Below, piece after piece: positions 1-64,000 of a stretch of 64,000 nt of DNA. The position numbers and the translations under genes were made by a program. The stretch is from Bacteroidota bacterium (GTDB taxonomy: Bacteria > Bacteroidota > Bacteroidia > Bacteroidales > Lentimicrobiaceae): positions 1-64,000 of the forward strand of contig WSXU01000003.1 of NCBI GenBank assembly GCA_009773455.1. The letters are read 5' to 3'. The notes beneath the pieces are model-generated. The model did no database searches, was not told the DNA's origin, and saw only the letters and a program-made list of their open reading frames with translations. Position 1 is the first letter of the stretch; every line of letters begins with the position of its first letter.

Positions 1-91
1 TTAAATGGTGTTTGAACATAATTACAAAGCGGATCATTGTGGCTTTTTTGATACATCTGGTTTTAAATAACTTTACTTTTCAATTTTGCGA

Positions 92-1339
92 TTATATATT
101 TGAATAATTGGCGGTTCCGCCGATTTTTATTTTACTGCTCAGTTTATGATCAGCAGTTAACCTGACGGTAGTTTTATTGAGCTCAGTATTCGGAATAATA
201 CCTTCATTTTTCAGGCTGCTCAACGACAGACGGAATGAGGTAATATCATCACCACCGGCAATCTGAAGCGTATGGGTGAATGAAGATGCATTCTTAAAGA
301 AATTCTCAGCATTATTCACAGGAGTGAGACCCAGTGAAGCAATGGTTGGTCCCCAGCTGTTGGCAACGCCACCGGAGATGTCATCATCATTGTTCCAGAT
401 GAAGTCAGGACCCGGATCTGCCGTAGCAAAGTTTCCTTCGGGTATAGGATTGCCTTCAGCATCCATTGCTCCACCGCCCGAACCCTGAGCATATATACTC
501 TGTTCTTTCGGGAGTTTATTGACACTGCTGAAATCCATATTAAGGCCGTAGGTTACACGGATACCCTGTGATGCTTTCCCACGTTTTGTTGTATAAATGA
601 TGGCACCATTTCCTGCACGTACTCCGTAAAGAGCGGCAGCGGCAGGGCCTTTCAGAATGGTAACAGACTCAATATCCTCAGGGTTAATGTCGAGTGCCCT
701 GTTTGAGTTGTTTACACCTTCAAGACCAATGTTGAACGGGTTGTCGCCGGCATTGGTGGCATTGGTTGAGTTGTCGATGGGAACACCATCAACAACAATC
801 AATGGCTGATTGTTACTTGTGAAAGTTGAGTTACCACGGATGAGAATCTTACTTGATGCTCCCGGAGTACCTCCTGAACCGATAACCTGCACACCGGCAG
901 CTTTTGAAGCCAGACCCTGAACAACGTTTGATTCACCCGAACGGGTAAGCTCATCGCCGCTTACTGATTCAACAGCATATCCAAGTGCTTTGGTTTCACG
1001 GGAAATACCAATGGCTGTTACAACAACCCCTTCAATGTTCATTACATCGGGGTCAAGTACAACATTAATCACAGATTGATTTCCAATGGTCACATCCTGA
1101 GTTTTCATTCCCACAAAAGAAAACTGAAGTATTTTTCCCTGAGCGGGAACTTTGATAGAGTACTTACCACTCATGTCGGTAGTTAAACCAACAGTGGTAC
1201 CTTTAACAAGTACGGTAGCCCCGGGAATGCCTTTGCCGTCCTCGGAACTGGTAACCGTACCGGTAATGGTGGTTTGTGCCAGCACTACCTGCACTCCGGC
1301 GAAAATCAGAAGTGCAAGCATCATTGCAAATTTTCTCAT
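92..1339 (-). CDS. SusC/RagA-family TonB-linked outer membrane protein, N-terminal fragment (possible pseudogene)
   Basis: This 415-residue product has a signal peptide (ending near AQT, residue 22), a carboxypeptidase-regulatory-like beta domain (about residues 25-100, with the SFVGMKT motif) and a TonB plug domain (about 105-270, with GVVVTAIGI and a run near LKGPAAAALYG). It stops after the first barrel strands at TANYSNI, where complete SusC proteins run to about 1000 residues. It parallels the neighbouring full SusC over its whole length but is clearly diverged, so it is a paralogue rather than a recent copy. The 91 bases beyond the stop do not read as SusC in any frame. The barrel is therefore missing, through a nonsense or insertion event or a rearrangement at this point. 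A folded outer-membrane channel cannot be made from this fragment. It lies downstream of, and in line with, the SusCD pair. Confidence 0.75.
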   Translation of the reverse strand: MRKFAMMLALLIFAGVQVVLAQTTITGTVTSSEDGKGIPGATVLVKGTTVGLTTDMSGKYSIKVPAQGKILQFSFVGMKTQDVTIGNQSVINVVLDPDVMNIEGVVVTAIGISRETKALGYAVESVSGDELTRSGESNVVQGLASKAAGVQVIGSGGTPGASSKILIRGNSTFTSNNQPLIVVDGVPIDNSTNATNAGDNPFNIGLEGVNNSNRALDINPEDIESVTILKGPAAAALYGVRAGNGAIIYTTKRGKASQGIRVTYGLNMDFSSVNKLPKEQSIYAQGSGGGAMDAEGNPIPEGNFATADPGPDFIWNNDDDISGGVANSWGPTIASLGLTPVNNAENFFKNASSFTHTLQIAGGDDITSFRLSLSSLKNEGIIPNTELNKTTVRLTADHKLSSKIKIGGTANYSNI

Positions 1340-1804
1340 AGTGTGTGTTTTTGATGAGTAAAGTGTTTAACAATAAACTGTTTCAAAAAAAATATTGATC
1401 GGGTGATTGGGTTCGGTGCTACTTTTCTGAGTCGACCTCCTTTGTTAAGTGGATGGTAAGATTTTGTAGATTTTTGGCGCAATTTATAATAAAAAACACC
1501 TGATAGTCAAACAAAATTAATAAATAATTAACATGTTTTGGCAATTCATCAGTCAGATTTTAGGTATCCTACGAACTGCATTTTATAAAGTGCAATAAAT
1601 CAGATACTAAGCAAATCTGTTTTGTATTCTAAATAGCGGCATAGGTCAACATTTACCGCTTGTTCAACAAGATTTTCAGACAAAGACGGGAAAAATTATT
1701 GAGATATAAACAAATCAGAGCCGTGTTTGACTGATTTTTACCTGAACAGGTAATAAGTAAAGTCATGAAGGACTCACTTATTACCTGTCAGATAGAAACT
1801 TAAA
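1340..1804. other. Intergenic region between susD and the second susC
   Basis: There is no gene here. The stretch holds a stable hairpin just after the SusD stop (annotated separately). The 5' leader of the SusC fragment is A-rich, with an ACACACACT run directly before its ATG; the other SusC has a similar CA-rich leader. Confidence 0.6.
1746..1788 (-). terminator. Strong hairpin after susD (terminator or mRNA-stabilising structure)
   Basis: The two 13-bp arms ACAGGTAATAAGT and ACTTATTACCTGT are perfectly complementary around a 17-nt loop, 17 bases beyond the SusD stop. There is no clear U-run on the minus strand after it, so it may set the 3' end of the susCD message or reduce read-through into the next susC rather than being a textbook intrinsic terminator. 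Confidence 0.5.
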
Positions 1805-3232
1805 CTAGTATTTATCCCAGAAAAGCCGGGTTGAAACATCATCGCCACCAATTGCTGCCGAAGCGGCATTGTAATTGGCGCCATTCAGCGTTTGTTCGGC
1901 TATCGGATAGGTATAACGCAGCGGAACATCTGAATAGGCATCGGCAGGAGCCACGAGTACCGGAAAATCAAATCGTCTCCATTCTGTCCAGGCTTCGAAG
2001 CCCCGGTTATACAGTGCCAGCCATTTCTGGGTCCCGATCACTTCTTTATAATCGTCACCGGCAGTAGCATAAGCAACCAGGGGATTTTGAAGATAATCCG
2101 CTGCCTCCTGGGCTGTTCCGCCCCAGTAGGTTATTGAAGCAGTGATGGCATTTTTGTAATGGTTTTCAGCAGTACCTCCGACATTGAAACCTCTTTCCAT
2201 TGCTTCAGCCAGCAGGAATTCAACCTCGGCATAATCGAGGATGGTGCCTTCGAAGGTGGGTACCTGTATTGCATCAGCAATGTGCGAGAAAGTAGTAAAG
2301 TCATTTTCGGTCCCGTATTCCCCGCCAACATAAGCACCTTCAAACAGGGTAAAATAGAAGGGTCTCCTGGGGTCTTCAAGATCATTCATAACATCAACGA
2401 TCCTGCTGGTTGGTACAAAGTCATGCCTGCCGCTTGCAACAAGGTCGGCATACAGCGGGTTTGTGTTCGGTGATGCACTTAGGTAGACCAGTGCGGCATT
2501 GTCTTCATTGGAGGTGAAAACATTGGGAGCTGCATCCAGAACTGCGGCTTCGGCGGCTGCTTCATCCACATCCGACAAAACCATACCCATTCTGAGTTTC
2601 AGGGAATAGGCAAATTTTATCCAGGCGGCAACATCACCCTGATAAATGTTGTCGGCTATCCCAAAACTGCCTTCAGATGCGTCAAGTTGATCTATGGCGG
2701 TGCTGAGTCTGCCGATGAGGAGTTTGTAAGTGGTCAGTCCATCATCGTAAGCAGGAAGCAGAATGTCGACATTCAAGGCTTCGGAATAGGGAACATCGCC
2801 GAATGTTTCAAGAAGAACGCTGTAGGTGTACACGCTCATGATTTCGACGATGGCCAGTTTGTTCTGCCTGACCTTAGGACTTTCGGTAACAGGATACACC
2901 GAGATGGCTATGATTTTACCTGATTCGTCCAGATCCTTGAGCACATCACGGTATAAAACATTCCAGTGATTGTCGGGAATTGTGCGCGTTACAAGATCAT
3001 AATTACTTTCATCGGTGTAGGTGGTTTCAGTCCAGTATTGGGCAAACAACCTGAAAATATTGAAGTTCACATTGGTATTGACCATCTGATCCATCAGGCT
3101 TTTCTGTGCTCCGGTAAAGAGGGATTCACCCGACACGTTGGCCGGATCTTTGGTGTTCTCGTTCAGATCTTCCAGTTTCCCGCATGAGGAAAAAATCATG
3201 AAGATGGTGAGGATTGTTATAATTTTTTTCAT
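1805..3232 (-). CDS. SusD/RagB-family outer-membrane lipoprotein
   Basis: This 475-residue protein is the surface-exposed lid that captures substrate for its SusC partner. The N-terminus is a lipoprotein signal with lipobox FSSC (Cys17), followed by GKLEDLNENTKDP, typical of the SusD-like 2 group. TPR-like helical stretches and a C-terminal region with EAWTEWRRFDFP and a YPIAEQ segment also match that group. The start lies 11 bases after the SusC stop, with a purine-rich GAGAG just before the ATG, so the pair is translated from one message. No glycosidase or peptidase gene is linked in the window, so the imported substrate cannot be deduced. The SusD-like 2 group includes systems for peptides or other non-glycan ligands, so a sugar substrate should not be assumed. 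Confidence 0.93.
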   Translation of the reverse strand: MKKIITILTIFMIFSSCGKLEDLNENTKDPANVSGESLFTGAQKSLMDQMVNTNVNFNIFRLFAQYWTETTYTDESNYDLVTRTIPDNHWNVLYRDVLKDLDESGKIIAISVYPVTESPKVRQNKLAIVEIMSVYTYSVLLETFGDVPYSEALNVDILLPAYDDGLTTYKLLIGRLSTAIDQLDASEGSFGIADNIYQGDVAAWIKFAYSLKLRMGMVLSDVDEAAAEAAVLDAAPNVFTSNEDNAALVYLSASPNTNPLYADLVASGRHDFVPTSRIVDVMNDLEDPRRPFYFTLFEGAYVGGEYGTENDFTTFSHIADAIQVPTFEGTILDYAEVEFLLAEAMERGFNVGGTAENHYKNAITASITYWGGTAQEAADYLQNPLVAYATAGDDYKEVIGTQKWLALYNRGFEAWTEWRRFDFPVLVAPADAYSDVPLRYTYPIAEQTLNGANYNAASAAIGGDDVSTRLFWDKY

Positions 3233-3243
3233 CTCTCTTTGTT

Positions 3244-6200
3244 TTAGAAGTTAAGTTTAATGTCGAAGCCAAATTCACGGGTCGAAGGCAGGGAACCGGT
3301 TGAGAAGCCCTGCAGGTTTCCGGCTCCAAGTCCGGATTCAGGATCGGCATAAGGCAGATTTTTGTGGATTATCCAGAGGTTGGATCCGACAGCACTCAAT
3401 GTAATTCCACGGATAAAGGTTTTCTCAAGAAGTTTTTCGGGCAGGGAATATGAAATGGCAACTTCCCTGAGTTTGACATAACTTGCATCATAAACAAATG
3501 CTATGTCAGGGAGTCCTCTTCTGTATCCGAAAGCACCGTACCTGTCGGCCTGAATCCTGGTCTGGTTGGGCGTAACATTACCCTCGTCATCAACATTTAC
3601 ACCATCATTGATAAAACCACCGCTGGCTGAAGTATAACCTTCGGAAGGGATACCATTGCCATCTTCATCGTAGGCATTGAAATCGAGCGGATCCCTGACG
3701 GGATTACCGAGGTCGTTGATGAAAGATGTTTCTTTGTACATCCCGGTAGCCAGACCGTAATACATATCGAGGGAGAATATACTTCCACCCTGCTGTATGT
3801 CGATCAGGAAGCTGAGTGCCCAGTTTTTATAGGTAATTGTATTGCTGATACCAGCAATCCAATCGGGGTTGATGTCGCCGATAATATGATCGGAGGTTGA
3901 AGTCTTGATGTATTCCCCGCTTCCGGCGTCGACAATTTTCTGACCATCGGCATAGGTATAGTCGGTACCGAACAGCACGCCATAAGGCTGGCCTACCTGG
4001 GCATTCAGGGTGATACCACCCTGGAATGTGCCGAGCTGAAGATTTTCTACTCCTTCAACAAGTGAAATGACTTCACTTTTGTTACGGGACCAGTTAACGG
4101 CAATGTTCCACCTGAGGTCGGAAGTTTTAACCGGAGTTCCCATGATTGTCAGTTCAATCCCCTTGTTCTGGATTTCACCGGCATTGATGATCTTGTCGTT
4201 TATACCCACTGAGGTTGAAACAGTAAGTGGAAGTATCTGATCGGTAGTATTGGTCTTGTATAAAGCCAGGTCGAATCCGAGCCTTTTATCAAGGAAATAC
4301 ATTTCAAGTCCGGCCTCAAGGCTCTTTGTTCTTTCAGGTTCGAGATTGGCGTTTTTAAAAATACCGTCAACCGAAGTCATGGGGCTGTTCAAAGGGGTAA
4401 AAACATTGTAGCGGTTGATTAGCTGGTCGAAACCGGCTCCATTGCTGACGGCTGCATAGTTTAACCTGACTTTCCCGAACGAAAGCCAATCCTGTTTAAC
4501 CACTTCTGAAAAAATAAAGCTGGCCGCAACAGATGGGTAAGGATAGCTGCTGTTAGCCGGGGGGAGGGTTGAGGAGTGGTCGTTGCGGAGGGTCAGATCA
4601 AGATACAGCATGCTTTTGTATCCAAATGAGGCGCTTCCGTAGATTCCGTCAACTCCTATTTTGGACGAGAGTTCCTTCGGATAGGGGAGAGGGCCCACGC
4701 TGTTCTGCAGTGAATACATTCGTGGAACACCTAGACCACCATTGGTTGCAGAAATGATGCGGTCATAGTTTGTCCTTCTGATGTTTGTTCCCAAAACACC
4801 GCGGAAACTGATGTCTTTCGAGAAATCTTTCTTAAAATTCAGCATCAGGTCAAAATTGTACTCTGAGGATGTAATGTCTCTGCGGAGATATCCTGATCCC
4901 TGGTCAGCCCTGGTAAAACTACCGTCTGAAGCGCTGCCGGTTCCGATGCCGAATTCCGTCGGGATACTGCCGATGGCGCGGCGTTCTTCCTGAAGTTCGT
5001 TGTAGGAATCGACGGAAACACGTCCGAAAACATCCACCCAATCTGCTATCTTATAGTTGATGGAAGCATGTCCGAGAATCCTGTTTCTGCTGTCTGTTTC
5101 ATAGTTTTCATACCGTTGCCAGTATGGATTGTCCCAGAAGATGGGAACCGCATCGGTCGGGTCGGCCCAGTTCCAGGTTATATTTCTTTTGGTAGCATTG
5201 TAGGCATCTTCCATTTGTTTCAGGTCGACATTTGTTTGCCACCATTGTCTGAAAGATCCCATCTGGTTATCGTTATAACCCGTTGAATTTCGTCCCAGGC
5301 CTTTCTGCTGCATGTAGTTGGCCGACCCTGAGACAGTCAGTCTCTTGTTAACTTCCCAGGTTGATCCGAAATTCAGGTTATTCTTCTTGAGCTCACTGTT
5401 CGGGAGAAGCCCGTTTTGTTTATAGTTTGTATAGGAGAAACGGTAAGCGCCATTTTCCAGGTTATTTGTCAATGCAACCGTATTTGTAAATGAGGTTGGA
5501 TTTTCAAAAAATGTGATGGGTCCGTTTTCGGCCGCAACCCATGGTGTAGCCCGATTGTAATTTGGTGACTCAGGATCCACGGCATCCCACTGATAGACCA
5601 GAAGTCCGGGATCAAACGGTGCCCCGTAGGAAGCATCTTCTGATGTCACAACCCACTGTTCGTCAACGCCATCGTTGTTCACATCCCTGATGTACCAATA
5701 GCCGTCAGGGCCATCATAGTAGTGACCATAACCTCCTCCGTAATCCATCTGGTATTCAGGGAATGTGCTTTTATCAACAGTTCCGATGGTAAAGCCGGAG
5801 TTGACTGAAACACCGATGCCTTTCTTTTTGCCGATTCCCATTCCGCCTTTTTTGGTGGTGATCATTACAACACCATTGGCGGCGCGTGAACCATACAGTG
5901 CGGATGCTGCCGCACCTTTCAGGACATTGATGGATTCAACATCTTCGGGATTTATGTCAGATGCCGCATTGCCGAAGTCGTATCCGACACCGGCTTCTTT
6001 CTGGTCGCTGGTATTGGTAATGTCATTATTTACCGGTACACCATCAATAACAAAAAGAACCTGATTGTTCCCGGTAAGTGATTTATTTCCACGAACTATA
6101 ATATTGGTTGAGCCACCCATATTGGTGTTCTTTTTAATCTGTACACCGGTTACTTTTCCCGACATCGAATTGATGAAGTTTGCTGACTTAACTGTAGATA

Positions 6201-6591
6201 CAGCATCACCCTTGATCTCCTGGGTAGCATAACCCAGCGATTTTTTCTCACGTGATATACCCAGCGCGGTTACAACAACCCCTTCTATATCCATAATGTC
6301 GGGTTCAAGAACGACATTGATCACTTTCTGCGTTCCGATGACTACTTCTTTGGTTTTCATTCCCACAAATGAAAACACGAGGATGTTTCCTCCGGCGGGA
6401 ACTTTCAGAACATACATGCCATCCAGATCTGTTGTAACACCGGTTTTGGTGTCTTTGACAATTACAGTAGCACCCGGAATTCCTTTTCCGTCGTCAGCAT
6501 TGGTAACCTTACCACTGATGCTTGTTTGTGCCATGATTACATGCACTCCGGCAAAACCCAGAAGTGCAAGCACTAGTACAAATTTTCTCAT
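3244..6591 (-). CDS. SusC/RagA-family TonB-linked outer membrane transporter
   Basis: This 1115-residue protein is a complete SusC. It has a signal peptide ending at MAQ (about residue 22), a carboxypeptidase-regulatory-like domain (about 24-100), a plug domain (about 105-260, with TALGISREKKSLGYA and NVLKGAAASALYGSRAANG) and a 22-strand-type beta barrel. The barrel contains the usual SusC landmarks NAGEIQNKGIEL and LEPERTKSLEAGLE, and the protein ends in an aromatic-terminated strand (FDIKLNF). It forms the TonB-driven import channel with the SusD lipoprotein encoded immediately downstream. No ECF sigma/anti-sigma pair or hybrid two-component regulator lies upstream; the 870 bases before it are without a recognisable gene. 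Control of this locus therefore cannot be read from the window. Confidence 0.95.
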   Translation of the reverse strand: MRKFVLVLALLGFAGVHVIMAQTSISGKVTNADDGKGIPGATVIVKDTKTGVTTDLDGMYVLKVPAGGNILVFSFVGMKTKEVVIGTQKVINVVLEPDIMDIEGVVVTALGISREKKSLGYATQEIKGDAVSTVKSANFINSMSGKVTGVQIKKNTNMGGSTNIIVRGNKSLTGNNQVLFVIDGVPVNNDITNTSDQKEAGVGYDFGNAASDINPEDVESINVLKGAAASALYGSRAANGVVMITTKKGGMGIGKKKGIGVSVNSGFTIGTVDKSTFPEYQMDYGGGYGHYYDGPDGYWYIRDVNNDGVDEQWVVTSEDASYGAPFDPGLLVYQWDAVDPESPNYNRATPWVAAENGPITFFENPTSFTNTVALTNNLENGAYRFSYTNYKQNGLLPNSELKKNNLNFGSTWEVNKRLTVSGSANYMQQKGLGRNSTGYNDNQMGSFRQWWQTNVDLKQMEDAYNATKRNITWNWADPTDAVPIFWDNPYWQRYENYETDSRNRILGHASINYKIADWVDVFGRVSVDSYNELQEERRAIGSIPTEFGIGTGSASDGSFTRADQGSGYLRRDITSSEYNFDLMLNFKKDFSKDISFRGVLGTNIRRTNYDRIISATNGGLGVPRMYSLQNSVGPLPYPKELSSKIGVDGIYGSASFGYKSMLYLDLTLRNDHSSTLPPANSSYPYPSVAASFIFSEVVKQDWLSFGKVRLNYAAVSNGAGFDQLINRYNVFTPLNSPMTSVDGIFKNANLEPERTKSLEAGLEMYFLDKRLGFDLALYKTNTTDQILPLTVSTSVGINDKIINAGEIQNKGIELTIMGTPVKTSDLRWNIAVNWSRNKSEVISLVEGVENLQLGTFQGGITLNAQVGQPYGVLFGTDYTYADGQKIVDAGSGEYIKTSTSDHIIGDINPDWIAGISNTITYKNWALSFLIDIQQGGSIFSLDMYYGLATGMYKETSFINDLGNPVRDPLDFNAYDEDGNGIPSEGYTSASGGFINDGVNVDDEGNVTPNQTRIQADRYGAFGYRRGLPDIAFVYDASYVKLREVAISYSLPEKLLEKTFIRGITLSAVGSNLWIIHKNLPYADPESGLGAGNLQGFSTGSLPSTREFGFDIKLNF

Positions 6592-7465
6592 AGATATGTG
6601 TGTTTGGTGTGTAAATTAATCGTTGACCATTAACCCTGAATAAATACCTCTCTCATTTCTTATGTTGCGCTGTTGCCCGTTTCCCGGATTTTTCAGGGCA
6701 GTGACAATTGTTTTCAAACTTTATCATCTGTAGAAGATAGTCAGTGAATTGAAAAGCAATTGATTAAAACAAGGAATCAGAATATTTTCAGAGTGTGATT
6801 CAGGTTTTAAACTTTTTTGGTATTTAAAAAATCAACCCCCTTTCTGTCAAATGACTTTTTCATTTTCGGTTTATATTGACTGATTTGATTTTAGCATCAT
6901 GTAAGCTGTGATTTTAATACAGCTCCGTGTTGTTACCGATCAGAAAACATCAGGGTTTTAATAAACCCTTTAAGAAGAATATTGGTTTGAAAAGTGCCTG
7001 GGAGGAGATTATCTAAATCGCTGTTTCCAGGTTTAATGATCAAGAAAAAATTATGGCAGGAAGCTGGCTGGTAAAAGTAGTTTTCTTTAGGCTCGGGTAG
7101 CTGGAACTGTCATTGGAGGCTCACACATTTCCTGGCAAAATACTCCGATGGTGGATGCGATCTGTTTAAGGTTAGCAATGGAGGCCGGTCTGATAACAAA
7201 CCGGTGTAAAAAACAGGTATTCACGTCCCGGAATACAGATGAACACAAAAATTCCTGCTGCAAAAGCATCGATTAACCGGAATTACCGGAGATATCTGAA
7301 TCCTGAAAGGTCCGGATAACTCCAGCAAAAACATTCAGTATATGCCTTAAAACAGGGTTACTGTGCTGCTGTACTATGCTAATTTAGGGAATAATGAGGA
7401 AAAAAGTCAATATTTGTTGATAAAATCAACCATATGTTAACAAAAACCCTTAATAAAGGGCTGGA
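6592..7465. other. Long gene-poor region upstream of susC
   Basis: I see no convincing gene in these 870 bases. The part next to SusC holds its CA-rich leader. A 60-codon open frame on the minus strand (7087-7269) is short, has no supporting context and was not called. It is possibly decayed coding sequence. Confidence 0.5.
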
Positions 7466-7924
7466 TCAGTGAAAAAAGCGGATATTAACAGCGTAAGCAA
7501 GAACAAATGATCCGGTTAGCAATAAATTGGAAACCGGGAGTTCAAACCCTGAAATCATCAATGAAGGCAAAATAAGCATGCACAATTGTGCAAGGGTATA
7601 CAAATGAAATCCGGTTTTCTTCAGTTTAAACATGAGTATGGCACCTGCAAGAGAAACCAGATAAAGTATTCCCATGAAAAAGAAAAACAACGGACCTGCT
7701 GATCTGATCATCTGAAGTAGTGCTTCAGCATCAGGGACAGGAGTCTGCTTCACGGCCAGGGGTATCAGATTGTAGGCTCCGGCAACAAAGAAGGAGGATA
7801 CGGCCGACATACCGCTTCCAATGAAAGAAAGAATGCAGAGAATGGTGAGTCCCGGAGGCCTTTTCCCGTTGAATTTGACTCCCGGGGTATTTTCATTGAT
7901 GTTTTGAGTGTTGTTTTCGTCCAT
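7466..7924 (-). CDS. Small multi-pass membrane protein of unknown function
   Basis: The 152-residue product has a short polar N-terminus (about 25 residues, Asn-rich) followed by four predicted hydrophobic segments at roughly residues 26-50, 76-98, 104-120 and 128-150. Two features resemble small uncharacterised integral membrane proteins of Bacteroidota: the first helix begins RPPGLTILCILSFIGSG, and the long loop carries many small residues. I do not recognise a catalytic motif. It lies downstream of the ammonia-lyase genes, separated from them by an inverted-repeat element, so co-transcription is doubtful. Confidence 0.7.
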   Translation of the reverse strand: MDENNTQNINENTPGVKFNGKRPPGLTILCILSFIGSGMSAVSSFFVAGAYNLIPLAVKQTPVPDAEALLQMIRSAGPLFFFFMGILYLVSLAGAILMFKLKKTGFHLYTLAQLCMLILPSLMISGFELPVSNLLLTGSFVLAYAVNIRFFH

Positions 7925-7937
7925 ATAGCTGTAGTTG

Positions 7938-8102
7938 AAGAGGCTGTCTCATAAGCTTGGAATTGTCTATATTTCGGCTACCCCGCCAAAGAGGGCGGGG
8001 CAAGCTGCTCAATATGACAATAGATTGATTATCAGATGTCAGGCTGAGCGGTTCCGATAGCTATCGGAACGAAGCCTATACTAACTTATGAGACAGCCTC
8101 TT
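7938..8102. repeat. 165-bp MITE-like element with 18-bp perfect terminal inverted repeats
   Basis: The left end AAGAGGCTGTCTCATAAG (7938-7955) is the exact reverse complement of the right end (8085-8102). Inside are a GC hairpin (CCCCGCC at 7981-7987 pairing with GGCGGGG at 7994-8000) and a perfect 20-bp palindrome GTTCCGATAGCTATCGGAAC at 8051-8070, bracketed by an AGGCT/AAGCCT pair. There is no open reading frame and no clear target-site duplication. The GAGGCTGTCTCA ends resemble the termini of some insertion sequences, which suggests a non-autonomous derivative. The right end stops only 6 bases from the ammonia-lyase stop codon, so it probably also acts as that gene's 3' structure. Confidence 0.65.
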
Positions 8103-8108
8103 TATTGT

Positions 8109-9632
8109 TTAACCAAGTTTTCCGATCAGGGTTTCGACTTCGGTCAGAATTTCACACGATTTTACGAGCTCTTTCATGGCATTGTGATCGGCATACAATG
8201 GCCTGTCAATATCCAGAAAATCGACATATTTCCTGATCACTTCCTTTGCTTTGGTTACACCTGCTCCAAATTTGTACTCCCGGAAATCAAGGGCCTGGGC
8301 AGCAGCCATCAGTTCGATGCCAAGAATACCGTAGGCATTGTCAAGTATCTGGTTGTTTTTGAGGGCGGTGTTCATGCCCATGGATACAAAATCTTCCTGG
8401 TCGGCTGCTGCCGGAATTGACTGGATACAGGCCGGAGCGCTTAATATCCGCTGTTCCACTATCTGCATATCGGCAGTGTACTGACTGAGCATAAGCCCTG
8501 AGAACATGCCTGCCCCTTTGGTCAGGAATGCTGGCAGACCCACACTGAGGGCCGGGTTATTGAGGCGGTTCATACGACGTTCACTCAGGACACTGACCAT
8601 TGTAATAACATAGCCGGCCATATCCATTGGCACGGCAACCGGTGATCCCTGGAAATTGGCTCCCGAGAGCTGTAGATTTTCATCAGGGAAGAAAATGGGG
8701 TTATCGCCCACACCGTTCAGTTCAATTTCTACCTGTGAACGGGCATAAGCCAGTGCATCGTGGGCAGCTCCAATTACCTGAGGTGTCGAACGCATACTGT
8801 AGGCATCCTGAACCTTGCATTTGACCAGCCCCTCAGCCAGGTCACCACCTGCAACCATTTTCCGGATGGCGGCTGCTGAACGCACAGCCCCGGCAAAACC
8901 GCGTACCTCATGAAGTTTGGGCAGATATGGTTTCATGTTTGCCTTTAAAGCTTCAAGCGACATGGCGGTGGCTATCTCAGCCTGTTTCAGCCAGTTATTG
9001 GCATCATAAAGGAAAATGGCGCTCATGGCTGTGAGCACGTTGCTGCCATTGATGGTAGCCAGTCCATCACGCGCCTGCAGGCCGGGGACGGGTATTCCTG
9101 CCTTTTCAAGGGCTTCCCTTCCTTCGAGCAGTTTTCCTTTATAATAGGCTTTGCCTTCGCCCATCATAAGCAGGGCAATCTGCGACATGGGAGCCAGGTC
9201 GCCGCACGCACCTACCGAACCTTTCTGGCAGACATAGGGTGTAACGCCCTTGTTTAACATGTCAACCAGGGTCATCGTAATCTCCGGTCTTACACCGGAG
9301 TTTCCGTGCGCGTGCACGTTGATCCTGCCCAGCATTGCTCCGCGGACATGCTCCAGAGGCATCGGATCGCCGATACCTGCTGCGTGATTGTATATCAGAT
9401 ATTTCTGAAAATCCTTGACCTGATCGTCATTCAGTACAACTTCGGAGAATTCCCCGATTCCGGTATTCACACCATACATTATTTCCCCTGCCAGGATTTT
9501 ATTTTCAAGCATGGCACGGCATTTTTTGATGCGATGCATGGCTTCAGGGTGCAAGTCTACTTCTTTTCCGTAACGGGCAACATCTACCACGTCCTGAATG
9601 GTTAATCCGCTTCCTTTGATAATGAGTGTCAT
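8109..9632 (-). CDS. Aromatic amino acid / histidine ammonia-lyase family protein with Cys at the MIO site
   Basis: This 507-residue member of the HAL/PAL/TAL family would eliminate ammonia from an aromatic amino acid. Its numbering matches bacterial histidine ammonia-lyase: YGVNTGIG with Tyr53, His83 in YNHAAG, Asn195 in INGSN, Tyr278 and Arg281 in QDAYSMRS, and Glu413 in DQEDFVSM. The MIO-forming triad is Ala142-Cys143-Gly144 (GACGDLAP) instead of Ala-Ser-Gly. Cys can replace this Ser in studied HAL mutants, so activity is plausible. HAL normally has QEDHVSM; here the His is Phe, so the substrate may not be histidine. I chose the ATG at 9632 because GGAGG (9637-9641) precedes it at ideal spacing; an upstream ATG at 9671 has no such site. 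A second family member lies just upstream. No hutU, hutI or ftcD is in the window. Confidence 0.88.
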   Translation of the reverse strand: MTLIIKGSGLTIQDVVDVARYGKEVDLHPEAMHRIKKCRAMLENKILAGEIMYGVNTGIGEFSEVVLNDDQVKDFQKYLIYNHAAGIGDPMPLEHVRGAMLGRINVHAHGNSGVRPEITMTLVDMLNKGVTPYVCQKGSVGACGDLAPMSQIALLMMGEGKAYYKGKLLEGREALEKAGIPVPGLQARDGLATINGSNVLTAMSAIFLYDANNWLKQAEIATAMSLEALKANMKPYLPKLHEVRGFAGAVRSAAAIRKMVAGGDLAEGLVKCKVQDAYSMRSTPQVIGAAHDALAYARSQVEIELNGVGDNPIFFPDENLQLSGANFQGSPVAVPMDMAGYVITMVSVLSERRMNRLNNPALSVGLPAFLTKGAGMFSGLMLSQYTADMQIVEQRILSAPACIQSIPAAADQEDFVSMGMNTALKNNQILDNAYGILGIELMAAAQALDFREYKFGAGVTKAKEVIRKYVDFLDIDRPLYADHNAMKELVKSCEILTEVETLIGKLG

Positions 9633-9636
9633 AGAA

Positions 9637-9641
9637 CCTCC
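9637..9641 (-). promoter_or_regulatory. Strong Shine-Dalgarno (GGAGG) fixing the lyase start
   Basis: On the minus strand GGAGG stands 4 bases before the ATG at 9632. Strong SD sites are uncommon in Bacteroidota, so this one decides the start against the longer frame beginning at 9671. Confidence 0.75.
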
Positions 9642-9849
9642 GGGTATTAGATTGTTTGATATGTGTGTCAAAGGAATGGAAAAGGATGGAAATCACAAAG
9701 AAATCAACCGGGTTTTTAAGTAAATAATTTACCATTCCTGATTTAAGCTGATGGCTGGAGGTTTATCACAGTGACACAGCATGATAAATCCCTGCAACTC
9801 CTTACCCCAACCTTAAATTCTGCTTTAATTATCCCTTTATAAATACATG

Positions 9850-11349
9850 TTATTCCGGAAAATCAAACTTTACATTTTGAATAAACTCTACGGTTTTCTG
9901 AACTTCGGTGTACATGATCCGGTCATTTTTTATAAATGGAACAGCACCCCTGTACTCCGAAATGAAGGCATTCAGGAAAGGGGAAGTGTCGCCCGCATCC
10001 CTGAAATCAAGTGCCTGAGCTGAAGCAAATAGCTCTATGGCCAGTAAACGTTCAAGATTGTTGACAACCCGCAAGGTCCTGGTGGCAGCGTTTGCGCCCA
10101 TGCTGACATGATCTTCCTGTTCATTTGACGAAGTGATGGAATCGACCGAGCAGGGTGTAGCCAGCTGTTTGTTCTGGCTGACAATACTGGCTGCGGTATA
10201 TTGCGGGATCATGAAACCCGAATTCAGACCAGGCCGGGCAACCAGAAATTCCGGCAGGCCACGCTGACCGGCTATGAGACGGTAAACACGACGTTCGGCA
10301 ATGTTACCCTGTTCGGCAAGTGCAATGGCAAGGAAATCAAGTACAAAGGCGAGAGGCTCGCCATGGAAGTTACCTCCGGAGAGGACCAGATCCTCGTCTG
10401 GGAATACGGTCGGATTATCAGTAACGGCATTGATTTCGGTCAATACCACGGAGGCAGCATACCTGATGGTATCCTTAACAGCACCATGAACCTGGGGAAT
10501 GCAGCGGAACGAGTATGGATCCTGTACTTTTTTTCCTTCCCTGGCAATCAGTTTACTTCCGTTGAGGATATTCCTGATGTTGCGTGCAGTTTCTATCTGC
10601 CCGGCATGCGGCCTGATGGCGTGAATCTGTTCAAGAAACGGATCGATTCGTCCATTGTATGCTTCGAGCGAGATTGAACCGGTAATATCGGCAAGCCTTG
10701 ATAGTTTAAATGCTTTTAACAGGATAAATACGGCATGCGCACTCATAAACTGTGTACCATTCAACAGTGCCAGGCCTTCTTTCGACTGAAGCGCAATGGG
10801 TTCCCATCCGAATTGTTTCAGCACTTTGCGGGCAGGGTAAACTTTCCCTTTAACCTTCACTTCACCCATGCCGATCAATGGCAGGCTCAGATGTGCCAGG
10901 GGAGCGAGGTCGCCGGAAGCACCCAGTGAACCCTGCTCATACACCACCGGTATCACATCGTTGTTATACATATCCAGCAGGCGTTCAACAGTTTTGACCT
11001 GAACCCCTGAATTTCCTGAAGAAAGCGCATGGGCCTTCAGCAGGAGCATCAGCTTTACAATGTCACTGTCAACTTCAGCCCCGGTGCCACAGGCGTGCGA
11101 CATTACCAGGTTTTCCTGGAGGCTTCTGAGGTCCTTGGGCGAAATCTGAATGTTGCACAGAGATCCAAAACCAGTGGTGATTCCATAAATGGGCTCACTG
11201 TGGTTTTTGAGTTTGTCGTCCAGGTAATCCCTGCAATGCTGTATTCTTATAATGGCTTCCTGCGAAAGAGAGAGTTTTGTTTTGTTTTCGAGAATATTTT
11301 CAATGGTGACAAAATCAAGTGGTTGGGGACTTATTTCGAAAGTGTTCAT
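9850..11349 (-). CDS. hutH: Histidine ammonia-lyase
   Basis: The 499-residue product has the canonical MIO triad Ala144-Ser145-Gly146 (GASGDLAP), Tyr55 in YGITTGFG, the SHACGTG segment with His85 (the histidine-selective SH pair), LLNGTQ, QDPYSFRC and the NEQEDHVSMG motif. This set is typical of HAL, which converts L-histidine to urocanate and ammonia in the cytoplasm as the first step of histidine breakdown. Length matches the family (about 500). It is divergent from the neighbouring lyase, which shares the fold but differs at the MIO serine and in the ED-H motif. The genes for urocanate hydratase and imidazolonepropionase are not nearby, so the rest of the pathway would have to be elsewhere. 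Confidence 0.93.
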   Translation of the reverse strand: MNTFEISPQPLDFVTIENILENKTKLSLSQEAIIRIQHCRDYLDDKLKNHSEPIYGITTGFGSLCNIQISPKDLRSLQENLVMSHACGTGAEVDSDIVKLMLLLKAHALSSGNSGVQVKTVERLLDMYNNDVIPVVYEQGSLGASGDLAPLAHLSLPLIGMGEVKVKGKVYPARKVLKQFGWEPIALQSKEGLALLNGTQFMSAHAVFILLKAFKLSRLADITGSISLEAYNGRIDPFLEQIHAIRPHAGQIETARNIRNILNGSKLIAREGKKVQDPYSFRCIPQVHGAVKDTIRYAASVVLTEINAVTDNPTVFPDEDLVLSGGNFHGEPLAFVLDFLAIALAEQGNIAERRVYRLIAGQRGLPEFLVARPGLNSGFMIPQYTAASIVSQNKQLATPCSVDSITSSNEQEDHVSMGANAATRTLRVVNNLERLLAIELFASAQALDFRDAGDTSPFLNAFISEYRGAVPFIKNDRIMYTEVQKTVEFIQNVKFDFPE

Positions 11350-11597
11350 AGAATTTGTTGGGTTGACGATGGGATAAAAAGATAATTAAAGATGCCCGCA
11401 GATTTTCAGGAATTGATTTAAAGACAAGGAAAGCGGGCAGTCGTTGTTCAGGGTTGAACAGGGATTACGTGATGCGGGCCATCACTCATTAAAGCCTCCT
11501 GAAAGCAAAACCCGCAGACACTGAATGAGTGCCTCTGGCTAAAAGGTGAGTCCGGACCTGTTGATTTTGATTTTAAACCTGAGTTGCCAGTCGATTT

Positions 11598-12968
11598 TCA
11601 TAAGGTTCCGATAGATTGTAACAACTGATCGGGTGAAATAACGGTTTGATCGCCTGTTTTCATATTTTTCAGCAGGCACTCGCCTTTCTGACGTTCACTT
11701 TCACCAATGATGACAACGAAAGGAATCTGCTTGCTGTCGGCATAGGAGAATTGCTTTTTGATTTTGGCATTTTCGGGAAAAACTTCCGTATTAATTCCTT
11801 GATTGCGCAGGGAAGCGGCCAGTTTCAGGCACAGGATTTCTTCTTCTCCTCCAAAATTAACGAACATAACCCGGGTAGATGAAGCTGTTTCTTCGGGGAA
11901 AATGTTCAGTTCATTCATTACATCATAAATACGGTCGGCGCCGAATGAAATTCCAACACCTGAAATTCCCGGCAGTCCAAAAATTCCCGTCAGGTTATCA
12001 TAGCGTCCGCCACCGCTGATGCTGCCCATGGTGAGGCCATCTGCCTTCACTTCGATGATGGCGCCGGTGTAGTAATTCAGCCCGCGGGCCAGGGTAAGGT
12101 CAAGTTCAACCCGGCATTTGATTTCCATTGCCTCAACCATTGCGATAATTTCGGTAGTTTCAGCTATTCCCTTCATTCCTTCTTCTGAAGCCGAAAGCAC
12201 TTTGCTGATCTGTTCAAGTTTAACGGCATTGCTTCCTTTCAGGTTGATGATGGGTTGTAATTTTGCGATGGCTTCCGCATCCAGTCCACGCTCAGCCAGT
12301 TCCTCGCTCACTTTTTCAGGACCAATTTTATCGAGTTTATCGATGGCAACGGTGATGTCGGTGATTTTATCGGCATGGCCGATTACCCCGGCTATTCCTG
12401 ACAGTATTTTCCGGCTGTTGAGTTTGATCACAATGTTGATTCCCAGTTTTTCGAAAATCTGATCTGCCATCATCAGCAGTTCAGTTTCGTTGAGCAGGGC
12501 ATCGGAGCCGACCACATCGGCATCGCACTGGTAGAATTCGCGGTACCGGCCTTTCTGGGGCCGGTCGGCACGCCATACCGGCTGAATCTGGTAGCGTTTA
12601 AAAGGGAAAGCAATCTCATTCCGGTGCTGGACCACGTATCTGGCAAAAGGTACCGTGAGATCATAGCGTAATCCTTTTTCTGAGATTTTCCCTGATAGTT
12701 TTGCAGCATTGTCCGTAGTCAGCTCAGAACCGGTTACTTCTGACAGGAAGTCGCCGGAGTTTAAAATTCTGAACAATAGTTTGTCACCTTCTTCACCATA
12801 TTTTCCCAGCAGGGTTGTCAGGTTTTCCATGGCCGGTGTTTCGATGGGTTGATACCCGAATCGTTCAAATACCTGCCTGATGGTATTGAAGATATAATTG
12901 CGCCGGTTCATCTCGGCAGGTGAGAAGTCGCGTGTTCCCTTGGGAATGGACGGTTTTTGAATACTCAT
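11598..12968 (-). CDS. hisS: Histidyl-tRNA synthetase
   Basis: This 456-residue class II aminoacyl-tRNA synthetase charges tRNA-His. It begins with the characteristic PKGTRDFSP, followed by motif 1 (about residues 35-65). Motif 2 is [21 protein letters not shown] and the histidine-A box is near ARGLNYYTG. The glycine-rich motif 3 is [13 protein letters not shown]. The C-terminal anticodon-binding domain covers about residues 365-456 ([29 protein letters not shown]). The long insert between motifs 2 and 3 is typical of the Bacteroidota form. It stands alone upstream of hutH with a 250-base gap, so shared transcription is possible but not shown. Confidence 0.97.
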
Positions 12969-13047
12969 TGATCAGCGCTTTTTCATTACCCGGAATCCTG
13001 AAGGTGGTTCTCCTTTTACGAATTAAGCAGGGCAAAATTAAGGAATT

Positions 13048-13527
13048 TCAGTGAATGCTGAGAGTCAGCTTTGCGATCAGCCGGCTGAGATACTCTTTCG
13101 CTTCAGGACTGTTTTCTTCCGGGGCCCATGTCGCAAAATTTTTGTCATTTTCCGGGTCGTAGGGGCCATCTTTTACTTCATAGGCAACCGAACCGGTTTC
13201 CAGTGAAATAATTGTATGCCATGTGCGCTGTGGAATTTCTGCACCATAGTTCTGATTCGCTGAATCCAGCACGGTATAATCGGCAATTTCTCCTGAATCG
13301 TCAAATTCGACAACGCATAGTTTCCCCCGCAGCGCAAAGAAAGCTTCTCTTTTGTCAGGGTTCTCGTGTTTGTGCGGTCTTACATAGGTGCCCGGCTCCA
13401 TGGCGTTCAGCATCCGTTGCAGGGTGTCGGCCGGTCCGGAATGGAAGTTGTGGGTCATCCTGAGCCTGGGCGATGTTCTGGCCTGAAGAGTCAGCCTGTC
13501 GAGCAAGGCTTCATTTATCCGGATCAT
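13048..13527 (-). CDS. WbuC-family cupin metalloprotein
   Basis: This cytoplasmic single-domain cupin has 159 residues. The metal-binding motif is PHKHENPDKREAFFALRG (His, His and Glu in the first cupin motif), with a second motif around the WHTI segment. The WbuC family is often linked to cell-surface polysaccharide genes, but its reaction is not established. I start it at the ATG at 13527, which overlaps the TGA of the upstream DUF3307 gene as ATGA, a typical translational coupling. An ATG 24 bases earlier (13551) is possible but would deepen the overlap. The coupling suggests it is expressed with the DUF3307/SatD unit. Confidence 0.85.
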   Translation of the reverse strand: MIRINEALLDRLTLQARTSPRLRMTHNFHSGPADTLQRMLNAMEPGTYVRPHKHENPDKREAFFALRGKLCVVEFDDSGEIADYTVLDSANQNYGAEIPQRTWHTIISLETGSVAYEVKDGPYDPENDKNFATWAPEENSPEAKEYLSRLIAKLTLSIH

Positions 13528-14273
13528 AACTGAACCCTGCTTAGCAGCCATTGGGCCAGTAACCCTGTAAAGATGGCGGCTGTAAGACTAATCATCGTTC
13601 CTATCAGGATATATTCAGCACCTTTACGGTTATTGCTGTCGCGTATGTCGCCGAAACGGAGAATTGACTTGGCGGCAATCAGAAACCCGATGGCTGAAAA
13701 CTGGTTCATAAATATGAACGTGAGTATCAAAACCCTCTCAAGCATACCAATATATCTTCCGGCATCTCTCAATCCGTCTCCGTTTTCATAATCAGTCTGC
13801 CACCTTCGGGTCATGATGGCAATAACTATGCCCATGGGCCACATCACCAGCATATACGACACGATATAGGTCCAGACAGAGAGATTGCTGTATAACCATG
13901 ATAAATGTATTGTAGTTCCTGCAAAATTGAGGTACAGATAAACGGCCAGAAAAGTGGCGGCTATATGCAATACCTGATCAGCAGCAAATACGACAGGCTT
14001 ATCGGGGGCATATGATTTTGCGATATCGATGACGGCATGCAAAACAAATATGAGCAGGGGAATCATCCAGCATTGAAAATATCCAGACAATAACCACGAC
14101 AGTAAAGCAACAATCCCTGCATTGGCGTATAGGTAGCCTGATTTCCACTTTCTGGATGAGCGGTGCGATACCCATGACTTCTGCTGAAAAATGAAATCTC
14201 CGGCCAGATGAGCAATCAGCAGTCTGATAAACAATACAAGGGTTTCAATGCTGAGGTCAGGTTCCATGAACAT
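13524..14273 (-). CDS. DUF3307 integral membrane protein
   Basis: The 249-residue protein begins with the family hallmark LLIAHLAGDFIFQQ (about residues 17-31), followed by hydrophobic helices at roughly 45-65, 70-85, 100-120, 130-150, 180-200 and 222-245. It contains HAVIDIAKSYAPDK, a DUF3307 signature with conserved His and Asp in a membrane context. The function of the family is unknown. In many bacteria the gene is found next to satD, as here (satD lies 204 bases upstream). A tandem array of palindromic repeats fills the gap before its start, so expression is probably controlled there. The start may be either ATG at 14273 or the one two codons later. Confidence 0.88.
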   Translation of the reverse strand: MFMEPDLSIETLVLFIRLLIAHLAGDFIFQQKSWVSHRSSRKWKSGYLYANAGIVALLSWLLSGYFQCWMIPLLIFVLHAVIDIAKSYAPDKPVVFAADQVLHIAATFLAVYLYLNFAGTTIHLSWLYSNLSVWTYIVSYMLVMWPMGIVIAIMTRRWQTDYENGDGLRDAGRYIGMLERVLILTFIFMNQFSAIGFLIAAKSILRFGDIRDSNNRKGAEYILIGTMISLTAAIFTGLLAQWLLSRVQL

Positions 14274-14360
14274 ATTTTTATCCTGTTGATGTTCTCTTGT
14301 TTTGATTTGCCGGTTTCATACAGGGAAAGCTCCGGAACCCGGGTTGTTTACTGAGCTGTA

Positions 14361-14482
14361 TTTAAAAATTCCCTGTATAATCTTTAATCGTTATACAAGC
14401 TTTGTATAACTCTATATGGTTATAAAAATGTAATACAACATTATAAAGTTATAATTGTAAAATATAACCATTTAAAGTTATA
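14361..14482. repeat. Tandem 29-bp operator-like repeats (GTTATA-N9-TATAAC)
   Basis: GTTATA occurs at 14390, 14419, 14448 and 14477, each exactly 29 bases after the last. Facing half-sites lie 15 bases after each start: TATAAC at 14405, TACAAC at 14434, TATAAC at 14463 and a degenerate TATAAT at 14376. The best unit (14390-14410) has 9-bp perfect arms around a 3-base centre. This gives three full palindromic units plus a degenerate one and a final half-site that overlaps the satD stop codon. The array lies between satD and the DUF3307 gene, in its upstream region. It is most simply read as a multi-site operator for a dimeric DNA-binding protein, plausibly SatD itself (inference). Confidence 0.8.
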
Positions 14483-15143
14483 AACCAGGAAAATTTTGAT
14501 TACACAATATCCGGTATCTTAATAACAATTGTTCGACAGCCAGCCAGCCCATGATCTGAAGTTTTTTAGCAACAGCAGCCTGTGAGATACCGGCTTCACC
14601 GGCGATGACCGTCTGCGTTTCAGCGTTAAGCAGTTTAGGAATCAGCGTGGCCTGTGAATATGTCCAGCGAACTACCAGTTCATTACAAAGAGCAAGTTCA
14701 GTATTCAATTCAGCATTCAATTCGGGTAGCTGAGTTTCAGCTGCCATGAAGACGGACTTGCCCATCCGTTCGAGGAGAAGGCCTGAAAGATTGAAAGCTT
14801 CGCCGGAACTTTCAGTTATATTGTCGCTCAGATGACCAACGGTGCCGAGGGCAATGGCCAAACGGCAATCGACAGATGCAGCAATCGCTTTCGGGTAAGC
14901 CGATCGTAATCCGGCCCTGACAAATAGAACCACTTCGAGGGCAACTGGGGGCGAAGTCACCAGTTGAAAACTATCGCCCCTGAAAATACTGTACTTCAGC
15001 CATTGTTCCTTTTTTTCTAGGAAGAGGTTCAATTCGCTGAAAATCCCTTTCAGCACGCCCGGCAACCTGATAAGTTCGTCAGACGATAGCCGTGTTGAAT
15101 TCTTTATGTCGCCGGTGATAACAGCATATAGCATCTGGCTCAT
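14478..15143 (-). CDS. satD: SatD-family protein with C-terminal helix-turn-helix
   Basis: The 221-residue product begins with the family signature YAVITGDIKNSTRLSSDEL (about residues 6-24) and has the SIFRGDSFQL segment near residue 55, resembling a divergent nucleotide-cyclase-like or ferredoxin-like fold. Residues about 175-210 (TQTVIAGEAGISQAAVAKKLQ) read as a helix-turn-helix. SatD proteins commonly pair with DUF3307 membrane proteins, as here; their molecular role is not established. Its ATG overlaps the ettA stop (TAATG), so it is translationally coupled to ettA. The stop codon lies in the last half-site of the 29-bp repeat array, making an autoregulatory loop on the downstream DUF3307 gene plausible. 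Confidence 0.87.
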   Translation of the reverse strand: MSQMLYAVITGDIKNSTRLSSDELIRLPGVLKGIFSELNLFLEKKEQWLKYSIFRGDSFQLVTSPPVALEVVLFVRAGLRSAYPKAIAASVDCRLAIALGTVGHLSDNITESSGEAFNLSGLLLERMGKSVFMAAETQLPELNAELNTELALCNELVVRWTYSQATLIPKLLNAETQTVIAGEAGISQAAVAKKLQIMGWLAVEQLLLRYRILCNQNFPGL

Positions 15144-16819
15144 TATACTTTCAGTTTTTTATAACGGATGCGGTGGGGCTCAGTATCTCCTGTTCGTTTT
15201 TTTCTGTTTTCTTCATATTCCGAATAACCACCTTCGAAAAAGGCAACCTGTGAATCTCCTTCAAAGGCGAGTATATGGGTTGCTACCCGGTCAAGGAACC
15301 AGCGGTCATGCGAAATTACTACCGCACAGCCGGCAAAATTCTCAAGTCCTTCCTCAAGGGCGCGGAGCGTATTAACATCGATGTCGTTTGTCGGCTCATC
15401 GAGCAACAGCACATTGGCTTCCGAGCGCAGGGTCAGGGCGAGGTGCATACGGTTGCGTTCACCACCTGAAAGCACGCCGGCTTTCTTACCCTGGTCAGCC
15501 CCGCTGAAGTTGAATCTGGCAACATATGCCCTTGAATTAAATAACTTACCACCGAGCTGAAGGTTTTCATTTCCCTCTGAAATGACTTCCCACACTGATT
15601 TTTCCGGATCAATGTTGGTATGTGCCTGGTCGACATAGCCAAGTTTCACGGTTTCTCCGACTGCAAAATCTCCTGAATCTGGTTTTTCAAGGCCCATGAT
15701 GAGCCTGAACAGTGTTGTTTTTCCCGCCCCGTTGGGCCCAATAATTCCTACAATACCGGCGGGGGGGAGGCTGAAGCTGAGATTTTCGAACAGGAGTTTA
15801 TCCCCATATGCTTTAGAAATGTCTTTGACTTCGATTACCTTATTTCCAAGGCGTGGGCCGTTGGGGATAAAGATTTCGAGTTTCTCTTCCTTCTGTCTGG
15901 TATCTTCACTCATCATGCGCTCATAGGCAGCCAGCCTGGCTTTTGATTTGGCGTGGCGGGCTTTCGGAGCCATTCTTACCCATTCGAGCTCACGTTCCAG
16001 AGTTTTTCTGCGTTTACTTTCGGTTTTTTCTTCCATGGCCAGCCGGTTGGACTTCTGTTCAAGCCAGGAGGAATAATTTCCTTTCCAGGGAATGCCTTCG
16101 CCGCGGTCTAATTCAAGTATCCATCCGGCTACATTGTCGAGGAAATACCGGTCGTGGGTAACGGCAATCACAGTTCCCTTATATTGCCTGAGGTGCTGTT
16201 CCAGCCAGTCGATGCTTTCGGCATCCAGGTGGTTGGTTGGCTCATCAAGCAGCAGGATATCGGGCTCCTGGAGAAGTAACCGGCAAAGGGCCACACGCCT
16301 TCTTTCACCACCCGAAAGATTAACCACCGGTTGTTCCGGATCAGGGCATCTCAGGGCATCCATGGCCCTTTCAAGTCGGGTGTCAAGTTCCCATGCGTTA
16401 TGCTGATCCAGCAGTTCAGTTAATCTGCCCTGTTCCTCGATCAACGCATTCATCTCATCGTCACTCAACGGTTCAGAAAAGCGGTTATTAACCACTTCAT
16501 AATCTTTAAGCAGCTTAACGGTTTCGGCAACCCCTTCCTCAACGATTTCCCTGACAGTTTTTGTATTGTCAAGGTGCGGTTCCTGCTCCAGCAAGCCCAC
16601 CGAATAGCCGGGTGAAAATACAACATCGCCAATGAATGACTTTTCGAGACCGGCAATGATTTTTAATAGAGTTGATTTCCCGGAACCATTAAGACCAATG
16701 ATACCGATCTTGGCTCCGTAATAAAATGAAAGGTATATATCCTTCAGTATCTGCCGGTTGACGGGTACTACCTTACCCACACCGACCATCGAAAAAATGA
16801 TTTTCTTATCGTCTGACAT
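15143..16819 (-). CDS. ettA: Energy-dependent translational throttle protein EttA (ABC-F)
   Basis: This 558-residue soluble ABC-F ATPase carries two nucleotide-binding domains. The first has Walker A GLNGSGKST, signature LSGGERRRVALCRLLL and Walker B LLLDEPTNHLD. The second has GPNGAGKTT, LSGGERNRMHLA and LLLDEPTNDID. They are joined by a basic linker (about residues 245-310, RKTLERELEWVRMAPKARHAKSKAR). The protein lacks membrane segments. EttA binds the ribosomal E site and gates early elongation according to ATP/ADP. The arm and linker sequences and length match EttA rather than Uup or antibiotic-resistance ABC-F proteins. Its stop overlaps the satD start, which is an unusual partner. Confidence 0.95.
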   Translation of the reverse strand: MSDDKKIIFSMVGVGKVVPVNRQILKDIYLSFYYGAKIGIIGLNGSGKSTLLKIIAGLEKSFIGDVVFSPGYSVGLLEQEPHLDNTKTVREIVEEGVAETVKLLKDYEVVNNRFSEPLSDDEMNALIEEQGRLTELLDQHNAWELDTRLERAMDALRCPDPEQPVVNLSGGERRRVALCRLLLQEPDILLLDEPTNHLDAESIDWLEQHLRQYKGTVIAVTHDRYFLDNVAGWILELDRGEGIPWKGNYSSWLEQKSNRLAMEEKTESKRRKTLERELEWVRMAPKARHAKSKARLAAYERMMSEDTRQKEEKLEIFIPNGPRLGNKVIEVKDISKAYGDKLLFENLSFSLPPAGIVGIIGPNGAGKTTLFRLIMGLEKPDSGDFAVGETVKLGYVDQAHTNIDPEKSVWEVISEGNENLQLGGKLFNSRAYVARFNFSGADQGKKAGVLSGGERNRMHLALTLRSEANVLLLDEPTNDIDVNTLRALEEGLENFAGCAVVISHDRWFLDRVATHILAFEGDSQVAFFEGGYSEYEENRKKRTGDTEPHRIRYKKLKV

Positions 16820-17255
16820 TGTCTGAATTTCTTTGCCGCAAACATACGGAATTTTGAAGTTTCATTGATGACATAATGTACAGTGAGCAAGAGCGTTCCA
16901 AAAATGTTAGTATGGGTTCAAAGACTTGATAACCAGTAATTTGGATTTCAATCACGATATTATTTAACTCATTGTAAATCAATGAATAAACATGAGTCTT
17001 CAATTTGATCAATGACATGTCCTTTCAATGTTTTACCTGTATGGATAACTGTTTCAGGTTTTCTGAATGGATCTGGATGGTAAAGGAAAAGGTTTGGGAC
17101 CATAGGGTTAATTCCTGTTCTGGCAGAGGCCTCATGACCGGAATAGATGCACGAATGGAATCATCCATGATGAATTCAGGCTGTTGAAGATAATTGTTAA
17201 ATAAGGAATTCCCGTTAAGGCTTAAGCCGGGAATGGAATTCCAAGGCCGGATGGT
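16820..17255. other. Intergenic region, no gene seen
   Basis: I find no coding signal or clear RNA structure in these 436 bases between ettA and the sensor kinase gene. Confidence 0.5.
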
Positions 17256-19304
17256 TTAGTCGCGGGGCCTCCTGGTAAGTGGTTGCATCATCATGGTAAA
17301 GGTGCTGCCTTTTTCCAGTTCACTTTCAACCTTGATAATGCCATGGTTGAGTTCCATGAATTCGAGGCAGAGCGCAAGGCCGAGTCCGGTTCCGCGCTCG
17401 CCCATTGTTCCGGCCCTCTGGACTTTCGGATCGAAGGTAAAGAGTCTTTCCAGGATTTCTGATGACATTCCGGTGCCGGTGTCTTTCACGGCAAGTCTTA
17501 CCATATCGTCGGCCTGGGTCGCACTCAGGTGAATGTTCCCATTAACCGGTGTAAATTTAATGGCATTTGAAATAAGATTTCTCAGCACAGCCATGATCAT
17601 ATCCGGGTCAGCCCATGCCTGCAGAAGCGGAGGAAGGTCATAGGTGAGCTGAATGTTTTTCTTTTTAAGCGGCGACTGAAATACAGGCAGTGTTTCAAGA
17701 ACAAGATCCCTTACGTTGAATGATCTGAAGAGATATTCATATTCGGAACTCAGCAATTCCGAAAAGCCCAGGATTGACTGAAAGGGTGATTTAAGGTCGT
17801 GGGCGACAATACTAAAAAACTTATTCTTGGTTTCATTTTGTTTATACTGCTCTTTATAAAGCAGATTCAGTTCTTCCTTCTGTTGAATAATCTGCTGATT
17901 GCTCTCAGCCAGCAATTCATTCTTTCGTTTCTTCGACTGGTACATCGATAGCAGAAAGGTTGAAAAGACAATAATGATAACCGAAATGGCAATCAACAGG
18001 TTACGTATGATCTGCTGTCGCTTCAAGGCAAGCTGGCTGAAGATATTCTGCTGCCTGAGCAACTGGTTATCGCGTTCAGTCTGTTCTGATTCAAAACTAA
18101 CCCTCAGCCGGTTGAGCCTTTCATTGCTTTCAAGGTTATAGATACTGTCAGTATAGGTCTTATGCTTTCTCAGAAACACGTAGGCTCTTTTAAAGTCGCC
18201 TTTTTCGTTCCAGGCATTTGCCAGATGGCCATAGATTTCTTCCAGAAGCACATCCGATCTGGTTTTGTCGGCAAAAGTCAGGGCCTCGTTCAGCAGGGAG
18301 ATGGCTTCATCAAGCTCTTTCTGTTTTATTTTCAATGAGGCCATTTTACTCAGGACAGATGCCTGAAGGTAGCTGTCGTGGTTGTTGTTGAGCAATCTGA
18401 GTGCTTCCTTGTAATTAATCAGGGATTGCGACAGATTACCTTCATCCTGATAGATATTTCCAATATTAAGAAGGCTTGAAATGATGCCTGCATTGTCGTT
18501 GATGCGGCGCGAAATCTCAATTGAGAGCCGGTTATATTCAAGGGCTTCATCAATATTACCCAGGCCCTGAAGTGCAGATCCAAGATTGGTGTAACTTGTT
18601 GAAAGACTCAAAAGGTTATTCTGACGTTTATTGATGAACTCTGCCTTGTGGTAATAATCGAGTGCAATTTTATAATCTTTAAGGCTGAGATAGACATTGC
18701 CAATGTTGTTGAAGGATTTTGAGAGTCCTGTGCTGTCATTTGTCTTTTCGTGGATCCGCAGTGCCTGACTCAGATAATTCAGCGATTTATCGAATCGTCC
18801 CAGTGAATAATATACATTACCGATGTTGGTGTAGGAGAGGGCGAGCTTTTTTTCATTCTCGATTTTCGAAAATATTGTAGATGCTTCAATATAGCGTTTT
18901 AACGCACCTGAATAATCGCCCTGTATTTCAAGAATCAGCCCTGAATTGTTCAGGGTTGAGGCAATGCCGTCCTTATCTTCAATCTGCTTATAAATAAACA
19001 GAGCCTGTTCAAAATACTCGAGCGACTGACGATAATTGGTCATGTAATAATGTATGTTCCCCAGATTTTTAAGGGCATACGCTTTTTCCGCTTTATTTCC
19101 TGCTTCATCGGCAAGCTTAAGTACTTCAATCCCAAGCGCCAGTGCTTTTTCCGGTGATTGTTCTATCATATCAGAGACCTTCCGGTTTAATTCCGGAAGA
19201 TTCTTTTTATCAGCGGAGGTTTCTTTGGCTGAAAAGCCCGAAAATCCAAAGCAAAAAAGAAAAACTGGTAACAGAAGCAGACACTTCGAAATTCTTGTTG
19301 TCAT
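17256..19304 (-). CDS. TPR-containing sensor histidine kinase with shortened DHp region
   Basis: This 682-residue membrane kinase begins with a signal sequence (about 1-25). At least seven TPR repeats follow (about 65-385; repeated A-x-x-x-NIGNVY patterns) in the periplasm. A transmembrane helix (about 440-462, LLIAISVIIIVFSTFLL) and a coiled coil lead to the catalytic part. The phospho-acceptor box FFSIVAHDLKSP has its His near residue 501. The HATPase_c domain has NLISNAIKFT, DTGTGMS and GTGLGLALC. Between the phospho-His helix (LSSEYEYL) and the domain border (FNVRDLVLETL) only a few residues remain, where relatives carry about 50. Helix 2 of the dimerisation domain therefore appears to be missing in frame. 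Phosphotransfer may be altered. No response regulator is adjacent. Confidence 0.9.
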   Translation of the reverse strand: MTTRISKCLLLLPVFLFCFGFSGFSAKETSADKKNLPELNRKVSDMIEQSPEKALALGIEVLKLADEAGNKAEKAYALKNLGNIHYYMTNYRQSLEYFEQALFIYKQIEDKDGIASTLNNSGLILEIQGDYSGALKRYIEASTIFSKIENEKKLALSYTNIGNVYYSLGRFDKSLNYLSQALRIHEKTNDSTGLSKSFNNIGNVYLSLKDYKIALDYYHKAEFINKRQNNLLSLSTSYTNLGSALQGLGNIDEALEYNRLSIEISRRINDNAGIISSLLNIGNIYQDEGNLSQSLINYKEALRLLNNNHDSYLQASVLSKMASLKIKQKELDEAISLLNEALTFADKTRSDVLLEEIYGHLANAWNEKGDFKRAYVFLRKHKTYTDSIYNLESNERLNRLRVSFESEQTERDNQLLRQQNIFSQLALKRQQIIRNLLIAISVIIIVFSTFLLSMYQSKKRKNELLAESNQQIIQQKEELNLLYKEQYKQNETKNKFFSIVAHDLKSPFQSILGFSELLSSEYEYLFRSFNVRDLVLETLPVFQSPLKKKNIQLTYDLPPLLQAWADPDMIMAVLRNLISNAIKFTPVNGNIHLSATQADDMVRLAVKDTGTGMSSEILERLFTFDPKVQRAGTMGERGTGLGLALCLEFMELNHGIIKVESELEKGSTFTMMMQPLTRRPRD

Positions 19305-19408
19305 TTTTGTTTTAACTTCTGGTTTATCCGGTTTTAATGGTTTTGTAACGGGTTAACAGCAAATTTAAAGGAAACTTATTTCAATGGCATAAATGTATCA
19401 AATATCAA

Positions 19409-20572
19409 TCAATTCTTCCTGAATAAATCAGCCAGTTTTTCTGTCGCGTTTTCCCAACTGTAGTTTCGTTTTGAGAAATAGAATCCATTTTCGGCTATCT
19501 GCATTCGAAACAATTGATCTTCAAACAGATTTATCGTAAGAGCCGCTACTTTTTCAGGAGTGTCAGCAACAAGAATCTCCGTTCCGTTGGTGGCTCCCAG
19601 TGCGGCATTGCATAAAGATGAGGTGATGCAGGGGAGTCTCATCGACATGGCTTCGAGTAATTTATTCTGCAGCCCCGTGCCGATCTGCATCGGGGCCAGA
19701 AAGATCATTGCACTTGAATAGCACATCCTTATGTCATCCACCCATCCGGTTACCGTTACTTTTTCTGAAGCGAGAGCCCTGACACGGGTATGGGGTGATG
19801 CTCCGGCAAGCATGATCCGGATTTGCGGATGTGTATGGTGAATAATGGGTAAAACTTTGTTTACAAGGTATTCTGCACAATCTACATTGGGAGGATAACC
19901 CATGTTACCTGTAAATATCAGCTCATGGGTGATCGTGATTTTTCCAGGAGTAAAGAACTTACTGTCGACCCCATTCGGAACGATATGGATTTTCTCTTTT
20001 TCGGGATGGGTGATGTAATCCCTGTCGGGTGAAGAAATTATGGTTTTATTGTCGAAATGGTTGAAAAGCTTTTTTTCATACTGCTGCAGGCGGTTGTACT
20101 CGAGCCTTAAAAGGGGCTTCATCAGAAAGCTGGCGGTAGGAATTCTTCTTTCAATTCCTTTGGAAAACACATCCTGGTAATCCAGCGTTTTGGGGCCGTT
20201 AAAATGCTCCGCATAGGCGGCAGTCCTCAGAAGCTGGCAATAAAGGTGGTCGGGTTTCTCAGATTTTATCAGCCGGTTTATCTTACGTTGCGCACGGCTG
20301 CTGTAGTAATAGCCAGCCTGAAGTGGCCAGCCTTTGAACAGAGCCCGCGCGAGATTGATGATGATTGCCAGCCAGCCCTGCCGGATAATGGTAATACTTT
20401 TACAAAATGGCTTTACTTTTTCAATATATTCATTACTGACCTTCCCGTGACTGATGGCAACAAGAATGATATCGAATGATGCAGAGAGAATTCTCAGCTG
20501 ATGAAAAGCACGCAGCTTATCCCCTTTCTCAATGGGATACGGGAAGCGGGGTAAAATCACCATTAATCTCAT
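19409..20572 (-). CDS. Glycosyltransferase family 4-type protein
   Basis: The 387-residue protein has a GT-B fold. The N-terminal half has PRFPYPIEKGDKLRAFHQ (the donor/acceptor-side loop typical of the PEP-CTERM/EpsH-associated GT4 type), with IIRQGW and the LDYQDVFSKG region. The C-terminal half has HIVPNGVD, FTGNMGYPPN and TGWVDDIRMCY. The nucleotide-sugar loop is IGTGLQNKLLEAMSMRLPCITS, where the usual E-x7-E pattern can be seen. It transfers a sugar to an unidentified acceptor and probably works on surface polysaccharide or lipid-linked glycan. It lies after another glycosyltransferase in the same orientation, with a 78-base gap. Confidence 0.88.
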   Translation of the reverse strand: MRLMVILPRFPYPIEKGDKLRAFHQLRILSASFDIILVAISHGKVSNEYIEKVKPFCKSITIIRQGWLAIIINLARALFKGWPLQAGYYYSSRAQRKINRLIKSEKPDHLYCQLLRTAAYAEHFNGPKTLDYQDVFSKGIERRIPTASFLMKPLLRLEYNRLQQYEKKLFNHFDNKTIISSPDRDYITHPEKEKIHIVPNGVDSKFFTPGKITITHELIFTGNMGYPPNVDCAEYLVNKVLPIIHHTHPQIRIMLAGASPHTRVRALASEKVTVTGWVDDIRMCYSSAMIFLAPMQIGTGLQNKLLEAMSMRLPCITSSLCNAALGATNGTEILVADTPEKVAALTINLFEDQLFRMQIAENGFYFSKRNYSWENATEKLADLFRKN

Positions 20573-20650
20573 CGGCTGATAACCTGAATTTTTTTAAACC
20601 GGGAAAGTTGGGTTCTGCTATCAGGTACCTACAAAGGTATAAAAAGTAAC

Positions 20651-21859
20651 TTATTGCCCGATACTGACGTAAAATTCTGAAATTTTCCGCATCAGGTCTT
20701 CATTATTGTGATCCTTCATCACCAGTTTACGGGCATTCTGACCCAGATTTTCAATCATCCCCGGTGCATTCAGGCACTTGTCTACAGCATTGATAAATCC
20801 TTCAGCATCATTGGCAATCAATATATTCAATCCATCTGTATAATTGATTCCTTCTGCTCCGATGGCTGTTGTTATGATCACTTTTCCGGCCAGCATTCCT
20901 TCAACAATTTTTATTCTTATTCCACTACCTGAGAATAGGGGTACAATCATGATGGAATGTAACTGCATATATTTCAAAGCATCGGGAACTTCTCCATCCA
21001 CCACAATTCCATTTATATTGATATTTCTGATCCAGGCTGGCATTTCGCGGCCGGCAAGGTGGAATTTAAGCAAAGGGAATTTCCTGTTTATTGCCGGCCA
21101 TACATCACGGATAAACCAGCTTATTCCTTCCTGGTTGGGGATCCAGTTCATTGATCCAAGATGAAACAGGGTAGGTGAGGTGTTTGCCGGTTTCACTGGG
21201 ATTAACTCCATGGAATCTTTTGACGGAATTCCAAAGGGTATAGAAGTTACAGGGGTTTCCGGCGCAACCGACCTGAAAAATTCCGCATCTTTATCGGTAA
21301 TGGCGGCTATTCCATCTACTTTTTTGAGTATGTCAAGTTCATAACGCCGGAGTGTTCTGGCCAGGTGGGATAAATAGATTCTCTTCAAGGGGTTTGAACA
21401 TCCATTGGCTATCCGTTGCCAAATCAGATGCTCGATGTTGTGGGCCCTCAGCACAATCCTGGCATCCGACATGCTGCGAATCAGCGACAGATAAGGGGAT
21501 GTGAAAAGTGTTTCAAACTGGATGATGTCAAACGTATCTGTTTTAAGAATGCCTTTCAATGCATCTTTAAAACTCTCTGAAATAAATCTTTCGACATGAT
21601 AGGATTTGCCGGTAAAAAGGTTAAAAAATGCTGGCAATGGCCTTACAGTCAGATCAATATATACCATTTCGATGCCGGTGACTGACCGGTACCCCTCAGG
21701 GATTGATTCATTGCTGATACCATATTTATTGCTGTTTACAGCAAGAACCTTTACCTGGTGCCCGGCCGACATCAACCCTGTTACCATGGCATTCATGGCT
21801 ATTGGTCCCCCCTCAAGTGGCGGCCAGGGCGATTTATTGCAGAGAAGAAGTATTTTCAT
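20651..21859 (-). CDS. Glycosyltransferase family 4-type protein
   Basis: The 402-residue GT-B enzyme opens with KILLLCNKSPWPPLEGGPIAMNAM, the usual glycine-rich first loop, and has IVLRAHNIEHLIWQRIA. The nucleotide-sugar binding region is FHLGSMNWIPNQEGISWFI, followed by VDGEVPDALKYMQLHSIMIVPLFSGSGIRIKIVEGMLAGKVIITT, which carries the family's E-G loop. The GT-type fold and length match neighbouring family 4 enzymes. Its start overlaps the LptF/G gene by 4 bases (ATGA), so the two are translationally coupled. The pairing of two transferases with a lipopolysaccharide-export-type permease suggests a role in envelope glycolipid synthesis, but the actual substrate is unknown. Confidence 0.9.
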   Translation of the reverse strand: MKILLLCNKSPWPPLEGGPIAMNAMVTGLMSAGHQVKVLAVNSNKYGISNESIPEGYRSVTGIEMVYIDLTVRPLPAFFNLFTGKSYHVERFISESFKDALKGILKTDTFDIIQFETLFTSPYLSLIRSMSDARIVLRAHNIEHLIWQRIANGCSNPLKRIYLSHLARTLRRYELDILKKVDGIAAITDKDAEFFRSVAPETPVTSIPFGIPSKDSMELIPVKPANTSPTLFHLGSMNWIPNQEGISWFIRDVWPAINRKFPLLKFHLAGREMPAWIRNININGIVVDGEVPDALKYMQLHSIMIVPLFSGSGIRIKIVEGMLAGKVIITTAIGAEGINYTDGLNILIANDAEGFINAVDKCLNAPGMIENLGQNARKLVMKDHNNEDLMRKISEFYVSIGQ

Positions 21860-23319
21860 TCTTCAGCCTGGTTAGTCGTGACTTTTGGTGTTTTTTGAAA
21901 TTTCCCGATCAGGCCGGCAAAGAAACGTTTCCAGACGTCCGGATCAAACAAGGGGGAATCCGTGGTTGCTTTTATCGTAAGAATAACCCCCAGGGGGAGC
22001 AGCACTGCCGATGACAGCCACATACCATAGACTGCTTCCAGCTGCCCGGCCTTTACCGATTTTTCCCCCGTCATGGAGATGACATGATAAATAACAAAGA
22101 AAATTACTGAAATGATCAGCGGCAGACCAAGCCCGCCTTTGCGGATGATGGCTCCCAGCGGCGCTCCTATAAAGAACAATACCAGGCAGGCAAACGACAA
22201 TGTGAACTTCCGGTGCCACTCTACTTCGTGCTTATACAGCAACACTTGCCTTTCTTTAAGGTCATTTCTCACGTATTCTATATTATTCAGCATATTTCTT
22301 GCCGAATTGAGTGATGCTTCATGGGCTTTCAGGACATCATCCCTGCCCATATCCCTGAAAGCAAGCAGCCTGTCATGCACAACTACCGGTTTTTCGGAAA
22401 TTTTTATTCTTGCTGAATCGAGTTGTGCATTAAAATAGAAACCCTTTTCAGTTGAATGAAGCCATCCTTCATTCCGGGTAGTGATTTCTTTCCGGATTGA
22501 ATCTTCAGATGTGGAGAGCTGCTTTAGATTCAGCATCTGGTAATGATTTCTGAAGAGGGCTTCATTGGTCCGCATCATTTTAAACTGCGACAGATCAAAC
22601 CGCTTGTATTGTTCTTTAAAGTAAGTGCGCTGAAAAGGTTTGCGCATGTCATTATGCCTGTCGCTTTTCTCATCATATTTATAACCATTGAACAGGGTCA
22701 GTTCCAGGGTGCTGCCATCAGTACTCTGGATCATTTTGCCCGAATCAGCCCTGGTTACTGTTGTATTGCCCATTCTTGAAGAATGATCATAGATCATCAC
22801 ATCCCGTATGGTGATATCATCTTTTTCCTTCTTGCCGAAACGCATCACAAATCCATCAATGCCATTGTAAAAGATGCCGTCCCTGATGTTGAGGGCCAGT
22901 TTCTGCTGCCTGACATCATAAAGAATAGATTTAAACTTCAGATTGGTGACCGGTAGAATATTGTTGGAGAAGAAGAAGGCGAAAACACTGATAAGTACAG
23001 ACAGCACAATCAATGGCCGCATAACGGTACTCAGTGAAATACCTGCCGATTTGATGGCAACCAGCTCATATCGTTCGCCGAGGTTACCAAATGTCATCAG
23101 TGACGATAGCAGGATGGCAAGTGGAAGTGCAAGCGGAACAAAAGTAGTGGAAGCATAAAACAATAATTGCCCAACCACATGCCATGGAAGCCCTTTGCCG
23201 ACGAGGTCATCAATATATTTCCATAAAAACTGCATCACCAGGATAAACAGGGCGATGAAAAATGTGAGGATCAAAGGTCCCAGGTAGGTCCTGAGAATTA
23301 GCAGATACAGGCGTTTCAC
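21856..23319 (-). CDS. LptF/LptG-family permease (YjgP/YjgQ)
   Basis: The 487-residue inner-membrane protein has the expected topology. Two to three N-terminal transmembrane helices (about 10-35, 50-80, 100-125) are followed by a large periplasmic beta-jellyroll region (about 125-380, with FYNGIDGFVMRFGKK and LTLFNGYKYDEK). Three C-terminal helices (about 385-405, 410-430, 445-465) include FFIGAPLGAIIRKGGLGLPL, a family hallmark. LptF/LptG work with the LptB ATPase to extract lipopolysaccharide and deliver it to the periplasmic bridge. The long interior, with coiled parts such as NEGWLHSTEKG, is typical of Bacteroidota homologues. It is followed directly by two glycosyltransferase genes and no lptB is nearby. 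Confidence 0.92.
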   Translation of the reverse strand: MKRLYLLILRTYLGPLILTFFIALFILVMQFLWKYIDDLVGKGLPWHVVGQLLFYASTTFVPLALPLAILLSSLMTFGNLGERYELVAIKSAGISLSTVMRPLIVLSVLISVFAFFFSNNILPVTNLKFKSILYDVRQQKLALNIRDGIFYNGIDGFVMRFGKKEKDDITIRDVMIYDHSSRMGNTTVTRADSGKMIQSTDGSTLELTLFNGYKYDEKSDRHNDMRKPFQRTYFKEQYKRFDLSQFKMMRTNEALFRNHYQMLNLKQLSTSEDSIRKEITTRNEGWLHSTEKGFYFNAQLDSARIKISEKPVVVHDRLLAFRDMGRDDVLKAHEASLNSARNMLNNIEYVRNDLKERQVLLYKHEVEWHRKFTLSFACLVLFFIGAPLGAIIRKGGLGLPLIISVIFFVIYHVISMTGEKSVKAGQLEAVYGMWLSSAVLLPLGVILTIKATTDSPLFDPDVWKRFFAGLIGKFQKTPKVTTNQAEE

Positions 23320-23710
23320 AAATCGTTATAGTATGCAGCAAAAATAATCATTTGTTTGATTGAAAATATCGGGTTTATTAAGCCGCTTTTTGCAGAGATG
23401 AGTTACAGGTTTCTTCGTGGCTGCCATTTCGAAATCATTCATGTGCTTTCCCTGAACCGACTTTGCTGATCCGATGGTTGTTGAAGCGCTGGCAGGTCAT
23501 ACCATCCATCAGGCATCAATAACAGGTGTCAGCCGAACTGAGCCGGCTGCCTTCGATAAATATGCGGGATCTGAAAAATCGCTACGATTTACTAAACTAT
23601 TGATTTTAAGCAATCTGTGCTCCAAAGCATTTAAATTGTTTATAAGATATGCAGAAGTATGGTGCAATAAAACTCCCTACATTTGCCTTGAAATTACATA
23701 CACTTTGGTT
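23320..23710. promoter_or_regulatory. Divergent intergenic region
   Basis: These 391 bases separate the divergent permease and GNAT-type genes. TACATTTGC at 23678-23686 matches the Bacteroidota -7 element (TAnnTTTG) 25 bases before the GNAT gene start. The reading frame extending from 23474 to 23710 upstream of that start has no family support and is not considered coding. Confidence 0.6.
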
Positions 23711-24901
23711 ATGATTCTGAAAGAGGTAAAAGATAAGGCACGGGCAAGGGAGTTTCTCGACCTGGCCAGGAAAATCTATGAAGGAGACCCTTACTGGGTT
23801 TGCCCTCTTGATAATATGGTTGAAGGCGTTTTTGACCCTGCCCGGAATGTATTTTTTACACATGGCGAAGCCATAAGGTGGGTATTGTATGATGATCAGG
23901 GTAACAGCATTGGCAGGGTAGCTGCCTTTATCAACCGGAAGAAGGCGTTTAATTTCGAGCAACCCACTGGTGGCATGGGTTTCTTTGAGTGCATAAACGA
24001 CAGGGAAGCGGCATATTGTCTTTTCGATGCCAGTAAAGCCTGGCTTGCCGATAAAGGCATGGAAGCCATGGATGGTCCGATTAATTTTGGCGAAAATGAA
24101 AATTTCTGGGGTCTGCTGGTTGAAGGATATATGCATCCCAGTTTCGGAATGAATTACCATCATAAATATTATATTGACTTTTTCGAATCTTATGGGTTTA
24201 AGCCCTATTTTGAGCAGGTTACCAACCATCTCGATCTAACAAAGCCATTTCCCGAACGATTCTGGAAGATTGCAGACTGGGTCAGGCAAAGGCCGGGATA
24301 TGAATTTAAACATTTTACATGGAAAAACAGCAGGCAGTTCATTGAGGATTTCAAGAATATTTATGATGATGCATGGCAGTTTCATGAAAACTTCACACCC
24401 ATCGAAACAAAGGTGCTTCTGAAATCACTTGAGGAGATAAAGCCTATTATGGTGGAGGAGTTTATCTGGTTTGCCTATCATGAAAGTGAACCGATTGCCT
24501 TTCTTGTTATGGTTCCGGATGCCAATGAGATGCTGAAACGCTTTCATGGAAAAATGGGACTGATCGACAAGCTGAGATTCTGGTATCTAAGTAAGATGAA
24601 TATCTTTACCCGGTCGCGCATCACAGTGATGGGTATTAAACCCAAATATCAGAAATCAGGGATTGAATCGGCAATTTTCTGGCATCTTGACAAGGTGATG
24701 AAAAAACGGCCCAATTATAAGGAAATAGAGCTTTCCTGGGTGGGCGATTTCAATCCGAAAATGAGGCAATTGCACGAATCGGTCGGAGGGTATTTTGCCA
24801 AAAGGCACATCACTTACAGGTACCTGTTCAGCCAGGCTTCAGATTTCAGAAGATCGGTTATCATACCACTTGACACCAAGGAAAAAACAGTGAAATCCTG
24901 A
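23711..24901 (+). CDS. GNAT-like acyltransferase family protein
   Basis: The 396-residue cytoplasmic protein belongs to a large Bacteroidota group annotated as N-acetyltransferase-like. The N-terminal half carries DGPINFGENENFWGLLVEGY and FGMNYHHKYYIDFFE. The C-terminal half has SRITVMGIKPKYQKSGIESAIFWHLDKVM, a GNAT-like acetyl-CoA binding segment (motif A), followed by IELSWVGDFNPKMRQLHESVGG (motif B region). The substrate is unknown. I start it at the ATG at 23711: the protein family begins here (MILKEV), and a -7-like TACATTTGC lies 25 bases upstream. The frame is open further upstream but without family similarity. Confidence 0.85.
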   Translation: MILKEVKDKARAREFLDLARKIYEGDPYWVCPLDNMVEGVFDPARNVFFTHGEAIRWVLYDDQGNSIGRVAAFINRKKAFNFEQPTGGMGFFECINDREAAYCLFDASKAWLADKGMEAMDGPINFGENENFWGLLVEGYMHPSFGMNYHHKYYIDFFESYGFKPYFEQVTNHLDLTKPFPERFWKIADWVRQRPGYEFKHFTWKNSRQFIEDFKNIYDDAWQFHENFTPIETKVLLKSLEEIKPIMVEEFIWFAYHESEPIAFLVMVPDANEMLKRFHGKMGLIDKLRFWYLSKMNIFTRSRITVMGIKPKYQKSGIESAIFWHLDKVMKKRPNYKEIELSWVGDFNPKMRQLHESVGGYFAKRHITYRYLFSQASDFRRSVIIPLDTKEKTVKS

Positions 24902-25192
24902 AATGGATCATTGAATTCTTTCCTGAATGAGATCCGGAACCGCCGATTGAAAAATCCGGCTGAAAGTTCTGATTTTCTCAGCGATCTCTCCCATTTATTT
25001 ATAAGTCAGATCTTTTTTCTTTTAACATCGGAAATTGAAAATAAATATTCTGTATAGTCCGACTGATTTGTAATAGATTGCCTTCGGTGAACCTGTCTGC
25101 ATTCGCATAACAACAGGACTGTCTGCCTGAAGCAGTAAAACTGGCTCTTTTTGGCCGGTTCCTCACCCCGTCCCTGAAATGCTAACTATCTG

Positions 25193-25217
25193 TCATTCCG
25201 AACGAAGTGAGGAATCC
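25193..25217. repeat. REP-like dispersed element (short imperfect palindrome)
   Basis: The string TCATTCCGAACGAAGTGAGGA, with GTCATTCC and GAGGAATC pairing at its ends, is a common type of Bacteroidota intergenic repeat. A related TCAGGCTGAGC...GAACGAAGCCT pattern lies inside the 165-bp element at 8028-8077. Confidence 0.45.
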
Positions 25218-25368
25218 CATACTCATTTTGTTTTATTTTTATTTTTAGTCGGACACAAGTGATAAATATTTGATAAATAATGTAAATTTGCATTGAGAGA
25301 GCTACTAAACTATTAACCCATTTATTTACTCATTTTATCTAAATCTCAAATGAAACAGAGCTTTCCTT

Positions 25369-25418
25369 TGCGGCTGCGTTCAGAACGCAGGTCGCTTCAG
25401 CGTAGCGTAACAGCCGCA
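25369..25418. repeat. 50-bp branched palindrome
   Basis: Outer arms TGCGGCTG (25369-25376) and CAGCCGCA (25411-25418) enclose a hairpin with arms CTGCGTT and AACGCAG (25374-25390), and a smaller CGCT/AGCG hairpin. The outer and first inner arms share two bases (CT), so they are alternative rather than simultaneous at that point. It looks like a small REP-type element rather than a terminator, because it lies about 470 bases from the nearest gene end. Confidence 0.5.
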
Positions 25419-25886
25419 CCTGTCAACGGTTCATAATCCGGAATCGTATACTTCCATTGACAAGGTAAAAGAAATTCAGTCGTGTTGGATTTTCAGGTCA
25501 ATGACTTATCCGGTCATCAGCAGTTCAATTTTCTGTTCAGGAAACCGGTAAATTGTCTGATTTTTATCAAACACTGAAACTGCCGCAACGCTGGTCTCGA
25601 TGATTTCCATCATTGTTGCTGCCGGTCAGGCCTTTCGGAGGGCGGATCAGGACCAATGAGAAATAATGCATAAAGGATTCTGCCATTTGCTAGTTATTTG
25701 ATTCTGAAACCAGTGCCGATTGTTGTTCTGACATGTTGTGGAAAACCCGGATTGACCGGTATTAATTGTTCAGCATTTTTGTTAAGTGTTAAAAATAAAA
25801 TCCCTACTGAGCTTGCGTTTGAGTGTAAAGTATTACTAACTTAGTGGTCTTAAAAACCAAGTAACTAACCCAAATTTAATCAACAA

Positions 25887-27809
25887 ATGAAAAAAAATCT
25901 ACTATTGGTTTTAGTAATGCTTGCCGGCATTACTGTTTCTGCACAGCAGCGGAACTTGTCTGCCATCAAGCAGGTGTTTCCAAGACCTGTTACATCAGGG
26001 CTTGAAAATGATCAACTTCAGCAAGGCACACAAGCTTCGGCTGACTACGATGTCCTTTATAACAAAAGCGGAGATCTGCTGAAAATTGATGTTTCATCGT
26101 CTTCCAATCTTTTTGGTATTTTTACCACAGACCAGCGTGTTGTTTCTGCTCACCCTGAAGCCAATATGGCTGTATTCGGAAACCGTGCCGGTGGTTCTTT
26201 CGGTGCTACAGGTAACGACCTCAGAATTGCCTATTCCACTGATTATGGAGCTACTTTTACTAACTTTATTGTTAGTCCTACCGCAGGTTCCAATTTCAGG
26301 TACCCTAGTTCAATCATTTACAATCCGGAAGGAAATACCGATCCTGCCAACATGTATGTCATTTATTCAGGTCCGTTTACAGATGCAGTTGGCTGGAAAG
26401 GTCAGTATTTCGGAAGTGCACGCGTCGGTGGTACGGAAGTAAATACAACATTTGAAAACAACGAACCAACTGTTTATCTGAATCATATGAACAATGGTCT
26501 TACAGCCACCCGTTCAGGCCAAATCCATGTTGCTTCACAGAGGCTCAACGGAACTTCAACAGCGTATACTTCAGAAGGGTGGGAAGTGCTGAATGGTACA
26601 TTCAACAGCAGCACCAATTCGGTCGACTGGGAACTTCCCCGTGTTAAGGTTCAGCCTGACCTGCTCGAAGACGGACGTATTGATGCCACCCGTATGGTTT
26701 TCGCTCCTGACGGATCGGTTGGTTACCTGTTTGGTACAGCAGTTGATGCTGATGCCAACTACAACCCTTATGGTGTTGAATGGCCGGTTATTTACAAAAC
26801 CACCGATCATGGTGTAACCTGGGATAAAACAGAAGCTTTTGATTTTTCAGAGATCAATACCTTTTTCGAATATCTGTGGCCCACCAGGGCTAATTTCGAT
26901 CTTGTTGTTCCCCGCTGGTACAACAAATGGGCTGCTCCCGAAAATCAGAGCAACAACGGAGCAACCGTTGACAAAAACGGTAATCTCCACATTGCAGGTC
27001 TCGTAAGAAGTACCTATTCAATACACCCTGATTCACTCAGTTATACCTATTCCGAAGAGCCCCTGCTGATTTTTGATGTTTTCATGAATGGCGACGGTAC
27101 CTGGAATGCACAGTTTGTCGATTCACTCCGTTCTGACGGACTTGAGGATTACCTTACCGTTTCGATGGATCAGCGCATCAGCATGAGCCGTACCGAAGAC
27201 GGTTCAAAAGTTTTTGTAACCTGGGCCGATACCGATCCATCCCTTTGGGGAGGTGGTGTAACAACCAATACTCAGCCCGATGTATTTATCTGGGGTTATG
27301 ATGTGAACACCCAGTATTACACCAATCCGGTGAATGTTACCGCTCTTACCGATTACTGGGGCGAAAACTACTGGCTCCATGTTGGTGACATGGTTCTGAC
27401 CGAAGGCACCGACTATCACATTCCTGTATCTACTTCGGTAAATGGTGTTACCGAAAACGATCCCGTAATGCACAAATACCTGAAGGGTCCTGGATTCAAC
27501 GAAGCTGATTTTGTCAATGAAGGCATTGGAAATCACCACGCTCCTGTAAATTCAGTGGTAGTTGGTCAGAATTATCCGAATCCTTTCAACGGTACATCAA
27601 TGGTATATGTTACCCTTGACAAAGCTGCCAGCCTGAGTCTGGAAGTTTATAACCTGGTAGGTCAGAAGGTTTATGAAATTCCTGCCCGTAATGTGCAGGC
27701 CGGTAATCACAATCTTGTTATCAATGCCGGTGGACTGAATTCAGGCATCTACACTTACTCTGTAATCGCCGGTGGCGAAAGGGTAACCCGTAAGATGGTT
27801 GTCAGATAA
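25887..27809 (+). CDS. T9SS-exported Asp-box (sialidase-fold) protein
   Basis: This 640-residue secreted protein has a signal peptide ending near VSAQ (about residue 19). Asp-box repeats of a beta-propeller include STDYGATFTNF and TTDHGVTWDK. It ends in a type A T9SS sorting domain (about 560-640: QNYPNPFNGTS, LEVYNLVGQKV, LNSGIYTYSVIAGGERVTRKMVV). No catalytic arrangement of a known sialidase is evident, so the propeller may only bind or present a ligand. It is followed by a strong terminator and then by two related but distinct propeller proteins. It is cargo of a type IX secretion apparatus not encoded in the window. Confidence 0.9.
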   Translation: MKKNLLLVLVMLAGITVSAQQRNLSAIKQVFPRPVTSGLENDQLQQGTQASADYDVLYNKSGDLLKIDVSSSSNLFGIFTTDQRVVSAHPEANMAVFGNRAGGSFGATGNDLRIAYSTDYGATFTNFIVSPTAGSNFRYPSSIIYNPEGNTDPANMYVIYSGPFTDAVGWKGQYFGSARVGGTEVNTTFENNEPTVYLNHMNNGLTATRSGQIHVASQRLNGTSTAYTSEGWEVLNGTFNSSTNSVDWELPRVKVQPDLLEDGRIDATRMVFAPDGSVGYLFGTAVDADANYNPYGVEWPVIYKTTDHGVTWDKTEAFDFSEINTFFEYLWPTRANFDLVVPRWYNKWAAPENQSNNGATVDKNGNLHIAGLVRSTYSIHPDSLSYTYSEEPLLIFDVFMNGDGTWNAQFVDSLRSDGLEDYLTVSMDQRISMSRTEDGSKVFVTWADTDPSLWGGGVTTNTQPDVFIWGYDVNTQYYTNPVNVTALTDYWGENYWLHVGDMVLTEGTDYHIPVSTSVNGVTENDPVMHKYLKGPGFNEADFVNEGIGNHHAPVNSVVVGQNYPNPFNGTSMVYVTLDKAASLSLEVYNLVGQKVYEIPARNVQAGNHNLVINAGGLNSGIYTYSVIAGGERVTRKMVVR

Positions 27810-27830
27810 TATTAGAATTATCTTTGTTGA

Positions 27831-27865
27831 AGAGCCTGCTGTTTCCAGCAGGCTCTTTTTTTTCT
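27831..27865 (+). terminator. Intrinsic terminator
   Basis: Arms AGAGCCTGCTG and CAGCAGGCTCT (perfect, 11 bp) around the loop TTTC are followed by a run of T, 22 bases after the stop of the first propeller gene. Confidence 0.9.
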
Positions 27866-27948
27866 GAATCATATGCCAGATGGCACAAACAACATTTTAT
27901 CAGGCAATTATATGCCCTTGATGATATTGTTTTTTTTAACAAAGGCTA

Positions 27949-27976
27949 TTTGCTATGAATTAATTTTTTAGCTTTG
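27949..27976 (+). promoter_or_regulatory. Promoter of the second propeller gene
   Basis: TTTG (27949-27952) and TAGCTTTG (27969-27976) match the Bacteroidota -33 and -7 elements with a 16-base spacer, slightly shorter than the usual 19-21. The -7 box is 43 bases before the ATG at 28019. Confidence 0.55.
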
Positions 27977-28018
27977 CCGTGAGAGAATTATTTTTTGTTT
28001 CACCAAAACCAAATACAC

Positions 28019-29893
28019 ATGAAAAAATTATTACTCCTTTCTTTGGCATTGGTTGTTAGTGCTGGAATCTTCGCGCAACAGGCCCGTATCAAAGCTACCC
28101 CTTCAATGCAGAAAATTGCCATTGAAAAAATGGCTGCCATTGATGAGACTACCAACCTTCAGACAGTTGTAAATCCCTATGTTTCTGCACGGATTATACC
28201 CAATGAAGCAGAAATTGGTGGAACAATCTATGATCTTCAATCGAACGGATCAAGCCCTTCGAACCGCATTAACATGTTCAGTGATGGTACCATCGGTGCT
28301 ACCTGGACCCGCGGTACCGGACCAACTGCCTATGCTGACAGGGGTGCCGGATATAATTATTTCAACGGTGCCGACTGGGGACCAGCTCCAACCGGCAGGG
28401 TTGAATCTGTTCGTTCAGGTTGGCCTGCCTATACTGCCTGTGGCCCGACCGGTGAAGCCTTCGTTTCACACCAGTCAGGAACTCTTGGTTTGACCTTTGC
28501 GAAAAGGGCAACCAAAGGAACAGGTGCATGGACCGAAACTACCATTGCTCCTCCTTCAGGTGCTTCAGGATTACTCTGGCCACGTATGGTTGCCAGCGGA
28601 CCCGACAATAACATTCTTCATGTATTTGCACTGACATCTCCTGTTGCTAACGGAGGCGTTGTATATAACGGACAGGACGGCGCCATTGTGTATTGCCGCT
28701 CAACCGATGCCGGTGCTACCTGGTCAACCCCTGCCGTTCTTGATGGTATGGGTTCTGCCGACTATGTGGCTTTTGGCGGTGATTCCTATTCACTGAGTGC
28801 CAAAGGCGACAACGTTGCTTTCCTGCTGACCGACAACTGGACTGACCTTTTTGCCTACAAGTCAAACGACAATGGCGAAAACTGGGAAAAAGTGCTGATC
28901 TGGGAACATCCTATTCCATTGTGGAACAATACACCATCGATCGATACCATTTATTGTCCTGATGGTGCCGGTCATGCCACTTTCGATACCGAAGGTAAAA
29001 TGCATATTGTTTTCGGAGTAAATCGTGGTTTATTCGAAGAAGGTGACACCGCTCCCAGCTGGTTCCCGTTTGTTGACGGACTTGCCTACTGGAATGAGGA
29101 TATGGATCCATGGACAGGTGGTGATCAGGCCAATGTTCTGAATCCGGATTTACTTTATGAAGACAACAAACTAATCGGTTTCATGATCGATATTGACGGT
29201 AATGGTCAGCTTGACTGGGTCGGAACTGAAATTGCAAACATTGGTTTGTACTATGTTTCACCTTCGAGTCTTGCTCAGATAGTAATTGATGACCTGAACC
29301 AGGTTTTCGTCATCTTTACTTCAATTACCGAAGGTTATGATAATGGTTCACAGCAGTACAGGCATCTGTGGGCACGCACTTCACCTGATGGCGGAACTAC
29401 CTGGGGCGATTTCTATCACCTTTCAGAAGACATCATCCACATCCTTGATGAATGCGTATTCCCATCGGCTGCTTCTATGTCTGATGAATATGTACACATT
29501 GTTTACCAGGCTGATGCAGAACCCGGTCTCGCTGTCCGTGGTGATGAAGATGCTCCCGGTGAAAACATCATCTATTACATGCAGCTTGCAAAAAGTGAAG
29601 TAATCGGTGTTAACAATGGTGGAGTGAAAGTTAAGGAGATGGTGGTTTCACAGAACTATCCGAATCCTTTCAACGGTTCAACGGCCATTGATGTTACCCT
29701 TGCCGGCAATGCCAGTGTTAATGTAGCTGTATACAGCATTACAGGACAAAAGGTGGCTGATCATTCTTTCGGCACTTTCACCGAAGGTACACACAGGATT
29801 GACCTCAACAGTGCAGGTTTGAACAGTGGTATTTATTTCTATACTGTTAAGGCAGGTGAAAATACTTCCACAGGTAAAATGACCGTTCTTTAA
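28019..29893 (+). CDS. T9SS-exported Asp-box propeller protein (tandem paralogue 1)
   Basis: This 624-residue secreted protein has a signal peptide ending at IFAQQ (about residue 20), a propeller (about 50-530) with Asp-boxes STDAGATWSTP, SNDNGENWEK and SPDGGTTWGDF, and a C-terminal type A sorting domain (SQNYPNPFNGST, AVYSITGQKV, LNSGIYFYTVKAGENTSTGKM). The start at 28019 is preferred to one 24 bases upstream because it places the lysines and hydrophobic core of the signal peptide at the very N-terminus, and a promoter box lies at proper distance. The next gene encodes a close relative: both contain GxTxYDLQSN, AYADRGxGYNY, PSWFPFVDG, GYDNGSQQYRH and DECVFP. The function is unknown; a surface-exposed or secreted binding role is likely. 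Confidence 0.9.
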   Translation: MKKLLLLSLALVVSAGIFAQQARIKATPSMQKIAIEKMAAIDETTNLQTVVNPYVSARIIPNEAEIGGTIYDLQSNGSSPSNRINMFSDGTIGATWTRGTGPTAYADRGAGYNYFNGADWGPAPTGRVESVRSGWPAYTACGPTGEAFVSHQSGTLGLTFAKRATKGTGAWTETTIAPPSGASGLLWPRMVASGPDNNILHVFALTSPVANGGVVYNGQDGAIVYCRSTDAGATWSTPAVLDGMGSADYVAFGGDSYSLSAKGDNVAFLLTDNWTDLFAYKSNDNGENWEKVLIWEHPIPLWNNTPSIDTIYCPDGAGHATFDTEGKMHIVFGVNRGLFEEGDTAPSWFPFVDGLAYWNEDMDPWTGGDQANVLNPDLLYEDNKLIGFMIDIDGNGQLDWVGTEIANIGLYYVSPSSLAQIVIDDLNQVFVIFTSITEGYDNGSQQYRHLWARTSPDGGTTWGDFYHLSEDIIHILDECVFPSAASMSDEYVHIVYQADAEPGLAVRGDEDAPGENIIYYMQLAKSEVIGVNNGGVKVKEMVVSQNYPNPFNGSTAIDVTLAGNASVNVAVYSITGQKVADHSFGTFTEGTHRIDLNSAGLNSGIYFYTVKAGENTSTGKMTVL

Positions 29894-29916
29894 ACGGGCT
29901 TACAATCAAATAAGAC

Positions 29917-29947
29917 AGGCAGCCGGTTTCTTCCGGCTGCCTTTTTA
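29917..29947 (+). terminator. Intrinsic terminator
   Basis: The perfect 10-bp stem AGGCAGCCGG/CCGGCTGCCT with loop TTTCTT is followed by TTTTATTTTT. Confidence 0.9.
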
Positions 29948-29982
29948 TTTTTGGTTTTTAATGTTTTAAGTCAATTGTTTCT

Positions 29983-29990
29983 TATTTTTG
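29983..29990 (+). promoter_or_regulatory. -7 promoter element of the third propeller gene
   Basis: TATTTTTG matches the TAnnTTTG consensus, 42 bases before the ATG at 30033. No convincing -33 box is seen at the standard distance. Confidence 0.5.
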
Positions 29991-30032
29991 TGAAAGATCA
30001 AAAAAGCAAATGTTAAATTTAAAAGCAAGGCA

Positions 30033-31880
30033 ATGAAAAGACTTTTACTCGCTACATGTTTATTGGCTCTTGGCTGGTCGGTTTCAGCCCAGGAATATGT
30101 CAGGATACCCAGGCAATTGAAAAACATCGCTGTACCTGATATGAAGTCGGTACGGGAAAGTGTGAATCCATTAGCTCAATCGGCTAATCCTTATGTAAGA
30201 TCAGGCAGGCTTATCAATGAGTTTGAACTTGGAAGCACCTTCTATGATTTGCAGTCAAATACCTCAGCACCGGCAAACCGCTTTTACCGTTATGAAGATG
30301 GTACCATGGCTGCAGTCTGGACAAGGGGTATGAATGCCACTGCCTATGCCGACCGTGGAACAGGATACAATTATTATAATGGCGCTGACTGGGGAGCTGC
30401 GCCAACAGCACGTATAGAAACCCAACGAACCGGGTGGCCGACCTATGCCCCGCAGGGAACCGGTGAACTTGTCATTGCCCATCACAATACTGCCGGCCTT
30501 GTTGTAAGCCGCCGCGATACCCGTGGTTCGGGACCATGGACACAGGCAATTCTTGCCGGTCCTGCCGGAGCCGTTGATATTTCATGGCCAAGAATGGTTA
30601 GCAGTGGCACCGACCATATGAACATTCATATGCTTTCCATGACATACGTTGCTTATGAGAACCTCGATCTTGCCATGCTTTATTATCGGTCAACCGATGG
30701 TGGACAGACCTGGGATAAGCAGCATCAGATCCTTCCGGGAATGTCTTCGGCTGAATATACCGGCTTCAGCGGTGATACCTACTCCTGGGCCGAGCCCAAA
30801 GGTGACACCCTGGCATTTATCGTATGTGATAACTGGACCGATATGTTCATCATGAAATCACCCGATAATGGAGATAGCTGGGAGAAAATCATGGTATGGG
30901 AACACCCTTATCCTTTGTGGAACGGAACTGAACCCACAGATACATTCTATTGCCCCGATGGAGCAGCTCACCTTGCCTTCGATAAAGACGGCAAACTGCA
31001 TGTTGCTTTTGGCGTGAACAGGGCCATGATGGAAGAAGGCGCTACCGGACCAAGCTGGTTCCCGTTTGTTGATGGTGTTGCTTACTGGAATGAAGATATG
31101 CCTGCCTGGAATAACGGTGATGTACATGCTCTTGATCCTGATATCTTATATGAAAGCGGAAACCTGATCGGCTGGATGCAGGATGTTAACAATAATGGCG
31201 AGCTTGACCTTATAGGATTCGACATCAGTAACATAGGACTTTATTATGTCAGTCCGTCGAGTATGCCACAGATTACCGTGGATGAGAACAACCAGGTTTT
31301 TGTTGTCTATTCCGGTATTACCGAAGGCTATGACAATGGAAGCCAGCAATACAGGCATATCTGGGCACGCACTTCACCCGATGGTGGAACTACCTGGGGA
31401 GATTTTGCTGACCTGACCACCGATATCATTCACCTGCTTGACGAATGTGTTTTTCCAACCATGGCCAACAGGACCGATGACAAGATACATCTGATCTACC
31501 AGGCTGACAATGAGCCCGGACTGGCAGTAAGGGGTGATGAAGATACGCCAAGCGAAAACCTCTATTATCAGCTTTCTGTTGATAAGAGCGATATCGTAAA
31601 AACATCAGCCAAACCTGTGACATCTTTTGAACTTTCGCAGAACTATCCGAATCCTTTTACCGGGGAAACAAAAGTGAACCTTACCCTTAACAGGACTTCG
31701 CAGGTTAGCCTTGAAGTAAACGACCTGCTGGGAAGAACAGTTTATCAGCTTCCGGCAACCAGTCTTTCAGCCGGATCAAATATGCTTACCATTTATTCAA
31801 ATGGAATGAAACCAGGCATTTACAGTTATTCTGTAATCGTTAACGGAGAGCGTATTACCCGTAAGATGGTGGTTGAATAG
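30033..31880 (+). CDS. T9SS-exported Asp-box propeller protein (tandem paralogue 2)
   Basis: The 615-residue protein has a signal peptide ending near SVSAQ (residue 20), the same propeller architecture as its upstream neighbour (Asp-boxes STDGGQTWDK, SPDNGDSWEK and SPDGGTTWGDF) and a type A T9SS sorting domain (LSQNYPNPFTGET, GIYSYSVIVNGERITRKMVV). Across the propeller the pair share long blocks such as FDKDGKLHVAFGVNR against FDTEGKMHIVFGVNR, so they derive from a tandem duplication. They have diverged in the N-terminal 50 residues and the sorting domain. The sorting domain here is closer to that of the first propeller gene at 25887, which hints at exchange of C-terminal domains. Confidence 0.9.
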   Translation: MKRLLLATCLLALGWSVSAQEYVRIPRQLKNIAVPDMKSVRESVNPLAQSANPYVRSGRLINEFELGSTFYDLQSNTSAPANRFYRYEDGTMAAVWTRGMNATAYADRGTGYNYYNGADWGAAPTARIETQRTGWPTYAPQGTGELVIAHHNTAGLVVSRRDTRGSGPWTQAILAGPAGAVDISWPRMVSSGTDHMNIHMLSMTYVAYENLDLAMLYYRSTDGGQTWDKQHQILPGMSSAEYTGFSGDTYSWAEPKGDTLAFIVCDNWTDMFIMKSPDNGDSWEKIMVWEHPYPLWNGTEPTDTFYCPDGAAHLAFDKDGKLHVAFGVNRAMMEEGATGPSWFPFVDGVAYWNEDMPAWNNGDVHALDPDILYESGNLIGWMQDVNNNGELDLIGFDISNIGLYYVSPSSMPQITVDENNQVFVVYSGITEGYDNGSQQYRHIWARTSPDGGTTWGDFADLTTDIIHLLDECVFPTMANRTDDKIHLIYQADNEPGLAVRGDEDTPSENLYYQLSVDKSDIVKTSAKPVTSFELSQNYPNPFTGETKVNLTLNRTSQVSLEVNDLLGRTVYQLPATSLSAGSNMLTIYSNGMKPGIYSYSVIVNGERITRKMVVE

Positions 31881-31905
31881 GATCTGAAGATTTTTTGATA
31901 ATCTG

Positions 31906-31938
31906 CAGGGATGTTGACTTCAACATCCCTGTTTTTTT
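31906..31938 (+). terminator. Intrinsic terminator
   Basis: Arms CAGGGATGTTGA and TCAACATCCCTG (perfect 12 bp, 2-base loop) are followed by seven T. Confidence 0.9.
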
Positions 31939-32073
31939 GTGACCAGAATTCGCCTGCCTGAAAAGTATGATTCAGCGTATACTTAAGTCCAAAGGGCTGT
32001 CAGCAATGAACATTATATAGGCGTGCGTGGTTTTTTTATAAGAACCCGATTCATTTCATCCCAGAAGCTGATT

Positions 32074-33558
32074 ATGAGAAACTATGCAAAATTTCCGGCA
32101 ATTCTTCTATTGCAGTTCATCCTGATACAATCCTACGGACAGCAATTTGAATGGGCGAATTCCTACACTGTCGACAACAGCAATGAAGTTGCTGCCCTGG
32201 CTGCAGATATAGACGGTAATTCATATATAGCAGGCGTATTCGGTGCATCACAATTTTTACCTTATACCGGTAACTGCTATCTTTTGAAGACCAATCATCA
32301 AGGGGTGGTAATCTGGACTAAATATTTCTCCGGATTGGTTCAGATTGGAGATATCGTTGCTTCGGGTAATCAGCTTCTGATTGTTGGCCAGGCCAATGGC
32401 GTATTCAGTTACGATGGTACTACCATGGGGCTCCCGACATATCATATGTTTCTTATGAAGCTTGATTCATCAGGGGCATTGTTGTGGATAAGAACCGATG
32501 AAACCAGAAATGGTTCGGGATCAAATATGGTCGCCGGAGAGAATGGTAAAGTGGCCTTAAATTTCAAGGGGGTGTCAAATATTGGCAATTACATTGAAAT
32601 TGTGGATTCCGCTGGTGTTGTTCTGCAGAGTAAGCAGATCACGGGTAACTATGCAGGCATTGTGGATATTGCCTATTTTGATGACAGGGTATACCTTAAC
32701 GGAGCTCTGAACGGGCCCGATAGCCTTGTTGTTGATGATATAGTTATTCACAGGCCCGACATTGAAAATGCTGCTTTTATACTTGCCCTCAATAGTGATT
32801 TCATCGCGGAATGGGCTGCTGTTGATACCACCATTAACAACCGGGATGGTCGGATATTGGCCGGCGAAGATGGTGTGTATGCTTATTTTTCGGCACTTGA
32901 GCCGCCTTTTACAATTGTTAATGTTCTGAAAAAGTTTGCTTTTAACGGTCAGATATTGATTGAAGCGGAGATCCCCTTCTTTTCTACCGGACCTACTTTA
33001 TATCCCGATATGGCAATTATTCCGGGTATCGTGGGTTTGTATGTTAACAATGATTTTGATTTTAACAACCACGAAGTCATTTTATTCGATGAATATCTGA
33101 ATCTGATCGGCGAGATGGAAGTTCAGGGCCCTTCGGATCTTTATTCGGGTCAGATTGCCGGTAACAATGGCGGTTTCCTGGTATCGCATGTACATTCTGG
33201 TGATTTGAATTTTAACAATGAGATTTCATTGTCATATGCAGGGCCGGGAAAGCGACCATACATCAGCAGGCTTTCTTTATCTGAGCCAACAGGTGTTTTC
33301 AGGGTTGACTCAGGGAAAAGTGAGGCTTTCTTTTACCCTAACCCGGCTGATCATTTTATTCATATGATTTTGCCCGGTTTAAATGATGGGAAGGCCGGTC
33401 TAAAGATTCATGATTCTTCAGGAAAATCTGTTTTGGAATCTATTGTGCAATCCGGAGAGTCCGGTGTTGATGTAAGTCATCTGTCTGCGGGTGTATATCT
33501 GATCACCCTTCAAATGCCTGATCATCAGATAATCAGGAATAAACTGCTGATAAAGTAA
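32074..33558 (+). CDS. T9SS-exported protein with C-terminal sorting domain
   Basis: The 494-residue protein has a signal peptide (MRNYAKFPAILLLQFILIQSYGQQ), a central region of repeated beta-strand-like segments (ALAADIDGNSYIAGVFG, LLKTNHQGVVIWTKYF, LMKLDSSGALLWIRTDE) of the SBBP/beta-propeller type seen in exported Bacteroidota proteins, and a type A T9SS sorting domain (about 415-494; FFYPNPADHFIHM, LKIHDSSGKSV, LSAGVYLITLQM). The start is placed at 32074, where the signal peptide begins; an in-frame codon 51 bases earlier would bury it. It is not a close relative of the three preceding propellers. Substrate or partner is unknown. Confidence 0.87.
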   Translation: MRNYAKFPAILLLQFILIQSYGQQFEWANSYTVDNSNEVAALAADIDGNSYIAGVFGASQFLPYTGNCYLLKTNHQGVVIWTKYFSGLVQIGDIVASGNQLLIVGQANGVFSYDGTTMGLPTYHMFLMKLDSSGALLWIRTDETRNGSGSNMVAGENGKVALNFKGVSNIGNYIEIVDSAGVVLQSKQITGNYAGIVDIAYFDDRVYLNGALNGPDSLVVDDIVIHRPDIENAAFILALNSDFIAEWAAVDTTINNRDGRILAGEDGVYAYFSALEPPFTIVNVLKKFAFNGQILIEAEIPFFSTGPTLYPDMAIIPGIVGLYVNNDFDFNNHEVILFDEYLNLIGEMEVQGPSDLYSGQIAGNNGGFLVSHVHSGDLNFNNEISLSYAGPGKRPYISRLSLSEPTGVFRVDSGKSEAFFYPNPADHFIHMILPGLNDGKAGLKIHDSSGKSVLESIVQSGESGVDVSHLSAGVYLITLQMPDHQIIRNKLLIK

Positions 33559-33635
33559 TTTCCTGAAATCAATTCATTTGCCGAACCATATCCATCTTTA
33601 TGACTCATCCTCAGGTTCAGGCACCGGTGTGCCTG

Positions 33636-34910
33636 CTAAATTGGCCTTAGTGTGTTTTTAACGGGCATATTCAATGAATCCAGTTTTCTGCCCTGGCTCA
33701 GTTTAACCTGGTAGAAACTATCCATCAATTCTTTCCTGACCGGAAGTGCCGGAGGTGATTCGACTTTCAGGGGGTCAATGGGTGACCCGTTTTTATAAAA
33801 TCTGAAATCAAGGTGTGGCCCGGTTGACAAACCCGAAGAGCCGACATACCCGATGATCTGACCCTGCTGAACATGTGATCCTTTTCCGACACCCTTGGCA
33901 TAGCCGCTAAGATGGAGATATGCTGTGGTATAAATAGCGTTGTGTTTGATTTTGATCATCCTGCCGGCACCCCCTGCATAACGGGCTTCAACAACGGTTC
34001 CGTTACCGATGCTGTGAACCGGTGTTCCTTTCGGAGCAGCATAATCAACACCATGGTGAGGGCGGCGGATTCTGAGGACCGGGTGTAATCTGCTGTTTGA
34101 GAAGTGTGAACTGATTCTTGAGAATTTCAGGGGTGCTTTGAGGAATGCCCTACGCAGACTTTGTCCTTTCTCATCAAAATAATCCGTATTGTTATTCTGA
34201 ACAAACCGGAAGGCATAATTGTCTTTGCCATTCTGGTTAAACCGGGCCGAAAGTATGTTGCCCAGTCCGATGGGCTCCCCATCAACAAACAATTCTTCGT
34301 AAATCGCAGTGAAATTGTCCCCTTTCTGTATAGCATAAAAGTCAATGGTCCAGGCATATATCTCTGATAAAGCAACTGTAAGGTTGGGACTTGCCTTGAT
34401 TTCGGCCATGGCATTCCATAGGGATGAACTGATTGTTCCTGATGCCGATTTAATCCTTACCTGAACGTCTTTCGCACCAAGATGCACGTGGAGCGAATCA
34501 CCGATTTCGAAGACAACATATTCTGTGGGGTTGCTTTCATAAATAAAATATTCTGCATTTCTCTGTTTATCGTTCGAGCAAAGAATTGTGTAATTGTTGC
34601 CGGTTTTTATCTTCCTTACATCAAACACACCGGCAGCTTTTGTTACCAGTTGTTCGATGATACCCATGGGTGTGTTGTAATTCAGCAGAATGCTTGAGAG
34701 ATTCTCGTTTGGTTTCACCACTTCCTTCACCACATAGAAAGAGTCTACAACTATTCCATATTCAATCCGTGGTTCCGGTACGTAGGCATTTTCAGGGCCG
34801 GGTGTTTTGCGGAGGGCCGACATGTAATAATCAACGGTGAAAACCAGGATGAACCCCACCGCAATGATGACTGCTGCCTCAATGATTCTCTTTTTCGTAA
34901 AAAGCTTCAT
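33636..34910 (-). CDS. M23-family peptidoglycan endopeptidase, membrane anchored
   Basis: This 424-residue envelope protein has an N-terminal membrane segment (about residues 8-28, IIEAAVIIAVGFILVFTVDYY), a middle region resembling the beta-rich N-domain of MepM/NlpD-type peptidases, and a C-terminal LytM domain (about 280-395). Zn-binding and catalytic motifs are HHGVDYAAPKGTPV (His and Asp ligands), TAYLHLSGY (catalytic His) and GPHLDFRFY. In the last motif the usual H-x-H is H-x-D, so the third zinc ligand is Asp, if the enzyme is active. It would cut peptide cross-links in the cell wall. I start at the ATG at 34910, where the transmembrane anchor begins; upstream codons encode no recognisable sequence. 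A short stem (arms CAGGCAC/GTGCCTG, 33618-33635) follows the stop. Confidence 0.9.
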   Translation of the reverse strand: MKLFTKKRIIEAAVIIAVGFILVFTVDYYMSALRKTPGPENAYVPEPRIEYGIVVDSFYVVKEVVKPNENLSSILLNYNTPMGIIEQLVTKAAGVFDVRKIKTGNNYTILCSNDKQRNAEYFIYESNPTEYVVFEIGDSLHVHLGAKDVQVRIKSASGTISSSLWNAMAEIKASPNLTVALSEIYAWTIDFYAIQKGDNFTAIYEELFVDGEPIGLGNILSARFNQNGKDNYAFRFVQNNNTDYFDEKGQSLRRAFLKAPLKFSRISSHFSNSRLHPVLRIRRPHHGVDYAAPKGTPVHSIGNGTVVEARYAGGAGRMIKIKHNAIYTTAYLHLSGYAKGVGKGSHVQQGQIIGYVGSSGLSTGPHLDFRFYKNGSPIDPLKVESPPALPVRKELMDSFYQVKLSQGRKLDSLNMPVKNTLRPI

Positions 34911-35168
34911 AACAGAAATATTAGTAGTTCCGAAGAACTTAAACGGAGCAAACTGCCATGTATTGCATGGTCTGCTTCCCTTATGAAATTTGTGTTTAAT
35001 TGCACAGCCCGGAAATACACGGAATCCGCCTGAGGGCATTTTTCCATGCAATTTGTCTTATCCTGCCGGAATCACCATCTTTCACGGAGCATGAAACAGA
35101 ATTGGCCAACTCATGCCGTCATCCGAATGGTGAATTATCAGCGGCGAAAACTCTGTTCTTCTGCAGAA

Positions 35169-35753
35169 TCAGTTCAGGTGTTTCTCTGCAATATCCCGGC
35201 CGGCCTGCAGTGCGTCGAGGTTTACCTGGATTATTTCATTTCCCTTTCTTCCGAAAATAGCACGGATGGCATCCTGTAATTCTTTATAATCAATATCCAG
35301 GAATGGGGAAGCAGCACCCAGAATTACCATATTGGCTGATTTAGGTGAGCCAAGTTCCCTGGCTATTTCATCTGCATCCAGGGCAATGTGTCGGGGTTGT
35401 GATTCAATCTCGGCCATCAGTTTGTCCAGTTCAGGGTAATTCCTGATGTTGATGTAAGGTTTGGTATTGGTAACCAGCCATCCTTCAGGTGAAAGCATGG
35501 GCAGGTACCTAAGCGATTCCATGGGTTCGACCGAAATGATCATATCCGCTTTGCCGAAAGGTATGAGGTCGGAGGCAATATCCCTGTCTGATATTCTCAG
35601 ATTGGATTGAACGTCGCCCCCCCGCTGGCTCATCCCGTGTACTTCTGCCTGTTTCAGGTGAAGCCCTGCCTTGAGGGCAGCAGTGCCGATCGTAGCAGCT
35701 ATTGATAATATACCCTGTCCGCCTACACCGGCGAGAATGATGTCTTTTTTCAT
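35169..35753 (-). CDS. iorB: Indolepyruvate oxidoreductase subunit beta
   Basis: The 194-residue subunit contains the gamma-domain signature of 2-oxoacid:ferredoxin oxidoreductases (IILAGVGGQGILSIAATIGTAAL at the N-terminus, GMSQRGGDVQSNLRI), which holds the CoA/acyl transfer region. With IorA it oxidises indolepyruvate and other aryl pyruvates, the transamination products of aromatic amino acids, to acyl-CoA, passing electrons to ferredoxin. Its ATG directly follows the iorA stop codon (TAA then ATG, zero spacing), so the pair is translationally coupled. The length is typical. Confidence 0.94.
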   Translation of the reverse strand: MKKDIILAGVGGQGILSIAATIGTAALKAGLHLKQAEVHGMSQRGGDVQSNLRISDRDIASDLIPFGKADMIISVEPMESLRYLPMLSPEGWLVTNTKPYINIRNYPELDKLMAEIESQPRHIALDADEIARELGSPKSANMVILGAASPFLDIDYKELQDAIRAIFGRKGNEIIQVNLDALQAGRDIAEKHLN

Positions 35754-37379
35754 TTATGCTTCTGCTTTTTCGGTTGCCTGATTTTTCTTTTCTTCCCGCA
35801 TTCTGCGTGTTAAGGTTTGGATGCACTCACGCCGCGGAATAATTACCGATACACCCTGGTAGGCTATTTCCTCCTTCATGATGGCCAGGTTTTCCTCGTG
35901 GTGTTTCTGAAGCGGGTTAAGAACCCTTATGTGCTCTTTACTGACCCCCAGAGCGAGGCAGATATCTTCGATTTTTCCGACAGCAGCAGAATCCTGGCCA
36001 CCTGTCATACCTGTAGTCCCGTTATCCAGTACCATAACCGTGATCGATGAACCGGCATTAACGGCATCCAGAAGGCCAGTCATACCCGAGTGGGTGAAAG
36101 TGGAATCACCGATTACAGCAACCGAAGGGATCAGACCGGCATCGGCTGCACCTTTGGCCATGGTGATCGAAGCCCCCATATCGACACAGGAATTAATGGC
36201 GTCGAAAGGCTCAAGTGCACCCAATGTATAGCAACCGATATCGGAAAATACCCTGCCTTTATAAAATTCGGACAAGGCTTCATTCAGGGCGTTATAGCTG
36301 TAAATGTGCGGGCATCCTTTACAGAGTGAGGGGGGGCGGCCGGTAACCAGTGAGGGGATATCCCGTCCACGGGTATCAGCCAGCCCGAGGGCAACAGCCA
36401 CGATGTTGGGATTCAGTTCACCATCGCGGGGAACAGTTCCGTCGAGGCGGCCTTTGATGGTTTTACCATTGTTGAGTAACCCCCTGAGCAGTTCTTCAAC
36501 CAGCGGATATCCGTCTTCGAGCACCAGCAGGCTGTCGCAGTTATCATAAAGATCTCTGATCATCTTTTCAGGCAAGGGATATTGCCCGATACGAAGTACA
36601 GGGTGAGGAACCTTATGGTCTTCGAAGTTCTCCATCAGGTAATTATAGGCAAGACCGCAGGTAATAATTCCCAGTCTTTTATCACTGTGGTCGATCAGGT
36701 AATTGAATGGTGATTCTTCTGAGGATTTTATAAATGCTGCCTGGTTGTTCAGCAGTGTTTTATATTGACGACGGGCATTGGCAGGCAGCAGAATAAACTG
36801 CTTCAGGTTATCGGGAAGTTTAAGGTCATTTTGTTTTCTGACTTCACGCCTTACGACGCCTGAACGTGAATGGGCGAGGCGTGTTGTGATGCGCATAAGT
36901 ACCGGAATCCGGAATTTCTCACTTAATTCAAAGCCCAGGTGTACCATATCGTAGGCCTCCTGCTGGTTGCCCGGTTCCAGTATGGGCATCAGTGCGAATT
37001 TGCCAAAGAAACGTGAGTCCTGTTCATTCTGTGACGAATGCATCGACGGGTCATCGGCGGCAACGACAATCAAACCTCCGTTTGCGCCGGTGATGGCAGA
37101 ATTTACAAATGCATCGGCGGCTACATTGAGCCCTACATGTTTCATGCATACCATGGCACGCTTTCCGGCATATGACATGCCGAGTGCAGTTTCCATGGCT
37201 GTTTTTTCATTAGCTCCCCAGGCAGCCACAATGTTCAGCGATTTAGCCTCTTTCGAGTGCATGACATATTCGGTGATTTCAGTGGATGGAGTCCCCGGAT
37301 AGGCATAAATGCCTGATATCCCGGCATCAATTCCGCCCTGGGCAATGGCTTCGTCGCCTAATAACAATAACTTCTGCAT
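35754..37379 (-). CDS. iorA: Indolepyruvate oxidoreductase subunit alpha (TPP-binding)
   Basis: The 541-residue subunit joins an N-terminal pyrimidine-binding domain (GDEAIAQGGIDAGISGIYAYPGTPSTEI at about 8-35), a central domain and a TPP pyrophosphate-binding domain (GDSTFTHSGMTGLLDAV and VLDNGTTGMTGGQDS, about 420-460). It has the CKGCPH motif near residue 356. Many archaeal IorA proteins end in a two-cluster ferredoxin domain (four Cys each). Here the protein ends with RRECIQTLTRR and no such cluster is present, so the electron route must use a separate ferredoxin. It catalyses oxidative decarboxylation of aryl pyruvates. The substrate range fits a peptide or amino-acid fermenter, as do the neighbouring ammonia-lyases and GdhA (inference). 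Confidence 0.95.
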   Translation of the reverse strand: MQKLLLLGDEAIAQGGIDAGISGIYAYPGTPSTEITEYVMHSKEAKSLNIVAAWGANEKTAMETALGMSYAGKRAMVCMKHVGLNVAADAFVNSAITGANGGLIVVAADDPSMHSSQNEQDSRFFGKFALMPILEPGNQQEAYDMVHLGFELSEKFRIPVLMRITTRLAHSRSGVVRREVRKQNDLKLPDNLKQFILLPANARRQYKTLLNNQAAFIKSSEESPFNYLIDHSDKRLGIITCGLAYNYLMENFEDHKVPHPVLRIGQYPLPEKMIRDLYDNCDSLLVLEDGYPLVEELLRGLLNNGKTIKGRLDGTVPRDGELNPNIVAVALGLADTRGRDIPSLVTGRPPSLCKGCPHIYSYNALNEALSEFYKGRVFSDIGCYTLGALEPFDAINSCVDMGASITMAKGAADAGLIPSVAVIGDSTFTHSGMTGLLDAVNAGSSITVMVLDNGTTGMTGGQDSAAVGKIEDICLALGVSKEHIRVLNPLQKHHEENLAIMKEEIAYQGVSVIIPRRECIQTLTRRMREEKKNQATEKAEA

Positions 37380-37552
37380 GTTTTATTTAATGAATTAATA
37401 ATGAACGAGGTAGGTTGTGTAAAAATGGACTGTTACACCGGACAAAACTATAAAAATTTAATTACATCCCAAGTCCGAAAACTATCTATAATTGTTCTAA
37501 ATTAAAGCGGATGGGAGGCTGATTGCAAAAGCCCCGGTATTCCGAAAACACT

Positions 37553-37560
37553 TACTTTTG
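37553..37560 (+). promoter_or_regulatory. -7 promoter element of the ACP phosphodiesterase gene
   Basis: TACTTTTG matches the TAnnTTTG consensus, 20 bases before the ATG at 37580. Confidence 0.5.
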
Positions 37561-37579
37561 AATCCTTATTCGTTTGATC

Positions 37580-38176
37580 ATGAATTTTCTGGCCCATTTA
37601 TATCTTTCAGGCGAAAACAGGGAAGTTATCATCGGGAATTTTATTGCTGACCATGTCAAGGGCAATAAGATCATGACCTATTCACCCGGGGTCAGGGCTG
37701 GTATTTTGCTTCACCGGGCTATTGATCAGTTTACCGACAATCATCCTGTAGTAAAGCTGGCAGTGGAGAGGCTCAGGCCTGATTTCCGAAAATATGCCGG
37801 CGTTGTGGTTGATATGTATTTCGACCATTTCCTGTCGAATGGGTGGAATTCCTGGTCAGAGGAACCTCTCAGGTCATTTACCGAAAGGATGTACAGTATC
37901 ATAATTGCATCGACAGGCATTTTGCCGCCAAGGACAATGCATATGATTCCTTATATGATGAACCACGACTGGTTGGGTAATTATGGGAATTTTGAAGGGC
38001 TTAACCGTGCTCTTACCGGAATGGCGCGTCGTACACCTTTTTATTCTAATATGGAAACTGCGGCTGAAAGGCTGAAACAGGATTATGACTTTTTTGAAGA
38101 AAGCTTCGACGTTTTCTTTCCTCAGCTCATCCTGAATACAGGAAGGGTGCGCAATGAAATACTTCCCGGAGAATAG
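37580..38176 (+). CDS. acpH: Acyl carrier protein phosphodiesterase (AcpH-like)
   Basis: The 198-residue cytoplasmic protein begins MNFLAHLYLSG, followed by GNFIADHVKG, LHRAIDQFTDNHP and YFDHFLSNGW. These are the conserved His/Asp motifs of the AcpH (DUF479) family, a metal-dependent HD-like phosphodiesterase that removes 4'-phosphopantetheine from acyl carrier protein. Length and motif order match. The start is the ATG at 37580, preceded by a -7 box; an in-frame TTG two codons earlier is less likely. Confidence 0.88.
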   Translation: MNFLAHLYLSGENREVIIGNFIADHVKGNKIMTYSPGVRAGILLHRAIDQFTDNHPVVKLAVERLRPDFRKYAGVVVDMYFDHFLSNGWNSWSEEPLRSFTERMYSIIIASTGILPPRTMHMIPYMMNHDWLGNYGNFEGLNRALTGMARRTPFYSNMETAAERLKQDYDFFEESFDVFFPQLILNTGRVRNEILPGE

Positions 38177-38201
38177 GCGGGTTCATCCCTGTGTTCAATA
38201 A

Positions 38202-38230
38202 AAAAGTCCCGCTCATCCTGCGGGACTTTT
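38202..38230. terminator. Bidirectional terminator between convergent genes
   Basis: AAAAGTCCCGC and GCGGGACTTTT (perfect 11-bp arms, 7-base loop) have T-runs on both strands, so it serves both the acpH-like gene and gdhA. Confidence 0.88.
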
Positions 38231-38256
38231 CACTGTTACAAAAAACTGAATCGGGA

Positions 38257-39609
38257 TTAAACGAGGCCCTGTGCAAGCATGGCATCTGCAACCTTAACGA
38301 AACCTCCGATGTTGGCTCCGTTTACGTAGTTGATAAATCCGTCAGCATCTTTTCCGTATTTTACACATGTTTCATGAATGTCGCGCATGATCTGGTGCAG
38401 TTTGGCATCAACTTCTTCGCGTGTCCATGACAGACGCATTGAGTTCTGTGTCATTTCAAGACCTGAAACGGCAACACCACCGGCATTGGCTGCTTTACCA
38501 GGGCCGTAAAGGATTTTAGCCTTGAGGTATACTTCAACAGCTTCAGGTGTAGATGGCATATTGGCACCTTCTGATACAACATAGCAACCATTGGCTACCA
38601 ATGTCCTGGCGTCATCTTCATTAACTTCGTTCTGCGTAGCGCAAGGCAGGGCAACATCACACTTGATCATCCAGGGGCGTTTGCCTTCATGGAATTCACA
38701 ACCGTATTTGTCAGCATATTCCTTGATTCTTCCGCGTTTCACATTTTTCAGGTTCATCATGAAAGCCAGTTTATCGGCATCGATGCCTTTCGGATCGTGG
38801 ATAAATCCTGATGAATCGGAAAGGGTAACAACTTTACCACCAAGCTGGGTAACTTTTTCAACAGCATATTGTGCAACATTACCTGAACCAGAAACGGTAA
38901 CAACTTTACCTTTCAGACTGTCGTTGCGGGTTTTCAGCATTTCTTCTGCAAAATAGGTACATCCGTAGCCTGTAGCTTCAGGACGAATAAGACTTCCGCC
39001 CCATTCGCGTCCTTTTCCGGTAAGAACACCGGTAAACTCATTACGCAGACGTTTGTACTGTCCGAACATGAATCCGATCTCACGTCCGCCAACACCGATG
39101 TCGCCGGCAGGAACGTCAGTATCAGGGCCGATGTGACGGAAAAGTTCTGACATGAAACTCTGGGTGAATTTCATAACTTCATTATCTGACTTGCCTTTGG
39201 GGTCGAAGTCGCTACCACCTTTACCACCGCCCATAGGCAAAGTGGTAAGGCTGTTTTTCAATACCTGTTCAAAAGCAAGGAATTTCAGAATTCCGAGGTT
39301 AACAGTCGGGTGGAAACGCAATCCGCCTTTGTATGGACCAATGGCACTGTTCATCTCAATGCGGAAACCACGGTTAACCTGAACTTCACCTTTGTCATCC
39401 AGCCATGGAACACGGAAAAGGATAACTCTTTCGGGTTCAGCCATGCGTTCAAGTATCTTGGCATCTTTGTACTTCGGGTGCTCTTCGATAAACGGGATAA
39501 GTGATTCAGCCACTTCATGCACTGCCTGGTGAAATTCCAATTCACTCGGATTCTTGGCGATAACTTTCGCCATAAAATCATTCAGCTTCTGATCAAAAAC
39601 GTTTGCCAT
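38257..39609 (-). CDS. gdhA: Glutamate dehydrogenase (NADP-type, hexameric)
   Basis: The 450-residue cytoplasmic enzyme interconverts 2-oxoglutarate plus ammonia and glutamate. Motifs include RFHPTVNLGILKFLAFEQVLKN, then TTLPMGGGKGGSDFDPKGKS with the catalytic Lys in GGGKGG. TDVPAGDIGVGGREIGFM and RPEATGYGC follow. The Rossmann domain is VVTVSGSGNVAQYAVEKVTQLGGKVVTLSDSSG. The C-terminal region has GANMPSTPEA and NAGGVAVSGLEMTQNS. Length and motifs match the approximately 445-residue NADP-dependent small hexameric class. I start at the ATG at 39609 (MANVFDQKL), which fits the family; the frame is open 16 codons further upstream without similarity. Confidence 0.96.
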   Translation of the reverse strand: MANVFDQKLNDFMAKVIAKNPSELEFHQAVHEVAESLIPFIEEHPKYKDAKILERMAEPERVILFRVPWLDDKGEVQVNRGFRIEMNSAIGPYKGGLRFHPTVNLGILKFLAFEQVLKNSLTTLPMGGGKGGSDFDPKGKSDNEVMKFTQSFMSELFRHIGPDTDVPAGDIGVGGREIGFMFGQYKRLRNEFTGVLTGKGREWGGSLIRPEATGYGCTYFAEEMLKTRNDSLKGKVVTVSGSGNVAQYAVEKVTQLGGKVVTLSDSSGFIHDPKGIDADKLAFMMNLKNVKRGRIKEYADKYGCEFHEGKRPWMIKCDVALPCATQNEVNEDDARTLVANGCYVVSEGANMPSTPEAVEVYLKAKILYGPGKAANAGGVAVSGLEMTQNSMRLSWTREEVDAKLHQIMRDIHETCVKYGKDADGFINYVNGANIGGFVKVADAMLAQGLV

Positions 39610-39986
39610 AAAAATTAATTTTTTAGAATTAGTAGATTGGTTGAAATGATGGGTCAATATTAGAAAAACTTAACCGAAGCAATGCAAGCTGTTAACAGAA
39701 TTTCTGACTTTCCAAGTCTAAATTCAGTAAATTACGCAAAGATGGTGGGTGATTTTCGCAATATTGCAACCGGAAATTGTAATGTTAGTTCTCCTCCTGG
39801 AATTGTAAATGAGGTAAGATTACTTAAACCTGCAGTCACCAAATGGCATTTGCAGATTGATTTTATGGAAGCGATTTAAGCTACTTCATCGGGTCGGTGA
39901 TTGACCATTAGTATTTCCTGAGTGATCGGGAAGAGCTTAGACCTGCCAAGGCCAGACGAAGGCCATCATTTACCATTCGTTTATTT
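39610..39986. other. Intergenic region between gdhA and the response regulator gene
   Basis: No coding sequence is supported. It includes the upstream region of gdhA and the 3' side of the response-regulator gene. Confidence 0.5.
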
Positions 39987-40646
39987 TCAGACTTCAATCA
40001 GGTTGTTTCGGATGGCGAATTTAACCATATCAACGGTGGTTTTCAGGTTGATTTTACGCATGATGTTATTTTTGTGAGACTCTACCGTACGGATACTCAC
40101 AAAAAGCTTCTCAGCTATTTCCTTGTTGGTATAGCTTTCAGCAAACAATTTCAGCACTTCGACCTCACGGTCGCTCAGGCTACTGGTGGGGTGATTCCTT
40201 ATGGCCGATGCAGCGCCAGGCTGATCGAGGTATTTTTTGAGGATGATGCTTGAAATGGATTTACTGTAGTAATCATATCCATTGCGTACCGTCATGATGG
40301 CTTCTATCAGTTCATTTCTGTCGGCGTCTTTGCTGAGAAACCCTTTAGCGCCGGCCTTCAGAGTTCGCAGAATAAAGCTTTCCTGAACCGTCATGGCCAT
40401 GATCAGTATCTTGATCTGGGGATGCTCACGTTGTATGATCCTGATCATATCAATGTCATGATCGCCGGGCTCATATGTGTTCAGAAGTATTACATGGATA
40501 GGGAGTATCCTCAGTTTTATCAGTAACTCAGACAGGTTACGGACACAACCCATTACTGTAATATTCTGGCTGTCAGATAATAACGAGGTTATACCTTCGC
40601 AAACTATATGGTGGTCGTCAACGAGAATGACTTCAATTTTGTTCAC
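39987..40646 (-). CDS. NarL/LuxR-type response regulator lacking the phospho-acceptor Asp
   Basis: The 219-residue protein has a receiver domain (about 1-125) and a LuxR-type HTH (about 155-215: LSDREVEVLKLFAESYTNKEIAEKLFVSIRTVESHKNNI). The acidic pair Asp10-Asp11, Thr86 and Lys106 of the receiver are kept. The phospho-acceptor position carries Asn56 (HVILLNTYEPG, codon AAC), not Asp. Normal two-component phosphorylation is therefore impossible, and regulation may be by protein partners or the aspartate-independent state. It stands alone, divergent from the PPDK/receiver fusion gene at 40776. Confidence 0.93.
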   Translation of the reverse strand: MNKIEVILVDDHHIVCEGITSLLSDSQNITVMGCVRNLSELLIKLRILPIHVILLNTYEPGDHDIDMIRIIQREHPQIKILIMAMTVQESFILRTLKAGAKGFLSKDADRNELIEAIMTVRNGYDYYSKSISSIILKKYLDQPGAASAIRNHPTSSLSDREVEVLKLFAESYTNKEIAEKLFVSIRTVESHKNNIMRKINLKTTVDMVKFAIRNNLIEV

Positions 40647-40775
40647 CGTGTTAAAACTGAATTTAGGACGACGAAATTAATCTAATTCGTTAAAACATCA
40701 AAGGTCAATTAAAGGAACTATTTATCAGGTTTATAACACCACGACCAATCTTTTCTTAATTTAGTGGCATTGAAT

Positions 40776-43700
40776 ATGCCTGATATGACCGATAATACAG
40801 ATAAAAGCCCCGACATCAGGAAACTGATGCATGAACAAGGTGAGCGCCTTAAAGAACTGGCAGCGATAAACCAGACTACCCAGATACTGCGTGAAGGGAA
40901 ACCCATTGATGAAACCCTTCAGCAACTGGCAATGATATTTCCAGAAGCCTGGCAGTACCCGGCATTCACTTCAGCCAGGATTAAATTCGGAGCCAAGGAA
41001 TACAAGTCGGTTGGCTTTCAGGAGAGCCGGTGGTTGCAGCGTCAGCATTTTGAAACCATCAATGAACGGAAGGGGGCCATTGAAATTTTCTATACCAAGG
41101 AATTTATAGCTGAAGATGAAGGACCCTTCCTGAAAGAGGAGAGGCACCTGATCAACAACCTCGCCAACATGATTACCGGTTACCTCAACAGTCAGGAGGC
41201 GAAGGAATTGCTCCGCAAAACCCATCCCAAATGGGCAGCCGAGGATAAAAAAAAGGAAAAGGAGGTGCAGCCCACTTCGAGTAAGCAGCTGTTGCAGCGG
41301 TTTCTTAACAAGAACAACTATGACCGCGATGTTTACCATGATCTGATGCCTTTCAAGGTTAAGGAAATATTACTGGTTGCCAATCTTTACGATGCCTACA
41401 GCATCGAAAAGGAAGGGCGTTTCTCGGAGCATGTGCTGGGTGAATATCATCAGCTCAGCCTGACCTCACTGCCAAGGATTACGGGAGTTTCATCCGAAGA
41501 GGAGATATTTGCGCAGCTTCAGTCGAAGCATTTTGATTTCATCATATTCATGGTTGGGGTCGAGAAAAATCTTCCGCTGGCCATCAGTTCCAGAATAAAG
41601 GCTGAATTTCCGTATATACCGATTTTCCTGTTGCTGAATAACAACAAGGATATTTCGTTTTTCATGGAAAACAAACTAATGCGGAATGTTGACCGCATAT
41701 TTGTATGGAACGGTGAATCCAAGGTTTTCTTTGCCATGATCAAACACATTGAAGATAAAATCAATGTTGATAATGACACCAAAGTTGGGCTGGTAAGGGT
41801 TATCCTGCTGGTTGAGGATTCGCCGCAGTACTATTCACGATACCTCCCGTTGCTTTATAGTATCGTGCTTGAACAAACCAGGCGAATTATTGAGGATGTC
41901 AGTACCGACGAGCTTTATAAAGTTCTGAGGATGCGGGCCCGCCCGAAAATATTACTGGCTTCGAGTATTGAGGAAGCCAAGGAAATTCTGAACAAGTTCA
42001 GGGACAATATGCTTTGTCTCATTTCGGATGTAAAGTTTGATAAAAATGGTAAGGCCTACAGTCAGGCTGGATTTGAACTTGTGAAATATGCCCGTGAGCT
42101 TATCGGGGAACTGCCCACCATCATTCAGTCGCATGATCCGGAAAACGCACGGATGGCGTATCAGCTCAAGACTACTTTTATTGACAAGAATTCTGAAACC
42201 CTGGTTCAGGACTTCAAGAGTTTCATTACCCATTACCTTGGATTTGGAAATTTTATTTACCGCGATAATGAAGGCAGTCAGATTGCCGTGGCAAGGTCAC
42301 TGAAAGAGTTTGAATCACTGCTCAGGACCATTCCCGATGAATCGCTGATCTATCATGCCAGGAAAGATCATTTTTCTTTATGGCTGATGGCACGGGGCGA
42401 AATACAGGTTGCCAAGATCATCAATCCCGCCAAGGTCACTGACTTCGACAGCCCCTCTAAACTGAGGGCTTACCTGATTGAGGTCATTCAGCAGTTCAGG
42501 AACGAACAGAACAGGGGTAAGGTGATTCCGTTTGAGGAATCGGCCATCCTCGACGAAAGCAATGTTGTCAGCCTCAGTTCCGGATCTCTCGGAGGTAAAG
42601 GCCGCGGACTTGCTTTTATTAATACGCTCATCAATAATTTTGATTTTGAACAATTATTGCCCAATATCCGCATCCGCACACCCAAAACCTCCATTATCGG
42701 TACAGATGAATTCGAGTATTTTATCGAAAGGAATAAACTTCACGACAAAGTGGTAAACAGTCTTGATTATGAAGAGATTAAAATACTCTTCATGAACGCT
42801 TCCCTGACTGAAACGCTGGTTAAGAGACTGAGGATTCTGTTGAAACACATTACCAATCCCATTGCCATCAGGTCGTCGGGGCTTTTTGAAGATTCACTGA
42901 TGCAACCGTTTGCCGGCATCTTTGAGACCTATCTTCTGCCAAACAATGATCCGGATTTCAATACCCGGTTGCAGCAGACCATGGATGCCATCAAACTGGT
43001 ATATGCATCTGTTTATTCCAAGATAGCCAGGGGTTACATCGAAGCCATCCATTATAAAATCGAAGAGGAAAAGATGGCTGTTATCATACAGGAGGTTGTC
43101 GGCAACAGGTTTGAGAATGTTTATTATCCGCACATCAGCGGTGTTGCCCAATCATACAATTATTATCCATTTGCCCACATGAAACCTGAAGAAGGCTTTG
43201 CTGTGGCTGCATTGGGCCTTGGTAAACAAGTGGTTGAAGGGGAGAAGGCTTACCGGTTTTCACCAAAGTATCCTTCAACAGAGATTAATAGCCCGCAGGA
43301 TCAGTTTAAAAATTCACAGGTGGATTTCTTCGCTGTTGATCTGAATAAAAAGGAGATCAACCTTCTCGAAGGTGACACGGCAGGTCTGATCAAACTGGAA
43401 ATTGAGGATGCCGAACGCCATGGAAATCTCAGACATATGGCGTCAGTGTATGATTATGAGAATCACCGGATAGTTCCGGGACTCACACAACCCGGACCAA
43501 GGATCATCAATTTTTCCAATATATTGAAATATAATTATATACCATTGGCCGGGGCCATTGATGTTGTGCTGGATGTGGTGAAAGAGGCCATGGGGGCACC
43601 GGTGGAGATAGAGTTTGCCGTTGACCTGAACCGCGATGAACATCTGCGGGCTTCTTTCTATGTTCTGCAGATCAAGCCTCTGATCGGATCAATGCAGGAT

Positions 43701-44249
43701 TACAGTTTCGATGCTGAATCCATTGATCCGGGAAGTGTACTTCTTTTATCGGAAAAGGGGATGGGTAACGGACTCATTAACGATATCACTGATGTTATTT
43801 ATATTGATATTTCAGCTTTCGACAAGCGAAAGACGGAAGAAATGGTGGGAGAAATAGAATTGCTAAACAGGAAGATGATGCATGAAAACAGGAAATACCT
43901 GCTGATAGGTCCCGGCCGCTGGGGTACGCGCGACAAATGGATAGGTATTCCTGTTAACTGGCCGCAGATTTCCTCAGCAAGGGTGATTGTTGAGACCAGC
44001 CTTGAAGGATATCCGCTTGATGCCAGTTCAGGTTCACACTTTTTCCATAATGTTACTTCGATGAATGTCGGTTATTTCTCTGTTCAGCAGGAATTGTCCG
44101 GATCGTTTATCAAATGGGAGATACTGGATCAGCAGCCGCTGGTTCAGCGGACAACCTACTTTAAACATGTGCGTTTTGAGAAGCCAATCTCGATCAGGAT
44201 GGACGGGAAGAAACGCATTGCCGCGATTACATGGGAGAAGAAGGACTAA
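40776..44249 (+). CDS. Multidomain signalling protein: GAF-like/receiver-like regions fused to a PPDK-type ATP-binding domain
   Basis: The product is 1157 residues. N-terminal residues (about 15-150) are GAF-like. Residues about 190-325 form a degenerate receiver-like domain (VKEILLVANLYDAYSIE). A second, fuller receiver (about 340-490) has VILLVEDSPQYYSRY and the Asp in LISDVKFD (about 416), with a long insert between them. Residues about 590-960 resemble the nucleotide-binding ATP-grasp part of pyruvate phosphate dikinase/PEP synthase: GSLGGKGRGLAFIN, IAIRSSGLFEDSLMQPFAGIFET and VEIEFAVDLNRDEHLRASFYVLQIKPL. The phospho-His swivelling domain and the PEP/pyruvate TIM barrel of true dikinases are absent. 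A conserved C-terminal domain with GPGRWGTRDKWIGIPV follows. The role is unknown; ATP-driven phosphotransfer controlled by the receiver is a possibility. I start at the ATG at 40776; an in-frame GTG at 40764 is an alternative. Confidence 0.88.
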   Translation: MPDMTDNTDKSPDIRKLMHEQGERLKELAAINQTTQILREGKPIDETLQQLAMIFPEAWQYPAFTSARIKFGAKEYKSVGFQESRWLQRQHFETINERKGAIEIFYTKEFIAEDEGPFLKEERHLINNLANMITGYLNSQEAKELLRKTHPKWAAEDKKKEKEVQPTSSKQLLQRFLNKNNYDRDVYHDLMPFKVKEILLVANLYDAYSIEKEGRFSEHVLGEYHQLSLTSLPRITGVSSEEEIFAQLQSKHFDFIIFMVGVEKNLPLAISSRIKAEFPYIPIFLLLNNNKDISFFMENKLMRNVDRIFVWNGESKVFFAMIKHIEDKINVDNDTKVGLVRVILLVEDSPQYYSRYLPLLYSIVLEQTRRIIEDVSTDELYKVLRMRARPKILLASSIEEAKEILNKFRDNMLCLISDVKFDKNGKAYSQAGFELVKYARELIGELPTIIQSHDPENARMAYQLKTTFIDKNSETLVQDFKSFITHYLGFGNFIYRDNEGSQIAVARSLKEFESLLRTIPDESLIYHARKDHFSLWLMARGEIQVAKIINPAKVTDFDSPSKLRAYLIEVIQQFRNEQNRGKVIPFEESAILDESNVVSLSSGSLGGKGRGLAFINTLINNFDFEQLLPNIRIRTPKTSIIGTDEFEYFIERNKLHDKVVNSLDYEEIKILFMNASLTETLVKRLRILLKHITNPIAIRSSGLFEDSLMQPFAGIFETYLLPNNDPDFNTRLQQTMDAIKLVYASVYSKIARGYIEAIHYKIEEEKMAVIIQEVVGNRFENVYYPHISGVAQSYNYYPFAHMKPEEGFAVAALGLGKQVVEGEKAYRFSPKYPSTEINSPQDQFKNSQVDFFAVDLNKKEINLLEGDTAGLIKLEIEDAERHGNLRHMASVYDYENHRIVPGLTQPGPRIINFSNILKYNYIPLAGAIDVVLDVVKEAMGAPVEIEFAVDLNRDEHLRASFYVLQIKPLIGSMQDYSFDAESIDPGSVLLLSEKGMGNGLINDITDVIYIDISAFDKRKTEEMVGEIELLNRKMMHENRKYLLIGPGRWGTRDKWIGIPVNWPQISSARVIVETSLEGYPLDASSGSHFFHNVTSMNVGYFSVQQELSGSFIKWEILDQQPLVQRTTYFKHVRFEKPISIRMDGKKRIAAITWEKKD

Positions 44250-44623
44250 GTTGTTGGGAAAGGGTAACGATTGATGGGTAGGTATCCATCCATTCGGCTT
44301 TCGATGTCGGGTGTTTGAGATTTGGGGTTTGACTTTTGACGTTCAATCCGGCATTTTAGTAATCACTTACTTACTTGCAGCGTAGGCTGCTTGAGTGTGC
44401 ATTGCTCCGTACCCCGGTTTCTTCCTGTAATTTGTTTAAATCCCATGATTTTTTTTTCTTATATTTATTGACCGACATACAATGCTAATCTGATTTTTAC
44501 TGTACGCTTAAGATTAAATTTTAGGAAACGGGTATTTACTATAAACCCCGAAGGGGTGCAATGATAATAGACGGAATCATCTGAAAAATATACGGAACCC
44601 CGAAGGGGTGAAATACTTAAGCC
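44250..44623. other. Region with the left flank of the first IS200 copy
   Basis: The sequence from about 44365 is nearly identical to that from about 45079 (left flank of the second copy). No gene is present. Hairpins ACCCCGAAGGGGT lie at 44545-44557 and 44597-44609. Confidence 0.6.
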
Positions 44624-44640
44624 ATGGCAGGAAGGATTTG
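44365..44640 (+). repeat. Direct repeat copy A (IS200 left end)
   Basis: Roughly 275 bases match 45079-45353 with a few substitutions, offset about 714 bases. The match includes two ACCCCGAAGGGGT hairpins and the start of the transposase gene. Confidence 0.8.
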
Positions 44641-44807
44641 GCTCTTTTTCTTATTCACATTCGCAAATAGATGATGTTTACAGATATATTTTAAATCAGG
44701 AAGAACATCATCGTAAAATAACCTTTAAGGAGGAATATCTGGATTTCTTACATAAGTTTAAAGTTGAATTTAATGAAACGTTCCTGTTTGAATTTTATGA
44801 AGATTAA
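44624..44807 (+). pseudogene. tnpA: IS200-type transposase remnant with internal deletion
   Basis: This copy begins with the transposase ATG (ATGGCAGGAA) and then jumps straight to the 3' part of the gene. Residues QEGFGSFSYSHSQIDDVYRYILNQEEHHRKITF can be read out of frame with the ATG. The protein would end FEFYED. Relative to the intact copy at 45337, 281 bases between a 12-bp direct repeat (TCATGGCAGGAA) are missing. The deletion removes the HUH motif and shifts the frame, so it is inactive. Right-hand hairpins lie at 44877-44889 and 44927-44939. Confidence 0.88.
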
Positions 44808-45336
44808 TTGTCTGACCTGATAATTGCAACGGGTTACGGGTGTCTTTCATCAGGTTTTAGAAATAATAATAATGTCACCCCTTCGGGGTTGACACAAAGC
44901 CCCGAACGCTGTTCCATAATCATATCAGCCCTTCAGGCTTCATTTTACTGAACTCTGCCTTATTTATCCAATCTCTGTTAATAAACAACATTTTTTCAGG
45001 ATCCGGACTGTAAGTGTATGATATCCCATTTTGTTTGCAGGATGATGAAGACCCGTGCTGTCTGGCGTTTTACGGATCATATACTTACTTACAGTGTGTG
45101 CCGCTTGAGTGTGCATTGCTCCGTACCCAGGTTTCTTCCTGTAATTTGTTTAAATTCCATGATTTTTTTTCTTATATTTATTGACCGACATACGATGCTA
45201 ATCTGATTTTTACTGTTCGCTTAAGATTAAATTTTAGGAAACGGATATTTACTATAAACCCCGAAGGGGTGCAATGATAATAGACAGAATCATCTGAAAA
45301 ATATACGGAACCCCGAAGGGGTGAAATACTTAAGTC
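44808..45336. other. Region between the two IS200 copies
   Basis: It contains the right end of the first copy (hairpins ACCCCTTCGGGGT at 44877 and AGCCCTTCAGGCT at 44927) and the left flank of the second copy. No gene is supported. Confidence 0.6.
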
Positions 45337-45353
45337 ATGGCAGGAACATATTC
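45079..45353 (+). repeat. Direct repeat copy B (IS200 left end)
   Basis: Partner of the repeat at 44365-44640, with hairpins ACCCCGAAGGGGT at 45258-45270 and 45310-45322, directly before the intact transposase. Confidence 0.8.
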
Positions 45354-45945
45354 ACAGATTTATATTCAGGTTGTTTTTGCAGTTAAATGCCGGCAGGCAA
45401 TGTTAAACAAACCCTGGAGAGAGGAAGTTTTTAAATACATGGCCGGAATAATTAAAGCAAAAGGTCAGAAACCGATCATTGTAAAAGGTGTAGCCGATCA
45501 TGTTCATCTGTTTATCGGGCTGAAGCCTTCCATGGCATTGTCTGATCTGATCAGGGACGTTAAGAACAATACCAGCAATTTCATCAATGAAAGAAAATTT
45601 AATGGTGGGAAATTCTCATGGCAGGAAGGATTTGGTTCTTTTTCTTATTCACATTCGCAAATAGATGATGTTTACAGATATATTTTAAATCAGGAAGAAC
45701 ACCATCGTAAAATAACCTTTAAGGAGGAATATCTGGATTTCTTACATAAGTTTGAAGTTGAATTTAATGAAAAATTCCTGTTTGAATGGTATGAAGAATA
45801 ATTCCCTTTCCTGATGGTGGAGATTTTAGTTGTAATATATAGTTTTAAACAGGATTACCCATCAAGAATCATTTCACCCCTTCAGGGTTGATCAATAACC
45901 ATTAATGCTTTTCAACAATCATTTCAGCCCTTCGGGCTTAAAATT
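45250..45945 (+). mobile_element. IS200/IS605-type insertion sequence (tnpA only)
   Basis: The unit holds one small transposase gene, two hairpins on the left and two on the right (ACCCCTTCAGGGT at 45876, AGCCCTTCGGGCT at 45926), with no long inverted repeats and no tnpB. This is the arrangement of the IS200 group, which moves as single strands through subterminal hairpins. Exact ends are not determined. Confidence 0.75.
45337..45801 (+). CDS. tnpA: IS200-family Y1 transposase
   Basis: This 154-residue HUH endonuclease of the Y1 type has the start TYSQIYIQVVFAVKCR, the HUH motif VADHVHLFIGLKPS and the catalytic Tyr segment DVYRYILNQEEHH. The C-terminal signature FKEEYLDFLHKF precedes LFEWYEE. 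The family cuts and rejoins single DNA strands at hairpins near the ends. The length is typical. This copy appears intact, unlike the neighbouring one. Confidence 0.93.
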   Translation: MAGTYSQIYIQVVFAVKCRQAMLNKPWREEVFKYMAGIIKAKGQKPIIVKGVADHVHLFIGLKPSMALSDLIRDVKNNTSNFINERKFNGGKFSWQEGFGSFSYSHSQIDDVYRYILNQEEHHRKITFKEEYLDFLHKFEVEFNEKFLFEWYEE

Positions 45946-46298
45946 CTATGATGATAGTCCACAGGTTAATTCAGGAGCCCAGCCATTTTTACCATATCCT
46001 GATTAAGGTTGTTTGATGTCAGGTGTTTGACTTATGGATTTTATTCCGACATGCTCAACTCCCCATTGGTGTTGTTTAACAGACTAAAACCATTATCTGA
46101 AATTTGTTATTTTTTGGTTTTTTAATTTTCAGCGACTTTGTCCTTTTTTGAGCTGCTGACATTCAGGATTCAATATCAAATGCCAATTTCAGGGGCATGC
46201 ACGGCTCATTAAAATTATTTTCAAAAACTGTTTGTTAATTAAAAAAAAATTCCGTCCTTTGCAGACCGAAAAATAAAACTTACTATAAGCTTATAGTC
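45802..46298. other. Intergenic region upstream of rpmB
   Basis: It contains the right-end hairpins of the IS200 copy and then the promoter region of rpmB. No gene is present. Confidence 0.55.
46230..46260 (+). promoter_or_regulatory. Likely rpmB promoter
   Basis: TTTG (46230-46233), a 19-base A-rich spacer and GTCCTTTG (46253-46260) fit the Bacteroidota -33/-7 layout, although the first two bases of the -7 box differ from TA. The ATG is 38 bases downstream. Confidence 0.5.
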
Positions 46299-46532
46299 AT
46301 GTCGAGAGTTTGTCAGATTACCGGAAAAGGAATGATGGTTGGAAACAAGGTTTCCCACTCCAATATAAAAACCAAACGCAGATTTTATCCCAATCTGCAG
46401 GTGAAGAAATTCTACATCCCCGAGGAGGATCGCTGGATTACACTTAAGGTTTCGGCAGATGGTATCCGTCACATCAGTAAGAACGGTATCAGTGCAGCTT
46501 TAAAAACCGCCAGGGAAAAAGGATTCTTATAG
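46299..46532 (+). CDS. rpmB: 50S ribosomal protein L28
   Basis: The 77-residue protein reads as L28 throughout: [40 protein letters not shown] and [18 protein letters not shown]. It has only one Cys, so it is the zinc-free type common in Bacteroidota. It is followed at once by an intrinsic terminator, and rpmG (L33), its frequent neighbour, is not present. Confidence 0.95.
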
Positions 46533-46864
46533 CCTGACAGGTTAACCGGCGTCCCGGAAAGATATTATGCTGTTGCCTGTGGCAACAGCTTTTTTTTTGA
46601 CCCTATCTGAACAGCTGTTTAAGTTCGGATTGTCAGGAATCAAATATGGGTTATCTTTGCCAGTGAAGGCAAAAGCAGTTGATTTGTTCTCCGGTAACCA
46701 AACCGGGCAGGTCTTGATTGATTTTTTTTCTTATTGCTGATCGGTATCAAGGATGTTTTTCAGACACCGTTAAGCAAAAAAGATACTAAACAGCATGGCA
46801 TTGCCGTTATTAAGCCCTGACAAAACCAGGGAATGGTATTATAAATTGATCAGTAAATTCTGAA
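46533..46864. other. Intergenic region between rpmB and the TonB-dependent receptor gene
   Basis: Apart from the rpmB terminator, nothing recognisable is seen in these 332 bases. Confidence 0.5.
46569..46598 (+). terminator. Intrinsic terminator of rpmB
   Basis: GCTGTTGCC/GGCAACAGC (perfect 9-bp stem, 3-base loop) is followed by nine T. Confidence 0.9.
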
Positions 46865-49423
46865 ATGGCCGGTAAATACAGCTTAATAATAAGGGTTTTC
46901 ATCTTATTGCTTTCAGGGGTTTGTTTTTCCGGTGCTGGCTTTTCTCAGGAATTCGGAGCAGTATTCGGCCGTATTACCGATGTTAAAAATCAGCCTCTTC
47001 CATTGGTGAATATTTCCATACTAGGATTGCCTGGAGGGACTGTCAGTTCGCCGAACGGAACCTTTGAGTTGAAGGTGCCGGCCAATAAGGAAATTACACT
47101 TGTCATTTCTTTTATCGGATATTATACTGAACAAACAAAACTGAACCTTAAAAAGGGAGAGCGGAAAGAGATCAACCGCAGGCTGAGTGAATCGACCACG
47201 CAATTGCCTGACTTTGTGGTTGAAGATAAACAGATACGTGGTACAAACCTCAGTACCATCGATCCCAAACTCGCCACAATGATCCCAAGTGCTGCGGGTG
47301 GAATAGAAGCGCTGGTGAAAACCTTCCCCGGGGTGGCGTCAAACAATGAATTAAGTTCCCAGTATTCGGTCAGGGGAGGTAATTATGATGAGAACCTCGT
47401 TTATGTGAACGATGTAGAGATATATAAGCCTTTTCTGGTCAGATCTGGTCAGCAGGAAGGACTCAGTTTTCTGAATTCCGACCTTGTTGCTTCCATTTTA
47501 TTTTCGGCCGGAGGTTTTGAAGCAAGGTATGGCGATAAATTATCTTCGGTACTTGATATAAGGTATAAACGACCTACCAAGACAGCCGGATCGGTGAGCG
47601 GTAGCCTGCTGGGAGCCGCCATACATCTCGAGGGTTCTTCGAAGGACCGGCGGTTTATGTACCTGATGGGTTTCAGGCAGAAATCCAACCAGTATATATT
47701 GAAAAGCCTTGAAACCAAAGGAGATTATAAACCTTCATTCACCGACCTTCAGGGCATGCTGATCTATGAACTCAATCCACGGCTTGAATTTTCGTTGTTG
47801 GGCAACTATGCCAGGAATTATTACCGGATTGTCCCAACCACCAGGGAAACCAGTTTCGGTACCATAAACGAAGCATTGCAACTCAGGGTTTATTTTGACG
47901 GCAGCGAGGTTGACCGTTTTATCAACTACATGGGTGCCTTTACCACAACTTACAAGCCTTCAAATGACCTGTCGCTCAAATTGATTGTTTCCTCTTTCCA
48001 GACCATTGAAAGTGAAACCTATGATATCATGGGTCAGTACTGGATCGGCCAGCTTGAAACCGACCAGGGCAGTGATTCATTCGGTGAGGCGCTTGAGACC
48101 AAAGGGGTAGGGACTTACCTTGACCATGCCAGGAATTACCTGGATGCCACAGTAACCAGCACTGAGCACCGTGGAACCTTACTTAACGAACATTCAACAA
48201 CGGTATGGGGGCTGAAATACCAGCATGAAATAATCAATGACCGGTTGAATGAATGGACGATGAACGATTCTGCCGGTTTTACACTTCCTTTTCATGCCGG
48301 AATTCCGGGTGAAGCAGGAAACCAGTCAGATATTGAGCTTCAGGATGTTGTTAAAGCAAAAATCGGACTCAGTTCAAACCGTGCCTCGGGTTTTCTTCAA
48401 CACTCATGGGAACCTGAAACAAAGCATGGTCAGTGGGGATTTAATCTGGGTACGCGCTTCAATTACTGGGATCTGAATCGTCAGTTTCTGTTCAGTCCAC
48501 GCGGATCAATATCTTACAAACCAGATTGGGAAACCGATGTTGTTTTCCGGTTTTCTTCGGGACTTTATTACCAGCCGCCGTTTTACCGTGAGTTGAGGAA
48601 CAACCTTGGGGAGATAAACAAGGACCTCAGGGCACAGTCATCAATTCACTTTGTGGCCGGGTCAGATCTCAATTTCAGGGCATGGGACAGGCCCTTTAAA
48701 TTTGTTGCTGAAGCCTATTATAAACATTTTGACAACCTTGTCCCTTACGATGTCGACAATGTCCGTATCCAGTATTATGCTAAAAATATGGCTGACGGAT
48801 TTGCTACAGGGATTGATATGAAAGTGAACGGGGAGTTTGTTAAGGGTGTTGAATCCTGGGCCAGTTTATCGGTTATGCAGACCCGCGAGAATCTTGAAGG
48901 CGATTCCTATACCGATTATTATAATGATGAGGGTAAACGCATTATCCCCGGATATACCACAAATAATATTGTAGTTGACAGTGCAGTATTTGAGGTCGGA
49001 AGTATGCCCAGGCCAACCGACCAGCGGGTAACTTTTGGTTTGTTTTTTCAGGATTACCTGCCCCGAAACCCGACCTATAAAATGAACCTCAGTCTCCTGT
49101 ATGGCACCAGGTTACCTTACAGCCCGCCGGGTGCTGTCCGGTCGCGTAATTCCAGGCGTATGCCGTCATTCAGGCGTGTTGATATCGGTTTTTCGAAACA
49201 GATTGTCGGTAATGCCGGTGGCCAGGCAGGATCATCAAGACTTCAAAAGGGTGTTCTCAGGCACATCGACGATATCTGGATCAGTTTGGAAGTGCTGAAT
49301 CTTCTGCAGGTTAACAATACCATCTCCTATATCTGGATTAAAGATGTTACCAACCGGCAGTATGGTGTTCCGAATTACCTGACACCGCGACAGCTCAATG
49401 TGAAAATATCGGTTAATTTCTGA
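46865..49423 (+). CDS. TonB-dependent outer membrane receptor
   Basis: The 852-residue protein has a signal peptide (about 1-28), a carboxypeptidase-regulatory-like domain (about 32-110; FGRITDVKNQPLPLVNISI, FELKVPANKEITLVISFIGYYTEQT), a plug domain (about 115-245; YSVRGGNYDENLVYVNDVEIYKPFL) and a barrel (about 245-852). The barrel contains LREL-type and GFATGIDMKVNG segments and ends in an aromatic-rich strand (LNVKISVNF). It lacks the SusC-type DGVPI plug motif and has no SusD partner, so it belongs to the general TonB-dependent receptor class. Its ligand is unknown. It is followed by the superoxide dismutase genes, without clear functional linkage. Confidence 0.92.
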   Translation: MAGKYSLIIRVFILLLSGVCFSGAGFSQEFGAVFGRITDVKNQPLPLVNISILGLPGGTVSSPNGTFELKVPANKEITLVISFIGYYTEQTKLNLKKGERKEINRRLSESTTQLPDFVVEDKQIRGTNLSTIDPKLATMIPSAAGGIEALVKTFPGVASNNELSSQYSVRGGNYDENLVYVNDVEIYKPFLVRSGQQEGLSFLNSDLVASILFSAGGFEARYGDKLSSVLDIRYKRPTKTAGSVSGSLLGAAIHLEGSSKDRRFMYLMGFRQKSNQYILKSLETKGDYKPSFTDLQGMLIYELNPRLEFSLLGNYARNYYRIVPTTRETSFGTINEALQLRVYFDGSEVDRFINYMGAFTTTYKPSNDLSLKLIVSSFQTIESETYDIMGQYWIGQLETDQGSDSFGEALETKGVGTYLDHARNYLDATVTSTEHRGTLLNEHSTTVWGLKYQHEIINDRLNEWTMNDSAGFTLPFHAGIPGEAGNQSDIELQDVVKAKIGLSSNRASGFLQHSWEPETKHGQWGFNLGTRFNYWDLNRQFLFSPRGSISYKPDWETDVVFRFSSGLYYQPPFYRELRNNLGEINKDLRAQSSIHFVAGSDLNFRAWDRPFKFVAEAYYKHFDNLVPYDVDNVRIQYYAKNMADGFATGIDMKVNGEFVKGVESWASLSVMQTRENLEGDSYTDYYNDEGKRIIPGYTTNNIVVDSAVFEVGSMPRPTDQRVTFGLFFQDYLPRNPTYKMNLSLLYGTRLPYSPPGAVRSRNSRRMPSFRRVDIGFSKQIVGNAGGQAGSSRLQKGVLRHIDDIWISLEVLNLLQVNNTISYIWIKDVTNRQYGVPNYLTPRQLNVKISVNF

Positions 49424-49527
49424 TCTTAAGCCTGAATACAATCTTCATTCAACTTCTTTTGCAAACAAAAGTCCCCCGGAAATGTTATTTATAATGTTTC
49501 CAAATAATATTATTAACATTAAATACC

Positions 49528-49532
49528 GGAGG
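49528..49532 (+). promoter_or_regulatory. Strong Shine-Dalgarno before the first sod gene
   Basis: GGAGG stands 5 bases before the ATG at 49538 and confirms that start. Confidence 0.75.
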
Positions 49533-49537
49533 AAAAA

Positions 49538-50149
49538 ATGAATTTCGAATTCCCAGCATTACCTTACGCTTACGATGCCCTAGAACCTCACATCGACAAA
49601 CTGACGATGGAAATCCACCATACGAAACACCACAGGGCCTATTTCGATAAATTTGTTGCTGCCATCCAGGGCACAGAATATGAATCCATGCCGCTTGAGA
49701 AATTGTTCAGCGTAATCAGCAAGGCACCGGTGGCCATCCGGAACAATGGCGGTGGTTTTTATAACCATGATCTTTTCTGGAAGATATTATCCCCAAAGGG
49801 AGGTGGTGCCCCAACCGGACAGCTTGCCGATGCCATAGCATCAAAATTCGGCTCATTTGAAGATTTTAAACTGAAGTTCAATGAAGCTGCGGCTAACCGG
49901 TTTGGTAGCGGATGGGCCTGGCTGAGTGTCAAAGCTGATAATAGTTTGTGTGTATGTTCTTCAGCAAATCAGGACAATCCACTGATGGATGTCCATGACT
50001 GTCCCGGCAAACCCATTCTTGGACTGGATGTATGGGAACATGCCTATTATCTGAAGTATCAGAACCGCAGACCGGATTATATCAACGCTTTCTGGAGCCT
50101 GGTTAACTGGGAAAAAGTCAGTGAGAACTATCTGTCAGCACTGAAATAA
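49538..50149 (+). CDS. sod: Superoxide dismutase, Mn-type or cambialistic (cytoplasmic)
   Basis: The 203-residue enzyme has metal ligands His27, His77 (FYNHDLFW), Asp164 and His168 (LDVWEHAYY). It carries the Mn-side signature Gln145 (SANQDNPLM) with Gly at the position where Fe enzymes carry Gln before the second His (GGGFYNH). It disproportionates superoxide to hydrogen peroxide and oxygen. It has no signal peptide. A second sod gene with an export signal follows after 93 bases. Confidence 0.95.
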
Positions 50150-50183
50150 TCAGAATTTGTTTAACATTTTTTCTGAACCTTTT

Positions 50184-50219
50184 AACAACCGGCTTGTTTT
50201 ATTCAGGCTGGTTTTTTTA
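50184..50219 (+). terminator. Possible terminator between the sod genes
   Basis: An imperfect stem (AACCGGCT pairing with AGGCTGGTT, with one mismatch) is followed by TTTTTTT. Confidence 0.4.
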
Positions 50220-50242
50220 TCTTTACATCTAAATATTTTACC

Positions 50243-51103
50243 ATGAAAAACATAATTCAAAAATCTGTACTTGTTACAGTCTTATTCTCCGCTGCAGTTA
50301 TTTCATCTGCCCAGGTGGAGTCGAAAAAGCCGATCAAGCCGGTATCTGGAACCCCTTTGACCGTTACTTCAGCAGATGATGCCGGTTCAAAGAGTATAAA
50401 GGGAAATAGTTTCAGAATGCCTGAAGGTGGCGGAGTATCCGGGATATGGTCTGTTCCTTCCGGTGAACTGAAATTTTCTGAATTGCCTTACGGATATGAT
50501 GCCCTTGAACCGGTAGTTGATAAACTAACCGTTGAGATTCATTATGACAGGCACCACAGGGCATACTACACGAATTTCCAGAAAGCCATCTCCGAAACGG
50601 AATTGATGCAACTGCCCATTTATACAATTTTTTCGAAAATTTCGATGTTGTCGGATGCTGTGAGAAACAATGCCGGAGGTTATTTCAATCATGTACTTTA
50701 CTGGGAAAACCTTTCTCCAAAAGGTGGCGGTAAGCCGTCAGGCCAGCTTGAGAAAATGATTGAGAAGCAGTTCGGTAGTTTTGACGATTTTATTCTCAAA
50801 TTCAATGATGCCGCAAAATCCCGCTTTGGTTCCGGATGGGCCTGGTTGTCGGTTGATTATGTGAACGGCGAACTTTTTATTTCATCAACCCCGAATCAGG
50901 ATAATCCTATGATGGACATATCAGAGCGGAAAGGTGTGCCCATTCTGGCTATGGATGTATGGGAACATGCCTATTACCTCCAGTATCAGAACAAAAGGGC
51001 TGAATACATTGAGGCCTTCTGGAAAAAAGTTGACTGGAGCGTTGTTGAGAAAAGGTATGAGATTTCGCTTGAGAAGAAAGTGGATAAAGGGAAAACAAGA
51101 TAG
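50243..51103 (+). CDS. sod: Exported superoxide dismutase (Mn-type or cambialistic)
   Basis: The 286-residue protein is a superoxide dismutase with an extra 75-residue N-terminus: a Sec signal peptide (MKNIIQKSVLVTVLFSAAVISSAQ) and a Ser/Gly/Pro-rich linker. The catalytic part starts at SELPYGYDALEP. It keeps the ligands His100 (HYDRHHRAYY), the FNHVLYW His and DVWEHAYY, and the Mn signature TPNQDNPMM. It is a divergent paralogue of the upstream cytoplasmic enzyme and would act in the periplasm or outside the cell, a location usual for Cu/Zn enzymes in other phyla. The signal is a non-lipoprotein type. Confidence 0.9.
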   Translation: MKNIIQKSVLVTVLFSAAVISSAQVESKKPIKPVSGTPLTVTSADDAGSKSIKGNSFRMPEGGGVSGIWSVPSGELKFSELPYGYDALEPVVDKLTVEIHYDRHHRAYYTNFQKAISETELMQLPIYTIFSKISMLSDAVRNNAGGYFNHVLYWENLSPKGGGKPSGQLEKMIEKQFGSFDDFILKFNDAAKSRFGSGWAWLSVDYVNGELFISSTPNQDNPMMDISERKGVPILAMDVWEHAYYLQYQNKRAEYIEAFWKKVDWSVVEKRYEISLEKKVDKGKTR

Positions 51104-51115
51104 TTCATTTGAATC

Positions 51116-51153
51116 AAAAAAAAGAGGCTGCCTTACGGACAGCCTCTTTTTTT
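51116..51153. terminator. Bidirectional terminator
   Basis: GAGGCTG and CAGCCTC stems with A- and T-runs on both sides, between the convergent exported-sod and infB genes. Confidence 0.8.
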
Positions 51154-51165
51154 ATTATACGATTG

Positions 51166-54100
51166 TTACAGTTTGCGTTTGATTTCAACTTCTTCGTATC
51201 CTTCAATGATGTCTTTAACCTTAATGTCATTGAAGTTTTCGATGTTCAATCCGCACTCATAACCGGCAGAAACCTCTTTCACATCGTCTTTAAAGCGCTT
51301 CAGTGATCCGAGCATGCCGGTGTATACCACGATGCCATCGCGGATGATTCTGATTTTGGTATTCCGGTTGATCTTACCGTCCAGCACCATACATCCGGCA
51401 ACTGTTCCAACCTTTGTGATTTTAAAGGCTTCACGGACTTCGATGTTACAGACAATCTTCTCTTCAATCTCCGGTGAAAGCATACCCTCGATGGCAGCTT
51501 TGATTTCGTTGATGGCTGTATAGATAATGGAATACATCCTGATGTCGATCTGTTCCTGCTCTGCCAGTTTGCGGGCACTCAGTGAAGGACGTACCTGGAA
51601 TCCGACGATGATGGCATTGGAGGCTGAAGCAAGCAAAACATCACTTTCAGTAACAGCTCCCACCGATTTATGGATGATGTTGACCTGAACCTCGTTCGTG
51701 GTCAGTTTCATCAATGAATCGGCCAACGCTTCAACGGATCCGTCAACATCACCCTTCACGATGATGTTCAGTTCCTTGAAGTCGCCAATGGCTATACGGC
51801 GGCCTATTTCATCGAGCGTAATGTGTTTCTGGGTCCTTATACCCTGTTCGCGCTGCAATTGCAGTCTTTTTGTTGCAATATTCTTGGCTTCCCTTTCGTC
51901 GCGCATTACCTTGAAGGTATCGCCGGCCTGAGGGGCGCCGTTCAAACCGAGCAGCAAAAGTGGCGTGCTTGGCCCGGCTTCCTTGATGGGCATATTCCTT
52001 TCATTATACATAGCCTTTACCTTCCCATACATGGTTCCGGCAAGTACCAGATCGCCCGGATTCATGGTGCCGTTCTGAACCAGGATTTTGGCTACATATC
52101 CGCGACCTTTATCCAATGAGGATTCAAGTACAGTTCCGATGGCCAGCCTGTTCGGGTTGGCTTTCAGTTCGAGTAATTCGGCTTCTAGTAATACTTTTTC
52201 AAGCAACAGGTCAACATTCAGACCTTTTTTGGCTGAAATCTCCTGACTCTGGTATTTCCCACCCCAATCCTCAACAAGAATGTTCCGTTTTGACAGTTCT
52301 TCCCTGATTTTTTCAGTATTGGCGTTTGGCTTATCTATTTTATTGATTGCAAATACAATGGGTACTCCGGCAGCCTGTGCATGATTGATGGCCTCAACAG
52401 TCTGGGGCATTACAGTGTCGTCGGCAGCGATTACGATAATAACTATATCGGTGATCTTTGCACCCCTGGCACGCATAGCGGTAAAGGCTTCATGGCCTGG
52501 TGTGTCGAGGAAGGTAATTTTCTTGCCGTTCTCAAGTTTTACCTCATAGGCACCGATGTGCTGGGTTATACCCCCGGCTTCACCTGCGATAACATTGGTA
52601 TGACGAATGTAGTCAAGAAGTGATGTTTTTCCGTGGTCAACATGTCCCATTACTACTACAATAGGAGCTCTGGGTTCAAGGTCTTCCGGGGCATCACTTT
52701 CATCAATTTCTTCATAACCTTCTGATGCTTCCACACCAACAAACTTCACCGAGAAGCCGAACTCATCGGCAACAACCACAATGGTTTCAGCATCCAGACG
52801 CTGGTTGATGGAGACGAACAGACCAAGTGAAAGACAGGTTGAGATAATCTGGTTTACCTGAACATTCATAAGGCTGGCAAGCTCATTTGCCGTAACGAAT
52901 TCTGCCACCATAATGGTTTTGCCTTCGTCCATGATTTTCTGGGCTTCTTCGGCCATCTGGGCGCTGGCAATACTCCGTTTTTCACGGCGGTGTTTCGATG
53001 CTTTCGATTTTCCACCACCACTAAGGCGTTGCAGGGTTTCCTTGATCTGCTTCTGGATATCCTCAGGCGAAAGTTCCACCTTGGGAATATCACGACGCGG
53101 ACCACCTTTTTTATTGTCTCTGACAGGCTTGTTCTTGTTAAACTGACCCTGTCCGCTATGAGGCTGACCACTGTGTGGCTGACTGCCCTGTGGCTTGTCG
53201 GTTTCAGAAACAACATCTTCGCCCTGTTTTTTGATACGTTTGCGTTTCTTCTTTTTGTTTTTTGAAGCATCATCAGAAGAAGAAGCAACAGGTTTCTTTG
53301 GTTCAGGTTTCCTGGCCTCTGGAAGCTTCATGGTGCCCAGGATGGTAACACCTTCAAGTTTCCGCACTTCGGTTTTCAGGAAATTTGATTCCCGCTCTAT
53401 GACTGGTTCAGCAGGTTTTTCAGGCTCAGCAACAACTGCTTCTTCTGTTTTTTCAGCAGCTACCGGTGGGGCAGATTCAGTAACGGTAGTTTCCGGTTTG
53501 GGAGTTGTTACCTGAGGTGTCACTGTAATTTCATCAGCCTTTACCGGGCTTTCATCAGATGTTTCTGTCGCCCTGGGTTTGCCCTTTGCTTTCTTAGAAG
53601 GTTTATGCAATGAATCCAGGTCCATTTTTCCCAGCACCTTCAACTGACCAATCTGTGACTTTTCTTCTTCAGCAGGTTCATCAGCCTTTGCCGTTACTTT
53701 TTCAGGCTCAGGTTTTACAGGTTCGGCAGCATGCTTGTCATCTGCCTCAGCAGCAACAGGCTGAACTTCAGCAGTGCCAGCTGTTTCCTTCACAGGCTCA
53801 TGAACTGGTTGAACCTTCGCTTCCGGCTCAACTGCCGCTACAACAGGTTTTGGAGTTTCAGATTCCTTAACAGGTTCGGCTTTCTTTTCAGGCTCGGCCA
53901 CTGGCTTTACTTCGGCAGGTTTTTCTTCGGCGGCTGGTTTTGGTTTGGCCACTTTATCGTGGTCAGGTGGCATGTTGCGGATAAAGAGTTCTCCACGTCC
54001 ATGCTCAGCATCGAATTCTTCGTCTGCGGAAGGTCGTTTGTCAGTAATTGAAATGGTTTTGTGCTGGGTATATTCAAGTTCAATCTTTTTCGAGAGATCT

Positions 54101-54285
54101 TTAACGGTCTTCTCGGATTGATACTCTTTTACCAGCAAAGCATAAACTTCCGGGGCAAGTTTTGTGTTGGGGTTATTGTCGATCTTTATCCCTTTTTTCT
54201 GAAGGAATTCGACAATATTGTGCACCCCGACGTTAAACTCCTGCGCCGCTTTCCCAAGTCTTGTACTTTTGCTTACTTCTGACAT
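51166..54285 (-). CDS. infB: Translation initiation factor IF-2
   Basis: The 1039-residue GTPase places initiator tRNA on the ribosome. Residues 1-55 are the IF2_N domain ([27 protein letters not shown]). A long Glu/Pro/Ala/Lys-rich linker (about 90-420), typical of IF-2, follows. The G domain begins near residue 540 ([32 protein letters not shown]), then come domains II, III and IV. The start is the ATG at 54285 (MSEVSKSTR), which begins the conserved IF2_N; the frame is open upstream without similarity. It follows nusA and rimP in the conserved order. Confidence 0.96.
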
Positions 54286-54409
54286 ATTGGAATCTGATGT
54301 TAAGCTCCGTTTATTGCTACGGATTTTCTGTAAAAATACGCTAATAATGTTATTCAAGCCCTGCGAATTCCGGATTTATCCGATTGAATACTAAGTTTCT
54401 TCACTGATC

Positions 54410-55645
54410 CTATTCGAATTCAGCACGCAGAATCCTGACAACCTCTTTAATGGTTTCTTCTTCAAGATCGGTTCTGTTCACCAGTTCTTCGGTGCTCAGG
54501 TCAAGTACACTGCGGGCAGTGTCGCAACCAATGGTTTTGAGTTCATCGATGATCCACTGATCGATTTCATCGGCAAATTCCTGAAGGTCAACATCTTCAT
54601 TGTCGAAATCGGTATCCCTGTATACATCTATTTCGTACCCGGTAAGCTTGCTTGCCAGTTTGATGTTGTAACCGCCTTTGCCAATGGCCAGCGAAACCTG
54701 ATCGGGTTTCATATAGACATCAGCCCGTTTGGTGCCTTCGTTGATTGATATCGACGATATTTTTGCAGGACTTAATGCCCGGGTAATGTAGAGGGTAGGA
54801 TTGGAGGTGAAGTTGATGACATCGATGTTTTCATTCCTCAGTTCACGCACAATGCCGTGAATCCTTGAGCCTTTCATACCTACACAGGCTCCCACCGGGT
54901 CAATGCGGTCGTCATAACTTTCAACGGCAATCTTAGCCCTTTCACCGGGAACCCTGACAATGTTGCGGATGGTAATCAATCCGTCATATACTTCGGGAAC
55001 TTCCGCTTCGAAAAGCCTTTCAAGGAAAGAAGGAGAGGTGCGTGAAAGAACAATTACCGGGGTATTGTTTCTCATATCAACCTTTGAAACCACGGCACGC
55101 AGGGTGTCACCTTTCCGGTAAAAATCTGAAGGTATCTGTTCTGAACGAGGCAGGGTCAGCTCTATGTATTCGTCATCGAGCACAAGAATTTCTTTTTTCC
55201 ATACCTGGTATACTTCTCCGGTAATGATTTCGCCGATTTTCTCTTTATATTTCTTGAAAATATTGTCTTTTTCATATTCCTGGATCTTCGACATCAGGTT
55301 CTGGCGGATGGTGAGAATCTCTCGTCTACCAAAATCCTTCATCTTGATCTCTTCTGATACTTCTTCACCTACCTCAAAATCGGGTTCAATCTTGATGGCT
55401 TCCGAATAGGCAATCTGCCTGTTTTCATCTTCAACAGCACCATCTTCAACAATCTCACGGTTCCTCCATATTTCAAGGTCACCCTTGTCGATGTTGACGA
55501 TCACATTGAAGTTCTCGTCCGAACCATGTTTTTTGATCAGCATATGCCTGAACACATCCTCGATGATGCGCATCATGGTTTCACGGTCGATGTTTTTGAA
55601 CTCCTTGAATTCGGAGAAAGTTTCGACTAAATTGATATGTTCCAT
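54410..55645 (-). CDS. nusA: Transcription termination/antitermination factor NusA
   Basis: The 411-residue protein has an N-terminal RNA-polymerase-binding domain (about 1-135), an S1 domain (about 138-205; GEIITGEVYQVWKKEILVLDDEYIELTLP) and two KH domains (about 230-350; VGACVGMKGSRIHGIVRELRNENIDVI and VSLAIGKGGYNIKLASKLTGYEID). A short C-terminal helical segment follows. Length and domain order match Bacteroidota NusA, without the extra AR repeats of E. coli. It lies between rimP and infB on one transcript. Confidence 0.97.
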   Translation of the reverse strand: MEHINLVETFSEFKEFKNIDRETMMRIIEDVFRHMLIKKHGSDENFNVIVNIDKGDLEIWRNREIVEDGAVEDENRQIAYSEAIKIEPDFEVGEEVSEEIKMKDFGRREILTIRQNLMSKIQEYEKDNIFKKYKEKIGEIITGEVYQVWKKEILVLDDEYIELTLPRSEQIPSDFYRKGDTLRAVVSKVDMRNNTPVIVLSRTSPSFLERLFEAEVPEVYDGLITIRNIVRVPGERAKIAVESYDDRIDPVGACVGMKGSRIHGIVRELRNENIDVINFTSNPTLYITRALSPAKISSISINEGTKRADVYMKPDQVSLAIGKGGYNIKLASKLTGYEIDVYRDTDFDNEDVDLQEFADEIDQWIIDELKTIGCDTARSVLDLSTEELVNRTDLEEETIKEVVRILRAEFE

Positions 55646-55684
55646 TTTCTTAAGGTTGTTCTTTAGAATGGATGATGAATTGAT

Positions 55685-56134
55685 TTATTTGAAAGAGATG
55701 ACCTCTTTGGTTTGAATTATTTCTGAAAAGGGGATGTCCCTGATTTCTTCCGTTTCAACTTTTTTGACTTTGGTCTTACGGTAAACCTTAATGCCATTCT
55801 CATCAGCTGCCATCAGTTTACCGGTAAAGATGCTCTTGTCCCGGAGGCTGACTTCTACCTCGCGGCCAATGTTTTTGATGTATTGACGCAACATCCTGTA
55901 AGGCTGGTCGATGCCTGCCGAAGAGACCATCAGGTCATAATCCTCGGTTTCCCGGTCATATACCGACTCAATGTGTCTCGTGATTTTAATGCAATCGTCT
56001 ATGCTCAGGCTGGTGTCGCTGTCGAGAAGCACAACGATACGGTTGCCCGATCTCACTTTGACTTCGACAACAAACTTGTCGGTGCCATCAATTTTCTCTT
56101 CTACTGTTTTGCGAATTTCTTCTGCGTTGATCAT
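55685..56134 (-). CDS. rimP: Ribosome maturation factor RimP
   Basis: The 149-residue protein has the N-terminal alpha/beta fold (LDSDTSLSIDDCIKITRHIES) and a C-terminal SH3-like domain (GREVEVSLRDKSIFTGKLMAADENGIKVY). It helps assemble the 30S subunit. Its order with nusA and infB is the widespread rimP-nusA-infB unit. It is the first gene of the operon. Confidence 0.95.
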   Translation of the reverse strand: MINAEEIRKTVEEKIDGTDKFVVEVKVRSGNRIVVLLDSDTSLSIDDCIKITRHIESVYDRETEDYDLMVSSAGIDQPYRMLRQYIKNIGREVEVSLRDKSIFTGKLMAADENGIKVYRKTKVKKVETEEIRDIPFSEIIQTKEVISFK

Positions 56135-56153
56135 TTTTCACTGTTTAATAAAA

Positions 56154-56175
56154 GAGGGGACAATGCAGTCCCCTC
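56154..56175 (-). terminator. Terminator between tRNA-Gln and rimP
   Basis: GAGGGGAC/GTCCCCTC (perfect 8-bp stem, 6-base loop) is followed on the minus strand by TTTTATT, 20 bases before rimP. Confidence 0.8.
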
Positions 56176-56235
56176 AATATCATTTCGTCCGGAAACGCAC
56201 CAGCCTAAGCTTGGTGGACGAATAGACCATATTAG

Positions 56236-56306
56236 TTGTCCGACCAGGGTTCGAACCTAGACCGAGAGAACCAAAATCTCTTGTGCTACCGTTACACCAT
56301 CGGACA
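56236..56306 (-). tRNA. tRNA-Gln (anticodon UUG)
   Basis: On the minus strand the 71-nt sequence folds as a cloverleaf. The acceptor stem is TGTCCGA paired with TCGGACA, with discriminator A. The D-arm includes GGTGTAACGGTAGCAC. The anticodon stem AGAGA/TCTCT encloses the loop TTTTGGT (anticodon TTG at the third to fifth loop positions), and the T-arm has GGTTCGAACC. CCA is not encoded. A -7-like TATTTTTGC lies 20 bases upstream. Confidence 0.96.
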
Positions 56307-56959
56307 GACTTACCCCAAAAAGGTGTGCAAAAATAGGTATTTTTTTTTGATTACGAAATAATGAAACCAAAAACTTTGATTTTTAGCATGTATACAGAGG
56401 TGCTGAGTATTTAATAAACCGGAGGTCTGCTCTGTAACGAACATCCTGAAACTAACCCTGATTCTGCATATAATTCATTAAATCAGATAATTAAATTGCC
56501 AGAAGAATAGGGATCGAAGGATAATCTGTTGATCTATCGCTTTCACTGTTCATTCCGGACAGATTGGAAAAATGTGTGATAGCAAGTTTCCCAAAACAGA
56601 GGATTGGCCGGATGAATGAGATTATTTTTCTACTACGATAATGTTTTATGCCTGATACCTGTGATTCGAAACGGCTGTTGGCTAAGACGGGTGATTTTAA
56701 GTGTAGTGATTGCTGGTCAGGTGCATGAATCCTGTCCGGCATATCAGTCAAGGAAATACCAGTTGGTATTTTTTAGAACTGTTAACACTTATCGTGAAAG
56801 TGCATAGTCGCAGTTTGTTCAAATTCATTATCTTCGCCCCGCAAATGGCCGGATGAACCCTGGCGCATCCGGGTGATACTGACCCGGCTGAAAGCCAGTA
56901 AGATATAATCCTTTTCCTTCTTATCCTCTGTAAATTTTTAACCTATTCTTAAATTAAGG
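56307..56959. other. Intergenic region upstream of the DUF2723 gene
   Basis: It contains the tRNA promoter near 56327-56335 (minus) and otherwise no recognised gene or RNA. Short open frames here have no supporting signals. Confidence 0.5.
56327..56335 (-). promoter_or_regulatory. -7 element of tRNA-Gln
   Basis: On the minus strand TATTTTTGC matches the TAnnTTTG consensus; the tRNA starts 20 bases downstream. Confidence 0.6.
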
Positions 56960-59900
56960 ATGAAAAATTTCAAACAGCTTAACAACATACTCGGCTGGTT
57001 TAGTTTCGTTGTAGCCGCGGTTGTATATACCCTGACACTGGAGCCGACTGCCAGCTGGTGGGATTGTGGTGAATACATTGCTACAGCCTTTAAACTTCAG
57101 GTAGGACATCCCCCCGGAGCTCCGCTTTTCCAGATGGCCGGCCGGTTTTTCTCTCTGTTTGCCTTTGGTGATGAGCAGAAAATTGCCATGATGGTCAACC
57201 TGATGTCGGCCATGGTCAGTGCCTTCAGCATCCTTTTCCTTTTCTGGACCATTACCCATATGGCCAGGAAGTTGATTGTAAAGGAAGCAGAATTGACCAA
57301 CGGACAAACCATTTCAATTCTTGGCAGTGGATTGGTTGGTGCATTGGCTTATACTTTCAGCGATTCCTTCTGGTTTTCAGCTGTTGAGGGTGAGGTTTAT
57401 GCCATGTCGTCATTCTTCACAGCCATTGTTTTCTGGGCGATTCTGAAGTGGGAAGAGCAATCCGAGCAGAAGCATTCGATCCGCTGGATCGTCTTTATTG
57501 CCTATCTGGTCGGGTTGTCAATCGGCGTTCATTTGCTTAACCTGCTTGCAATCCCTGCAATCGCTTTTATCTATTACTTCAGGAAATACAAGCCTTCTGC
57601 CAAAGGGGCCATCCTTACGGCGGCCATTTCCATTTTTCTTCTGTCGTTTATCATGTATATCATCATCCCCTGGGTTGTTGATCTTTCTGCCAGGTTTGAG
57701 CTGACATTCGTTAATAAATTCGGACTTCCGTTCAACTCGGGAACTATTTTTTATTTTACCCTCATCATTGCTGCGCTGATATTCGGCATCACATGGACAC
57801 GGAAAAATGGCAAACTTATTGCCAACACTGCGATTCTGGCACTCACCTTTATCCTGATCGGCTATTCATCATTCCTGATGCTGGTTCTCAGGGCCAATGC
57901 CAATACACCCATCAACGAGAACAATCCCGACGATGCCATCAGTCTTTTATCATATCTGAACCGCGAACAGTATGGTTCCTGGCCGATTTTTTACGGTCAG
58001 TACTACAATGCTCCGCTCGACGATAAGAACCCATACAGTGACGGAACACCTGTTTATATCAGGGATTCGGAAAAGGGAAAATACATCATCACCGATGAGC
58101 GGAAGGGGCAGGAACCGAATTACAGCCCGGCCTTCAGTACCATTTTCCCGAGGATGTACAGTTCGCAGGAGAATCATATCAAAGCCTATAAAAGCTGGGC
58201 AAAAATTGAGGGTGTACCTGTTAATGCCACCAACAACGATGGTGAACCGGAAACCATTATGAAGCCGACCTTCACTGAAAACCTTCGGTTCTTCTTCAGG
58301 TATCAGCTAGGTCATATGTATTTCCGTTATTTCATGTGGAATTTTGCCGGAAGGCAGAACGACATTGAGGGGCATGGTGGTGTGAGCAACGGCAACTGGC
58401 TCAGCGGAATTACCTTCCTGGATGAGATGCGTCTCGGCAAGCAGACCGACCTGCCGCAAAGCATGCAGAGCCCTGCCAACAACAAATACTACCTCCTGCC
58501 TATGATTCTGGGTGTGATCGGAATGTTGTTCCATTTCAACAGAAACTATAAGGATGGGGTAGTCGTAGCGCTGCTTTTCTTTATGACCGGGATCGCGATC
58601 GTGGTTTACCTGAACCAGACACCATTTCAGCCACGTGAAAGGGATTATGCCTATGCCGGCTCCTTCTATGCCTTTGCCATTTGGATCGGACTAGGGGTGA
58701 TGTCGATTTACGAAGCGCTCAGTAAAAAGGTATCTCCTTTAGTTTCAGCTGCAGCCGTTACACTGGCCTGCATTGTGTTGGTGCCGGGCATCATGGCTGC
58801 CGAAAACTGGGACGATCATAACCGTGCCAACAAATATGCCGCCCGTGACTTTGCTGCCAATTATCTGAATTCGTGCGACAGGAATGCTGTGCTGATCACC
58901 AATGGCGACAACGATACTTTCCCGCTCTGGTATGCCCAGGAAGTGGAAGGCATCCGCACCGACATCAGGGTGGTGAACTATATGCTGGCCTCGGGCGACT
59001 GGTATGTACATCAGTTGTCACGGAAAATTTACGATTCTGATCCGCTGAAATTCACCCTGACACCCAAACAATATAACAAGGGAGTGAATGAATTTATTCC
59101 TTTTGTCGACCGTGCCGGGGGACAGCAGTTTGAGTTGAAGGAGATCATCGACTTTATTGCCGATGAGACCGACCGGAGTAAAATCACCCTGCAGAGTGGT
59201 GAACGGATCAACTATTTCCCTACCCGGAGGGTCAGGCTGACAGTTGATTCAGCCAAGGCTGTCAGAAACGGAATTGTCCCGGCCTATATGGCCGACAGCA
59301 TCGTCCCGGTGGTGGAATGGGAGATCAAATCGAACTATCTCTACAAAAATGACCTGATGCTGCTCGACTTCCTGGCCAGCAATGACTGGGAGCGCCCCCT
59401 CTATTTTGCCAGCCCTTCAAGTGAAAGTAAAGTACTCGGTATTGATAAATATTGTCATCAGACCGGAGTGGTTTATAAATTCATACCGGTTTTGGCCGAA
59501 GACTATGTTGCAGGCCTTGGTGGAGTTGATACCAAAGCATCATACGACATCCTGATGAATAAGTGCAAATGGGGTAACCTGAACCAACCGGATGTCTATG
59601 TTGACCGCGAGAGTTTCCGTAACTCGATGATGCATAAACAGAACTTCATGAGGCTGGCCCAGGCGCTGGTTCGCAAAGGCAAGAATACCGAGGCCATCGC
59701 TGTGGCTGACCGGTGTATTGCAGAATTCCCCAATAAGAAGATTACTTTCGATTACTTTATGCTACCGCTGGCCGAGGTTTATTACCAGGCAGGGGCTACA
59801 CAGAAAGCCAATGATTTTGTACGGACGATTGCAGGAATCTATATTGAGAACCTGAGCTATTATAATTCTGTAAGCCCGGAATTCAGCAGTTACTATCAGG

Positions 59901-60034
59901 AAGACAAGATGCAGGCCTATGCCGTGATGTCGAGAATCTGGGAGTGGGGCGAGCGCTTTAACCAGAAAGCCCTGCTCGATGAACTGAAATCGAAAATGAT
60001 CGTTCCGGATGACCTGAAGGATCTCTTCAATTAG
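56960..60034 (+). CDS. DUF2723 large membrane protein (GT-C-type glycosyltransferase-like)
   Basis: The 1024-residue inner-membrane protein begins with TLTLEPTASWWDCGEYI and LQVGHPPGAPLFQMAGR (conserved loop with Asp35 and Glu38, the position of the catalytic acid in GT-C enzymes). About ten or more transmembrane helices follow to about residue 620 (segments near 75-97, 115-140, 168-200, 212-235, 250-275, 285-305, 505-525, 530-550 and 565-615). A large periplasmic C-terminal domain (about 620-1024) has TNGDNDTFPLWYAQEVEG. The DUF2723 family is related to TMEM260-type O-mannosyltransferases (GT117), so it may transfer a lipid-linked sugar to proteins or glycans. No further glycosylation genes surround it. 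Confidence 0.9.
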   Translation: MKNFKQLNNILGWFSFVVAAVVYTLTLEPTASWWDCGEYIATAFKLQVGHPPGAPLFQMAGRFFSLFAFGDEQKIAMMVNLMSAMVSAFSILFLFWTITHMARKLIVKEAELTNGQTISILGSGLVGALAYTFSDSFWFSAVEGEVYAMSSFFTAIVFWAILKWEEQSEQKHSIRWIVFIAYLVGLSIGVHLLNLLAIPAIAFIYYFRKYKPSAKGAILTAAISIFLLSFIMYIIIPWVVDLSARFELTFVNKFGLPFNSGTIFYFTLIIAALIFGITWTRKNGKLIANTAILALTFILIGYSSFLMLVLRANANTPINENNPDDAISLLSYLNREQYGSWPIFYGQYYNAPLDDKNPYSDGTPVYIRDSEKGKYIITDERKGQEPNYSPAFSTIFPRMYSSQENHIKAYKSWAKIEGVPVNATNNDGEPETIMKPTFTENLRFFFRYQLGHMYFRYFMWNFAGRQNDIEGHGGVSNGNWLSGITFLDEMRLGKQTDLPQSMQSPANNKYYLLPMILGVIGMLFHFNRNYKDGVVVALLFFMTGIAIVVYLNQTPFQPRERDYAYAGSFYAFAIWIGLGVMSIYEALSKKVSPLVSAAAVTLACIVLVPGIMAAENWDDHNRANKYAARDFAANYLNSCDRNAVLITNGDNDTFPLWYAQEVEGIRTDIRVVNYMLASGDWYVHQLSRKIYDSDPLKFTLTPKQYNKGVNEFIPFVDRAGGQQFELKEIIDFIADETDRSKITLQSGERINYFPTRRVRLTVDSAKAVRNGIVPAYMADSIVPVVEWEIKSNYLYKNDLMLLDFLASNDWERPLYFASPSSESKVLGIDKYCHQTGVVYKFIPVLAEDYVAGLGGVDTKASYDILMNKCKWGNLNQPDVYVDRESFRNSMMHKQNFMRLAQALVRKGKNTEAIAVADRCIAEFPNKKITFDYFMLPLAEVYYQAGATQKANDFVRTIAGIYIENLSYYNSVSPEFSSYYQEDKMQAYAVMSRIWEWGERFNQKALLDELKSKMIVPDDLKDLFN

Positions 60035-60349
60035 ATACCGGAATTCTTAAGATTATCCGCCGTTTGTCTGTGCAAACGGCGTTTTTTTTGAAAGTGATTG
60101 GTTAGCTACGGGATAAATATCAAAACTTGTCATATACGAAACAACAGCTGCAGGATGATATAATGTTTTAACCAGCTATGATTGGCGAAGCAACAGTCAC
60201 GTATAATCACTCACCTTTAAAGGCCGTATTTTTTTGCCATGGTCTGCCTGACAGAATCGCATGATCCTGCAATCCGGAACAATCTGCCGTTTTTAGTGTT
60301 CCATTATCACAAGTTGATTTTACCAGTTTTCTCATGAATAATTAACAGG
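60035..60349. other. Intergenic region
   Basis: No gene is recognised. It contains the terminator of the DUF2723 gene. Confidence 0.5.
60058..60089 (+). terminator. Intrinsic terminator
   Basis: CGCCGTTTG/CAAACGGCG (perfect 9-bp stem) with a 6-base loop and eight T. Confidence 0.9.
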
Positions 60350-60982
60350 ATGAAAAAAGCAACCGGAATTATACTCATTGGGCTGTCGTTGATTGGCATG
60401 CTTACCAATCATTTTCTGATCGCAGACAATTACCAGAGCAACATATTAAGTTACGCAACAGTATTGGCTTTTTTTTCAGGACTGATACTGGTAACACCGT
60501 TTAAACTGATACCACTCATTATCTTTGATAACCGGGAGTATGATGCAAATACAACCATTGAATCCCTGGTGCAGAAAATCAGGCTGAGAGCTGTGTTGTT
60601 TAATAACATATCTGTTGCGATTTTCTTCTTTACTATCATGGTGATACTCATCGGTTTTTACCTGCTCGTTTTCCCTCCGATAGAAAAACTGAACAATGAG
60701 GATAGCTACCTTACCTCAAGCCTGACCATAAGGATTGGCGCCTCTGTGCTTCTTATCTTTTTAGTCCAGATCTTATTCAAAGTATTTAAATACTTATTGA
60801 GGGTTGCCGCATTTTACAATGCTAAAGCAGATGGCATTGAATTTAATAAATTGAGACCTGAAATAGAATTGGGGAAGTTAATGGAACTATTTACCCCTGA
60901 TAAATATGATATTTCCGAATTGCAGCAATCCTCTGTTTCCGACAATCTGGTTGAAATGATTAAAGCCAGATTAATTAAATAA
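60350..60982 (+). CDS. Integral membrane protein of unknown function
   Basis: The 210-residue protein has four hydrophobic segments: about 5-25, 33-53, 83-106 and 125-150. A hydrophilic C-terminus follows (about 165-210, ELMKLMELFTPDKYDIS region). I do not recognise a family. It stands alone between terminators, so it is probably an independent gene; its start ATG follows AACAGG. Confidence 0.72.
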   Translation: MKKATGIILIGLSLIGMLTNHFLIADNYQSNILSYATVLAFFSGLILVTPFKLIPLIIFDNREYDANTTIESLVQKIRLRAVLFNNISVAIFFFTIMVILIGFYLLVFPPIEKLNNEDSYLTSSLTIRIGASVLLIFLVQILFKVFKYLLRVAAFYNAKADGIEFNKLRPEIELGKLMELFTPDKYDISELQQSSVSDNLVEMIKARLIK

Positions 60983-61137
60983 CGCATTTCTCACCAGGGT
61001 TTGAAAAAACCGATATTTCTTTAAAATTGTTGCAGTTTTATGGGTAGAATGAAAATGTTAAATGTAACTTTGAATGCAGACTCCGGTAATTGCCGGAAAC
61101 AGATTCTGAAGGCTTCTACATGTTAACATTGGAATTA

Positions 61138-62052
61138 ATGAAGAAACTGGTTTTATTTATTGCACTGCTTTCAGTGATTGCGGCAAAATCACAAAAATCG
61201 GTTTACTATCCTTTCCCTGACAGCAATGCCTGCTGGAATATTGATATGTCGCAGGGAATGTGCTTTCTGGGAGGGTGGTCAGATGAAAAGTATTCAATTA
61301 CCATCTCAGGCGATACGGCCATAAACGGTCAGACATACCATAAGTTGTTTACGCCTTTCGTAAAGTTTACCAACAATTCTGGCTATTGCACACAGCAGAA
61401 TTTTCAAGGTTATAAAGGTGCTTTCCGTCAGGATATTCCGGATAAAAAAGTGTACTTCATTCCACCGGCACTTACAGCGGAACAATTACTGTATGATTTT
61501 TCAATGAATCCGGGTGATACCGTAAAGGGTTACCTGCAACAGGCATGGGATGCAACTGATATTGTTCAGGAGGTTGATTCGGTGCTTGTTGGCGACAGTT
61601 ACCGCAAGCGCTGGCTCATCAATCCGTGCTACAATATACACCTGATCGAAGGGGTCGGATCAACTTACGGCCTGTTGCAACCCTCTCCGGGTTGTATGAC
61701 CGATATGGCATACTATGAGATCAATTGTTTCAGTTTGGACGGGGTATCACTGTATCCTGAAACCTCACCGGAGTGTCTGCTCATCACTTCAATAAGCGGT
61801 CAAAAGCCAGATATTGAAGTTGTTAATATTTACCCGAATCCTTCCAATGGTTCATTTAATGTCGGTGTTTTAAGGCCGGATGGTATTGATGAAGTCCGCG
61901 TTACCGACATGGTCGGGAATCTTGTTTTTCAGAAACAAATCCGAGATCAGGAATATTTCAGCATTTCCGGATTAGACCGGGGAACTTATATTCTGACCAT
62001 AGTTGATAAAAACGGCAGGACTACAAGCAGAAAGATAATCAGTTGTCCATAA
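61138..62052 (+). CDS. T9SS-exported protein with C-terminal sorting domain
   Basis: The 304-residue protein has a signal peptide (MKKLVLFIALLSVIAAKSQ), a mostly beta central region with paired Cys (CWNIDMSQGMC, GYCTQQ) and a T9SS type A sorting domain (about 230-304; VNIYPNPSNGSFNVG, VRVTDMVGNLVFQK, LDRGTYILTIVDKNGRTTSRK). I place the start at 61138, where the signal peptide begins; an ATG at 61120 is possible. The function is unknown. Confidence 0.85.
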   Translation: MKKLVLFIALLSVIAAKSQKSVYYPFPDSNACWNIDMSQGMCFLGGWSDEKYSITISGDTAINGQTYHKLFTPFVKFTNNSGYCTQQNFQGYKGAFRQDIPDKKVYFIPPALTAEQLLYDFSMNPGDTVKGYLQQAWDATDIVQEVDSVLVGDSYRKRWLINPCYNIHLIEGVGSTYGLLQPSPGCMTDMAYYEINCFSLDGVSLYPETSPECLLITSISGQKPDIEVVNIYPNPSNGSFNVGVLRPDGIDEVRVTDMVGNLVFQKQIRDQEYFSISGLDRGTYILTIVDKNGRTTSRKIISCP

Positions 62053-62107
62053 ACGTTATGTTCTGAATCAAAGCAGAAAATCAAGGTTCAAAAAACGGCC
62101 TAAAACA

Positions 62108-62142
62108 TGAAGCCCGTATCAGATTTACTGTTACGGGCTTCA
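62108..62142. terminator. Hairpin between convergent genes
   Basis: TGAAGCCCGTA and TACGGGCTTCA (perfect 11-bp arms, 13-base loop) lie between the T9SS cargo gene and the opposing lipoprotein gene. There is no strong U-run. Confidence 0.6.
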
Positions 62143-62164
62143 TCAGTTCACGGAGGTCAAGACG

Positions 62165-62830
62165 TTAATCAGATGGATTAAGGAAATATCTGACCAAACG
62201 GCGTTCAGTGGTGGTTGGAACAGAAGCAAAGAAAGGCAGGGTTTCTACGATGAGCCCGATATCTTTTGCATAGCGTTTGTGTGTATACCGGGGATTGCTT
62301 ACAATGATAAAGGGGGGGTACAGTTTATAGGATGCTTTATAATTGCATGTAATAAATTCTCCTGCCGGGGTGCTGATCAGCAAATCCTTATCATCCATTT
62401 TCACATTGACTGTATAAACAGTGTCGCCAATTGTTGGTATGATCGAAGTATAGGAATAAAAGACAGTGGAATAGTCAACAGACGAAAACCAGACCATTCC
62501 TGATGGGTCAACCAGGTAATGAAGAGAATCCCTTAAATACTCATTAACTTTCTTCTGACTGGTGGTACCCCAGGGCCAGGGTTTGGTGATTTTTGCAAAG
62601 GTGTTTCCGTGAATCAAAGTGTCTTTTTCAACATAGCAGCTGTCGAAAACATCTGTAGGTGTAGCGTTGCCGAGGGAGTCGATCACGAAACGCTGATATA
62701 TCCAATAATTACCGACCTTAAGCCGGCCATAATCCGGATAGGTTACCGGGGGCTCTGATTCGTCCTGTTTGCATCCTCCTACAAATAAGGATACGACAGA
62801 TAATGATAATAATAATTTCATGTTAGACAT
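62165..62830 (-). CDS. Lipoprotein of unknown function
   Basis: This lipoprotein has 221 residues and a lipobox (SLFVGGC, Cys20), followed by KQDESEPP and a beta-rich domain that begins YGRLKVGNYWIYQRFVIDSLG. That kind of segment is widespread in Bacteroidota outer-membrane lipoproteins. The following SYTSIIPTIGDTVYT and YTHKRYAKDIGLIVET are also common to the group. The role is unknown. The start is the first ATG; another lies three codons on. Confidence 0.78.
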   Translation of the reverse strand: MSNMKLLLSLSVVSLFVGGCKQDESEPPVTYPDYGRLKVGNYWIYQRFVIDSLGNATPTDVFDSCYVEKDTLIHGNTFAKITKPWPWGTTSQKKVNEYLRDSLHYLVDPSGMVWFSSVDYSTVFYSYTSIIPTIGDTVYTVNVKMDDKDLLISTPAGEFITCNYKASYKLYPPFIIVSNPRYTHKRYAKDIGLIVETLPFFASVPTTTERRLVRYFLNPSD

Positions 62831-63191
62831 CTCTTATATGTTTGGTATTTTCCGGAAAACGCGCATATACCTGATTTATTGCATTTTGATAACAATTCCT
62901 GCTGAGAACAGATTAGTCAAGCAACAGGTATCCGCGAAAGGAAGCGAAGCCCTGCTGATCAGGGTCAGAGGAGACTGACAGTAAAATCAGATGGATCATG
63001 AAGAAGAAATAACCGGGGTGAACCAATTCAACTCTTGTCACCTTACGATATTGAATGCACTCTTTTTCCTCCTTGTAATGGCAATGCCAGTCTGGTTCTT
63101 AAGCGAAGAGACCAGGGGGAAATTTTGCAAACACCATTATATTCCGGCACAAATGGCGCGGGGAAAGAGTATCCTGTAGCTCAGTAAAAGT
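62831..63191. other. Intergenic region
   Basis: No supported gene in these 361 bases. A short open frame at 62991-63179 has no family support. Confidence 0.5.
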
Positions 63192-63980
63192 CTATTTCTT
63201 TTGCTTAACGAACAGCAGCAACCCGACACCGGCCAGGATAAACGGAATGCTCAGCCATTGTCCCATATTCAGGGTCATGCCCTGTTCAAAGGCCACCTGG
63301 GGTTCCTTCACAAACTCTATGAGGAACCTGACGCCAAAAAGGATAATCAGGAATATCCCGAAAATGGTGCCTTCCTTCATTTTGAGGTAATTTTTACGGT
63401 AATACCAGAGCAGACCAAAGAAAAGGGCCAGATAGCAAAGGGCTTCATATATCTGGGTCGGATGTCTTGGCTCCGTCTGACCGTCGCGCACATAGATGAA
63501 TCCCCAGGGCAGGCTGGTGAAATAGCCGTAAATTTCGCTGTTCATCAGGTTCCCCATCCTGATAAAGAATCCGCCCAGGGCTACAACGATTACAACACGG
63601 TCAAGGGTCCAGAGGTAGGTTTTGCCTGATTTCCGTACAAAAAGGATGAGTGCCAGCAGTATGCCGATGGCAGCGCCATGGCTGGCAAGGCCTCCCTCCC
63701 AGATTTTCAGGATGCTGAGGGGGTTTTTGAGGTATGAAACAGGCTCATAAAAGAACACATGTCCGAGCCTGGCCCCCACGATGGTGCCGATCACCACGTA
63801 AGTGGCCAGTTTGTCAAGCAGGTCGATGCGGATATTCTCACGTTTGAATACCTGTTTCTCAAGCACCAGGTAGCCAAGGTAAAATGAAAGCGCAAAAAAT
63901 AATCCGTACCATCTAATCTGCAGGCTGCCAAGTTTGAAGATCAACGGACTGACATCCCAGGTAATTTGCTGAATCATCAT
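63192..63980 (-). CDS. lgt: Phosphatidylglycerol:prolipoprotein diacylglyceryl transferase
   Basis: The 262-residue inner-membrane enzyme adds the diacylglyceryl group to the lipobox Cys of prolipoproteins. It has seven membrane segments. Family motifs are YGLFFALSF, the GARLGHVFFYEP region, WEGGLASHGAAIG, the Lgt signature GNLMNSEIYG and RHPTQIYEA. Length is typical. It may start at either of the two adjacent ATG codons at 63980 and 63977. Confidence 0.96.
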   Translation of the reverse strand: MMIQQITWDVSPLIFKLGSLQIRWYGLFFALSFYLGYLVLEKQVFKRENIRIDLLDKLATYVVIGTIVGARLGHVFFYEPVSYLKNPLSILKIWEGGLASHGAAIGILLALILFVRKSGKTYLWTLDRVVIVVALGGFFIRMGNLMNSEIYGYFTSLPWGFIYVRDGQTEPRHPTQIYEALCYLALFFGLLWYYRKNYLKMKEGTIFGIFLIILFGVRFLIEFVKEPQVAFEQGMTLNMGQWLSIPFILAGVGLLLFVKQKK

Positions 63981-64000
63981 AGCGAAAATGATTTGAAGTG

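Follow-up and report, generated by a model that had tools for sequence, protein, structure and literature searches.

Gene neighbourhood and domain architecture

In the window, i.e. the whole stretch of 64,000 nucleotides analysed, a single long open reading frame (ORF) lies next to genes for a family-I glutamate dehydrogenase (GDH) and a NarL/LuxR-type regulator, in the order GDH, regulator, ORF (Table 1). The ORF product, hereafter form A, is encoded divergently from GDH and not downstream of it. Its domains follow each other in the order GAF-like, REC1, REC2, DUF5752-like, pyruvate phosphate dikinase (PPDK) ATP-grasp and a C-terminal domain named here after its GPGRWG motif. PPDK_N, at residues 608–973, is the sole Pfam match in the protein, and the Pfam scan gave no match in the last 190 residues. 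Structure prediction, one of the checks proposed in the first-pass annotation of this DNA, yielded a full-length AF2 model with a mean pLDDT of 84.8 (72-sequence alignment), in which the GAF-like domain, two receivers and the ATP-grasp can be told apart and the C-terminal domain forms a unit of its own. The ORF, Pfam, the AF2 folds and full-length orthologues all agree with the proposal of that annotation that GAF-like, receiver and PPDK_N parts are fused in one protein. No Rfam elements were found across positions 38000–46000.

Table 1. Coordinates of the genes, domains and residues discussed
Feature	Position	Strand	Residues	Basis or remark
Family-I GDH	38257..39612	-		PF00208/PF02812; conserved neighbour
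NarL/LuxR-type regulator, degenerate receiver	39987..40646	-		Asn56 in place of Asp; lies between form A and GDH
Form A gene	40764 (GTG) or 40776 (ATG)..44249	+	1161/1157 aa	Frameshift-free ORF
GAF-like sensory domain, N-terminal	40800..41228	+	13-155	AF2 fold about 16-153
REC1, degenerate receiver-like domain	41355..41789	+	198-342	AF2 about 200-342; double-receiver match 3luf
REC2, canonical receiver	41790..42248	+	343-495	Z 16.5 to ComE receiver
REC2 phospho-acceptor codon	42027-42029	+	D422
DUF5752-like helical linker domain	42276..42518	+	505-585	Weak in the window protein
PPDK-type ATP-grasp	42528..43688	+	589-975	PF01326, E 1.4e-38; PEP synthase alignment; conservation
C-terminal domain, GPGRWG and S-x-G-[ST]-H-F-F	43716..44246	+	985-1161	Predicted swivelling phosphohistidine-type fold (AF2)
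Proposed phospho-carrier	44037..44039	+	His1092	Codon CAC; start of helix 1091-1099

The GAF-like domain varies in copy number from one to four among form A relatives and also occurs in PAS/histidine-kinase proteins and a nucleotidyltransferase protein of the window's genome. Three to four tandem copies are present in the form A proteins of loci L113, L134, L135, L137 and L173, which reach 1529–1571 residues. A 282-residue protein encoded elsewhere in the window's genome (L249 500-1345, G000:C65) fuses a GAF-like domain to a nucleotidyltransferase. The segments previously described as receiver-like proved to be two receiver folds of different standing, REC1 being degenerate and REC2 canonical. 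Indeed, REC2 displays the five-stranded receiver fold with the acidic pair, Asp, Thr/Ser and Lys that defines response regulators, and its quintet (E351, D352, D422, S456 and K475) is present in 85 out of 85 form A and form B proteins. DUF5752 was matched in 12 of the 20 relatives scanned, with E-values down to 6e-5. Form A resembles response regulators with enzymatic output, such as PleD and PorX, in placing receivers, one of them with a canonical quintet, ahead of an effector, but differs from them in that its output is a dikinase-type ATP-grasp/putative His module.

In a profile alignment to PEP synthase, K612, R703, E948, E950 and Q969 of form A align with catalytic residues of the ATP site; we take them to correspond to K22, R92, D321, E323 and Q335 of PPDK. 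The catalytic Lys, Arg, Glu and Gln are conserved among form A relatives. At the position which we presume to be that of PPDK R337, all 42 form A proteins have Lys (Lys971), whereas all form B and D proteins examined have Arg. As judged from these residues, the ATP site of form A is intact.

The C-terminal GPGRWG domain

The PEP/pyruvate barrel (PF02896) is absent from form A, as the first-pass annotation had noted: the ORF stops at the C-terminal domain and Pfam finds no barrel. The same annotation held that the phosphohistidine swivelling domain is lacking too. At the sequence level, the C-terminal domain displays neither a PF00391 match nor the G-G-x-T-x-H motif, searches of PDB, Pfam and NCBIfam returned chance matches at most, and its alignment matched none of 25 PF00391 domains in hhalign. 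Foldseek, run on the model of the domain, gave nothing better than E 0.02. Predicted in isolation, the domain reached a pLDDT of 91.2 and a pTM of 0.89. For this model, VIA-align 2 places at the top PPDK phosphohistidine domains, which reach Z 6.3, together with rifampin phosphotransferase at 6.1 and EI-Ntr at 5.3; these rows span Z 5.0–6.3, and a Z of about 6 is a level that the tool calls common and that is indecisive alone. Further rows comprise DRTGG, the pyruvate kinase C-terminus, aconitase, the CCT apical domain and LD-carboxypeptidase, most of which we take to belong, like PPDK phosphohistidine domains, to the SCOP swivelling beta/beta/alpha class.

Stronger evidence comes from the full-length model. 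Together, its ATP-grasp and C-terminal domain superpose on N. meningitidis PEP synthase (2ols; Z 26.3, 361 residues, 4.3 A, model residues 589-1159 to 4-467), rifampin phosphotransferase (5hv3; Z 26.4, 599-1158 to 8-866) and PPDK (1dik; Z 18.6, 585-1159 to 9-511), with the ATP-grasp contributing much of Z in each case. In the AF2 model the C-terminal domain runs strand-helix-strand-helix-strand-[His]-helix-strand and His1092 opens the helix 1091–1099, so that by topology, i.e. by the order of strands and helices rather than by residue-level superposition, His1092 would take the place of the catalytic His of PPDK and PEP synthase. All 79 rows of one alignment, MAGs of several phyla among them, and all 72 rows of another have this His, and R1052, W1053 and D1057 are invariant or nearly so in aligned relatives. 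One deviation is seen in the form B protein of the window species (L006 2807-5803, G000:C5), where Gln (CAG) replaces the otherwise invariant His of S-x-G-T-H-F-F; form B of congeners keeps the His (CAT in L058).

The GPGRWG domain is thus most likely a diverged phosphohistidine swivelling domain. Given the predicted fold, its place in the joint superposition and the invariant His1092, the earlier view that the phosphohistidine domain is missing is most likely wrong, and the substrate barrel is the only part of the dikinase layout missing from form A. The domain is widespread and has no Pfam or NCBIfam model; as it is probably of this diverged type, the label ‘PEP synthase’, derived from PPDK_N, would be misleading for such proteins. 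Like PEP synthase and PPDK, form A combines the same ATP-grasp catalytic residues with a swivelling phosphohistidine-type domain predicted in the same spatial place; in contrast to them, it has no PEP/pyruvate barrel, its core is preceded by GAF-like and receiver domains, and its putative His domain is unrecognisable by sequence, GPGRWG and S-x-G-[ST]-H-F-F replacing G-G-x-T-x-H. Rifampin phosphotransferase (RPH) shares the superposable ATP-grasp and His domains and likewise has a dikinase-like core with a non-PEP acceptor, as we propose for form A. However, form A lacks the intervening rifampin-binding domain, its C-terminal domain following directly on the ATP-grasp, and it occurs in a different gene context; the NCBIfam RPH model scores 15.6 bits on form A versus a cut-off of 999.

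Family forms and linkage to glutamate dehydrogenase

Four forms of the family can be defined, all having the ATP-grasp and C-terminal domain (core) in common: form A (GAF-RR and core, about 1160 residues), form B (RR only and core, about 1000 residues), form C (core only, about 580 residues) and form D (GAF-like and core, about 1065 residues). A C-terminal nucleotidyltransferase was found above the Pfam cut-off in two of three form D proteins scanned (L035 and L036). Forms C and D retain the core and have no recognisable receiver (REC2). Full-length orthologues of form A, 46–88% identical, occur across the window's family and order, and form A is therefore no chance fusion. Matches were found in 19 out of 19 genomes searched of the family Lentimicrobiaceae and in 173 out of 198 genomes of the order Bacteroidales, mostly form A, form B or both. 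Form A is a conserved Bacteroidales subfamily of a wider family, members of which were also found, in a scan of named genomes, in MAGs assigned to Spirochaetes, Cloacimonadota, Riflebacteria, Myxococcales, Bdellovibrionales, Gemmatimonadota, Krumholzibacteriia and Neomarinimicrobiota, although some of these assignments may be wrong. Many genomes carry forms A and B next to each other; in the window species, A is found here and B on another contig.

The distribution of the fusion and its neighbours, which the first-pass annotation had suggested examining, revealed, besides these orthologues, a linkage to GDH that was absent from that annotation. In Bacteroidota, gut Bacteroides included, GDH is one of the main routes by which ammonium enters glutamate. 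In a phylum-wide draw of 198 genomes, a family-I GDH gene lies within 5 kb of 29 out of 34 form A/B genes, against a chance expectation of 0.7% per gene (a rough binomial, the sampled genomes being related). Of these genes, 27 follow the GDH gene directly and in the same orientation at a distance of no more than 5 kb, and in almost every case of no more than 600 bp. A second GDH type, 33–37% identical to the GDH of the window, lies at most 5 kb away from 7 of 9 form C genes and 13 of 18 form D genes. The linkage recurs in other phyla (L158, L167, L168, L172, L174, L175 and L176), with GDH adjoining or almost adjoining the gene of the family in MAGs labelled Spirochaetaceae, Cloacimonadota, Bdellovibrionales, Gemmatimonadota and Krumholzibacteriia. 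As the family is nearly always beside GDH genes, it probably controls GDH, and its setting points towards nitrogen metabolism. Conversely, form A/B is missing from 35 of the 61 sampled genomes with family-I GDH, implying that GDH does not always need it, and no GDH alignment column separated linked from unlinked GDHs at the thresholds used.

The regulator between GDH and form A had been noted previously as a neighbour without a phospho-acceptor, and this proved to be common: of the 14 distinct copies adjacent to form A, 13, including that of the window, have lost the Asp, which L099 keeps. Orthologues beside form A were found in L101, L102, L128, L130, L131, L133, L135-L137, L143, L145 and L152; in a Prolixibacteraceae-like group (L131, L133, L135, L136 and L137) GDH, regulator and form A are all co-directional. 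The shared loss of the Asp suggests a conserved, phosphorylation-independent regulator. KorA/KorB, NuoE/NuoF and other redox genes, named from their sequences, are also frequent neighbours of the family. In the window, genes resembling an indolepyruvate:ferredoxin oxidoreductase pair (IorB/IorA) are located near GDH at 35169-37379 on the reverse strand, while in other loci 2-oxoacid oxidoreductase KorAB instead adjoins form A or B.

A possible link to earlier work is provided by a study whose title states that the GDH activity of B. thetaiotaomicron is affected in trans by gene(s) downstream of gdhA (Baggio & Morrison 1996). Form B of Bacteroidota shares with these gene(s) the position directly downstream of family-I gdh, whereas the window gene is a form A, adjacent to but divergent from GDH. 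A downstream segment of roughly 3 kb reportedly brought back GDH activity when present in trans in E. coli, and a segment of that size would fit the 1000-residue gene of form B. By its gene position in other Bacteroidota, form B is the obvious candidate for the trans-acting factor, a strong lead rather than proof. Literature searches for the gene pair, for BT1970-1973 and for PPDK_N combined with response regulators found nothing relevant.

Proposed function and alternatives

From the domains, predicted folds, conserved residues, distribution and linkage described above, we infer, with a probability of roughly 45%, that form A is a receiver/GAF-gated, dikinase-type ATP-to-His phosphotransferase controlling GDH. 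In this scheme, the GAF-like and receiver domains would sense the nitrogen or energy state and the signal of a partner kinase (by phosphorylation of Asp422) and would gate the ATP-grasp, which would phosphorylate His1092 on the swivelling domain in the manner of PPDK, PEP synthase and rifampin phosphotransferase. Because there is no substrate barrel, we propose an external acceptor for the His-phosphate, most likely GDH itself, whose activity would be switched by the transfer. REC2 is more likely an input than an acceptor, since the core and the link to GDH persist in forms C and D, where no REC2 is recognisable. An ATP-using phosphotransferase gated by its receiver had been one possibility in the first-pass annotation; it now appears the likeliest kind of protein. 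No complete known enzyme family fits form A.

Alternatively, form A might be a receiver-gated metabolic enzyme, only co-regulated with GDH, whose ATP-grasp/His core phosphorylates or activates some small molecule from the glutamate/2-oxoglutarate/pyruvate node, with the GPGRWG loop as its binding site. Small molecules are the substrates of most enzymes that combine PPDK_N with a His domain, the frequent redox neighbours would suit such a role and a substrate could be bound by R1052, W1053 and D1057, all of them invariant or nearly so. However, the ATP-grasp and the His domain come without any additional substrate domain, the accessory modules (GAF, REC and nucleotidyltransferase) are regulatory, and the common neighbour of the family is GDH of two different types, so that we consider a metabolic enzyme unlikely, though a serious contender. 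Transfer from His-phosphate to Asp is standard two-component chemistry, and a built-in phosphorelay from ATP through His1092 to Asp422 of the protein's own REC2, or of the REC2 of a tandem form B, would make the protein a substitute for a histidine kinase, with the receivers as its signalling route; the invariant REC2 quintet and the many loci with forms A and B side by side are consistent with this. Yet Asp422 is not a universal acceptor, as forms C and D have the core and lie near GDH but show no recognisable receiver, and the receiver has no downstream output domain except the ATP-grasp, which makes a phosphorelay rather improbable.

A non-catalytic role is conceivable as well: as an assembly factor or scaffold for GDH, with ATP binding as the switch, form A would act without phosphotransfer. 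The trans effect, as worded in the 1996 title, does not imply covalent modification, and the His is lost in form B of the window species, but the ATP-grasp catalytic residues and His1092 are invariant in nearly all other members, and we regard a scaffold as quite improbable. That form A is an ordinary PEP synthase or PPDK, mis-split or truncated, has hardly any likelihood: against the PPDK_N match and weak NCBIfam PEP synthase matches far under the cut-off stand a barrel-less ORF, dozens of relatives that also end after the His domain, and a distinct, PF00391-containing PPDK encoded in the same genome. Truncation or mis-assembly of a PPDK is rejected in view of the identical architecture in dozens of independent genomes together with this separate PPDK.

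The trans-acting role reported in 1996 thereby gains a candidate family, a candidate catalytic residue (His1092) and a likely chemistry, and the control of GDH in Bacteroidota becomes a directly testable question. Somewhat more tentatively, the family may represent a new class of protein phosphotransferases, a dikinase-derived ATP-grasp/phosphohistidine kinase that acts on GDH and is controlled by receiver and GAF modules, joined in form D by a nucleotidyltransferase. Alongside histidine kinases and PTS enzyme I, such a class would offer a further way of transferring His-phosphate to proteins, and it would supply the missing mechanism for the control of GDH in Bacteroidota. The nucleotidyltransferase fusions possibly form a second branch of this control network, one that acts by nucleotidylylation. 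Finally, the window's genome encodes a further barrel-less, dikinase-like protein of 1380 residues, which combines PPDK_N with a PEP-utilizers domain (L007, G000:C96).
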